Below are positions 1 to 43,234 of a DNA stretch of 43,234 nucleotides, piece after piece. The stretch lies in IMG/VR virus record IMGVR_UViG_3300046168_000053, positions 1 through 43,234 of that record; one strand, 5' to 3'. This DNA comes from a virus. Position numbers and translations under genes: made by a program. Each line of letters opens with the position of its first letter. The first letter of the stretch is position 1. The notes below the pieces were generated by a model that saw only the letters and a program-made list of their open reading frames with translations, ran no database searches and was not told where the DNA came from.

Positions 1-35
1 ACCTTCGTGCCTACCTGTGCGAGAATATCAGTCAT
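1..35 (-). CDS. 5' end of junction-spanning fibre/collar protein (partial, continues at 43234)
   Basis: An ATG at 33-35 on the minus strand opens a frame (MTDILAQVGTK...) that leaves the window at position 1. If the window is joined end to end, the codon made of bases 2, 1 and 43234 is Val, and the frame continues without a stop into the open frame at 43234-42949, giving 106 residues. The N-terminus MTDILAQVGTKVGTEF resembles that of the next gene (MSATDILGKIGEKVGGEF), so the two are paralogues and the join is real. The start overlaps the stop of the 35-604 gene (TTAATG arrangement on the minus strand). Probable role: small fibre-associated virion protein. Confidence 0.8.
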   Translation of the reverse strand, partial: MTDILAQVGTK

Positions 36-604
36 TAACTATTGGCGGTATTAAATGCGGATTCAAATGTTGAGTAATCCCCTAGTGCTATATTATTAAT
101 TTTTACACCACTCGAATTTGGAACTTTGATTTCATTTACCGAAAGTGCAGTTGCATTAGCACCAAGCAAGGTTTGAAATTCTCCTGCGGTGTCATCCCAA
201 ATAAATTTCGCTTTGTCGTTGCTAGTCCCCCTATTAATTTCAATTCCACCTGTCTGAGCAGTTTCCGATCCATCACTTTGCAAATTTACCTCAACGATAT
301 TGTCCTCGACTGAAAGGGTCTGAGTGTTAAGCGTTGTGGTTGTTCCGTTAACAATCAAATCTCCAATCTCAGCACGAGTTGCTTTCAAATCTGAAAAAAC
401 ACTTGTCCCATCTACTAAATTAGCAATTGATGTTCTTGTTTCCCCCAAAGAAACTTTTGTCGCGTAAGGTGTAAAATCAATTGTGTTCACCACATTTCCA
501 AGCGAAACTTTTGTCGCATACAAAGTCCCTAAACTCACCCTGAGGTCTGAAAATTCACCTCCTACTTTCTCACCTATTTTTCCTAAGATATCTGTTGCAC
601 TCAT
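35..604 (-). CDS. Fibre-type structural protein, 189 aa
   Basis: The N-terminal third holds short repeats of ATKVSLG type (about residues 31-56), likely a coiled or triple-helical stalk. The second half carries a stretch I associate with marine phage fibre proteins: TLNTQTLSVEDNIVEVN, then GGIEINRG and AKFIWDD around residues 90-140. The protein probably sits in the fibre or appendage at the tail tip. It is followed within one base by the junction-spanning gene, whose N-terminus is similar, suggesting duplication of an attachment domain. Role in host recognition is inferred from family resemblance and from its place at the end of the tail gene block. Confidence 0.65.
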   Translation of the reverse strand: MSATDILGKIGEKVGGEFSDLRVSLGTLYATKVSLGNVVNTIDFTPYATKVSLGETRTSIANLVDGTSVFSDLKATRAEIGDLIVNGTTTTLNTQTLSVEDNIVEVNLQSDGSETAQTGGIEINRGTSNDKAKFIWDDTAGEFQTLLGANATALSVNEIKVPNSSGVKINNIALGDYSTFESAFNTANS

Positions 605-612
605 AATTTTTT

Positions 613-862
613 TTATTTGTTAAGATCGAATTGTAAATTGAATGAGGATTCATCTCCGTACTCCTCGCGAATAGTCTGCATAGCGTTATCGTCTGCGTAC
701 TCCAAGTCATTCCATGAGGTAAAACCATCACCAACCTTTAGCCTATTTGGTTGTCCTGTTGCGGTAATCTCGAAACCGATTTCGCCTTGGTGCAGAGCAG
801 GGTTAGTTGTACTCCCAGCGAAGAGTGTCATCCCTCCGCATCTGCATTCGCCTAATGGTCAT
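613..862 (-). CDS. Fibre N-terminal-domain protein, 82 aa, one-base frame break
   Basis: The real start is the ATG at 860-862, overlapping the TGA of the gene before it. The first frame reads MTIRRMQMRRDDTLRW and then runs into a stop; one base later the frame reads STTNPALHQGEIGFEI...RLKVGDGFTSWNDLEY. Together they match the well-known phage fibre motif of the form RRGT..W...NP.L..GE.G.E......K.GDG.T.WN.L. Dropping one G from the GGG in TGGGAGT restores a continuous 82-residue protein. This is a short stand-alone copy of a domain usually fused to the front of receptor-binding proteins. The frame break is probably a sequence error. Confidence 0.7.
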
Positions 863-1128
863 GCTCCACCTCCGTCCAATGTAAATGATTCAGCGTAAAC
901 AGAGTCGGCATGACCACCATCAATAATTGCCTCAACAAAATCAGTCCCCCCACTAAAAGTTCCGTTCACCGCAAGAGTGCCATCAATTGTTAAGGTTTCA
1001 CCAACTCCAATTGTAATGGCATTGGTAGGAACAAGCACGGTGGGTGTGCCGATTTTTCTAAAGGTATCAGTGTTGATTTCCGATCCAATATCTGGCAAAA
1101 CTCCTGCAATGACAGTTGCTCTAATCAT
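859..1128 (-). CDS. Small tail-tip structural protein, 89 aa
   Basis: Begins MIRATVIAGVLPDIGSEI and ends SFTLDGGGA, with a beta-rich, glycine- and threonine-rich sequence typical of fibre or appendage proteins. Its centre (ITIGVGETLTIDGTLAVNGTF) resembles the beta-helical repeats of phage fibres. The start overlaps the stop of the 500-residue nozzle gene, and its stop overlaps the ATG of the next gene, so it belongs to the tail operon. No enzymatic motif is visible. Function as a minor virion protein is inferred from context. Confidence 0.55.
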   Translation of the reverse strand: MIRATVIAGVLPDIGSEINTDTFRKIGTPTVLVPTNAITIGVGETLTIDGTLAVNGTFSGGTDFVEAIIDGGHADSVYAESFTLDGGGA

Positions 1129-2630
1129 TAGTAAGTTCCTGCCATCCTTCCTGCCCCAACAAACCCCTCAATAGACAGTGTGTTGAACTCTACCTCACCG
1201 TTACCCTCAAGCTCAACATTAACACTGTATCCGCGTTTTCTTATATTAAACCGTTCGTAATTTTTTTCATTTGAAACTGCAAAATCTTTAGAAATAATTG
1301 TGGAGTCTGGGTTACTCGTGTTGACAGTTATTTTTAAATTAGCGTCTCCAGTAGTATTATAACCAAGTGTTCCGCGAGTGTATTTTTTTATGTCGCGAGT
1401 CCCCAAAACATATGCACGACTTTTTACTTTAAAATTAATTGGTGTGGAATTATCAGTGTCAGATTCCTCATACTCAAATAAAGCACCGTCACCAAGAATA
1501 TATAATTTTTCACCTAGTGAGTTCATGTCCAAAATATTTATTGGCAAAGTATCAAGTGATATAAACTGACTGTTTAAACTGTCATACACGATGATTGCAT
1601 TTAGCTCAGATGAACCGTCAATTGGTACACAGAAAAATACTTTGTTTCGGTGGTAGTGAACAATTGATTTCTTTATCGCAGATCGATTGATTCGTTTAAT
1701 CGTTTTGGAAATTGTTTTTGACAGTGGATTTGAGTCCAAGGTCAACTTCGAGATTGCAATGCCCATTCCTTTCGCGGGGTCACTTGAGGGGACTAAAACT
1801 TGGATGTCTCCCTCATTGCTTATGAAATAATTATAAGCACCGTTTTGAGCAAAAGCACGATGCCCTGCTATTCCATACTGTCTGGTTACTTCACTGGTTG
1901 AGGAATCTAGGGTGTGAATATTGTTAACGATATGAATTGATTTTTCATTAAATGCGATCAACTGGGATTCTTGCATTACTCCCAGACCTAATGTTTTATC
2001 AGCAGTTCCACGATTTAAGAAAAACTCACCAGTTGCTAATTGGAATAAATTTTCGTTAAAAATATCTGAACAAATAACACTCGTTGGGGAGTCCGCATAG
2101 TTGGGAACAATGAGTCGATTATTGATGTGCGTTCCAAAAGGAGCAGATGGGCAAGTTACGAAAGTCCCATCATTTATGCTAGGCACTATTGCTAAGTCAT
2201 TAAAGCCACTACCTGTCGTTCCGTTCCAGACTTTAGGTCTATCACCCTCACTGAAAAGAATGACCTTATCAAACGCTTGTATGCCCATTACCTCATCTGT
2301 CGAGTCAAATGGAAATTGTATAGTTTCTGTAATGCCAGTTGTAGCACCAATGCCTACAACGGTATCATTTGATACTATCAAAAGTTGTGCTTCATCTGCA
2401 TTTGGATTGCGAAATGGAACAATGCATTTTGCACCACTAATCCCAGAGTTCAATTTCAGTCCTTTTCTAGAATAAATCTTACCGTTTTCAATTCTTACAT
2501 TTTCACCTAATTGAACAAACCCTTGAGGTAGTTGAGTTGATTCTCTTTCTTCATCAATCCCAAGAAATCCCGCATCACCATCTTCCACAAATGGATCATC
2601 TAATTGAAATGTCGAACGGTATCTAGGCAC
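1128..2630 (-). CDS. Tail nozzle / beta-propeller tail protein, 500 aa
   Basis: The first 70 residues carry LPQGFVQLGENVRIENGKIYSRKGL cut at its key residues (LPxGF, ENxRIENGK, RKGL), a signature of podovirus nozzle or stabilisation proteins in which an early strand precedes a beta-propeller. The rest repeats strand-rich segments (LIVSNDTVVGIGA, KVILFSEGDRPKVWNG, LIAFNEKSIHIVNN) as expected of propeller blades. It probably forms the lower part of the short tail tube below the adaptor ring encoded at 3736-6042. The start at 2630 overlaps the stop of the gene before. No signal peptide or membrane segment is present. Assignment rests on motif memory and position. Confidence 0.65.
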   Translation of the reverse strand: MPRYRSTFQLDDPFVEDGDAGFLGIDEERESTQLPQGFVQLGENVRIENGKIYSRKGLKLNSGISGAKCIVPFRNPNADEAQLLIVSNDTVVGIGATTGITETIQFPFDSTDEVMGIQAFDKVILFSEGDRPKVWNGTTGSGFNDLAIVPSINDGTFVTCPSAPFGTHINNRLIVPNYADSPTSVICSDIFNENLFQLATGEFFLNRGTADKTLGLGVMQESQLIAFNEKSIHIVNNIHTLDSSTSEVTRQYGIAGHRAFAQNGAYNYFISNEGDIQVLVPSSDPAKGMGIAISKLTLDSNPLSKTISKTIKRINRSAIKKSIVHYHRNKVFFCVPIDGSSELNAIIVYDSLNSQFISLDTLPINILDMNSLGEKLYILGDGALFEYEESDTDNSTPINFKVKSRAYVLGTRDIKKYTRGTLGYNTTGDANLKITVNTSNPDSTIISKDFAVSNEKNYERFNIRKRGYSVNVELEGNGEVEFNTLSIEGFVGAGRMAGTY

Positions 2631-2869
2631 TACTTGTCCCTCCTCCAGTTTTCTAAAAGTCGATCAAGTTTAATTTCGATTCCATCTAAGCGTTTAAACA
2701 GTGTCTCATTTTCAGATGTGTTTCTTGCCATGTCCACTTCAAGACCACCAATCCGTTTTGACTGGCATTTCATTTCATGCAAAATCGATTTTACCATGAA
2801 TCCTCCAACGGCAAAAAGCACTCCACTGACCACTTGAAGTGCGTAAAAAACTAAACCACTATCTTCCAT
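2630..2869 (-). CDS. Membrane protein with coiled coil, possible holin or spanin, 79 aa
   Basis: One hydrophobic segment at about residues 7-27 (FYALQVVSGVLFAVGGFMV) is followed by a charged helix (residues 40-75) with heptad-like spacing of Leu and Ile, ending NWRRDK. This N-in-membrane, C-coiled layout fits class III holins and inner-membrane spanins. The upstream neighbour is a predicted lipoprotein, and the pair lies inside the tail genes, a common place for lysis genes. No endolysin was recognised nearby, so the lysis role is an inference. The gene overlaps its neighbour by 11 bases. Confidence 0.5.
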   Translation of the reverse strand: MEDSGLVFYALQVVSGVLFAVGGFMVKSILHEMKCQSKRIGGLEVDMARNTSENETLFKRLDGIEIKLDRLLENWRRDK

Positions 2870-3269
2870 TTTTAATTTTCTTTGTTTGCCAATGAGTGTA
2901 AATCATTGGAACTAAAATCCAGAGTCCCAACCCAATTACACAAAGTTTGAGCACTCCATATATTTCTGTAAATATGTGATCAAAAAAACCGTCCTTCTTG
3001 GCATCTGCCAACTTTGCATTAACGACCTCTTGCACATCCCCAGTTGTCAATGCCTTGAGCACCCTCACCTCAGACTCTACTTTATCTGAACCTTGGACAA
3101 TCAAAGTTCCTGCCCCTGCTCCCAGACCCGCACCAAGTCCTGCCGTAACTGGACTTCCTCCTAAAGCCCCAACCCCTCCTCCTATCACACCTAATGTAGC
3201 AGGAAGGAGTGGTTTCATGCTCATTTTACACCCAGAAAAAACAAGTAAAAATATTAAAAGCCTCCACAC
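2859..3269 (-). CDS. Predicted lipoprotein with glycine-rich membrane region, 136 aa
   Basis: I place the start at the GTG at 3267-3269, one base after the stop of the previous gene. It gives VWRLLIFLLVFSGC, a short signal peptide ending in a lipobox-like FSGC. A glycine/alanine-rich stretch with glycine-zipper spacing follows (LGVIGGGVGALGG...AGLGAGLGAGAG), and a second hydrophobic helix (VLKLCVIGLGLWILVPM) lies near the C-terminus. Such proteins insert into or bridge membranes. It may be a spanin-like lysis partner of the following coiled-coil membrane protein, or a membrane-penetrating virion component. Confidence 0.5.
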   Translation of the reverse strand: MWRLLIFLLVFSGCKMSMKPLLPATLGVIGGGVGALGGSPVTAGLGAGLGAGAGTLIVQGSDKVESEVRVLKALTTGDVQEVVNAKLADAKKDGFFDHIFTEIYGVLKLCVIGLGLWILVPMIYTHWQTKKIKNGR

Positions 3270-3270
3270 C

Positions 3271-3717
3271 TTAATCCATTGATACTGTAAAACCACCTAA
3301 TGGTATTTTAAAGGTATCACCATTAAGCATTTCAACAACACTGGATAAGTTTCCGTAGACCAATAAATTTCCACCAGTAGCTGAATCAAATAGTCCAACC
3401 GCACTAATGTTTCCCCAGTCTGCGGTAGATATATCCCAAATGATTTCTGCATCATTTGTAATTGAACCACCACTTACATTGCCAAATTTCCCTTGGACTC
3501 CACCACTACTAATTGCTGATCCAGTCTGTATCCTTGAGTATCCAGTTCCACTATTTGAAACCTCAGTTCCACTACCACTATCACTAGGTGCTCCAGTAAA
3601 TAATCCTATGTAAGTACCACTACCAAGAGTGACACCACCAGTGGCGAAATTGATTGTACCATTTGATGTAATTGCGTTGAGGACTCGATCCTCTACATAA
3701 TTTGTTGCTTGCGACAT
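3271..3717 (-). CDS. Minor tail / fibre structural protein, 148 aa
   Basis: The sequence follows a recognisable phage structural pattern: N-terminal NYVEDRVLNAIT, then TYIGLFTGAPSDSGSGTEVS, GTGYSRI, a NDAEIIWDIS segment, DWGNISAVGLFD, GGNLLVYGNLS, and a final GDTFKIPLGGFTV. Such proteins are described as small tail or decoration proteins with an all-beta fold. Very Gly/Ser/Thr-rich, with no Cys. It lies between the neck adaptor and the putative lysis pair. The assignment comes from the order of the motifs, not from a database search. Confidence 0.6.
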   Translation of the reverse strand: MSQATNYVEDRVLNAITSNGTINFATGGVTLGSGTYIGLFTGAPSDSGSGTEVSNSGTGYSRIQTGSAISSGGVQGKFGNVSGGSITNDAEIIWDISTADWGNISAVGLFDSATGGNLLVYGNLSSVVEMLNGDTFKIPLGGFTVSMD

Positions 3718-3735
3718 AATGCGTTTCTCCTTTGT

Positions 3736-6042
3736 TTATACTTTGTAATCGCTTGGTTGAAGCGTTCTGTTTAAAAGTTGTCTGTTTGGATATTTGTCTC
3801 CACCATCTATTTCAGTTCCGTCCCAATTATAGAATCCAGATTGATTGATTGTATAATTATTAACAACTGCACTAGGCAAAATATATGGCACAGGAGTGAC
3901 CTGCCCCGCAGAGTAATCACCATACAGATTAGAACTATTGTAATTCTCTAGTGCAGTGTTTCTAGTAACTAAACCAGTAGGTTCATAGGTACTATTGGTC
4001 TGATTGAAATTGTAGTTTTGTGTTTGATACTTAGTGGTATGCCCAGTTGAACTGGTTTCAAGTAGAAGTGCAGTATCGTAATAATTATCTTCTTTATCGC
4101 TTGAAGCATTTGTAAATTCTGATGAATTACCCAAATCGGTACTACCACCTATTGCTCCAATATTTAGATTAATGGTATTAATAACCATCATCGTGGATGC
4201 GTTACTTGCACTAGGGACTCCATGCCCAAAATGATCCGTGTAGTACGCGAAAGTTAAACCAAGTGGTACTAGACCATTTGGAAGATTAAATTCAAATTTG
4301 TCGTTTGTGTTAAAAGTAGTACTACCATTGCTACTCCTTGCCCAAACTAAAAGATAAACAGTATTATTTAAAACTTTTAAATATTCTGAATTAATTATTG
4401 TATTACCTTTTCCCTGTCCAAAATCCATTGCTAAGAATTCATCAAGAGTTTTGGTTATGATACCCATTCCATTCGGTGGTGAATTTGAAGCTAATGCTAC
4501 ATAACTACCACCCCAATTAGGTACAATTGACCTACCGTGATTTTGTCTCTCTCTAAACAGTTCAGTGTCTGTCAAAGAAGTCGTTGTTGAAGTAGAGAGA
4601 GAAAGAGAAGGTAGTGTACTCCCACTTCTGACACTGTCATACCAATTAAATTTACTAAAACTTTCTCCTCTTGGTTGTGCCCTCACAAAAGCCCCAATCC
4701 CACCCCTTAATACACTGTCAGTTTTAATAGTTAAACTTGAATTCACTAACCCCTCTTTACCAATTTCCTTCAAGGCACTGACATTATTACAGTTAATTTT
4801 AAAATTAATGTTTGGTGTGATAAGCCTAAGTCGATGCCCCACTGCTTGTGCAGAAAGTTTTAAACTCACACTTGGTGTGATTGAGTGACCAGTAAACGAA
4901 ATAGCAGAGACACTACTATTTATTATAAAATGTGCACTTGCATTTCTTGCTTTTTGTAAACCCTTTCGACCAAAAGCAACTATGAGAAAATTCATGGGCA
5001 TGGACACACTCCCACTCATCTTAAATGCATTTCGACCCTCAACTGAAGTGCCAATCTTAAAAGTCAAATCACTTTGACCCTCCCTTAAGGTATTAACTAA
5101 ATGTGGAGTCGATGCCGTTGTTTGACCTTGCCTTGAATTAATAATTCGATGAGAGGTATGCTCAATACTGTAAGGCTTGTTTTTGTTAGCTTGCAGATCG
5201 ATTTTATCAACTTCTCGAACTAATAAATCTAAGATTTTCAACTCTTGTAGTTGAGCTTTTTCATGTTGTCCCTCGCCAATTAAAAACGATTGATATGCGT
5301 GTGCTTTAATTGCTTGAGTCAAAAACCTTGGAATCTCTCCAGAGGTTTCAGTTGAAGTGAAAACTGGTGAAGCAATTTTATAAGTCATCCAAAACTCGTT
5401 TATTATTCCATCAATTGCTTCTATATAAATACCCTCTCTCCCCTCACGGAAATTTAAATGCTTTGCGTTGGTGTACCTTGGATCACTGGTGTAGACTCCA
5501 AGACAATTCTCAATGACATTTTTGCCAGTTTGTTCGTAGTCTATGAACCTTTCAAAAAAGGTGTCCACCTCAACAAAATATTCTGAATTAGTGACCTCAA
5601 TTCCATCTGTTGAAAAGTTTGCTTTTCCTAGTTGAGAAACTTTTTTACAAGCATAACTTTTTCCATTGTAACCTACCCTTGCACCAATTGAGTAAAGCCC
5701 ATCTTCCTGCCATTCTGTTTCTGCAATATTGTCACCAATCTCGTACCAATGAATTAGTTCACTTGGATTTGAGTTTCCCGCAGAATGATTCCTATAAAAA
5801 ACACCGTCATGGTAAACCTCATGCCCAATATCATAAGCCAAGGCACTTGTCCAAATGTCCTTGAAGTACCGTTTTTCAGTAATAGTACATTCACCCCAAG
5901 GGTGATAGTCCCAACAGAATTTTGTGGCATCAGTTATATAGTCTGCAAGAATTGTTTTTTCATGTGCCAGTATATTGTCTGGCTCAATCCCTGCAATTGA
6001 GGCTACCCCCCGCTCAATTGTTGCGTAGTCGGTGGATCGCAT
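3736..6042 (-). CDS. Tail adaptor (tubular-type) protein with carbohydrate-binding-like repeats, 768 aa
   Basis: The N-terminus (MRSTDYATIERGVASIAG..., then FCWDYHPWGECTITEKRYF) resembles podovirus head-to-tail adaptor proteins, which usually carry a helix ending in a Trp/Pro patch near residue 45. Two chitin-binding-like modules follow, at about residues 65-105 (YDIGHEVYHDGVFYRNH...P...W) and 110-160 (YSIGARVGYNGKSYACK). Helices resume to about residue 280. The C-terminal 450 residues are Ser/Thr/Asn-rich and beta-like, as in a spike or decoration domain. The protein is much longer than a simple adaptor (about 200 residues), so it is probably a fusion of adaptor and appendage. The start overlaps the previous stop (TAATG). 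Confidence 0.55.
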   Translation of the reverse strand: MRSTDYATIERGVASIAGIEPDNILAHEKTILADYITDATKFCWDYHPWGECTITEKRYFKDIWTSALAYDIGHEVYHDGVFYRNHSAGNSNPSELIHWYEIGDNIAETEWQEDGLYSIGARVGYNGKSYACKKVSQLGKANFSTDGIEVTNSEYFVEVDTFFERFIDYEQTGKNVIENCLGVYTSDPRYTNAKHLNFREGREGIYIEAIDGIINEFWMTYKIASPVFTSTETSGEIPRFLTQAIKAHAYQSFLIGEGQHEKAQLQELKILDLLVREVDKIDLQANKNKPYSIEHTSHRIINSRQGQTTASTPHLVNTLREGQSDLTFKIGTSVEGRNAFKMSGSVSMPMNFLIVAFGRKGLQKARNASAHFIINSSVSAISFTGHSITPSVSLKLSAQAVGHRLRLITPNINFKINCNNVSALKEIGKEGLVNSSLTIKTDSVLRGGIGAFVRAQPRGESFSKFNWYDSVRSGSTLPSLSLSTSTTTSLTDTELFRERQNHGRSIVPNWGGSYVALASNSPPNGMGIITKTLDEFLAMDFGQGKGNTIINSEYLKVLNNTVYLLVWARSSNGSTTFNTNDKFEFNLPNGLVPLGLTFAYYTDHFGHGVPSASNASTMMVINTINLNIGAIGGSTDLGNSSEFTNASSDKEDNYYDTALLLETSSTGHTTKYQTQNYNFNQTNSTYEPTGLVTRNTALENYNSSNLYGDYSAGQVTPVPYILPSAVVNNYTINQSGFYNWDGTEIDGGDKYPNRQLLNRTLQPSDYKV

Positions 6043-6371
6043 TACACCACCACATTTGCACTTCGTGATTTAATTTTAACTAGATCACCAAATCTTTTTT
6101 CCATCCATTTTAAAAAGGCATCATCCTTCCAGATTCCATTGCCTAATTTACCCTCCCAAAAATGAAATATCTCTGGGCAAACCCGCATCCGTAATCTTCC
6201 GAATGGTAGGTTTTTTCGCTCTCCTCCAGACACTCTTTTTTCTGCCTCCATTAAAAGTATCTGTTCTTTCTCAGCATTGCGTAGCTCAGTGCGGTGGATG
6301 TCAGCAAAAATATCCCAAACCTCCTTAGTGAGATTTTCTTTGCCAACTTTTATTTCCTCCGCACCGAGCAT
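6042..6371 (-). CDS. Head-completion candidate, unknown function, 109 aa
   Basis: Not recognised by sequence. It is a mixed charged, helical protein (MLGAEEIKVGKENLTKEVWDIF...), with an aromatic patch PEIFHFWEGKLGNGIW near residues 66-82. It lies immediately after the major capsid gene and overlaps the adaptor gene start, where head-tail connector or head-completion proteins are normally encoded. No Cys cluster, signal peptide or membrane segment. Function is inferred only from position. Confidence 0.5.
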   Translation of the reverse strand: MLGAEEIKVGKENLTKEVWDIFADIHRTELRNAEKEQILLMEAEKRVSGGERKNLPFGRLRMRVCPEIFHFWEGKLGNGIWKDDAFLKWMEKRFGDLVKIKSRSANVVV

Positions 6372-6400
6372 AACAATACTACTATGACTAACCCAAGAAA

Positions 6401-7472
6401 TTAGGAGAGTGTGTACTTACCGTGATCAAGACCACCAGAGTAAGATTTCAAACTGAAAACAGATTCAATGATTGAACGAGAACCTCCACCCAAGTCTGGC
6501 AATTCACGAACTGAAGTTTCTTCTGCAAAGCAAGCCTCAAGTTGTGGCATATTCAGAATGAATAATGTGTTTTGTCCAACACTGGCATCATAAGACACCA
6601 CTAGAGTCTCTGGCATCATTGCTCGAGGAAACTGAGAGGTTCAAGGTTATTGTCCCAAAATCACTGTCGATGATATCAACGCTAGCACTCAAGCGACCTT
6701 CATCAGTGTCACGATTTGACATGACAATATTGTTAGTGCGAGGAGTGAACAGAGTGAAGTTGCTAATTGTCTTCTTCATCGATGTTCCGCAAAGACCGTA
6801 AAAAGTCTTATCCGATTCACCAGTTTGCTCATAGATTGACTGGAGAACATCACGCAAATCCTCTTCCTTCGCAGTGGTAGTAGTGGAACTTTTGATTGAT
6901 CCAGTTGGTGTCAAGAAATCAGTCGGTACTGGCAAAGTGCCTTGTGCCGTGTCTGAAATCCATTTCCCTAAACCACGAGTTTGATAAGGACTTGCAGGAT
7001 TACCTCCGCTTGCTCCTGCCTCTTGTGCAGTCTCTTGAGAAGAGCACAGAGTACTTTCTATATCCCTTTTGTGTGCGACTAAAGCCAAGGCGATTGAAGA
7101 AGCTTTTTCCTTTTTGTAACCGACTCCCGCGACATCCGAAACCATGTTTGCCAAGCGAGAAACTTTTGGCACTCTGCGAGTGTACTGAAGATAAACAGAA
7201 CATTTCACACGATCATCATATCCTTCAAAATCACTTGAAGTGATGTCTTCACCATCTATGGGAAGTTTATCAGAAATTCCTGCCGTGTAAGTTGCTTGCT
7301 GAACAAGGTTTGCCTTGTGTTTATTTAAACCCCATTCAACGAAAGTGTTTTTGGGTGCTGATCCCTTTTTTACTTGGGACATAAAAGGTGTCGCCTTTTT
7401 GTCAACCAAAGTTAATAAATCGCTTAATGATTCCCTTTTAAGGGACTGATCTCGTTCTACTATTCCTGCCAT
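6401..7472 (-). CDS. Major capsid protein (SU10/DUF5309-like HK97 fold), one-base frame break
   Basis: The first frame (7472 to about 6645) gives MAGIVERDQSLKRESLSDLL and 280-odd residues of HK97-fold type, ending DSDFGTITLNL before drifting into a non-family tail. The next frame continues QFPRAMMPETLVV...LFILNMPQLEACF...ELPDLGGG...IESVFSLK. This matches the end of the family, where a DFGT strand is followed by an R.MP..T strand and C-terminal beta residues. Removing one base within about 6628-6645 gives 356 residues, the usual size. A strong AGGAGG ribosome site precedes the start. A translational product by programmed +1 shift is possible but not needed; sequence error is more likely. Confidence 0.8.
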
Positions 7473-7496
7473 AATTTTTTCCTCCTAGAATTTTTT

Positions 7497-8435
7497 TTAA
7501 AGTAACTGTTCAATATAACTTGAAGCATCTTCAACTGACCCAGACATTGCCTTTTTAAACAGTGTTTTACGGTCATCTTTCTTTCCCTTTACCACGCTTG
7601 GTTTAGCACGGTTTGGGGTTGATGGAAGTTTAGGAGCATTGGTAGAAGTGACTTTTTGATTGCGTTGCTGAATAGCTTTATAACCCTCAACGGCATATGC
7701 CATTGTGACCATGCCAAATGGATCTTTTTTTACATATTCATTTGCTTGAGGGTTGCTCGCTAAAATTTTTCTTAGCTCAACATTTTCTGGACTCGATTGA
7801 TTACCTAACCACTTAAAAGTATTAAGTGCTTGTTGATTATTTTGTCGTTGGAGTTGTAACCGTTGTTTAGCTAAAGGGATATTTTTTCTTAGATCACGAT
7901 CAGTTTTTGCCATTAATTTTCTGGCTTGATCGTATTCTACCTCATGCTCATTTCCAGACTGGTCTTCATAGTCTCCCCCGTCTGGGTTCTCTAATAACCA
8001 TTCGCGTAAATGTTCCGCATCAAGTTCCCTTTGTTGTAGTTCTTCTGCCGATTGAATTTCTTGTAGCTCAGAGTTTTCAACTTTTACTTTCTTTAGCGTT
8101 TTGATTTCCTCTTCCAACAAAAGTTTCTCAGCTTCCGCTTGATTCTTTGCTTCGATGAGTTTTCCAATTCGCTTTTTTACTCCAACAGAGTCCTCTGAAA
8201 CTGGTTCTTCAATCTTGTTATCAATTGGTTCGTCAGTTTCAGTTTCATCCTCCGAATACTCAGCGGATTCCTCTGTCTCTTCTTCCGATTCTTCCTCAAC
8301 CTCTTCAGTTGATTTGCTTTCAAATAACGATGTGTCGATGTCACTCGCTTCAACAATGTCTGCTAAAGAAATGATATCTGGATTTTCTTCTGCGTTTTTT
8401 TCGAGAGGTGCGACCTCTTCTGTTTGATCTGCCAT
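7497..8435 (-). CDS. Probable capsid scaffolding protein, 312 aa
   Basis: Lies directly upstream of the capsid gene, the standard place for a scaffold. The first 90 residues are extremely acidic (runs of Glu and Asp such as EEVEEESEEETEE), followed by a long predicted coiled coil (IGKLIEAKNQAEAEKLLLEE). A helical Gln-rich middle and a basic C-terminal part follow (KPSVVKGKKDDRKTLFKKAMSG), which could contact the capsid shell. No protease motif is visible. It probably directs procapsid assembly and leaves before packaging. The family was not identified by sequence; the call rests on composition, size and neighbours. Confidence 0.65.
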   Translation of the reverse strand: MADQTEEVAPLEKNAEENPDIISLADIVEASDIDTSLFESKSTEEVEEESEEETEESAEYSEDETETDEPIDNKIEEPVSEDSVGVKKRIGKLIEAKNQAEAEKLLLEEEIKTLKKVKVENSELQEIQSAEELQQRELDAEHLREWLLENPDGGDYEDQSGNEHEVEYDQARKLMAKTDRDLRKNIPLAKQRLQLQRQNNQQALNTFKWLGNQSSPENVELRKILASNPQANEYVKKDPFGMVTMAYAVEGYKAIQQRNQKVTSTNAPKLPSTPNRAKPSVVKGKKDDRKTLFKKAMSGSVEDASSYIEQLL

Positions 8436-8459
8436 TTTAATTCGTTGACGGTGGAATAT

Positions 8460-8796
8460 TTACTCTTGCATTTCGGCAAGGACGATATCCCACCAATCAC
8501 ACTTTAAATAAATAGGATCAACCGATCCGTTGGAGTTGCGGTCACTTGGGGTCTTTGAACCTATACCAGACTTGGCGATAGCATTGATGTTGGACATCAC
8601 TCCACTCACTTCCAGTAAAAGCCTCAAGCTTGTCCTCATTAAGAGACTTCTTAATTAGTCGGTAGCCCTTACTCTGAGCTACTCCCATATTCTTCATAAA
8701 TTCACGAGAAGTAAACCAACCATCTCCCTTTGGATACACACCTTGTAAATCCTTAATGTCTGAAAACCTTTCTGCCCAATTTACCCTTTGTGCCAT
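8460..8796 (-). CDS. Small conserved-looking protein, 111 aa, one-base frame break
   Basis: The start frame gives MAQRVNWAERFSDIKDLQG...VWYRFKDPK and a stop at 8542. One base off, the frame continues DPSDRNSNGSVDPIYLKCD and WWDIVLAEMQE to a stop at 8460. Dropping one C from the CCCC in GACCCCAAG gives FKDPSDRNSN and a 111-residue protein that fills the otherwise empty 105 bases before the scaffold gene. Features include a TSREFMKNMGVAQSKGYRLIKK segment that could be a winged-helix-like DNA-binding region. Function unknown. The gene overlaps the metallophosphoesterase gene by 16 bases. Confidence 0.55.
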
Positions 8797-9500
8797 AAAA
8801 ACCTCCCATCAAATCTGCGAACTGGAAATATTGCCCAACTCTTATTACTATAATAACCGTAAACCCACCCTGCCTCGTGTGCTAACCGATTGACCTTCGC
8901 ACGATTCCAGTCCATTGCCGTAGTTGCTAGGCATCCTGCTGACACTCCAGTGCAACCTCCAAATTTTGGAACTGATGCAAATTGCATGGAGTGAATATGC
9001 CCATGAACTACTGCACCTCCCTGCTTCCCAAAAGTTTCAGCGTGTCTTTTGGTTGCCGTTACACCGTGATAAAAACCGTGAACGAAATTTATTTTACCCA
9101 AACTTAACACACCCTTATCGACATCATATGGGTACATTTTACACTTCAGTGATCGACAGGTTTTTTCAATATCTTTGATACCCATTTTTGCAGTATCACG
9201 AATCAAGCCAATGGAATGTTTGTGTGCCGTTTGCCATAGTCTATCGTCATGGTTTCCGAGCAAGAAATGGTGTGGCTTCCATTCTTTCAAAAAATCCATT
9301 CCCGCTTGCACATCTGCCTCCATCGATGCGTTCCGTTCTGCGGGATCAGCATTTCTCATTAGTGGTGAAAAATCAAAAAGGTCTCCACCAAATATCCTTA
9401 CATCTGGATTAAATTCTTTTGTAAATTTTAATAATTCTGCCGTTGCTTCATAATCTTGTTTGTCCCCATGTAAGTCCGAGCAAAATATAAATGATTTCAT
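8781..9500 (-). CDS. Calcineurin-like metallophosphoesterase, 239 aa
   Basis: All metal-binding motifs of the family are in order: D9-x-H11 (CSDLHGD), GGDLFD at 38-43, GNHDDR at 82-87, a HGFYHG His near residue 140 and HGHIH near 168. Such enzymes use two metal ions to hydrolyse phosphodiesters or phosphomonoesters. Phage examples include DNA exonucleases and 2',3'-cyclic phosphodiesterases. It sits among the portal and scaffold genes, where a DNA-processing or nucleotide-scavenging function would be equally possible. The substrate cannot be predicted. The start overlaps the stop of the preceding 52-residue gene. Confidence 0.8.
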   Translation of the reverse strand: MKSFIFCSDLHGDKQDYEATAELLKFTKEFNPDVRIFGGDLFDFSPLMRNADPAERNASMEADVQAGMDFLKEWKPHHFLLGNHDDRLWQTAHKHSIGLIRDTAKMGIKDIEKTCRSLKCKMYPYDVDKGVLSLGKINFVHGFYHGVTATKRHAETFGKQGGAVVHGHIHSMQFASVPKFGGCTGVSAGCLATTAMDWNRAKVNRLAHEAGWVYGYYSNKSWAIFPVRRFDGRFLWHKG

Positions 9501-9658
9501 TATTCATCCTCTAGTTCAATTACTGACAAATTAGCGATTAACTCAAATTTCAAAGTGTCCAAAACTCCGCAGACTTGACGAACCGTAAAGCCTTTTTCAA
9601 TTTGCTCTTCGCATTTTTGGTTTAAGAGTTCTTGGAACTCGTCCTCCCAGTCTTCCAT
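9500..9658 (-). CDS. Small acidic protein, 52 aa
   Basis: Short frame with start and stop both overlapping neighbours (TAATG at 9656-9660, and its stop at 9500-9502 overlapping the ATG of the phosphoesterase gene). It starts MEDWEDEFQELLNQKCEEQI and is helical and acidic. The tight fit on both sides is the main support for it being a gene. Function unknown. Confidence 0.6.
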   Translation of the reverse strand: MEDWEDEFQELLNQKCEEQIEKGFTVRQVCGVLDTLKFELIANLSVIELEDE

Positions 9659-9933
9659 TATTTCAGATCGAAGTTTTTATATTCTTCAATTTTTGATTTT
9701 AAAGTGCTAATGGCATCAACTCGACCAGATGCGTGAGCAAGCTCAGTTGGACTTAGCTTAGAGTCACTAACATCAGAAACCGCACTCAATAAATGTGAAT
9801 CAATTAGAGTATCAAATGCTTGCCAAATTTTATCAGAACCAAATCCTTTAAAAACTTTTGCGACCTCCTCGTGTCCCATTGGTTGAGGATATTTTACTAA
9901 CTTAACTTCGCGTTTAAACAGTCTAGTAAGCAT
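9658..9933 (-). CDS. Portal-linked helical protein, 91 aa
   Basis: Overlaps the end of the portal gene by 11 bases. It is a helical protein ending SPTELAHASGRVDAISTLKSKIEEY, a pattern I have seen in small proteins encoded right after portal genes of podoviruses. No catalytic motif is visible. It may be a head-assembly accessory factor; this is inferred from position. Confidence 0.55.
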   Translation of the reverse strand: MLTRLFKREVKLVKYPQPMGHEEVAKVFKGFGSDKIWQAFDTLIDSHLLSAVSDVSDSKLSPTELAHASGRVDAISTLKSKIEEYKNFDLK

Positions 9934-12055
9934 TTTGATTTTCCCCCATTACTGGTTTTACTCCTACTCTTCCAATCTGTGCATTCTCCTGCTGAGAAAT
10001 TCCAAACTGTAAGTATTTCATCCGATTATCTGCCAACTGTTTGACCAGTGGTTTCTCTGCCATTTTTTCCTGCAATTCTTGTGAAGTTTGGAATATTTGT
10101 TGTGCCACTTGTGATCGCAGTTCAAAATTCACACCTTCCTTTGGTGGTGGTTCAATTTCGTTCATTATTCTCACCCATGACAATTGCTCGTCCTCAATTT
10201 CTTTTTGTGAGGCACTTTGCTTATCCATGACCACTTGTTTCGCAAGCATTGGATCAATTGATTCTGCAATGATTTCAAGTAGCTTGGAACGGTCTAATGC
10301 ACCAGTCACATCGAACTGGGTAAGCTTAGTTACCGCATCTAATTTTTTCTCCATGAACTCTTGATTAAGCACATCAACTGAGAACCTTAACGAGAGGTCA
10401 TATCGTCCTGCAATGTCATCCTGCTGAACCGCAATTTCCTCAACTGCACCACCAGTTAATCGTGCTACAAATTCTGGAGGCAGATACTGTTGGCAAAGAC
10501 TCAAAGCTTGCGATAAAGCCTCTCTCCAAGAGTCCAACCAACGGTTCACCATGTACTGTTGGTAAAGTTGTTTTGCTTCTGGTTTTTCTGGATTTCCGAA
10601 ATACCTTTCAGCATCCATAACCGTGGCATTTTCTGCCTCAATACTACCCTGTGATGGCACTGGTGGTTGCAACCACTGGATGTCATCTGGGCGGGTAATT
10701 GTCATCTGCGAAGCAGGGGCAACTAATAAATTCAATCCCCCTCTTCTCGCATTAACTAGTAGTGGCGGTATGACACTAATCTGACTTGCATCTAGTCTTA
10801 AATCTCGCTGAGTTTTTGTTTCATATTGATTTGTTTGAACTAACTCTGGGATGCCCCGCGAATCAAAAATTGATCGAGATAATCTTTCGCGAGAAAATAA
10901 AACAAATGGCATTTGGTTGTGACCATATTCTAACATCTGGTGCTTTCCATATTTGTCCTGCACATGAGAAGAAAAAGCAGTACACCAAATTGCGGGGACA
11001 TTTGTATCTTCGTCATAGTGCCTTTGATATGCGTAGAAAATTTCATACAGACCATCAAAGTCACCTTCAACTCCCTTACCTAGAACATTAACTCCCACTT
11101 GTATTGGATTCCTAAAATCGTATTCCGCAACTCCAGAAACACCCTCCGCTTTTTCTAGTACTGACTCAACGAAATCCTCATTGAAATCCTCAGTAATAAT
11201 TTTCTCACGAAGTTCAGTTTCACTCAACCACTCTCTTCGCATAATAACACGAGCACGATCAAGTTCTGTGCAATTCGCATCAACAAAAATATCATCGTAT
11301 AGCTTATGTGCTACAAATCTTGGGCGATTTTCATGTTGAGTTGGAGATGGTAATTTTGTTTCTCCAGTTTCTCGAAATTCTTTTAATCCCTTTTTTAAAA
11401 CTTTTTCTTTTACTCCAGTAAACACTTGGCTCAATAAAGCAATGCCCTGTTCTTCCATGTCTGGGTCTTGCAAAACTTGGATTATTTCCTGCACCGCAGT
11501 TTCATCTCCACCCATTTCCTGCACCATCATTATGACATCTTGAACAGAAAATCTTTTCATTCGCATGACAACTTCCTGTTGCCAATAAACTCCCAAAATT
11601 CCAATTGCGGGTGAACCAGAAAAAACTTCCTGTGCTAAAAGTTCAACCTCCCTGCGGAGTTCTGGTAGCATTCTTTGTTCTAAAAAATAAGACAGTGCAT
11701 CTCGCCAATACGAAGCTTTTTTGTTATCACTAGTCTCCACTCCAGTAACATTCATATTGGATCGAAAAAAGGCTTCCGTAACCATATGAATATGCTCATT
11801 GATCAGACGGTCTGCTAATCTAATTTGAGTATCGGAGGCATTCTCCCAAGGTGTAGGACGATGCCCTAAATGCTCTTCGTGCTTCCTGCCATCATCACTT
11901 TGACCGTCCCATCGACAATACCGCACATCATCAAAGTCATCTCTCCTGCGGGAATTTCTACCCGCATCTTCCAGAATATCGGTAAGCTCAGATTGCAATA
12001 AATCTAAATCTGGCTCATTCGACATACGATTTTTATCTTTATCGTATGTATTCAC
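9923..12055 (-). CDS. Portal protein, 710 aa
   Basis: Forms the dodecameric ring through which DNA is packaged and ejected. The N-terminus carries DDVRYCRWDGQSDDGRKHEE and PTPWENASDTQIRLADRLIN segments, characteristic of long podovirus portals (WDGQ, PWxxASDxR). The long helical C-terminal third, rich in Gln and Glu (LFQTSQELQEK type), fits a barrel extension. 710 residues is normal for podovirus portals. I start at GTG 12055, which overlaps the TGA of the HTH gene (GTGA). An in-frame ATG ten codons downstream (MSNEPDLD) is an alternative. Confidence 0.85.
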   Translation of the reverse strand: MNTYDKDKNRMSNEPDLDLLQSELTDILEDAGRNSRRRDDFDDVRYCRWDGQSDDGRKHEEHLGHRPTPWENASDTQIRLADRLINEHIHMVTEAFFRSNMNVTGVETSDNKKASYWRDALSYFLEQRMLPELRREVELLAQEVFSGSPAIGILGVYWQQEVVMRMKRFSVQDVIMMVQEMGGDETAVQEIIQVLQDPDMEEQGIALLSQVFTGVKEKVLKKGLKEFRETGETKLPSPTQHENRPRFVAHKLYDDIFVDANCTELDRARVIMRREWLSETELREKIITEDFNEDFVESVLEKAEGVSGVAEYDFRNPIQVGVNVLGKGVEGDFDGLYEIFYAYQRHYDEDTNVPAIWCTAFSSHVQDKYGKHQMLEYGHNQMPFVLFSRERLSRSIFDSRGIPELVQTNQYETKTQRDLRLDASQISVIPPLLVNARRGGLNLLVAPASQMTITRPDDIQWLQPPVPSQGSIEAENATVMDAERYFGNPEKPEAKQLYQQYMVNRWLDSWREALSQALSLCQQYLPPEFVARLTGGAVEEIAVQQDDIAGRYDLSLRFSVDVLNQEFMEKKLDAVTKLTQFDVTGALDRSKLLEIIAESIDPMLAKQVVMDKQSASQKEIEDEQLSWVRIMNEIEPPPKEGVNFELRSQVAQQIFQTSQELQEKMAEKPLVKQLADNRMKYLQFGISQQENAQIGRVGVKPVMGENQNAY

Positions 12056-12249
12056 GATGTGACAACCTGCCCTTCCAGAATCTTTTCTATATCCTTACGA
12101 ACAAAAAATGCTCTAGCACCTTTGCGTAAATAGCGAGGTATTAAAACCCCCTCCTTGACCCATGCAGTCATTTCGTGATCGGCTAAACCCAACCACTCCA
12201 TGACCTCTCCTCGCCTCAATAAGGCTTTCTTTGATGTATCTCCTGCCAT
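12052..12249 (-). CDS. Small winged-helix/MerR-like DNA-binding protein, 65 aa
   Basis: The sequence LLRRGEVMEWLGLADHEMTAWVKEG followed by LIPRYLRKGARAFFVRKDIEKIL has the layout of the HTH_17/excisionase-like family: helix-turn-helix, then a wing with R-x-F/Y-R before a final helix. Such proteins act as excisionases, activators or small-terminase-like DNA binders. It sits directly before the portal gene with overlapping stop/start, an unusual place for an excisionase, so a packaging or regulatory role is also possible. Confidence 0.6.
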   Translation of the reverse strand: MAGDTSKKALLRRGEVMEWLGLADHEMTAWVKEGVLIPRYLRKGARAFFVRKDIEKILEGQVVTS

Positions 12250-12285
12250 TCCCCTACGCGAGTAGGAGAAGAGAAGATGGTCAAA

Positions 12286-12495
12286 TTATTTCTGCGATTT
12301 AGCCTTGACAACCATCATGTCAATGGTTCTGCCTACCCCTTCTGGTTGGGATAATAACCAGTGCTTGGTCTCTTGTGCAATCGTTGTGGTGAGTTGAGTT
12401 CTTTTTAGTGATGGTATCATTTTTGGTCTACCAGATTGATTGGGTCGTTTTCCACCCCACCTACCCTCATCCTTTAAATTATCTTTTTCGCTCAT
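12286..12495 (-). CDS. Possible ribbon-helix-helix protein, 69 aa
   Basis: A basic, Gly/Pro-rich N-terminus (RWGGKRPNQSGRPKM) precedes QLTTTIAQETKHWLL, which could be a ribbon followed by a helix as in Arc/MetJ-type regulators, then GVGRTIDMMVVKAK as second helix. A DNA-binding role is plausible. It overlaps the next upstream gene by 17 bases and is the last small gene before the HTH/portal pair. Confidence 0.5.
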   Translation of the reverse strand: MSEKDNLKDEGRWGGKRPNQSGRPKMIPSLKRTQLTTTIAQETKHWLLSQPEGVGRTIDMMVVKAKSQK

Positions 12496-12694
12496 TGGAA
12501 ATAATCTTGGTTTTAATTATTGGATTAGGCAAGCTACAAATCACTTTTGTATTAGAATTTATGTATATTAATTTTCCTTCCATTGCGTGATCGACTAGTG
12601 CATCTTCGGTTTGCTCGCCAGATGCCGATATGGGCAACCCTAGTATGTCCAGAAATCTACAAGCGACCTCTTCTATTAAATCATTTTTATTCAT
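12479..12694 (-). CDS. Small protein of unknown function, 71 aa
   Basis: MNKNDLIEEVACRFLDILGLPIS..., a helical N-terminus followed by a strand-rich C-terminus. The start overlaps the stop of the previous gene in an ATGA arrangement, which supports translation. The region around its start holds one of the GTTTAAAC sites (12696-12703). No family recognised. Confidence 0.5.
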   Translation of the reverse strand: MNKNDLIEEVACRFLDILGLPISASGEQTEDALVDHAMEGKLIYINSNTKVICSLPNPIIKTKIISNERKR

Positions 12695-12873
12695 CGTTTA
12701 AACGACTCCTTGAGTAAGTCTGATTCTACTTTAAGTCGAATTATTAATTCAATTAAAGAATTAACTTCTGGTTTAACTTCTGGCTTGAGCTTTGCGTTAA
12801 TTTCTTTTTCCGCTTGTCTGCGGTACTCGTTATAATTTTCTTCGTCCCTAGGACTGTGTTTTGTCTCTATCAT
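12691..12873 (-). CDS. Small coiled-coil protein, 60 aa
   Basis: I start at the ATG at 12871-12873 (MIETKHSPRDEEN), which overlaps the TGA of the 27-residue membrane peptide gene (ATGA). The product is highly charged and helical, with heptad-like Leu/Ile (LIELIIRLKVESDLLKESF). Function unknown. Confidence 0.5.
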   Translation of the reverse strand: MIETKHSPRDEENYNEYRRQAEKEINAKLKPEVKPEVNSLIELIIRLKVESDLLKESFKR

Positions 12874-12953
12874 AATAATTCTGAGCGAACACACCAGAGG
12901 AGAAAAACTACCTCTGATGCGAACGCAATTGCTAGGATTGTGTCTGGGTTCAT
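12870..12953 (-). CDS. 27-residue single-span membrane peptide
   Basis: MNPDTILAIAFASEVVFLLW and seven more residues form one transmembrane helix. The frame begins just after the stop of the SprT-like gene and its TGA overlaps the ATG of the next gene. This tight packing on both sides supports a real small gene. A second 27-residue membrane peptide is at 20704-20787. Function unknown. Confidence 0.5.
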   Translation of the reverse strand: MNPDTILAIAFASEVVFLLWCVRSELL

Positions 12954-12954
12954 A

Positions 12955-13545
12955 TTAATTGATGGTTAGTTCTGTTGATCCGCATGACCAACATTGAAAA
13001 TGTTCGTGATCGATTTCCTCGATAACTTTACGAGAGGCACGAACCTTAAATCCGCACTCACATTCGATTTTAATTTGACGAGTGGTTTGCTTTTTATGAC
13101 CACTGGAAATGTCGATTTTCTTGTGAGGATAGTCACCGTATCGTTTTACATACTTTGCAAGTAAATCGTAGAGTGGAGTACCCTCTACTGCCGTACACTG
13201 TGTAGGTTTGCCCTCAAGTCCGACTGCACGAGCAATATCAGTAAAGGCTTTACCATGACCACTCTCACAATTGTCAATCGCATGACACAATTCGTGAACC
13301 AATATGCCAAGCACTTCGATTGAATTATCAACTGTTGGACTAACGAAAACCTCGTTTACTCCTGCGGTTGAGCATGAGCGAGAGTAGCACTCACCAAGTC
13401 TGCGTTTGCGTTGAGTAAATGCACCCTTACTTGGAAGCGAGGATGAAACTCTAACATCCGCAGGAACGGTTTGACCGTTTTTCGTGAATAATGATTTGGA
13501 CAACCTTTCTGTTGCCTTGCGTAAATATGTTTCTCTGTCGTTCAT
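12955..13545 (-). CDS. SprT-like zinc metalloprotein, 196 aa
   Basis: Contains HELCH (residues 84-88), the zinc/catalytic motif of zincins, with a further His in ESGHGKAF as third ligand. These are the SprT/Spartan core features. The C-terminus holds a zinc ribbon (ECECGF ... CWSCG). Cellular relatives cleave DNA-protein crosslinks; phage versions are common but their targets are unknown. I chose the ATG at 13543-13545 (MNDRETYLRK) because it follows the TTATTGTCTTAATTATG module shared with other gene starts. There is no Shine-Dalgarno sequence at this start. Confidence 0.8.
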   Translation of the reverse strand: MNDRETYLRKATERLSKSLFTKNGQTVPADVRVSSSLPSKGAFTQRKRRLGECYSRSCSTAGVNEVFVSPTVDNSIEVLGILVHELCHAIDNCESGHGKAFTDIARAVGLEGKPTQCTAVEGTPLYDLLAKYVKRYGDYPHKKIDISSGHKKQTTRQIKIECECGFKVRASRKVIEEIDHEHFQCWSCGSTELTIN

Positions 13546-13600
13546 AATTAAGACAATAATATTAATTATTATATAATGCAAGAAGTTCTTGTGTCATAAA
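13543..13600 (-). promoter_or_regulatory. Two-part upstream module, copy 1
   Basis: Read on the minus strand: TTTATGACAC at 13600-13591, CTTGCATTAT at 13582-13573, then TATTGTCTTAATTATG ending in the start codon of the SprT-like gene at 13543. The first box contains the stop codon of the gene before it. The same boxes recur in order at three other places (15002-15059, 15793-15962, 26815-26883). Probably a promoter or translation signal. Confidence 0.55.
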
Positions 13601-13836
13601 GTTGCAATGTCTTTCATGCCTCTAATTTTCGATAGGTATTTGATTTGTATCACCAAATCTCCGCTAAGAATATTAATTGCCTCCAATTGTTTTAGGGTAT
13701 CACCCTTTCCAGATTGGCATTTGTTTGCCAATTTCTGGATGGTCTTTTTGGCTTTAAATATTCGTTCTCTGGTCTCGGAAAATTCTTCATCACCTTTCCA
13801 TTCCCAGAGTGCCTTTGCGTTTTCTTTATTCATCAT
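13594..13836 (-). CDS. Small helical protein, 80 aa
   Basis: MMNKENAKALWEWKGDEEF..., strongly charged and helical (ETRERIFKAKKTIQKLANK). Two adjacent ATGs are possible starts. It ends inside the conserved TTTATGACAC box, so its stop is part of the regulatory module of the SprT-like gene. No family recognised. Confidence 0.55.
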   Translation of the reverse strand: MMNKENAKALWEWKGDEEFSETRERIFKAKKTIQKLANKCQSGKGDTLKQLEAINILSGDLVIQIKYLSKIRGMKDIATL

Positions 13837-14071
13837 CAGTCAAAGTTTCCCTTAGTTCGTCCCAGTTAATTTCTTTTAAATCTATAAGGTCATTGAAGAA
13901 CTTGTGTGCAGTAGTAAATTCAGATGGACGATCACCTAGACTCATTTGTGCATCCTCTAATTCTTCTTTTATCCAATCAAGGTCATCTGGTTTTGGTTCG
14001 TACCAAGCAACGATTAACCAAGTGGCACGGTTTGTCCAACCATTGTATTTTGTATTTTCACTCATATTCAT
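13826..14071 (-). CDS. DUF7249-like small protein, 81 aa
   Basis: Contains YNGWTNRATWLIVAWYE near the N-terminus, close to the YNGWxNRxTWxVxLW signature that I associate with a small phage protein family of unknown function. I start at the ATG that overlaps the upstream stop (TAATG at 14069-14073); a second ATG two codons later is possible. The rest is acidic and helical. It overlaps the next gene by 11 bases. Confidence 0.65.
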   Translation of the reverse strand: MNMSENTKYNGWTNRATWLIVAWYEPKPDDLDWIKEELEDAQMSLGDRPSEFTTAHKFFNDLIDLKEINWDELRETLTDDE

Positions 14072-14286
14072 TACCAATAATGGGAAATAAAGTCGGCAAG
14101 GTTAGCTACATAAAAACCACCACCCATTTCACCAGTAACTGGGTTTGGCTCATTGTCTTCAAGTTGAATAAAAATGCTCAGTTCATAATCTTCTCTACCA
14201 CTCTCTCGTACTATGTGAGAAACAAAAGGTAGTGCCTCTATATTTTTCCATGACCGTGGTTTTTTTCCATATATATTTTCACTCAT
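14071..14286 (-). CDS. Small protein of unknown function, 71 aa
   Basis: MSENIYGKKPRSWKNIEALPF..., mixed alpha/beta with an acidic middle (FIQLEDNEPNPVTGEMGGG). Its first residues (MSEN) match those of the next gene (MSENTKYNGW), perhaps a trace of local duplication of start regions. No family recognised. Confidence 0.5.
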   Translation of the reverse strand: MSENIYGKKPRSWKNIEALPFVSHIVRESGREDYELSIFIQLEDNEPNPVTGEMGGGFYVANLADFISHYW

Positions 14287-14288
14287 AT

Positions 14289-14411
14289 TTAATTCCTAGA
14301 CTTTAGAGATGTATTGACATTTAAGAATATTTTCTTGAATGCCCAAAAGAGTATTAAATCTTTTTTACGAGGTGTCTTACACCGTGATTTGGTTTGTTGT
14401 TGGTAACTCAT
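14289..14411 (-). CDS. Small basic protein, 40 aa
   Basis: The ATG at 14409-14411 lies one base after the stop of the preceding gene, giving MSYQQQTKSRCKTPRKKDLI and a hydrophobic stretch ILFWAFKKIFLNV. A longer frame that starts farther upstream overlaps the preceding gene and is not preferred. Very basic N-terminus and amphipathic C-terminus suggest nucleic-acid or membrane binding. Weak evidence beyond tight packing. Confidence 0.4.
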   Translation of the reverse strand: MSYQQQTKSRCKTPRKKDLILFWAFKKIFLNVNTSLKSRN

Positions 14412-14412
14412 T

Positions 14413-14658
14413 TTAGTTCCACTTTGCCTTTCCTTGCAGGATGATGGCATTGCCAAGAATCCTCTGATTCGCAACTATTGTTGCCATTCCGTTAATATCG
14501 AGACCTTTTAGCAAAAATTCCTCATCGACCAACATCTGATCACCATCAGAAAGATCAATTAGCTCAATTGATCCACCGATCATTTTTTGAGCTTGCTCTA
14601 GACTAGGTTTTTTTTCTGCAAATACCCAAACACTGGGTTCTTCTACTACTTTATTCAT
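14413..14658 (-). CDS. Small protein of unknown function, 81 aa
   Basis: MNKVVEEPSVWVFAEKKPSLEQAQKMIGGSIELIDLSDGDQMLVDEEFLLKG, cut here for length, has an alpha/beta character. It ends NAIILQGKAKWN. The pattern VELIDLxDGxxMLVDEExLLKG-LxIN is known from small phage proteins that follow a DUF3846-type plan (IxGYIExVxLxDGxxLxxNEEG). That match is tentative. Function unknown. Confidence 0.55.
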   Translation of the reverse strand: MNKVVEEPSVWVFAEKKPSLEQAQKMIGGSIELIDLSDGDQMLVDEEFLLKGLDINGMATIVANQRILGNAIILQGKAKWN

Positions 14659-14660
14659 AA

Positions 14661-14930
14661 TTATTGTTCCTGTATTTTTTCAATTACTGTCTCTGCTAAA
14701 TTTTTAATACTGATTATTTGCCTTTGCAGTTCCCCTTGAGAAGTTCTGCTATCCTTCCTAGCAGACTCACCTCTTACAAAATGATTTCTTGCGTGAAAAC
14801 TTTCGTGAGGAAAGTGATCCACTACTGCATCAAGTTTTTCATAAAATGTGTGCCACTGAGTTAAAAGAGATTCTTTAGAATTTCCAGTAAGGTTAACGGT
14901 AGGTGTGATTGTATCTGGGTTAATGCTCAT
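14661..14930 (-). CDS. Small protein of unknown function, 89 aa
   Basis: I start at the ATG at 14928-14930 (MSINPDTITPTVNLTG); the upstream part of the frame overlaps a separate 22-residue gene. The sequence then reads LLTQWHTFYEKLDAVVDHFPHESFHARNHFVRG. DTITPTVNLTGNS and its Trp/His-rich helix resemble many small phage proteins of unknown role. The region upstream of the start is covered by the 22-residue gene. Confidence 0.55.
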   Translation of the reverse strand: MSINPDTITPTVNLTGNSKESLLTQWHTFYEKLDAVVDHFPHESFHARNHFVRGESARKDSRTSQGELQRQIISIKNLAETVIEKIQEQ

Positions 14931-14935
14931 AATTT

Positions 14936-15004
14936 TTAGTTGATGTAGTCTGCAATGCAATCTGCGAGAGTGTCGTGGTAAGATGATGTGCGGTTCTTGA
15001 TCAT
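14936..15004 (-). CDS. 22-residue peptide gene after a regulatory module
   Basis: ATG at 15002-15004 follows the conserved TTATTGTATTAAACATG version of the upstream module and opens a 22-residue frame (MIKNRTSSYHDTLADCIADY plus IN). It may be a leader peptide controlling the gene at 14930, or simply a small gene. Support is the module and the spacing. Confidence 0.4.
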   Translation of the reverse strand: MIKNRTSSYHDTLADCIADYIN

Positions 15005-15059
15005 GTTTAATACAATAAATTTATTTATTTGAAATAGCAAGTGGTAGTTGTGTCATAAA
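15002..15059 (-). promoter_or_regulatory. Two-part upstream module, copy 2
   Basis: Minus strand: TTTATGACAC at 15059-15050 (again containing the stop of the gene before), CTTGCTATTT at 15041-15032, then TTATTGTATTAAACATG ending at the start of the 22-residue frame. This is the most diverged of the four copies but keeps the order and distance seen in copy 1. Confidence 0.5.
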
Positions 15060-15364
15060 CTTATTTTCTCCATTATTTTCTCAAACGATAAACCATCGTT
15101 TTCATGCGGTTGGATTTTAGACTCCCACTTGGAAAGAAATTTTTCTAACTGTCTCTTGTCTTTAACAAAGTCTTTATAGTCTCCGTCACTTGGGTCAGTC
15201 ACTGACACTGAATCATTCGCCCAATAGAGGTGATACTTTGCCTCATCAATGAGGTATTTATCACCATAATGCTTGTCTGCATTTTCCTCCGATATGCGAT
15301 CCACATTATTAAACTGATGTTCCAGTTCTGAAACTTTGTAGGCATCTTTTATTATTTCTCTCAT
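15053..15364 (-). CDS. Small protein of unknown function, 103 aa
   Basis: MREIIKDAYKVSELEHQFNN..., charged and helical, with a KYHLYWANDSVSVTDPSDGDYKDF stretch cut here at key residues. It ends EKIMEKISL with the stop inside the TTTATGACAC box. No Shine-Dalgarno sequence is evident. No family recognised. Confidence 0.55.
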   Translation of the reverse strand: MREIIKDAYKVSELEHQFNNVDRISEENADKHYGDKYLIDEAKYHLYWANDSVSVTDPSDGDYKDFVKDKRQLEKFLSKWESKIQPHENDGLSFEKIMEKISL

Positions 15365-15366
15365 AA

Positions 15367-15564
15367 TTATTTTTCGATTAATTTAAAAGTCTCTCTAAGT
15401 TCTACTATCTGATCTTTAATTTCTTGAATAGTTAGTGGTGATTGTATTCCACTTTGCTTTATTACAGATAATGCAATTCCAAGTATGATAACTGAATTTT
15501 CTGCAACCTCTTTGCGTGTTAATTTTTTGCTTTCGACTGTTTGCTTAAATGTTAATGTGTCCAT
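15367..15564 (-). CDS. Small helical protein, 65 aa
   Basis: MDTLTFKQTVESKKLTRKEV..., with a hydrophobic helix VIILGIALSVIKQSG (residues 25-39) that could be membrane-associated. A good AGGAG ribosome site lies upstream (AGATAGGAGAAACTAATC before the ATG). Function unknown. Confidence 0.55.
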   Translation of the reverse strand: MDTLTFKQTVESKKLTRKEVAENSVIILGIALSVIKQSGIQSPLTIQEIKDQIVELRETFKLIEK

Positions 15565-15576
15565 GATTAGTTTCTC

Positions 15577-15795
15577 CTATCTGTTAAATGTTCCGACCCA
15601 TCTAGCTTTTGCTTGTTTGGCGATAATCATTGCCAGTGATGTACGAGATGGAAAACCTTCATCCATTAAGACATCTCGTGCAGTCCACATTACTTCATTA
15701 ATTGGAGATTTTGAGGTTAGGTTAAACTCAAAGTGCTTCAGCACAAGCTCAACGACATTATCGATTTCAGATTGATTTAAGAATTTGTTGCTCAT
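15577..15795 (-). CDS. First gene of the terminase-portal small-gene cassette, 72 aa
   Basis: MSNKFLNQSEIDNVVELVLK..., helical, ending ARWVGTFNR. It starts at the ATG of upstream module copy 3 and follows the 260-base hairpin-rich intergenic region after the large terminase gene, so it is likely the first gene of a transcript. No family recognised. Confidence 0.55.
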   Translation of the reverse strand: MSNKFLNQSEIDNVVELVLKHFEFNLTSKSPINEVMWTARDVLMDEGFPSRTSLAMIIAKQAKARWVGTFNR

Positions 15796-15962
15796 AATTA
15801 AGACAATAATATTTATTAGTATTTAATGCAAGTCCTAAATGAAAATTCTGTATTTGAGTCAAGGAATCGCTAAGGGGATACCCCTTAACCGTACCTTAAA
15901 AACCTAGTGTTTATGCGGTTCTTAGCCGAATATTATCGGATAATATTTTCTTGTGTCATAAA
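15793..15962 (-). promoter_or_regulatory. Two-part upstream module, copy 3 (expanded)
   Basis: Minus strand: TTTATGACAC at 15962-15953, then about 120 bases with two inverted repeats, CTTGCATTAA at 15832-15823, and TATTGTCTTAATTATG at 15808-15793 ending in the start codon of the 72-residue gene. It shares CTAAATGAA (plus strand, just outside the second box) with copy 4. The insertion of extra sequence between the boxes argues against the pair being simple -35/-10 elements. Confidence 0.5.
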
Positions 15963-16056
15963 TTATTAAAACCGACATATGTTTATAAAATGCGATTTTA
16001 TCGACATATTTTTTAGTGAGGTTCACTAAATCCGAAATGTACAACTTCTTGTACAA
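15796..16056. repeat. Intergenic region with five perfect short inverted repeats
   Basis: 261 non-coding bases between the large terminase stop and the next gene. Perfect inverted repeats: TAAGGGG-ATA-CCCCTTA (15871-15887), AATATTATC-G-GATAATATT (15929-15947), ATAAAAT-GCG-ATTTTAT (15985-16001), TTTAGTGA-GGT-TCACTAAA (16012-16030) and TGTACAA-CTTC-TTGTACA (16038-16055). CGACATAT also occurs twice (15973 and 16002). None is followed by a T-tract on the minus strand, so none is a classical intrinsic terminator there. Likely operators, an RNA-structured 3' region, or a processing/packaging signal. Confidence 0.6.
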
Positions 16057-17707
16057 CTAATATCCACCTCCAGAGTGTAAAACTCCCGCATCTTTGTCTA
16101 AATAAGTGGGTGCGGATAGGCAAAAATAGCGTAAAACATCAATATAATCTTTACACGCACCGTGTTTAGAGTCCTGCCCAGTCCATGTAGATAAGGCAAA
16201 TCGAGTGTTCTTGCAGTCTTCATGCACAAACAGTCTTGGGGTGTTTAAACTGTCAATGGGTTGCTCTTCATTATAATCTAAAAGGTCATTAATTAATGTG
16301 ACTCCCTCTTCGATTCTCACACCCACACTTGGCTCAAAAAACATCTCCATATCTGCCATCTGGTCAATTAGAGTAGTCACCCCACTTTTTGTGGGTGTAG
16401 GAGATGATCCAAACCGACTATCCATGATTCTGCAAAAAATTTCTTCGTCCCCTTCTTGATTTTTTATTTCTTGGTAGTACCTCGCCAAAGACCATCCAAA
16501 AGGTTGTTGGGCTAATCCCTTGTCACCATCAATCTTTTTACCTGCTACCGCCCATTCTCCTACCATTCCGATGCCCTCAATAGGGTGCACTTGACTCGGA
16601 AATTCACGATAAACATAACATTTATTATCTGGTGCAACCCTCACCCAGATCATAACCCAGTTTTTACCATGAGATGGGTCAACAATCATATAATTTGTAC
16701 CCTTTTCAGGAATCTGATCCTGATTTACTAGGTGGTCACTTCCAAAACGCGGAAATTGCCCACCAGACACGCGAGTAGGTAATCCATACGCACGAGTTAA
16801 AATTTTTGTCTTTGGATCGTGCTGAAGAGTTCGTTTTAATGCATCGTAATCATTATATTTATTCCATTCGGAATGAAAAAATACAATTCGTGCATTATCT
16901 TTTAACGGTTGCATAATTACTGGAACTTTTTCGTTGGGCAACAACTCTGGATCAGCAGGAATACTTTTAATTGTCCTTGCCCCTTGCAAAAATTCACGAA
17001 CCGTTGGTGTATAACCAGTCACTGGAGTGAATGAAATTAATAATCCACGATTTGGGTAAGAACCATCCATCCATTCTGGGTGCTTCTCGTTTACCACTGG
17101 ACGGTTTGATCTTGTGGTCAACCGAAAACGCAAACTAGCAATGAAATCATGGGGACAAAGTTCATCTGCCCAGACCAAATCCCACTCAGACCCCTCTAAA
17201 ATGCCACTTTCCAGACTTTGTGAGTAGTTACTGAAGAAAATTCGGCTACCATTCGGAGCAACGCAACAAGATCTCAGTAAAACCACCCTTCTTGGAAAAT
17301 GTAAGATTAGTAACTTTACCTTTTTTTGCCATCTTCCACTCACTCGGAAGATATTTCCAAATATATTGTTGTTGTTGCTCAACACTGGTACTCGCAGTGG
17401 TATGCATACAAAGCACATTTGCCTCTGGAATGTCATTAATGACCTTTACTACTTTTTTACTGCAAAATTCGCTTTTACCAGACCTATTCCCTCCCATAAT
17501 TAACATTTCATCAACTTTAGCAAACTCTTCATCTGCCATCTGCCAATGAGGTGGTTCTATGCCATGATGAAAAGGATCAGTTTTTTCTGCATGAATTAAT
17601 TCCTCTCTCTGGAGCAAAAGTTCCATTGTTTTTTCTGCTCCCACTTCTTTTGCGAAATCCGCATCTGGAAGTTTGAAATAAGGGTGTGGTGTAGGGTGAA
17701 AACTCAT
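16057..17707 (-). CDS. terL: Terminase large subunit, 549 aa, one-base frame break
   Basis: ATPase and nuclease that packages DNA. The first frame (17707 to about 17255) holds Walker A GGNRSGKS (residues 72-79) and ends FTEILLRC. The second continues PNGSRIFFSNYSQ, then Walker B-like WDLVWADE, and the RNase H-like nuclease with acidic residues in IVDPS, IMDSRFG and CKDYIDVLRY. LxNGSxIxF directly after the GFTE strand is the normal terminase order, so the +1 break lies near 17255-17265 (TTGCGTTGCTCC). Correcting it gives 549 residues, a normal size. The 3' end is followed by the hairpin-rich region. Confidence 0.85.
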
Positions 17708-18013
17708 TTACTCGTGATATTTGAATCCATCTGCGATGCATTCTAATCTCGTAGATAAGGTATCCATGAAAGTGTTGAAAAAATCCTTACGGAATGCCTC
17801 CATTTCTTCAGCTATTGGAGTCATGTAGTTCTGTTGATCATTTTCACTAATGATTTCATTTGCCTCATCTCCAGATATAACTAATACCTCACCATTCAAA
17901 AGGTGAACCTTGCATCCACCATCACTCGCACCTTCATTCTTATTGCAATCAAGATAGGCAATCGCCAGTGGATTAATTACAAAATTCGATTCTAATAAGT
18001 CTATTAAGTTCAT
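17708..18013 (-). CDS. Small acidic protein, 101 aa
   Basis: MNLIDLLESNFVINPLAIAYLDCNKN..., with a central strand-turn CKVHLLNGEVLVISGDEANEI that resembles small beta-barrel proteins, then an acidic helix. The stop is directly adjacent to the terminase start. Function unknown; location suggests expression together with terminase. Confidence 0.55.
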   Translation of the reverse strand: MNLIDLLESNFVINPLAIAYLDCNKNEGASDGGCKVHLLNGEVLVISGDEANEIISENDQQNYMTPIAEEMEAFRKDFFNTFMDTLSTRLECIADGFKYHE

Positions 18014-18171
18014 TTCTTTTTTGGTTTGGTTTTTGGTTTAGGTTTTGCCTTGCTCATTTCCTTAATGACTTTCGCAAATATATTTTGCGGGCTACCCAAT
18101 CTGGCTTCCATTTTTTTCTGCTCATTTACTTGCTCCCATTGTTCGACAATTCGATCTGCTTCCTTGCTCAT
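18010..18171 (-). CDS. Small basic-tailed protein, 53 aa
   Basis: Start taken at ATG 18169-18171 (MSKEADRIVEQWEQ), two bases after the upstream stop, with GGAAAATGG as weak ribosome site. The C-terminus is Lys/Pro-rich (KPKPKTKPKKK), so it may bind nucleic acid. The stop overlaps the next start (ATGA-like). Function unknown. Confidence 0.5.
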   Translation of the reverse strand: MSKEADRIVEQWEQVNEQKKMEARLGSPQNIFAKVIKEMSKAKPKPKTKPKKK

Positions 18172-18172
18172 A

Positions 18173-18613
18173 TTACCATTTTCCTCTCCATCTTGGGCAT
18201 CGTCCAAGCATAACCCACACCCTACCACCAGTGGCGGGTGCTCGTGCCGTGACTTTCATCCCAGTTAAAAAATTCTTGTTACTTCTGACCCTCACATAAA
18301 TTTCACCACAAATTAATAAATTCGGATTGAGTGGAATCTTAGTCACCACCATTTCTTGCGGTTCGTTTTCGTCCAGTGGTTCACTGATCTCAGAAACACT
18401 GATTTCACGCTTTAATTTTTCCCGCACCTCCTCCTCACCTTCCTCGTGATAAACAATCTTGTTTCCTACCTTTACGGTGGAACTAGTCGCAATCGTACCG
18501 TCCATTCTCCATGCCCTTAAAACATTTCGATCAATACCCAATTCCTCTGCTAATTCAATTTCACTCTTCATTTTCAATTTCATGTTCATGGGGTGGACTG
18601 ACAACATCTTCAT
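18173..18613 (-). CDS. Helix-turn-helix protein, 146 aa
   Basis: Residues about 17-42 (SEIELAEELGIDRNVLRAWR) form a clear helix-turn-helix. A strand-rich C-terminal part contains ICGEIYVRVRSNKNFLTGM and ends in CPRWRGKW, a terminal motif I recall from small phage proteins. It may be a regulator or a small-terminase-like factor, since it precedes the large terminase. Several in-frame ATGs near the 5' end leave the start uncertain by up to 15 codons. Confidence 0.55.
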   Translation of the reverse strand: MKMLSVHPMNMKLKMKSEIELAEELGIDRNVLRAWRMDGTIATSSTVKVGNKIVYHEEGEEEVREKLKREISVSEISEPLDENEPQEMVVTKIPLNPNLLICGEIYVRVRSNKNFLTGMKVTARAPATGGRVWVMLGRCPRWRGKW

Positions 18614-18646
18614 TGTCCCACATCCACCCTAAAGTTAAAAAATAAT

Positions 18647-19120
18647 CTAATTCTTGCTCACCCATCTCTTTGCATTCCTTTTTAAAATATCAATTTTTAC
18701 CAAATACGCTTTTTTGGACTTTCTGTCCCCATTGCCCACAAATTTGACCTGTTGAATACCATGATACAAAATACAATCCTTTATCCGCTCTGGTTTGATG
18801 ATTAAATACCCATCTGGTAAATCAAACACCCAATAATCTGCTCTCGTTGAAATTAACCCACTTGGCTTGTCATACATTTTTACCTCAATGACAATATTGC
18901 CAGTTTCAGCAGATTTGTAGTCCCTCTTCACCTCATATGCCGTTTTTGTTTCAGCAATAATAAAATCATAATACTTAAAGTTTCCTTCCACGCACAAAGG
19001 ATGTTGTCCCTTCTTACGGCACATATCCATCAGTTCATGCTCGGATATTTTACCTAATTCTAAGTCTTTTAAGAAATTCTCAGTCTCTCGCTGAACAAAA
19101 CTACTTGTGTCTATTGTCAT
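18647..19120 (-). CDS. Possible PDDEXK-like nuclease, 157 aa
   Basis: Contains YYDFIIAETKTAYEVKRDY and GNIVIEVKMYDKPSG, the spaced D...E-x-K pattern of the restriction-nuclease-like fold, followed by TRADYWVFDLPDG as in nuclease family members that bind a sugar-phosphate strand. The order is right but the catalytic residues cannot be assigned with certainty. It overlaps the previous gene by 20 bases. Could act in DNA metabolism or host DNA degradation. Confidence 0.5.
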   Translation of the reverse strand: MTIDTSSFVQRETENFLKDLELGKISEHELMDMCRKKGQHPLCVEGNFKYYDFIIAETKTAYEVKRDYKSAETGNIVIEVKMYDKPSGLISTRADYWVFDLPDGYLIIKPERIKDCILYHGIQQVKFVGNGDRKSKKAYLVKIDILKRNAKRWVSKN

Positions 19121-19406
19121 TATCTCCCTCCACTAATTTTTTAAAATGCTCCCTTGCTTTCTCTTCACTCTTTGGCATATAAAACCAAATTTTTGATCCA
19201 CCCTCACTCCTACTCGGTAAGCATTCCCTCGGAGGATAAACTGCACCATTAGGAAACTTAGACTCTGGTAATTTCTTTATTTTGGCTACCATCCACCCAA
19301 ATAAATCCCCACGCTGATTGTTACGGTAAATCACAAAGTCCTTAACCCTCTCAAGCTGAACAAACGACATACCCCAACGGTCAAATTCTGTATCGAGCGG
19401 TTTCAT
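19101..19406 (-). CDS. Small protein of unknown function, 101 aa
   Basis: MKPLDTEFDRWGMSFVQLER..., with several aromatic residues (GDLFGWMVAKIKK, GSKIWFYMPKSEEKAREHF). Overlaps both neighbours (ATGA at 19403-19406 and 20 bases downstream). No family recognised. Confidence 0.5.
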   Translation of the reverse strand: MKPLDTEFDRWGMSFVQLERVKDFVIYRNNQRGDLFGWMVAKIKKLPESKFPNGAVYPPRECLPSRSEGGSKIWFYMPKSEEKAREHFKKLVEGDNDNRHK

Positions 19407-19585
19407 CGTTTTGTAACATGAACGGTTTCCTTGTCCATTATTGATTTCTTCTCGGTTAACCTCTCAAGGATGCCCTCCAAGTGTTCAATGTAGGATTGCT
19501 TTAACTGCTCCTTTAGTTCTGGTTGCTTGCACATCTTGATTGCCTTCACAAAATCTGCTCCTGCTTTCTTTTCGTTTTCTGTCAT
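19403..19585 (-). CDS. Small helical protein, 60 aa
   Basis: MTENEKKAGADFVKAIKMCK..., charged, helical, with no known motif. It is the first gene after the G/C-tract intergenic region and overlaps the next gene by four bases. Confidence 0.5.
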   Translation of the reverse strand: MTENEKKAGADFVKAIKMCKQPELKEQLKQSYIEHLEGILERLTEKKSIMDKETVHVTKR

Positions 19586-19909
19586 AATTTAAAATTAAAA
19601 ATTTCTTGTAGCACTATCGGTTGGCGAAAGCACAAGGAGAGACCCCCCCACCCCCCCCACCCTTCAAAATAGAGGGTTTTGGGTGCGTTAGAGGACTATT
19701 AATCCTCGGTACACCCGCATAAACACTGGGCTTCAGCCTGTCACTCCCACATAATGCTACATAATGCACACATATAATAGGAGTGTTAATGGGTTCGTGC
19801 GGGTTGGAGTGAAACGATGGATGCCGTGCAACCGATCTTTTATGCTTTAAAGGAGCAACAACCATCCTATTTACCCTCTTTAACCCAATATATGGTAGAT
19901 TAGACACAT
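19586..19909. other. Non-coding region with long C/G tract
   Basis: 324 bases without a convincing gene. A 97-codon open frame exists (about 19614-19907) but has low-complexity, unstructured composition and reads straight through the C tract, so I reject it. The region holds the C tract at 19643-19662, short inverted repeats CAAAA...TTTTG and GAGGA...TCCTC just downstream of it, and a distant ATCGGTTG/CAACCGAT pair. It lies a few hundred bases downstream of the probable small terminase, so a packaging site or structured RNA is possible. Confidence 0.5.
19643..19662 (-). repeat. Poly-C/G tract, potential G-quadruplex
   Basis: Plus strand shows seven C, A, eight C, A, three C in 20 bases; the minus strand, which is the coding strand of this genome, therefore has GGG-T-G8-T-G7. 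This can form a G-quadruplex. It is the only such tract in the window. The exact homopolymer lengths are uncertain in view of other one-base errors in this sequence. Confidence 0.6.
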
Positions 19910-20161
19910 TTACCCCCTAACAACGGTAGGAACGGTGCTTGTTCTCGACTTCCATTCATTCCATCCCATCGTAACTGGTTTTCGCCTTGGAATGTCAGTC
20001 CTTACTGCAACTCCATTCTCAAAGTGACTCACTTGGGTATTATTCCAGAACCGCTCACTGGCACGAATGACCTCGTAGTAGAATTTGGTACTCATGTAAT
20101 CATCTCCATTGTTCGATGTCCGCTCTTGTGGAACTAGTCCCTTATCCTTTTTGTTCATCAA
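19910..20161 (-). CDS. Small protein of unknown function, 83 aa
   Basis: MMNKKDKGLVPQERTSNNGD..., with FYYEVIRASERFWNNTQVSH and a basic C-terminus (RRKPVTMGWNEWKSRT). It overlaps the probable small-terminase gene by 20 bases and is the last gene before the G/C-tract region. No family recognised. Confidence 0.5.
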   Translation of the reverse strand: MMNKKDKGLVPQERTSNNGDDYMSTKFYYEVIRASERFWNNTQVSHFENGVAVRTDIPRRKPVTMGWNEWKSRTSTVPTVVRG

Positions 20162-20582
20162 TGATCTCAGCCTCCTTTACTCGTTTCGGTAATATCTCAA
20201 CCAACTGGTTAAACTGCTCTGGGTTCAAACCTCGCTTAGTGACCTCTATCCTTTGAGTTGGTTCACCTTGAATGTCTCGGATAGTGTTCATCAGTATTTG
20301 CAGTGATTGGCTTGCTTTAGCGATTGGCATATCATCAGCATTCCGAATGATTTGATTCACCATTTTCATGGAAGCCAATTTAGCCTTTGAGAGGAAATCT
20401 GCCTTAAATTGCTCATTGGGAAGTTCATCCAGTATCTTCCTTGCTTCTTCATCCGTTTTGGTAATGGATAGTGAATTATTAGTATCCATGTATGCTTGAA
20501 CTAGGTCAGCACAAGCGTGTTCTAGGCTTGCCAGTCCCATTTGTTGAATCTTCTTATCTCGTGTCTTTGGTCTTCCCGCCAT
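20142..20582 (-). CDS. Probable terminase small subunit, 146 aa
   Basis: Start chosen at ATG 20580-20582, which overlaps the stop of the preceding gene (TAATG). The N-terminus MAGRPKTRDKK is typical of small terminases and related DNA binders. The C-terminal part (SQSLQILMNTIRDIQGEPTQRIEV) follows the LGxLxDxxRxxxGEPTxxVEV plan of small-terminase-like proteins that precede large terminases. 2.4 kb of small genes separate it from terL, which is unusual. DNA-recognition subunit is inferred. Confidence 0.55.
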   Translation of the reverse strand: MAGRPKTRDKKIQQMGLASLEHACADLVQAYMDTNNSLSITKTDEEARKILDELPNEQFKADFLSKAKLASMKMVNQIIRNADDMPIAKASQSLQILMNTIRDIQGEPTQRIEVTKRGLNPEQFNQLVEILPKRVKEAEIIDEQKG

Positions 20583-20707
20583 TACCAACCCTGTCGTTTA
20601 ATTCGATCTAACTCGATGCGTTGAGTCTCATCCTCTGACTCCTCTGGTTCTTCCTCTGGGAGGTCACCAATGAGATCATATTCCACTTCATCTTCATCTG
20701 GATTCAT
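20582..20707 (-). CDS. Small acidic protein, 41 aa
   Basis: ATG at 20705-20707 overlaps the stop of the upstream membrane peptide (ACATGA), and the stop TAA overlaps the next ATG. The product (MNPDEDEVEYDLIGDLPEEE...) is acidic with a basic C-terminal end. Short, but the overlaps on both sides make it a likely gene. Confidence 0.5.
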   Translation of the reverse strand: MNPDEDEVEYDLIGDLPEEEPEESEDETQRIELDRIKRQGW

Positions 20708-20787
20708 GTGACTAAATACCCCACAATTAGTAGCGTAATGATGCACACTATGATAAATCCCCAGTCTGTATAATCTTCCCAGTTCAT
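20704..20787 (-). CDS. 27-residue single-span membrane peptide
   Basis: MNWEDYTDWGFIIVCIITLL plus seven residues: short acidic head and one hydrophobic helix. Start overlaps the upstream TGA (GGATGA), stop overlaps the downstream ATG. The same size and plan as the 12870-12953 peptide, although not similar in sequence. Possible small toxin-like or superinfection factor; role unknown. Confidence 0.5.
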   Translation of the reverse strand: MNWEDYTDWGFIIVCIITLLIVGYLVT

Positions 20788-20930
20788 CCTAACCTCCAGT
20801 TATGTCCTAAATTGACTCTTTTCATCTTTACTAGTGGGTGGGCTTTCCCAAATGCACCCTTAGTTGGTTTTACCTTTTGGGTAGCTAGATTCCCTTGATA
20901 TCTCCTCCGTTGATAATTAAATAAACTCAT
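20784..20930 (-). CDS. Small basic protein, 48 aa
   Basis: ATG at 20928-20930 overlaps the stop of the helicase-loader gene (ATGA). The product (MSLFNYQRRRYQGNLATQKV...) is very basic, with aromatic residues. Probably translated by coupling to the loader gene. Could bind nucleic acid. Function unknown. Confidence 0.5.
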   Translation of the reverse strand: MSLFNYQRRRYQGNLATQKVKPTKGAFGKAHPLVKMKRVNLGHNWRLG

Positions 20931-21655
20931 ACTTTGAATACCTCCTGCTTTTCAGTGTTATTAAAAATGAAAACTTCACTAGTTTCCCTTAGCCTCTCCA
21001 AGAGTGCGTGACCTCTTCTCTTGTCCAGAAATAGACTAATTGCTTCCTTCGATTTCACTTGAGTAGTGATGAGATTTGGAAGCTTCCTTGCCATCCTTTG
21101 TTCAATGACCTCAAATAAGCCCTTCTGCGTTGTTTCTGTTAGCTTTTCAGCAAAGAGGTCATCTATCGCGAGAACTGGCACTGTAGTGACCTCCTTAAAC
21201 CATTGGCGGTATTGTGTGCCTCTCTTCGCATCCACCAGTTCCGTGTGAAAGTCTCCTGCAAAGAATGCCTTGAATAAAATGCGTTGCTTGTGGAGTTGTT
21301 GAAGTAGCAAGCAAAGTGATCTTGTCTTGCCCTGCCGTGAATCCCCAAGCAAATACAACCCTTTCTTGCGGTTTAAATCCCATGTGAGGATATTTGCTAA
21401 GTTATCCTTCCCTGCCTTGGGTAAACGGTTTAATTCAGTCTCGCGGTAAAACACTGGGATTAATTCATCAATAGGAGGCTGATACCCAACGGTAGTTAAC
21501 TCGGTAGATTCACGCTCGTGGTATTCATTGCAACAAGTGTCGCACACTGCTACCTCATGGTTGCCCCCAAAGAGTGGTTGATTAATAAGTTCCTCTGACC
21601 ATCCAGAGTCTTCACCGCATTCACGGCATGGAATAATTGTTGTTGTTGTCATCAT
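20927..21655 (-). CDS. DnaC-like helicase loader (AAA+ ATPase) with zinc finger, 242 aa
   Basis: Residues 10-41 carry four Cys (CREC...CDTC), a zinc finger typical of DnaC/DnaI relatives. The AAA+ core follows with Walker A GDSRQGKT (104-111), Walker B VLAIDDL (161-167), a sensor-1 LITTQ (195-199) and a late Arg (RLRE at 221). These proteins hold the replicative helicase and load it at an origin. It follows the initiator gene by three bases, so the pair is organised like lambda O and P. No phage helicase is present, so the host DnaB is the likely partner. Confidence 0.85.
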   Translation of the reverse strand: MMTTTTIIPCRECGEDSGWSEELINQPLFGGNHEVAVCDTCCNEYHERESTELTTVGYQPPIDELIPVFYRETELNRLPKAGKDNLANILTWDLNRKKGLYLLGDSRQGKTRSLCLLLQQLHKQRILFKAFFAGDFHTELVDAKRGTQYRQWFKEVTTVPVLAIDDLFAEKLTETTQKGLFEVIEQRMARKLPNLITTQVKSKEAISLFLDKRRGHALLERLRETSEVFIFNNTEKQEVFKV

Positions 21656-21658
21656 AGT

Positions 21659-22339
21659 TTAAAAATCGTCTTCAGTGAAATTACCGTTGGTTACGGTCAC
21701 TGGTTTCGCTTCAAGTGTTTTTTTTCCGAAATACCACCCAACATACCCAGATGATATCGCCCTGTTTAAACGGTCAATGATTCCATCTAATCCCTCGACT
21801 GCATAAATTGTCTCGAAATCGCGGAACGCTTGTTTTAGCTGAGAATCCTTAATTGTCTTTCTCTTGGATTTGCAATAATTGCACCAGTCATCCCATGCCT
21901 CGCTCAAGGTTGGGTCACTTATTATTAATTTATATTTATTATTATTTAATATATATAATATATAAGGTGCACCTAGAGGACTCTCTATAGTACTACTGGT
22001 AGTACTACTGTTAGTACTATGGGTAGTACTACTCTCATTTTTCAGAACCTCTGCTTTGACCTCAATCTTGGGGATCATAGTACTATGGGTAGTACTACTT
22101 TTTTCAGCTATAGTACTACTGGTAGTACTACTTTCTTGAGGCACTATTGTTGGAGTAGTACTACCAGTAGTACTATGGGTAGTACTACCCAACAATAAGT
22201 CAGTCCTCCTTTTGTGCTCAATAATGCAGTGTTTTACTGCTTCATTAATGCTCAAACCGTAGTTCTTGCAGAGACTTTTTAAGTACTCTTCGAGGGTACT
22301 GGGAAGCCTCAAGACAGTCTTGTAGTCAGAATGGGACAT
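21659..22339 (-). CDS. Replication initiator with RHH domain and internal origin, 226 aa
   Basis: I start at ATG 22337-22339 (MSHSDYKTVLRLP), 14 bases inside the end of the SSB-like gene. Residues 5-46 fit a ribbon-helix-helix domain (KTVLRLP strand, then two helices with a GLSINEAV turn). Residues 51-120 are a Ser/Thr-rich linker made by the DNA repeats. Residues 144-206 contain LSEAWDDWCNYC and GIIDRLNRAISSGYVGW, the plan of the C-terminal domain of phage replisome organisers. Ser codons in the repeats are all AGT, and Thr codons only ACT or ACC, so selection acts on DNA. I infer that the protein binds its own gene as origin. Confidence 0.7.
   Translation of the reverse strand: MSHSDYKTVLRLPSTLEEYLKSLCKNYGLSINEAVKHCIIEHKRRTDLLLGSTTHSTTGSTTPTIVPQESSTTSSTIAEKSSTTHSTMIPKIEVKAEVLKNESSTTHSTNSSTTSSTIESPLGAPYILYILNNNKYKLIISDPTLSEAWDDWCNYCKSKRKTIKDSQLKQAFRDFETIYAVEGLDGIIDRLNRAISSGYVGWYFGKKTLEAKPVTVTNGNFTEDDF
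21919..21965. other. 47-bp pure A/T run, candidate DNA-unwinding element
   Basis: Bases 21919-21965 contain no G or C although they lie inside a coding sequence (encoding YILYILNNNKYKLII). It starts 22 bases to the left of the repeat array in plus-strand coordinates. In lambda ori, an A/T-rich region of similar length follows the iterons inside gene O. Likely DNA-melting region of the phage origin. Confidence 0.6.
21988..22188. repeat. Origin iterons: 11 copies of TAGTACTAY
   Basis: Copies begin at 21988, 22000, 22012, 22024; 22078, 22090; 22111, 22123; 22156, 22168, 22180. Within each cluster the spacing is exactly 12 bp. Each copy is centred on the palindrome AGTACT, many extended to GTAGTACTAC. 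All distances are multiples of three, preserving the reading frame of the initiator gene. Tandem palindromic half-sites fit binding by a dimeric ribbon-helix-helix protein, as MetJ and Arc do on tandem operators. Candidate origin. Confidence 0.7.
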
Positions 22340-22790
22340 CGTCCTCCTCTTCCTCACCGTACACCTCATTATCAATTGCATCTTGTACGGTTTCAGATGC
22401 ATCAGTGCCATTATCTCTTACCTCAATGTTTTCTGCGGTTACTGGTTCACACCACTTAATAATTTTCTTGTACCCTCCTTTATCAGTACCCTCGACTGCC
22501 TTAAATGACTTCCCAACTAAAGCTTGGAATGACTCAAGATTGAGAGTCCAATCTGCCTCATCCATTTTCTTAAAAGCGATTTCCTCAAAGTCTGGTGCAG
22601 TTGCACCAAAAGCATTAAATATCACCTCGGTTTTCCAGTGTGCCTTCTTAGTAAAAAACACGCTTTCATATATGACATCATCACCATCTCCAACTAATAA
22701 TGAAATCCAACGGTTGCCATTTTTAGTAACCTTTAAATTACCATCTTTATCTTCGAGGTAGATATCGATTAAGTTATATTCCTTTTCCAT
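22326..22790 (-). CDS. Single-stranded-DNA-binding-like protein, 154 aa
   Basis: A beta-rich body (KVTKNGNRWISLLVGDGDD...) is followed by an acidic tail ending EEEEDDVPF, the tip that in SSB proteins binds partner proteins. The middle (LVGKSFKAVEGTDKGGYKKIIKW) fits the small phage SSB-like families. It is encoded with ERF, exonuclease and resolvase and overlaps the initiator gene, all consistent with protecting ssDNA during replication and recombination. Confidence 0.7.
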   Translation of the reverse strand: MEKEYNLIDIYLEDKDGNLKVTKNGNRWISLLVGDGDDVIYESVFFTKKAHWKTEVIFNAFGATAPDFEEIAFKKMDEADWTLNLESFQALVGKSFKAVEGTDKGGYKKIIKWCEPVTAENIEVRDNGTDASETVQDAIDNEVYGEEEEDDVPF

Positions 22791-22792
22791 AT

Positions 22793-22996
22793 TTATTTGT
22801 TTTTTTGTATTGTGTGTGAGAAATTCACTCCCATCATTTTTGCGTAATTTTTCCCTGCCTTTTCAGCTTCAGCTTCAGTTCTTGCTTCAACTTCTAGGAG
22901 TTTTGAGATAACCTTCTTAAATGGTTTCTGAATTTGGCGGTATCCAATGATTTCCCATTTCTTTAAACCGTGCTCCGTGTTTGATTTGCGTGACAT
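22793..22996 (-). CDS. Small basic protein, 67 aa
   Basis: MSRKSNTEHGLKKWEIIGYR..., strongly basic, with AEAEKAGKNYAKMMG near the end. A GAAAGGAATTTG ribosome site precedes the ATG. It sits between the exonuclease and SSB-like genes, overlapping the former at its ATG, and is probably a replication accessory. No family recognised. Confidence 0.5.
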   Translation of the reverse strand: MSRKSNTEHGLKKWEIIGYRQIQKPFKKVISKLLEVEARTEAEAEKAGKNYAKMMGVNFSHTIQKNK

Positions 22997-23697
22997 TACA
23001 AATTCCTTTCTTGCATATCGCCAAAGACCGCACCCGCGATTTTCCAGAACTTTTCAACCATTCCCTTTGGATCACCATCGGCAAAGTCTAATGTAACTTC
23101 AAAGTCACCCGCATGATGGTAACCAATAGCACTAGGGTTGGAGTAGAGGGGACTAAGTCCCGCCTTATCTACGATTGCGGAAATGTGGTTCTGCCTAGCA
23201 TCCTCAATCTTAGCATCGATTTTATCTTGATCCTTAAGGTTTCCTACCTTCACATTTTCTGGCTTGAAAGCGGGTGCTTGTGCCTCAATCAATTCAATTG
23301 ATTTTGGCTCAGTCTCAATGTCAAATCGAGTACACCTTTCGGATTTCACGAGTCCATAAGTTTTCGCTTGAAAATGATAAATATCTGAGACCAATTGAAC
23401 ATCGTGCGTAAGGTACTCAATTTGATCCTGTCGGTTCATCTGGTAAAAGAATTTACCGTTTCCAGATTTACCCTCTAGTCCATATGCCTTCGCTAAGTTG
23501 TCTAGAGAAATCATTTCGCCAAATTTACCCATCCCATCAATTATCATGGTGTCACTGTAAACATCTGGGTAAAACTTGCCTTTACCTCTACCCAAGGGTG
23601 TAAGGTAATTAGGCACTTCAATGCCATTGTATGAACTCCATTTTATTAAATAGGGAATGTCAAAACCGATGATGTTATGTCCGACTAATCTACCCAT
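22996..23697 (-). CDS. 3'-5' exonuclease (DEDD family) with circularly permuted motif order, 233 aa
   Basis: The family has Exo I (FDIET) near the N-terminus, then a KxGNLKD segment and ...IGY, then Exo II (GHNIxGFD) and Exo III (YLxxDV). Here the order is Exo II GHNIIGFDIPYL (6-17), Exo III YLTHDV (95-100), then Exo I RFDIETE (124-130), NVKVGNLKD (148-156), AIGY (190-193) and KFWKI (216-220). All four acidic residues are present (D126, E128, D13, D99). The new termini lie between the segments KFWK and GHN that adjoin in relatives. The frame is uninterrupted and overlaps both neighbours. Likely proofreading or recombination exonuclease. Confidence 0.75.
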   Translation of the reverse strand: MGRLVGHNIIGFDIPYLIKWSSYNGIEVPNYLTPLGRGKGKFYPDVYSDTMIIDGMGKFGEMISLDNLAKAYGLEGKSGNGKFFYQMNRQDQIEYLTHDVQLVSDIYHFQAKTYGLVKSERCTRFDIETEPKSIELIEAQAPAFKPENVKVGNLKDQDKIDAKIEDARQNHISAIVDKAGLSPLYSNPSAIGYHHAGDFEVTLDFADGDPKGMVEKFWKIAGAVFGDMQERNL

Positions 23698-24325
23698 TTT
23701 CTGCCCTCCATTGTTCAGCTTGGTTCGTAAGGGTGGATGATTTTGTTTTCAAAAACTTTTCGTTCCTATCATTTTTGGCATCTTGTGGTATGTAGGAAAT
23801 ACCATTTGCCCAATCCTCAATCTTTAGCTCAACCAATTTATCTTGGCATCTTTCTACTAACGATTTTGTTGGTATAGGTTTAGCCTTTGGTTTTGGTGTA
23901 GGTTTACTTAAAACACCATCTGTATCCTCCTCACTGACGAGGGCAAACACTGTAGCTAAAGCATATCTTTTTGCGTAAGTAATAGAGCAACCGTGTGCTT
24001 GGTTTGAGTTCATGCCTCGTGCCTCTTCGACAGGCATCGTGAAGTAACTCGGTTGTGTCCTTTGCCCACTCTTGTGGATAATAAAAGTCTCCACTGAAAT
24101 GTGATTGTCAATATCGACATAACTTAGATTTTGCTCAAACCAGAGACCGTGCTTTGGTAGGACATTTCTCAAGATCGTAACGATCTGATCCAATCCTGCG
24201 TATCGGTAATTATGTCCCTTCGTGTCTTTGACTGGGTTCGTGAGTTCCGCTTGTGCCAAAATAATAGCAGGATAGATTTCCGAATAAGAAATCGTGTGAT
24301 CGTGAATAATAGTTTTTTCATCCAT
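23690..24325 (-). CDS. ERF-family single-strand annealing protein, 211 aa
   Basis: N-terminal two thirds match the ERF plan: YPAIILAQAELTNPVKDTKG, then YRYAGLDQIVTILRNVLPKHGL, a central THEAKRYALATVF-type segment (here SITYAKRYALATVFALV), and the acidic EEDTDG. The C-terminal part is a Pro/Lys-rich linker and a small tail. ERF proteins pair complementary ssDNA and circularise or recombine phage DNA. It fits with the exonuclease, SSB-like and resolvase genes beside it. Confidence 0.8.
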   Translation of the reverse strand: MDEKTIIHDHTISYSEIYPAIILAQAELTNPVKDTKGHNYRYAGLDQIVTILRNVLPKHGLWFEQNLSYVDIDNHISVETFIIHKSGQRTQPSYFTMPVEEARGMNSNQAHGCSITYAKRYALATVFALVSEEDTDGVLSKPTPKPKAKPIPTKSLVERCQDKLVELKIEDWANGISYIPQDAKNDRNEKFLKTKSSTLTNQAEQWRAENG

Positions 24326-24326
24326 T

Positions 24327-24638
24327 TTAATTTTGATTTAGTAGTTGTAGTAGATCGTCCAATCTGAGCGTAATCAGATTTTCAGAGTTGTTCTTTCGGT
24401 GGATTACGCAGGGTGGTTTCTCACCCTTTGAATCCGAAATTGCTTGTGTCATTGCTTGGTAAAGATTGAGCTTTTCTACCCTCTTTGCCTCGATGTGAAA
24501 TGGGAATGTAGAGACCACATCTGGGTCACCATTTGCACCGCAGTACTGTTGTCCCCTGCGACTGGGAAATCCGTTTTCATTTAGGATGTGCGAAATCTCC
24601 CGCTCATACCTTGCCCCCTTTGCTCTACTATTTGTCAT
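24327..24638 (-). CDS. Holliday-junction-resolvase-like PDDEXK nuclease, 103 aa
   Basis: GARYEREISHILNENGFP..., then NGDPDVVSTFPFHIEAKRVEKL gives the E...PD...ExK residues of archaeal-type (Hjc-like) resolvases and of the small phage endonucleases of the same plan. ending with HRKNNSENLITLRLDDLLQLL. It probably resolves branched DNA during recombination and packaging. One base separates it from the ERF start. Confidence 0.75.
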   Translation of the reverse strand: MTNSRAKGARYEREISHILNENGFPSRRGQQYCGANGDPDVVSTFPFHIEAKRVEKLNLYQAMTQAISDSKGEKPPCVIHRKNNSENLITLRLDDLLQLLNQN

Positions 24639-24843
24639 TGTTTTCGATCCTTTCTGCTAGGTCTGCGTACAAGTCACCTATGTAGTCAGTGAATTCCTCA
24701 ACAGTACCCTTCCACTTGCCTCCAGTTTTAATTGTCAGTTCCCCCTCGGAATCAATGCTTAATGAAAGATTGTCAACCGACAGAGTAGAAGTAGTTAACG
24801 GTATAGCCACAGGTATACCCTGCTTTTCTTTGATATAGATCAA
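24628..24843 (-). CDS. Small protein of unknown function, 71 aa
   Basis: MIYIKEKQGIPVAIPLTTST..., beta-rich N-terminal half and acidic helical end (YADLAERIENNDK). Overlaps the resolvase-like gene by 11 bases. It lies between integrase and recombination genes. No family recognised. Confidence 0.5.
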   Translation of the reverse strand: MIYIKEKQGIPVAIPLTTSTLSVDNLSLSIDSEGELTIKTGGKWKGTVEEFTDYIGDLYADLAERIENNDK

Positions 24844-24864
24844 TTAGTTACCCAATACTTTCCA

Positions 24865-25889
24865 CTACACCCTCAGATCGTTCTTGTGAGCAGTAAGGTC
24901 ACTATAGTACCTCTCGCACACTGCGACTGAGTTTCGGAGCGTTTTACTTGCGTGATATATACCCGCAGTGGTAGCCAACCTTGCTCCAAGGATTTTACGC
25001 AAACGGTGACAAGCCTTATTGTCAGTGATGCCTAAATCCTGCTTTAAGAATTTGACGAACCTCTTGTGCAATCTAAGTCCACCTTGATTACATTCTCATC
25101 ATAGGAGGCAGATGAGAAGTGTTCGTACAGTTTAAGGGAAATACCAACCTTCTCCACATGGTCAGTATTTTTTAATTTACTACGCTTGGTAGCAAAAGGG
25201 AGCAACAGAAAGTGTTGCCTATTGAAAGTGGTAAAATCTCCACCTTTGACTTGGTAAATTTCCGATGCCCTTAATCCTGCACCAAAAGCCAAAAGGTAGA
25301 TGTCGTAAAACACTGGATGTGCCTCACGATTTGCCTCAAAGAAAGATATTATTCTTTCAACCTCATTGTCATCAGTCGTAAAAGGTTGGGACACCGTGGA
25401 CTCTGCTATATAACTAATAAAATTCGCAAAGTGTCCAGTGTCCCAACCTTCCCTTTTGAACAACAACAAATTTCTTTTTGAGAAAAGTGATCGGATCTGC
25501 CTAATTTTGTGTGGCAGTCCGTATTTCTTAGCCCACTGTTCTGGCAAAGTCCTGCCAGTGTGATCAGTGTCTAGGAATGATTCAGTAGATTCATCTAGTG
25601 ACCTACCGTCTCTTTTAAAGAGGTCTTTTAAGTGACTTGCTGACTTTTTGCGAGTAGCTAATGCACCACCGCACTCGTCATTTCCAATAACCCAGTCTAG
25701 AAATTCACGCACGGTAATTGTACCATCAGCTTTTCTGATGGTGCGAGTTACAATGTCATGGATATCGGATTCTGTTAATTCTTCAAATGGGCAATTTAAA
25801 GCAACACGGTAAGACTGATTCTTGTAATAAAATTTGAGAGATAACTTAGAATTTCGACATTCAATAGAGATGTCGATGGGTAAATTCAA
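24865..25889 (-). CDS. int: Tyrosine-recombinase integrase, 341 aa, one-base frame break
   Basis: The first frame carries an N-terminal arm/SAM-like region and the catalytic Arg in GAGLRASEIYQVKGGD, then the Lys hairpin (TKRSKLKN). It stops after an unlikely C-terminus. The second frame, open from about 25098, gives ACHRLRKILGARLA (His and second Arg) and the Tyr of VAVCERYYSDL. Restoring one missing base within about 25044-25098 gives 341 residues, the usual integrase size. No slippery heptamer is visible. The upstream attP (25960-26010) supports function in site-specific integration. Defect or error cannot be separated. Confidence 0.75.
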
Positions 25890-25943
25890 GCCAATCGAAT
25901 AAGAGTCAATTTTGATCGAATGGCAACCAAAACCATCTCCACT

Positions 25944-25959
25944 TTCCCCGCGAGGGGAA
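25944..25959. repeat. Short inverted repeat beside attP
   Basis: TTCCCC-GCGA-GGGGAA, six-base arms, directly after the CCA end of the tRNA-like segment. It may be an integrase or excisionase site, or a remnant of a host tRNA terminator (no T-tract visible). Confidence 0.45.
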
Positions 25960-26010
25960 TGGAGGCGCGGGTGAGAATCGAACTCACGAATAGGAGATTT
26001 GCAGTCCCTC
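25960..26010 (-). other. attP: attP core: 3' half of a tRNA-Cys gene
   Basis: Minus-strand reading from about 26008 to 25960 gives CTGCAAA (anticodon loop with GCA), a short variable region, a perfect T arm GTGAG-TTCGATT-CTCAC, then CCGCGCC, T and CCA, the acceptor 3' strand, discriminator U and CCA of tRNA-Cys. The matching GGCGCGG 5' strand is absent, so it is not a complete tRNA. Phages that integrate in tRNA genes carry just this 3' piece to restore the gene. It lies 71 bases upstream of the integrase start. Confidence 0.75.
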
Positions 26011-26080
26011 GGTACGCACTATTGGTTCAGTTGGCATCAGTAATTAAAGTTAATAGAGGTTAATTCGTATAGGTCAAGAA

Positions 26081-26260
26081 TTATTTTAATTGGTAGTGTA
26101 TTTCGTTATGTTTCTTGTGAACCAATATTCCGTTTTCAGTCAATCGATAGTTTGACCAACATTCCTTTTCAAGTCGGTTACTTTTCTCTAATGAGTAGTT
26201 GTTACAAACATCGTATAAAACTTTTCCTTCAGCTATAAGTTTAATAATTTTTTCTTTCAT
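26081..26260 (-). CDS. Small protein, 59 aa
   Basis: ATG at 26258-26260 is preceded by GGAG ten bases upstream, in the same GGAGACCAA context as the next gene upstream. The frame reads MKEKIIKLIAEGKVLYDVCN... to a TAA at 26081, mixed alpha/beta with a His/Lys-rich end. Not otherwise recognised. It is the last gene before the attP region. Confidence 0.5.
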   Translation of the reverse strand: MKEKIIKLIAEGKVLYDVCNNYSLEKSNRLEKECWSNYRLTENGILVHKKHNEIHYQLK

Positions 26261-26273
26261 GTTATTGGTCTCC

Positions 26274-26606
26274 TTAGCTGAGTTTAATATTATTAAGTAG
26301 GATTTCTATTGGTGAAAAAGTTTTAAGGATATTGGTGAAACGAATGTCCTTGGTCTGAGCTTTGGCAATTCTGCGGTATCTGCAAAAGGTGACCCTATCC
26401 TCTTCACTCAATGAGTCATACCACTCTTCATCAATATCTCCATCGACAAGAAAAGAATTATGGGAGTCCACATATTTTGTATTCTCATCTGCCCAACCTT
26501 CATTCCCCCAATCTATTTCAGCGGAGAAACAAATTCTACCACCATCTACATAAATGTGCGTTGCTACTGAATCGAGAGTTGCGAGATGTTTTTTAGTAAT
26601 GTTCAT
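26274..26606 (-). CDS. Small acidic protein, 110 aa
   Basis: MNITKKHLATLDSVATHIYV..., with an acidic, aromatic middle (EIDWGNEGWADENTKYVDSH) that may bind DNA mimetically. Ribosome site GGAG with GGAGACCAACCAC before the ATG. No family recognised. Neighbours are small genes preceding the integrase. Confidence 0.5.
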   Translation of the reverse strand: MNITKKHLATLDSVATHIYVDGGRICFSAEIDWGNEGWADENTKYVDSHNSFLVDGDIDEEWYDSLSEEDRVTFCRYRRIAKAQTKDIRFTNILKTFSPIEILLNNIKLS

Positions 26607-26619
26607 GTGGTTGGTCTCC

Positions 26620-26817
26620 TTAGTTGGTTAAATTTTTGTAGAATATTTCTCGCACAATGCTTTTCGCCCTTGCAATTACATTTTCATTAAAAGTAACACT
26701 AGCATCTAAAGTGTCACCATTGTGATTTAAGACTTGGTAGAATGTACCATTAATACGATCACTAATAGTGATAGTTTTGCGTTTGCGATTAATTTTAAAA
26801 GTCAATGCGTTGTTCAT
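26620..26817 (-). CDS. First gene of the early block, 65 aa
   Basis: MNNALTFKINRKRKTITISDR..., strand-rich, ending VREIFYKNLTN. It begins at the ATG of upstream module copy 4, so it is probably the first gene of the early transcript. Not recognised by family. Confidence 0.55.
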   Translation of the reverse strand: MNNALTFKINRKRKTITISDRINGTFYQVLNHNGDTLDASVTFNENVIARAKSIVREIFYKNLTN

Positions 26818-26883
26818 GATTAAGACACTAATTTAATTTATTGCTTAATACAAGAACTAAATGAAGAAATCTCGTGTCATAAA
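26815..26883 (-). promoter_or_regulatory. Two-part upstream module, copy 4
   Basis: Minus strand: TTTATGACAC at 26883-26874, CTTGTATTAA at 26854-26845, and TAGTGTCTTAATCATG at 26830-26815 ending in the start of the 65-residue gene. It keeps box order and shares CTAAATGAA next to the second box with copy 3. Intergenic, directly upstream of the integration/replication block. Confidence 0.55.
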
Positions 26884-26938
26884 CTTTACTGACTGTTTAA
26901 ACAATCAGCATGAAACGCTAGAAGTCGCTTAGATACTA

Positions 26939-27148
26939 CTAGTTGTAAGTGTCAACAGGTGCTTCTTGCGGTGCGTCAGTAGGTGCTGAACCAGTGGTTG
27001 TACCTCCCGCATCTGGAACATTGTCTGGTGCAGTAGGTTGTGGGTTATTTAGTACTGGTGCAACTGGAGGGTCTGGTTGTGCATATTTACTTTTAACGGC
27101 TAAAGCTCCAGTGTTTCCATGATAATTCCAACTATTTGTATCGCTCAT
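26939..27148 (-). CDS. Pro/Ala-rich small protein, 69 aa
   Basis: MSDTNSWNYHGNTGALAVKS..., with a Pro/Asp/Thr-rich disordered middle (QPDPPVAPVLNNPQPTAPDN). It starts 17 bases inside the previous gene and ends the late block. A virion-associated or ejected peptide is possible. No family recognised. Confidence 0.45.
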   Translation of the reverse strand: MSDTNSWNYHGNTGALAVKSKYAQPDPPVAPVLNNPQPTAPDNVPDAGGTTTGSAPTDAPQEAPVDTYN

Positions 27149-27341
27149 TTTGATTTAAATTTTCTTTATTAACAGAACTTTGTTCTGGTTTTACATTAGG
27201 TAAAGTTTTAGCAACATTCATTGCAATAATTGAGTCACTCTTAGAACCAAAAACGCTAAGTTTCTCGTTATATTTATCGCCAAAAAGTTCTTTTAATTCC
27301 TTGGCACGGTCTTGGTATTTTTCAAATGAACTCTTTTTCAT
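27132..27341 (-). CDS. Small charged protein, 69 aa
   Basis: MKKSSFEKYQDRAKELKELF..., basic and helical, then Gln/Asn-rich. Start overlaps the TGA of the giant polyvalent-protein gene (ATGA). Probably produced together with that internal virion protein. Function unknown. Confidence 0.5.
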   Translation of the reverse strand: MKKSSFEKYQDRAKELKELFGDKYNEKLSVFGSKSDSIIAMNVAKTLPNVKPEQSSVNKENLNQNERYK

Positions 27342-30300
27342 TTTATAATAGTACCAGTTTTGCTTGGTTTATTAAAGTAAGAATTCTTTTTTATTCCATA
27401 ACTCTTTCTCGACTTAGGTGAATTTAGTTCCATTTTCTTTTGGTCACCTAATAAAGCTTCAGCTTGCTTGTTCCATGCCTTCTCTTGGAAATATAGTGAC
27501 CCACTCTCAAATCCTTTGTCCTGTGGACGAAATGCCCACAATAAATTCTTTTTCTGAGTTTGAGTAATTTTTGCTTTAGGGTCTGATGCTCGTTTGAACA
27601 GTTTTTTATTTAACTCCTTACCCTTTCTTTTGACAGGCTTATATTTGCCCGCAAACATCACATTTATTTCTTCCTTTAAACGCTTGTTACCATCTTTATC
27701 CAACATTCCTTCGATGGTCATTAAATCCACACCCTCCTTGACCGTTGCTTTCGCATCATCTCTTTGCTTGGATGAAATATAATCACCCTTTGATGCTCTG
27801 TACGCTTGATCAATAATTCGTTGCTCACGGTCTAAGACTTCTGGCAATCCATCAAATTTCCTGCCTTGTGCAGATTTAACTTTGTGCTTTAAGAGTGTAA
27901 ATATATCTCGCCCAAAGCTTGTCCTTGCAGTGTCCTTTGAGAACTGAACTGCATTTTCTGGGTCTGGTCTGGAATATTTATCCGCAATCATAACATCGAA
28001 ATTAATTTCAGTGACTCCATGACTGTCCATGATCTTCTCGATTGCCGATATATTATTTTTTACCTCACTGTTTAAACGGTCTGGTTTGTAGTACAAGTCC
28101 GCAATAAACATACCCTGTTTTGAGTCCGTAAATCCAGTGAGAAAAGTGTCACCATCAGAGTCCTGCAACTTTGATAAATCTGTAAAGAAGTCTGCTTTCT
28201 GTTTCTGAGTAAAACCTTGAGTGTTAAACACCACTGCTTCATTTAAAGTCGCACCACTATTAATTTCTTTTAGCGTAGGTTTTCTAAAAACATTACCATC
28301 GGCTTGATCCAGTGCTCTACTAATTTCCACCATTACGGTTGCCGTGTCCTTGGGGTCACCTCTAAGTGCGATTGTGATGTTGGGAGAGGTAACAGTCACA
28401 CCGTCCTCTGTGTACCCGCCATGACCTACCTTGACTTCCTCAATAAGAATTGGAACTTGTCGATTATCTGCAATTGATTGAATTTCGTCCCCCAGATTTT
28501 TCGCCACTGACATGGTTAAATCATTAACCCCCATTTTCGCCTCTTGAGCTTGCACTGCTTGTGCCTCCTTGCTCTTACCGTATGTAGTAACCTCAAACGG
28601 CAGATTCTGGGTGAAGGTTTTTGAATAAGTGTCATTGATTGCCCCCAAAATTGCCTGTGCTGATTTTGGTAATTTTTTCTCAACCCAAGAACCGTTCTTC
28701 CTTAATTCATTTACAGAATCATTTAGGTCTTTAAAACGGTCACCAAATAGCACTAAATTTTGGTTCGATGGCAATGGGTTATCTAGTTTCGTCAATGCCC
28801 ATAAAATCTCTTGAGCGTTTCTTGCGAGCAATTTATCTTTCCCAAAAAACTCAGCGTACCCTCGTGCATTTAGCGTATCTGCTAGTAACCCATCGACTGT
28901 CTGGTGTGCATCATACAGTGCTCCCCCACCCTTTGGTGTAAGACCGTCTTCATCGGCTACTCTATAAAATGAAAACTCTGGATATTTTCCTTGTGCATCT
29001 TTTTCAAACCCTTGTATTGAACGGTCTGCCCAAGTGTCTTCATTCCAGTATTTAAATCCATCGATTTGCAATGCGTTTGCTTGTTGGTGATTTAATTCAC
29101 TAGCATCCTTAATTCCTATTTCTCGCATTGCCCTTGCCCATTGAGAACTTGGACTGGGATTCATGTCTTTCCGTACACGGTGCTTCTCTACACTCCAGTG
29201 GAACGCATTTTTCTTTTGAAGGTTTGTGCGGTTCTTTTCAAAAACAAATGCAGGGTGTGCGTACCCTTTTCCTGCCATATCCCACATATCCACCGTAGCT
29301 AAACCATCTAGTGTTTTGTCCAGAAAAACTGTCTGCTCTGGTGACAGGATTTCATTTGGTTTTATGACACCCAAGGTAATCCCTGCTTTGCTTAATAAAG
29401 CATCGACATCGGCTTGCGTACCTTCCTGCTTTGCGATGGTAACAAGCTCGCTAAGACCGTTTAGATAAAAGTTTCTTACCTTGTCGCTTGCACCGATTGC
29501 TTTCTCATCCATGACCTCAAAGTGCTTACCGTTATCCCAATCGATTGCAGTTCGAGAGGATGCGATTTGTTGGTCAGTAGGATTAATCTTATGCCCACTG
29601 GGGGCACCGTGTGGTGACATCAAAGACCGTGCTGACTTGGTCATGTTTGCTGACACTGCTGACCTTGGTGACCCTAGTGCTAGAAACCTTAACTGTAAGT
29701 CTGCAACATCAAACAAGGTGCGGTTGGGGACTCTGGCAATGTCTGCCATTTGAAGTGCAGTCCTGCCCATGTCTGAATAAAAACTTGCAGTCCTCTTTGC
29801 GAAGTCTGGATATTTTTGCATGGTATACTCGATCTTATTCACCAGTTGGTGGAGCAGTTTTGTAACTGCTTTGTAAGATGGGAACATACCTTTCTTGTTT
29901 TTATTTACTATGCCCATCCGTGCCGACAGTGCCACTGAACCCTGCTGAGTATTGTCCGTGTAATCCTCCATTGTCAGTTTGGACTCTACCGCATTCTTGT
30001 CACCCTCCAGTGCCTTAATTTTTGGCTCAACACTCTCATGCAATGTTGCCCATTTAATTAAGTCATCCCATTCTTTTCCTAATAACTCACTTGGATTTTT
30101 ATCGTGATTATTTGCCAATAATTTTTTTTGCTCTGGGTTGAGTTCATCCAGTGCGATTTTATTTATCCGCACATCTTTCTCAAATGATTTAATGTGACCA
30201 TCTGCTTGGTCTGGCATATAATATTGCTCACCTTGCTTGCGTTGTTTAAACACTGCATCCTTTGCAAAAACTGCTCGTCCTACTTGAACGACTTGGCTTG

Positions 30301-33300
30301 AACTTTCAAGTGCTTGTCGATGATTATTTCTGTCATAAAAATATGAGTGGCGGGTTGGATCAAATCCGACTTGAGTCCAGTTGCCTTGCTCATTTTTTAA
30401 TGCAGTTTCTGCTAGTGCTATTGCATCTTGTTTACTTGTGGGATTCCAATCTCCCATGATCTGAGCAAATGGACTTTTTTGTTTACCTAGTGCTACCCCT
30501 AGAGCATCACCAAGACTCTCCTCAAATATCACATTATCAATTACCGCAACTGATTCATGTGCGATTGGTTGTTTCTTTGTATTATGAATTGTGGGAATCC
30601 ATACACCTTTGGAAGTGTAAGCAGGAATATCTAATCTCAGACCAACCCTTGTGCCTTTTTTAATATGTTTACCCTTACCAAGTCTTCCTTTCTTACGGTC
30701 TCCCGCAAGTGCATCAAGCATCTTACTTCTGGTAGCAGGAACAATATCTTTCTCAGTTAATTGATCTACTGGACGAAGATTATCTACACCTTGTGCATAT
30801 TCTTCTGGAGTTATTTGACCTTCATTTATGCCCCTCGCTTTCAACCTAAGTTGCGGACTCCGATCATCCTTAACTACTTTTTCTGGGCGAGGTGGTCTTA
30901 CTATCTCATCACCCTTTGGCATATAATTTAACTTCCTACCCTCTGGCACAAAAGCGGGTTCATATGATATAACTGTTGGTTTACCAACCGACCCAACCTC
31001 AATGTCGTGAAACATAAAACCAACATTATCATTAGGAGCATACATACCCAAGAATCCTTGGTTTTTTACAAAAGTCTCAAAAGCAGTTTGCCTACCCTTG
31101 CCAACAGTATTTCCTACCTCACCGTTACCCGCTTCATTGATTCCAGAATCTTTTACGAAATCTTCAAAATCACGAAGGAATTGATTTACATTATAATGCG
31201 GAGTTCCAGTCCATAAATTTTTTCCATCTATTCTCGTGTGATGCGGAAACTCTGTATTTAAACCTTGCTCTGCCTTGTAGTTGCTATCGCCAAAATAAAT
31301 TCTATCCGAATAAAGTTCACCGTAACTATTTTTGCGTAAACCCTCTGCACCTTTAATCCCACTACCGTGGAATTCAGTCTTTAAGACTCTTCGTCTGGTG
31401 GGAGAGTTTGGGTAGTGGATGAAGTCAATGAACCCATCTCCTCCTTCTCCAACTCTACCCTTCTCGCCTCGGACAGATAGGGATGATCCGTCATATTCAT
31501 ACCCATCCTTGAGACGATTTCCATTGCCTCTTCGTGGGTCAAGTTGTTGATAATTTCCTCGTAATTCGGTATCATAATCTATCGCTTTTAATGTTTCTGT
31601 TATGCTAAGTATACCATTTTTCTCTGCTAATTCAATTTCTTTTAAAATTCCTGCCTTACGAACCTTATCCATATTTATGGACTTATCACTATTAAATATA
31701 TTTTGCTTATTTAAAAATGCTTCCATCTTCATGTTGCCCTCAGTAGGACGGTACATGGGATATGGTTTAATTTTTGCAGTAGAAACACCAGAGTTCACAT
31801 CATCCAGTGGCATATAATTAACCTTTTCTACGGTTGCCTGTTTTCCCACTCCAGAGGAAGGCATATAGTTGTCGCGAATGTGTTTGTAATCAAAAACAAA
31901 ACCATCAGTCTTTGCTACAGATGCCCCAACTAATGCACCAAGGTCATAACTAACATAAGACTTTTTAAGACCATTATTTGGGTCTTTCATAAAAGCTTTG
32001 TGAGTAGGATTCTGGATACTGTCAGCATTCACATCCTTACCAAATGCCATAGTAAACAACTCATTCTCTCCCCTGCCTTGCGGATTTATTCTTCCCTCAG
32101 TGCCAGTTTTAGTAAATGTTTTTTTGGAATGTGCTGAAAAGTCTGACATGAATTGATCAATGTCACCCTTTATTAGTCCTGCCTTTGCTAGTACATCAAT
32201 ATTGTGGAGCACGACATCTTTATTAAATCCTACAACTTTTAAATTTGGGAAAACTTTTTTGCCTGTCTTTCTATTTCTCCTTGGATTTTTTGGAGACTGT
32301 TCAAAACCGTACAGTGCAACATTCCTTTGGTAGAATGGATTGTATCCATTAGCACCTGCCTTCCCTCCTGTTCTGTAACCAAAGGTAGTGTCTAATCTAC
32401 CGTCCACAATCTGCTGAAAATAATTTAACACTTGCCTTGCCATCGCAGGATTAGGTGCAGAATTAGCATACATATCGATGGTGGTAGGGTGTAAGTTCTG
32501 CCCTACATTTGCTTGTCCTATTCCCGCAAATTTCCCATCGAGGTCACTTCCGTATAAAGCTTCCTGTGCTTTCAACTCATCAAACATCTTCTGGTCTTTG
32601 ACTGTAAATGTTCCAACTTGAGTCATGTCCAATGACATACCGCCAAATAATTCTGTGAAACGGTCACCATCAGTCTGCCCCTTTCGAGGTTTAATTTTTG
32701 CCCCTATCTCTACCTCTTGTCCACGGTTCTCAACCATGTCTTTCCGTTCCTGTAAGAAATTCTTATAAAGGTTCGTAAGTGATTTGTTTTTCTGTGTGGC
32801 TTTCAGTATAGCATTACTAGGAGCATCTGCTCCAGTCTTCTTATTGACTATTCCAAAGTTGGCTAAAGTATTTCTTACTGCACCAAATAAATATGAACGA
32901 AATTGAGGTGTAAATTGTGCAAATGCATTTGGATTATCTTGGAACATAAACGCAAAATGTTCAGCACCAATTTCCTCCGCTAGGAGTGATGCATCCTGCA
33001 TAATTCTTTTCGCTTGTTTTGGGTCAGTGCTTTTTATTCGGTTGGCATATTCTTGAGCAAATGCCACTGCATCATCGTTTAATTTTATTGGGGACTGTGA
33101 ATTAATTTTCGCACCATTCTCATCAAAGAAATAAAATGGTGTGCCGTTAGGGTCTTCAAATGGTTCTAGTAATACCCTGCGAGTCACTGGGTCAGCACCA
33201 AGCATTTGAACAATATGGTCATGCCCTAATTCATGTGCGATTGTGTGTGTTGCCTCCTCGACACCAAGCTTTAATTTATCTCTATTGAGCACCATTGATC

Positions 33301-34752
33301 TGGTGTCTGGAGAATAAATTGCGGGAGGTAAATCTTTCAATGGAACTTTGATTCCACTCCTCTGCTCCAAGTATCGTTGGGTAACACTCCCATCTACAAT
33401 ATTCATTCTAACTCCTGCGGTCTCTGAAACTTGATCAAGGGTAGTAAGGAGCACTGCGGAGGCAGGACTCACTTTCATTAAGCTATTAATATCCTTTGTG
33501 ACTTGAGCATTATTTTTTTGTTTTAAATAATTCCTAATCCCTTCTTGTGATCTTTTGGATAATGAACCATCTGGGTTTAATGCATTTAGGTCTTTCCCTC
33601 CACCCCGCTTTCCTCCAATACCACCTATAGGGGAACCCAACAATGCACCGACTCCAAATGCCGACCCTGCTTGCTCATCCGTTACCGCCCCTGTCGCATA
33701 TTGTAGTGCAGTTTGCAGTGCTCCCGCACCCACTCCTGCTGACAATGCATCAAATGCAATATCATAAAATTTTGTTCCAATCATGCCAGACATTCCACCC
33801 GCTAACCATCGCATCCCAGAACTAACTTTTGGGTCTTTAGCTAACCGTGCTAGGAATCGTTCGTGTCCACTGGGTTGTGCAAAAACCCTAGCAATTTCTG
33901 CTCCCTCTCTTCCAACTTTCGTGCGATTTTTCCAGTTAACTCCAGTGCGGTAAATCCAATTGTTGCAGTGCCAACAGTTCCCGCTATGCCCGCTTGCCCT
34001 ACTGCGAACGCAGACATTCCCTGCATCCCTCGGTATGCCATCCCAGAACTGTTTGGGAAAACTTTTTTAGTTAGTGCAAGCGGAGCACCCCCCACCGCAC
34101 TTAATACATCTCCTCCCTTTTCCAGAGTACGCATTCCGTATTCTGTCACTTTTCCTGCACCCTTTAATCCCTGCCTCAATCCAGTGTTTAAACTCTTTGA
34201 CATTACTCCTGCACCACCACCAATAAACAGTGTTGGATCGAGGAAGTCGGCTAAAGCTTTTATGTCCCCTTGGTGCTTCCCTCCCAGTGCTTGCTTGGCA
34301 AATTCTGGTCTAACCTTAAAGAAATAATTAGCATTATCTTTTACCCTCTTGTAGTAATTCTCAAACAATTCATCATCAGATAAATCTTGGAACTCTTCAC
34401 CGATATTACTGGCGATTGATTTTGCCATTCGGTAGACATCGCGAGTCCCCAATTCAAATGCTTTTCCTGCAACACTAACGGCATCTGGGTCACCATTAAA
34501 CAGACCTTTCCACAACGACTCATCGTCCAGTGCCTCGCCCCAAGTTTCCCTAAAATAATCTACTGCATCTGGGACTCCACCAATAAAATCAAGTGCTCGC
34601 TCACCCAGTCCTTTTTTCTTTTTCCGTTCCCATTCAACTCGTGCCTCTGCCCTTGTTGGAATGGCACTATTACTGTTAAATTCTTCTGGTATATTTACAG
34701 AGTCTTTGTGCTCTGTTTGCAAATAGGGAACTGCTGATACTGGTATATTCAT
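27338..34752 (-). CDS. Giant polyvalent-type internal virion protein with zincin motif, about 2,471 aa, one-base frame break
   Basis: The 5' frame (34752 to about 33905) gives helical, glycine-rich membrane-active segments and ends IARKLEERE. The frame one base earlier continues AEIARVFAQPSGHERFLARL and then 2,158 residues. One missing base near 33900-33905 restores a single protein. The long part has HELGH near residue 194 of that frame with a later EEIGAEHF (zinc-peptidase-like), an Asn/Gly-rich linker-and-domain architecture, and four NYMP/YYMP motifs at domain boundaries (30213, 30918, 31809, 31860). Such proteins are carried in virions and delivered with DNA. Start overlaps the preceding stop (ATGA). 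Confidence 0.7.
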
Positions 34753-36482
34753 CGTTTCTTTCCAAAAGGAGATGAGCCGATTCCAGTATAAACTCCTTTT
34801 TCAAACCTCGGTTTAGTTTTTTCCCTTCTTGCCATTTTCTGTTCAAACTTTTCTTTCATTTGAATAACAATTGCTTTTTCTTCAGCAGTGGATGCACTTG
34901 CTTCAAGTTCTCTTATTGTTTCCTCAGTTGCTTGATCGTCCACTTCACTTGCTTCCATTGCAGTCATTATGAAATTAGCACTCGCACCTCCTATCCCACC
35001 AGATGCAACAGTTGCCACTCCAGTAATTAAATATTTTTTTAATATTCCAGTGAGTCCAACCTTCCCTGCAAACTTGAGGACTTTAGTTTTCATTTTTGCC
35101 TCAAATTTCTTTTTAATTTTTTTTCTTAAAGCCTCTTTCTGCTTAGGTGTAAATTGCTTATTCAATTCACGATCTGGCATCCCCAGTGATTTTCCTGCTT
35201 TGCGTAAATCACTTGTAGTTCCTTTTTCAATTTGCGTAACTTGTTTTTTATAATTGTATTTATCCACAGGATTCATTTGATCCTTAAATTGTCCTTCAAA
35301 TGCTTTGTACCTCATCTTGTTTTGAAGTTTGTGGGTTGTTACCCCTCCACCTAATCCAGAAGCAGTTGCAGTCGCACCGATGCCTTCTGAGTCATCTGAG
35401 GGTGGAGGTGATGTTGCCATTGCTCCAGTATTATTGCCTTGCGATCCCAGTGGTAGATTGCCTCCACCCCTTACCATCATATCCCCTGCTGACTGGACTT
35501 CATTCTTTTCCCACTTTTTAGAAAGTTTTATTCTTTCCCAGATTTGATCTTCATCTAAACTTGGGTTTACTTTTGCAAACTCATCGTAGGTATATTGCTC
35601 ACCTTTTTCCTTAATCATTCGGTTGATAGCATGAAGCGTGTCCGTGTCTGCCACTTGCATATTCCCAAGGAAATCAACATTGTCTGTTTTTATTTGTTCA
35701 GTTGTGGGTGTATCATTTCCCATGTGATCAAACGGCAGGAATTGACTAAATCCAGAATGCTTATACACAGACTGCATATTTAATTGGGGGTATGAGTTTA
35801 GGGTTTCCTTTAACCCCGCCTTGATCGCATTTGTTCTCTTTCTAAGGTTGTGCTGATAGATTGCTTCACCCGCCTGTCCAATCATATCTATATCTTCTGC
35901 TGAAAGGGACGATGCAACTTCAGACTCACCTTCTGCTTGAAACAGTTTACCGTAAATTCTGTTCCAATTAGTATTCCAATCTGTTGCCCCACTGATAGCA
36001 TTAACATCACCGTCAGTCATGTTACCACCACCATTACCAATTTTTGCCATTGCCCGCTGAAGCATATTGGCAGACACATTGCTCTTCACAAACCTCTCGC
36101 CAGTCTCTGCATTTATGCCAATTGCATTTCTCCAACTGGCAGACAACTCTCCAAAATTACCAACTTGCTCGAAAGATTTTTTGGTGGTGGGGTCTAGGAA
36201 TATTTTTGACTCTGCCGTTTCTTGAATTTCTTTTGGGGCAACATATTTATCTTGGGCAATTTCTCTGTATCTCTTGTGATCCTCTCCACTCGCACCACTC
36301 GCACCCGCAAATTCATCAACCATACTGAGAACCGCATTTTTGTCTGTGTAGTCAATGTCAGTTTTTTTCTGCAAGTACTCACCAAAATTCATGGGACTAA
36401 ATCCCTTGATTCGATGAGTCTTTGCAACCTCAGAAAAAGTAGCACCATACTCACTCATCTTCTCAAACCCATCCATGTTCAT
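34749..36482 (-). CDS. Internal virion / ejection-type protein with membrane segment, 577 aa
   Basis: Helical protein with a hydrophobic, glycine-zipper-rich region near residues 460-505 (VGLTGILKKYLITGVATVASG..), flanked by very basic helices (KKIKKKFEAKMKTKVLKF) and an acidic C-terminus. This fits proteins that leave the head at infection and form a channel through the cell envelope. It lies between the other large internal virion proteins. The function is inferred from these features; no family domain was recognised. Confidence 0.55.
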   Translation of the reverse strand: MNMDGFEKMSEYGATFSEVAKTHRIKGFSPMNFGEYLQKKTDIDYTDKNAVLSMVDEFAGASGASGEDHKRYREIAQDKYVAPKEIQETAESKIFLDPTTKKSFEQVGNFGELSASWRNAIGINAETGERFVKSNVSANMLQRAMAKIGNGGGNMTDGDVNAISGATDWNTNWNRIYGKLFQAEGESEVASSLSAEDIDMIGQAGEAIYQHNLRKRTNAIKAGLKETLNSYPQLNMQSVYKHSGFSQFLPFDHMGNDTPTTEQIKTDNVDFLGNMQVADTDTLHAINRMIKEKGEQYTYDEFAKVNPSLDEDQIWERIKLSKKWEKNEVQSAGDMMVRGGGNLPLGSQGNNTGAMATSPPPSDDSEGIGATATASGLGGGVTTHKLQNKMRYKAFEGQFKDQMNPVDKYNYKKQVTQIEKGTTSDLRKAGKSLGMPDRELNKQFTPKQKEALRKKIKKKFEAKMKTKVLKFAGKVGLTGILKKYLITGVATVASGGIGGASANFIMTAMEASEVDDQATEETIRELEASASTAEEKAIVIQMKEKFEQKMARREKTKPRFEKGVYTGIGSSPFGKKR

Positions 36483-36520
36483 TGTAGGTTTACCCTCAGT
36501 GTTTAAACGGTAATAGTGAT

Positions 36521-36988
36521 TTAGGATTTCGTCTTTTGACTGGCTTTCTTAAGTGCCTTATTTTGTACACTGAGTTGATTCTGTAAGGACTCTTGGTTTA
36601 GCCTACTGGTCTCCATTTTCTCTTCAAACAGTTGACCCTGTTGATCAAGTAAAACTTGCTGGGTGTGCCTGTCCTCAAACTCTTTAATGCCCCCTGCGGA
36701 ATCTATTAGCCTTTTACCTTCCTGCCTTCTAAACTTTTCATCTTCCCCCATCCTCTGGAGATCAGCAGGACTACCACCTTCCGCTAGGTATTTCTTTTTA
36801 AACCCATCGGTTTGCATATAGTCATCAATCTTTCTTTCCTTACCCATCTTTTTAAAGTAAGCACTACCGACTTTACCTATCGCATCTCCTACTTGTTGGT
36901 ATGCTTCCCCCCATGCTCTTCCTGCATCTGCGATCATTGAGAAATCCTGCCTCTGTTGGTTTATCTGTTGAAAATATGGATTTGCCAT
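36521..36988 (-). CDS. Coiled-coil internal virion protein, 155 aa
   Basis: MANPYFQQINQQRQDFSMIA..., almost entirely helical, Gln-rich, with repeated charged blocks (KKMGKERKIDDYMQ, LNQESLQNQLSVQNKALKK). It resembles small T7 gp14-like internal core proteins by size and plan. It lies two bases from the 1,172-residue protein and belongs with it. Role inferred from context. Confidence 0.5.
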   Translation of the reverse strand: MANPYFQQINQQRQDFSMIADAGRAWGEAYQQVGDAIGKVGSAYFKKMGKERKIDDYMQTDGFKKKYLAEGGSPADLQRMGEDEKFRRQEGKRLIDSAGGIKEFEDRHTQQVLLDQQGQLFEEKMETSRLNQESLQNQLSVQNKALKKASQKTKS

Positions 36989-36990
36989 GA

Positions 36991-39900
36991 CTATTTACCT
37001 CCTTTGATTTTTGAATCCATCCACTTTTTTATGATAGATTTTAATCTTGGCTTATTAGCTATAAACTCAGCAAACCTTTCTCCGAACTTGAGGTAAAGTT
37101 TCCTAAACCATGATGGTGCATCTGTGAATAAATATTCTCTAAATAATAACCATTGTGGATTTGTTTCCCCATAGATTTCTCGTGCTACCCAACATCCAAT
37201 CGCAGAACCTACTCCCTGTGCTAAACCACTTATTATCCCTGCCGATGCTTGTTGCTCTGAAGCATACATATTTGCCATAAAATTATTTGCTCCTGCTGTT
37301 TGGTCTGCCATAAACTGAGCACCTTGCGCCATATTGTACAATTGGGGTGCTGAACTTAATCCTACTGCACTATTCCCATAAACTCCTTGACCTGAACCCA
37401 CTCCTGCACCTGAGCCTCTACCAGTAACAGCGAGTAGTCCGTCTGCCGAAGTCGCTTGCTCTAGTCCAACTCTTGACTGAGAAAACCCTCTTTCCATTCC
37501 CAAAGCTTGTTGGTAATTTTGTTGATTCCATTGTTGCAAAGCAATGTCTCGATCGTAGTCTTTGTTTAATCCTTGAAAAGTTAAAGCTTGTAGTTGCTGT
37601 ATTGCTTGAGCATTTCCTGCTTGAGCCTGTTGCTCTAAGGTCAGCAACTCCATTTGTGTCCGTTGGTTTGTCAAGTTGGCTTGAAATTCACGGTTTCTAA
37701 AATTAGTAAGGTTCTGCTGATTAGCTAAGTCTGCCTGCAAATTAGCGTTCATCAAATTTATATCAGCACCTTGGTTTGCAGACGAGGCTTGAAGGTTCAT
37801 ATCCTGAATGCCCATTTGCGTTTGCTGATTCGCCAGATCAGATTGTAATTTATTATTCTGGACAGACAAATCTCGATTTAAATTTGTGGTGGATTCTTGC
37901 AAGTCAAGATTCCGTTGTGTAATATCACTTTGCTGATTTGCCAAATTAGCTTGAAGTTGTCTTTCTCGGTTTCCTACCGCAACACCTTGGTTTGCTAACT
38001 GGGACTGTAGGTCAGTATTCATTCTTGCAAGGTCACCTTGTTGGTTTGCAATACTGGCTTGAAGTTGTCGTTCTCGATTTGAAATATCTGATTGCTGGTT
38101 TACTACTTGAGCTTGTAGTCCTTGACCTCGACCTGACAAGTCTGCCTGTTGGTTTGCGATACTAGATTGCAGTGACCTATCTCGATTTGAAAGATCAACT
38201 TGTTGATTTGCTAGATCAGCTTGTAGTCCTTGACTACGACCCGCCAAATCTGCCTGTTGGTTTGCCATGCTTGCTTGCAACGACCTTGCTTGCTGATCTC
38301 CAAGCAATGCGTTACTTTGCGAAGTCAGTGAATCTGCTCTTTGATCATATGCCATCCCTCGTTGCATATTTGCCAAATCGACTTGTTGCCCTCGCCCTGC
38401 TTCGTCCTGTCTGAAAGCACCTTCCTGCCCAAGAGCACCTTGTGCAAATGCACGGTTCTCATTTAACCTCTGTCTTCTTGCACCCGCAGAATTTTGAACC
38501 TCGCTCATAATCGCACTCATGTCTCGTGACCTACCTCGTGCGGTTGAGGCAGACCGTGCATCCTGCTGAATATTTCTAAGTTCACGAGCAGACAAATCAC
38601 CACCATCATTGAGTGCTTGTAGTCCGCTTGCAGAGAGAGCACTCCTAAGCCCACCCATGTCACCTAATGCATTGCTTGATATGTCACCTTGAGTGTTTGA
38701 TGCGTTGAAATTCGTGCCTTCTAAATTACCCTGTGAGGCATCTCTAATTCCACCAGTTAGACTCACATCCCTAATTGCACTAGTGCCTTGTGAGGCATCT
38801 CTAATTCCACCACTTAACCCTACACTCCTAATTGCACTACTACCCTGCGAGGCTCTCTCCACTGAACCTCGATCATCCACTGTTGGAATAATGTTTTTAC
38901 CATCAACTACATCACGAATTGAGCCAGTGCCTTGTGAGGCTTTCCCAATAGTGCCAGTAGGGTTAACTGAATCAATTGCAAGAGGGTCAAAAGTTGCGGA
39001 CTCAATCAATCCCTTCGTGTTGACATTTCCATCCGTTGCCAGTCCTCCTGCACTCAAAGCACTAACTCCACGATTCTGAGTTAAGTCACCAGATTGGCTC
39101 ATAGAAGGTTGACCACCAGTTAAGGTAGTTGCTCCTTGCCGTTGCTCCCAATTCGTCAACATGGCATCTTGCTGAACTTCCTCACCTTGCTGAAGCTTAT
39201 CTGCTAGTCCCCTAGTGCCTTGTTTTAAATTATTTTCATTAGAATATTTATAAAAATTTTCAGGTTGCTCGGCTTTAAATTGAGCCATTTCCTGATTGTA
39301 TTTCTCTAAGGCTTTTTCTTTTGTAGTCCAACCAAACCCATCATCGATGTCCTGCAATGTCTGATCGTACCTTTCCTGAATTGAATCAAAATTTGCTCTG
39401 TTGTTTGCCTCAAGCTTTTTTTCACCATCTGACATTCCACTAGGGTTTCCAAGGTCAGAAGGATCGGTGTATTGCTGTTGCTCCTGAGCTTGGTTTCCTC
39501 CGCTTGAATATGGGGATTTTATTTGTGGAGCAGTAAATTGATTAGCTAAGTTGAATAAAGATTTTCCTCCAGTCTCTACTCCATCCGTTATTGCTGACTC
39601 GTATTGCTGTAAATCTTTGACCTTATCTAATGCACCCTGAATGTCACCACTACCTCGGTAGGCTGTAGTTAAATCTTTTCCATACTGATCAGCAAGACTG
39701 ACCTCAGTCTTAATTTGTTGGGTTTTCGCGTGTTCAAGGATGTCTTGCTCAAACTTTGCTGTCCCTAGAAATTCTCCGTCTTTAGAGTATCCTGCTTTTC
39801 TTGTTTCAACCTGTCCGTCTTCACCTATGAAACTTTTTTCTCCTGTGCCTCCAAGTATACCTAAAACACCTCCACTTTTATGAAGTGTTCCCGCTTTGTC

Positions 39901-40509
39901 TTTTCCAACATATTCTTTGTAAGTATCTGCGGATGGATCACCTTGTATAAGAACATTATCTTTACTATAAAATGGTTTATCATCTCCGATTCCTACTTCA
40001 ATATTGTAAAAATCATCGATGGGCTTTTGACCAAGTTGATTTTGAGAAATGTATTCTGCTAATCTACCCCTTGGAGAGAAGGCAGGAACTCTTTTGTCAC
40101 CTAAATTACGATCAAAGCTTTCCCCCCATTCCCCATGTCTGCCTACATCAAAAGGGCTTCCATCCTTATAACCTCCTGTCGCATCACTAGCTCCGTTTTT
40201 TACTATCTGATATGCTCTATCACCTAAAGTTTTTGCAACAGCAATCGCGACTTCATCTTCTGTCGCAAATTGTTGAAAATTTTGAGGATTGAAACTGACT
40301 CCCTTTAATTCTACATACCCATCTGCATCAACTTCTGAACTTTTCCCATGCAATGTTTGTTCAGCTATTTGCATATCAAGGTCAGCATACGCCTTCCTTC
40401 CGGTAATTGGATCAGCCTCAGCCTTATATAAAGATGGTGCTAAATTGACTTGGGCAATGAGTGCCTTCCTCATTGTTTCTTCGTATTGTAATTGTTCAGG
40501 TGTAATCAT
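36991..40509 (-). CDS. Large repeat-rich internal virion protein, 1,172 aa
   Basis: N-terminal 350 residues are mixed (starts MITPEQLQYEETMRKALIAQV). Then repeats of the type GIRDASQGTSAIRDV (about residues 540-610). Residues about 730-960 are a long array of 14-15-residue units of the form LQADLANQQADLSxR, a Gln/Asn/Ser-rich coiled coil. The C-terminal 90 residues contain CWVAREIYGETNPQW and end in basic helices, a motif I know from internal/tail proteins of podoviruses and related phages. Role as ejected core or tail protein is inferred. Confidence 0.6.
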   Translation of the reverse strand: MITPEQLQYEETMRKALIAQVNLAPSLYKAEADPITGRKAYADLDMQIAEQTLHGKSSEVDADGYVELKGVSFNPQNFQQFATEDEVAIAVAKTLGDRAYQIVKNGASDATGGYKDGSPFDVGRHGEWGESFDRNLGDKRVPAFSPRGRLAEYISQNQLGQKPIDDFYNIEVGIGDDKPFYSKDNVLIQGDPSADTYKEYVGKDKAGTLHKSGGVLGILGGTGEKSFIGEDGQVETRKAGYSKDGEFLGTAKFEQDILEHAKTQQIKTEVSLADQYGKDLTTAYRGSGDIQGALDKVKDLQQYESAITDGVETGGKSLFNLANQFTAPQIKSPYSSGGNQAQEQQQYTDPSDLGNPSGMSDGEKKLEANNRANFDSIQERYDQTLQDIDDGFGWTTKEKALEKYNQEMAQFKAEQPENFYKYSNENNLKQGTRGLADKLQQGEEVQQDAMLTNWEQRQGATTLTGGQPSMSQSGDLTQNRGVSALSAGGLATDGNVNTKGLIESATFDPLAIDSVNPTGTIGKASQGTGSIRDVVDGKNIIPTVDDRGSVERASQGSSAIRSVGLSGGIRDASQGTSAIRDVSLTGGIRDASQGNLEGTNFNASNTQGDISSNALGDMGGLRSALSASGLQALNDGGDLSARELRNIQQDARSASTARGRSRDMSAIMSEVQNSAGARRQRLNENRAFAQGALGQEGAFRQDEAGRGQQVDLANMQRGMAYDQRADSLTSQSNALLGDQQARSLQASMANQQADLAGRSQGLQADLANQQVDLSNRDRSLQSSIANQQADLSGRGQGLQAQVVNQQSDISNRERQLQASIANQQGDLARMNTDLQSQLANQGVAVGNRERQLQANLANQQSDITQRNLDLQESTTNLNRDLSVQNNKLQSDLANQQTQMGIQDMNLQASSANQGADINLMNANLQADLANQQNLTNFRNREFQANLTNQRTQMELLTLEQQAQAGNAQAIQQLQALTFQGLNKDYDRDIALQQWNQQNYQQALGMERGFSQSRVGLEQATSADGLLAVTGRGSGAGVGSGQGVYGNSAVGLSSAPQLYNMAQGAQFMADQTAGANNFMANMYASEQQASAGIISGLAQGVGSAIGCWVAREIYGETNPQWLLFREYLFTDAPSWFRKLYLKFGERFAEFIANKPRLKSIIKKWMDSKIKGGK

Positions 40510-40572
40510 TTTTAAATCCTCTAATTCTTATTTAGTTTTATCCCCTTAATTCCTTAACTTCCTTTAAAATGT

Positions 40573-40713
40573 TCATGTTGCTATTTGCACATCGTTGATC
40601 CTCGATCCGATGGTATGAAAAGTTGTGTCTAGATACAGGTCATTTCCGTTGGAAAAAGTCGGATGGGTGTAGAAGGTCTTATAGTCTTGATCTGGTGTGT
40701 CGCAATAATTCAT
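40573..40713 (-). CDS. Small protein between fibre and core genes, 46 aa
   Basis: ATG at 40711-40713 overlaps the stop of the fibre gene (ATGA). The frame reads MNYCDTPDQDYKTFYTHPTF and goes on to TGA at 40573. The overlap is the only support. The remaining bases 40510-40572 contain a 12-residue frame (start 40576) that I do not annotate. Confidence 0.45.
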   Translation of the reverse strand: MNYCDTPDQDYKTFYTHPTFSNGNDLYLDTTFHTIGSRINDVQIAT

Positions 40714-42952
40714 AAGAGTGCAGGAATGATTTTTGTGTTCTTTGAGACCCCATCCAGTTTTGTATTTTCGTTTATTGCTAGATCAACTTGTGGTTTTATA
40801 TACTGAAGTAATTCGCCAGTGTCTTGGGTCATAGGTTTATCTCCTGCATCAGCATGGAGGACACTTGTTCCATCACTGCGGAAAATCCTAGCACCACTGA
40901 TTACTAGTGGATTACTTCCAGTGTTTTGTAATTTGATGTCAGCATTACTTACATTAATTCTATAGTTCATCGCATTTATTGCGGTAATTGCACCAAACCA
41001 GTTTTCGATTCCAGTCGATGTTGTGGACTGGTAAACTGCAAATGCATATAACTCTCTGGAGTCAGCTACTCCGTCACCGTCACTAATATCTATCTGGACA
41101 TTTGGATAGTCGGCAGTGAGTGTAGTTACTGAACTACCATCGATACCATTGTCATTGTAAACGGTGTCTTCTTGCTGATCGGCAATGAACGAAATCCCTG
41201 CACTAGTTGCCACACCAAATGCCTCGTAGGGAAGAAATGCGGATGACCCTGCTTGGCAGGTTAAACGGATTCTAATATTGTCTCCTGCCTCAATCTGGGA
41301 GGTTGTGTAAGTTCCATTGGTTGATGTCGCAGAGATTACTTGGTTAATTACTTCTTGGGACTTAGTTACATTGTAAATTTGGAGAGTACTTCCTGCCTCA
41401 ATATTGGACACTGCATATTCTAGAACAATGTTTGTGCCGTTAGCATCTGTGTACCTTCCTTGGACATTCGATCCAGTTAAGGTAATAACTCCAGTGGTTG
41501 TTAAATTTCCTACGAATGTGGATGCTTTGATCGTGATCGTTGTGCCATCACGCACAAATGCCGAAGAAGCATTTGAATCGATAAGCAAATCATAAGAACC
41601 TGCATCAATAGTGTTTCCATCCCTTGACACTAATGGTGATGCTTCACCTGCATAATTACCAACGAGGTAAGATTTTGCTATGTCGTAAAATTTCTGTGGA
41701 GTGTCTATTGACGTATACGCATCTACAACTGACCTTGTTGTTTCGGATACTACCAAATCGGGTGTCATTTTAACCGTGCTATGCAAAGTATCGAGTCCAA
41801 CCAAGTCCTCCGAGAATCCTGTTATTGTCTGATTGTATGCAATAATAGAAAATGGAATTTCTGAATTTGAATTAGTGCGAGAATCAGTTGTGATGGTCTT
41901 ATTAATGTAATTGATTACCTCGACCAATATTTCTTCTTGTAAATTACCTGTTTGGCTAGTCGCTGTGTAAACCTTGTCATCTGTATCGTCTTGACCTATT
42001 GATCCAATCGCTCTGTTACCACTATCCAAATCTTTCGCATAGTACGAATAGGTTAATCCATTACCATCTAAATCCTCGACTGCTAAACTTATAGGTCTGA
42101 CGCATTTGAGATACATGAAATTATTTCTGCCAGCATCGAGTTCGACCCTTAATCTGTCAGAAAATCCTTTGATGGTAATTGTCTCTCCACTTGATTGAGT
42201 TCTAGTAACATTAATTATGTCAAAACCATGCAAGTTTGGACTCGTGTCAAAGTTCTCAAAAGTCAATGGTGGAAATGGCGAATTATAACTTTGGAATCCA
42301 CCTTTTTTAAATTTAAAAATTCCGACATTCCATCCGCTTTTTGTAAAAATCCTAGACTCCAAAGTTTCACCATCGAAAGTTAAATCGTAAATGTTTATTT
42401 TCGCATCGCTCGTAGAATTAGAGGACTCGATTCTGAACTGAGATGTGTTTGTGTTGGATGATCCCTGTTTTGCAAGGTTATAAAAGACCCCACTATTGAC
42501 TGTGACTGTTGCCCCATTTGCAGTTCGCAAAGTTGCAGTAGTACGAATTATTCCACCATTCCATAAAAATGTAGAACTACCTCCAAACGAAATGCCAAAG
42601 GTAACTATACATTTGCCCTGTCAGATTCTCATTTGGTAAATCAATTCCTACGCCGACCGAGTATTTGTCTTTTCCCATTTGCTGTAGTTTTGACACCTAG
42701 ATTCAATGTGCCTGTTACTGTGAGTGGATGCCCACTACCTGCATTGATCGCTTGCTTCATCATTTGCAAAGGTCTCATAGGCAGGATCAATGCTAAGTGT
42801 TCCTTGAACCTCTAGGAAATGAGTGAAGCAATTGTATAAGTAGTGTGGTTTCCACGAACTGTAGTAGTCACTCCTGTCACTCCATTCAACCCACTAAGAT
42901 CAGTGTCAGTCCCTGTTTGCGTAATCTTGTTACTTACTTCTGTGAAACTCAT
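40710..42952 (-). CDS. Tail fibre / receptor-binding protein, about 746 aa, four one-base frame breaks in the 5' part
   Basis: ATG at 42950-42952 opens MSFTEVSNKITQTGTDTDLSG...; the reading continues through four frame changes (about 42815, 42750, 42670 and 42600) as FLEVQGTLSIDPAYE, INAGSGHPLTVTGTLNLG, KYSVGVGIDLPNENL, GISFGGSSTFLWNGG, and then one open frame of 606 residues. One missing T and three extra bases account exactly for 746 residues. All pieces share the beta-helical, Thr/Gly-rich composition of fibres. The C-terminus (TQDTGELLQYIKPQVDLAIN) is coiled-coil-like. Start overlaps the previous stop. It binds the host surface. Confidence 0.65.
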
Positions 42953-43234
42953 GCGTAATCCTTTGTAATTGATGCGAGATTACCATCTCCATCATAAGTA
43001 AATGTTTTTGTAAGTTCAGTTACGCTTGATCCATCTTTGACCACAATTTTAGTAAGCAAACCATTCGTATATGTGAATGATTTTGTTTGCACTAAATTTG
43101 ATTTAGAAGATGTAGACCATGTATTAATTTCCGAAACTATTCCATTAGTATGGGTGGTCTCTGAATAACTATCTACCCCACCACCAGACTCTAGGGTAGA
43201 TACCCTAGAACCTAGTGATTTAAATTCAGTACCT
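42949..43234 (-). CDS. 3' part of junction-spanning fibre/collar protein (partial)
   Basis: Open from the window edge to a TGA at 42949-42951. Beginning with the second base it reads GTEFKSLGSRVSTLESGGGV and ends ITKDYA. It has YTNGLLTKIVVKDGSSV and FTYDGDGNLASITKDY, beta-hairpin elements like those in RHS/YD-type repeats. It continues upstream in frame from 1-35 if the window is circular. The stop overlaps the ATG of the fibre gene at 42952. Confidence 0.75.
   Translation of the reverse strand, partial: GTEFKSLGSRVSTLESGGGVDSYSETTHTNGIVSEINTWSTSSKSNLVQTKSFTYTNGLLTKIVVKDGSSVTELTKTFTYDGDGNLASITKDYA

Follow-up and report, generated by a model that had tools for sequence, protein, structure and literature searches.

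An RHH-type phage initiator gene that probably contains its own lambda-type replication origin and co-evolves with its iterons

The window analysed here, the whole 43,234-nucleotide stretch of the virus record IMGVR_UViG_3300046168_000053, comes from an uncultured phage and carries a gene for a putative replication initiator of 226 aa. The predicted protein combines an N-terminal RHH domain with an O-like C-terminal domain, joined by a linker encoded by DNA repeats (Table 1). The first start codon of the open reading frame, at 22411, falls within the previous gene, and the initiator gene likely starts at 22339. The following gene specifies a DnaC-like helicase loader, in keeping with the initial annotation of this DNA, which had placed such a loader in the position of lambda P. 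A gene for an ERF single-strand annealing protein lies nearby and supplies a DNA-metabolism context.

Table 1. Features of the initiator locus and neighbouring genes
Feature	Position	Strand	Basis
Initiator gene (226 aa) with RHH N-terminus, linker encoded by the repeats and O-like C-terminus	21659..22339	-	translation, PHROG 582, PHROG 678, AlphaFold layout
RHH (Arc-like) DNA-binding domain, codons 1-50 (weak matches)	22190..22339	-	PHROG 582, AlphaFold helices, Arc fold and profile matches
Predicted DNA-reading beta strand KTVLRLP	22301..22321	-	alignment
Iteron array, 11 RTAGTACTAY sites in clusters of 4, 2, 2 and 3, 12-bp steps	21987..22188	.	
3-site iteron cluster	22155..22188	.	
2-site iteron cluster	22110..22131	.	
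2-site iteron cluster	22077..22098	.	
4-site iteron cluster adjoining the A/T tract	21987..22032	.	
G/C-rich box GGTGCACC between iterons and A/T tract	21966..21973	.	by eye
47-bp A/T-only tract, candidate DNA-unwinding element, encoding the start of the C-terminal domain	21919..21965	.	
O-like C-terminal domain (hairpin and helices), codons 126-226	21662..21964	-	
DnaC-like helicase loader, in place of lambda P, next gene after the initiator	20927..21655	-	PHROG 50 8.6e-17, Pfam IstB_IS21 5.3e-9
ERF single-strand annealing protein (context)	23690..24325	-	Pfam ERF 1.8e-26

The C-terminal domain is related to phage O proteins. Thirteen of the 18 family members match PHROG 678 ("replication initiation O-like"), the best at 1.4e-9 and the window protein at 1.7e-4, and this part of the initiator aligns directly with the O proteins of Klebsiella and Cronobacter phages. 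Those two proteins match the Pfam profile Phage_rep_O (PF04492), a winged-helix N-terminal domain, at 2.8e-35 and 5.6e-36; none of the 18 members (0/18) matches it at an E-value of 0.01. As a whole, the initiator protein is unrecognised by Pfam and finds no match among annotated phage records.

The N-terminal domain is of a different kind. With the first 50 residues scanned, PHROG 582 (Arc-like) is matched at 6.4e-5, and 13 of the 18 family members match it. In the AlphaFold monomer model, residues 14-27 and 31-49 form helices, the RHH beta strand itself is not formed, and the linker encoded by the iterons is predicted to be disordered. Among PDB fold matches of the domain Arc ranks first, with a probability of 0.75-0.77 but an E-value above 1, and it is a full-domain match in a profile search (E=0.026). 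The profile search was more useful than a single-sequence search of the domain against the PDB, which gave chance matches only; the fold searches returned nothing at E<=0.001. Single matches are weak, yet several lines agree, and together they suggest that the N-terminus is an Arc-like RHH domain. The prediction of a DNA-binding N-terminus and a replisome-organiser C-terminus thus holds in outline, the amendment being that the DNA-binding fold appears to be RHH and not winged helix. When the alignment is anchored on the LP / WP motif, K7, V9 and R11 of the predicted strand presumably correspond to Arc Gln9, Asn11 and Arg13. In Arc these strand residues make base contacts, reading a TAGA box (PMC12645479). 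The half-site of the window iteron is TAGT. The resemblance to P22 Arc, a similarity of fold judged from weak matches in sequence and structure, ends there: Arc, a small repressor, has neither an O-like domain nor an intragenic array.

Eleven copies of the 8-bp palindrome TAGTACTA are found at 21988-22187, and they account for every TAGTACTAY copy initially reported, with the reported 12-bp steps inside clusters; the gaps between clusters measure 54, 21 and 33 bp. The sites had been assigned to the middle of the gene. They are indeed inside it, and can now be placed more precisely in the linker between its two domains. In its 10-bp form the iteron is RTAGTACTAY, the site at 22012 reading TTAGTACTAT. 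Beyond the array, an exact TAGTACTA occurs only once more in the window, at 4317, the expectation for the whole window under a first-order Markov model being 0.33 copies. When codons were shuffled synonymously within the gene, the best 8-mer count averaged 4.5 and reached at most 8 in 300 shuffles, against the 11 observed. All 18 serines of the repeat region use AGT, exactly as first described, against an AGT share of 30% across seven of the window's large ORFs. The parallel statement that all repeat threonines use ACT or ACC is accurate for 18 of the 19; the remaining one is an ACA situated between sites.

The initial annotation had also put the array 22 bp from a 47-bp stretch devoid of G and C, and this is the distance between the tract and the first 8-mer. 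The A/T-richest 60 bp of the 43.2-kb contig lie at this tract (1 of 43,175 positions), and its run of 15 A/T-only codons has a probability of 8e-4 given codon usage. The G/C-rich box at its border has counterparts at the matching place in relatives, where a by-eye comparison of loci found GTGCGCAC, GCGTGCG, GCGCGCAC or CGCGCGCG. By eye across the loci, GGTGCACC, GTGCGCAC, GCGTGCG and CGCGCGCG are alternating purine-pyrimidine sequences. With nearly all genes of the window on the same strand, its G+C skew gives no independent sign of an origin.

An intragenic array next to an RHH domain invites other explanations. RHH proteins are often autorepressors, and since this domain matches Arc-like repressor families, the array could be an intragenic operator through which the protein represses transcription or blocks replication, its O-like domain being secondary. 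However, the sites lie about 150-350 nt into the gene, the 43.2 kb hold a single exact copy outside the array, and the A/T tract, the O-like C-terminus and the loader would be left unexplained. We regard this reading as highly unlikely, although autorepression may accompany origin function. Alternatively, the array might serve as a partition centromere for an RHH protein resembling ParR, ParG or omega, given that RHH proteins bind the tandem repeats of plasmid centromeres. But no match to a ParA, ParM or TubZ motor was found among the neighbouring genes scanned, which are part of those in the window, and both the O-like C-terminus and the helicase-loader gene that follows speak against it; the chance that the array is a centromere seems to us very slight indeed.

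Relatives were found by searching viral contigs with the loader. There are 21, of which 19 have a readable whole initiator gene; L015 is cut off within the linker and still shows TGACAGCA sites, and L022 stops short of the initiator gene. Further viral scans returned the same contigs and added none. Bacterial and archaeal genomes scanned with the loader alignment contained no relative, and annotated phage records gave the loader one weak match. The common plan recurs in all 19 readable relatives, with about eight other iteron words: GGTATCAC in L010-L012, TGAGGTCA in L013, L019 and L024, TGGGGCCA in L020 and L028, GCGAAATG in L021 and L029, TGACAGCA in L014-L016, L023 and L025-L027, CACCAAATC in L018, GAGATATC in L030 and, weakly, GGTATCA in L017. 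Wherever a complete or long record was scanned, its iterons were concentrated at this single locus.

Of the intact genes tested at word length 8, only that of L017 has repeats that do not significantly exceed its synonymous-codon shuffles; the repeat count of L019 was equalled by 1 of 300 shuffles. L010, its gene being split, was left out of this test. At that locus (L010:4316-4997), a one-base insertion in the linker yields an RHH ORF ending at a TGA and a C-terminal ORF beginning at an ATG a few bases on, which reflects either an assembly error or a real split. The words, moreover, are translated variously. GTGACAGC is read as SDS or VTA, in another frame or from the other strand, and GGTATCACC is read as GIT while its reverse complement is read as GDT. 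This recurrence across frames and strands argues that the DNA, and not the peptide, is selected. Together with an array beyond the reach of all synonymous shuffles, it bears out the initial proposal of selection independent of the protein, and in the window itself codon choice and repeat counts make DNA-level selection on the repeats apparent.

The closest relative of the window is L010. Each of its 11 sites is displaced by no more than 2 bp from the corresponding site of the window and has another word, GGTATCAC. Relative to GTAGTACTAC, positions 3 and 8 are changed at all 11 sites and position 4 or 7 at each, and positions 2, 5, 6 and 9 are unchanged throughout. In a comparison that skipped the extra base of L010, the amino acids also differ at every site, STT becoming GIT or SDT; such alteration of the protein at each site argues that the linker peptide follows the DNA. 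The initial annotation had held that its origin proposal would be refuted by close relatives that keep the protein and lack the repeats. Taken literally, the word TAGTACTA is indeed absent, but the array has been replaced in place by a different word, and this outcome speaks for an origin instead of against it. What is conserved among the relatives is the plan of the array and not the repeat word.

These data also bear on the notion that the repeats merely reflect a low-complexity Ser/Thr linker. The linker is predicted to be disordered and its amino-acid sequence differs among relatives, as might be expected on that account. Synonymous shuffles nevertheless fail to match the array, its words recur across frames and strands, and 11 of 11 sites have been replaced in place by another word; this reading is already contradicted by the comparisons, and we give it almost no credence.

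The change of word is accompanied by changes in the RHH domain. The strand KTVLRLP of the window is KVTLRLP in L010, where further RHH residues also differ. In the pairs L020/L021 and L028/L029, identity is 38-60% over the RHH domain and the iterons and 89-100% from the G/C box on, a pattern that we read as a cassette swap. The RHH domains of the L013 and L020 types are close. Among their few differences is the residue that aligns with Arc Asn11, T in the L013 type and N in the L020 type, and the iteron word is TGAGGTCA in the former and TGGGGCCA in the latter. L011 and L013 have the beta-strand triplet K-T-R in common, yet carry different iterons, so that the three residues do not fix specificity. 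Over 14 lineages, iteron distance correlates with RHH distance (Mantel r=0.67, p=0.0001), and still does so given the C-terminus (partial Mantel r=0.64, p=0.0001), p-values to be taken as guides in view of the treatment of lineages as exchangeable and the analyst's choice of iteron consensus words. Given the RHH domain, iterons and C-terminus are not significantly correlated (partial Mantel r=-0.14, same 14 lineages). The alignments of these genes thus indicate that RHH domain and iterons change in a correlated manner.

We infer that the gene encodes a replication initiator and holds its lambda-type origin, that an RHH domain replaces the winged helix of lambda O, and that DNA reader and sites co-evolve, a reading to which we assign a probability of about 90%. 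The features of a lambda-type origin are present, namely iterons within the initiator gene, an adjacent A/T-rich tract and a loader gene directly downstream. The lambda ori plan put forward initially is thereby recovered in full, from binding domain through linker iterons, A/T tract and O-like C-terminus to the adjacent loader, and recurs in 19 contigs; layout, C-terminal likeness and recurrence can be read off the sequences themselves. By analogy with lambda (PMC7466680, PMC5043065), RHH dimers would occupy the eleven 10-bp palindromes within the linker-coding stretch of the initiator gene, and adjacent dimers 12 bp apart would form an O-some-like complex. Such a complex could strain the neighbouring A/T tract at 21919-21965 until it melts, after which the O-like C-terminus and the DnaC-like loader would recruit the replicative helicase of the host to the melted region. 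Initiator and sites would be inherited as one unit, and evolve together.

The origin-in-initiator plan itself is known from lambdoid phages, and covariation of initiator and iterons from the PLE satellites; what appears to be new here is the use of an RHH fold and the exchange of every site, in place, for another word. No description of an RHH fold in a phage replication initiator was found in the open-access papers searched. Lambda O and ori-lambda, like those of other lambdoid phages, share with the present locus mid-gene iterons with an A/T-rich tract, a loader gene next to them and a related C-terminus (PMC7466680, PMC5043065). Lambda O, however, has a Phage_rep_O N-terminus in place of the RHH domain, its iterons are four of 19 bp as opposed to 11 palindromes of 10 bp in 12-bp steps, and it is the window that has a DnaC-like AAA+ loader. 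In the Vibrio phage satellite PLE, the binding domain of RepA likewise covaries with the iterons of the origin, the C-terminal domain is conserved and modules are swapped (PMC8263062); in contrast to the RHH protein and intragenic sites of the window, that system is a satellite element with a RepA_N domain and iterons of about 30 bp.

In each gene of this family, about 0.6-0.7 kb in length, a protein is matched with DNA sites of its own, and the set includes one in-place replacement of 11 sites and a cassette swap. It therefore resembles a natural experiment in the co-evolution of a protein and its DNA target, and allows one to test directly how the specificity of a regulator shifts in step with that of many binding sites. 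One could envision a natural series of specificity switches, in which the binding words that RHH-type initiators carry in their own genes are rewritten site by site, or exchanged as a cassette, along with the DNA-reading strand. Competing phages, decoy origins or satellites might supply the pressure; we consider the odds of such a series to be about even. If true, comparison of sequences could yield a recognition code for RHH domains, an example being the T-to-N change at the residue aligned with Arc Asn11, together with that of TGAGGTCA to TGGGGCCA. Iteron-bearing plasmids block lambda and not a hybrid with P22 replication (PMC3349717), and lambda is arrested by ectopic origins (PMC4488673). 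It is plausible that such interference between origins or iterons drives diversification in the family of the window too.

Elsewhere in the window, the palindrome GTTTAAAC occurs in 11 scattered copies (1572, 2692, 9912, 12696, 16243, 21764, 26895, 28070, 30244, 34186 and 36501), where 1.2 are expected, a count reached by 0 of 100 shuffles; there are 12 copies in the L010 record, 29 in that of L018 and 0-2 in six other related records. Most other large ORFs of the window that were scanned have no PHROG match. The major head protein (6588-7472) is 25-31% identical to those of Vibrio, Pseudomonas and other phages. A 62-nt sequence ending in ATGA on the minus strand is present four times (13542-13603, 15001-15062, 15792-15853 and 26814-26875) and is possibly a shared gene leader or promoter.
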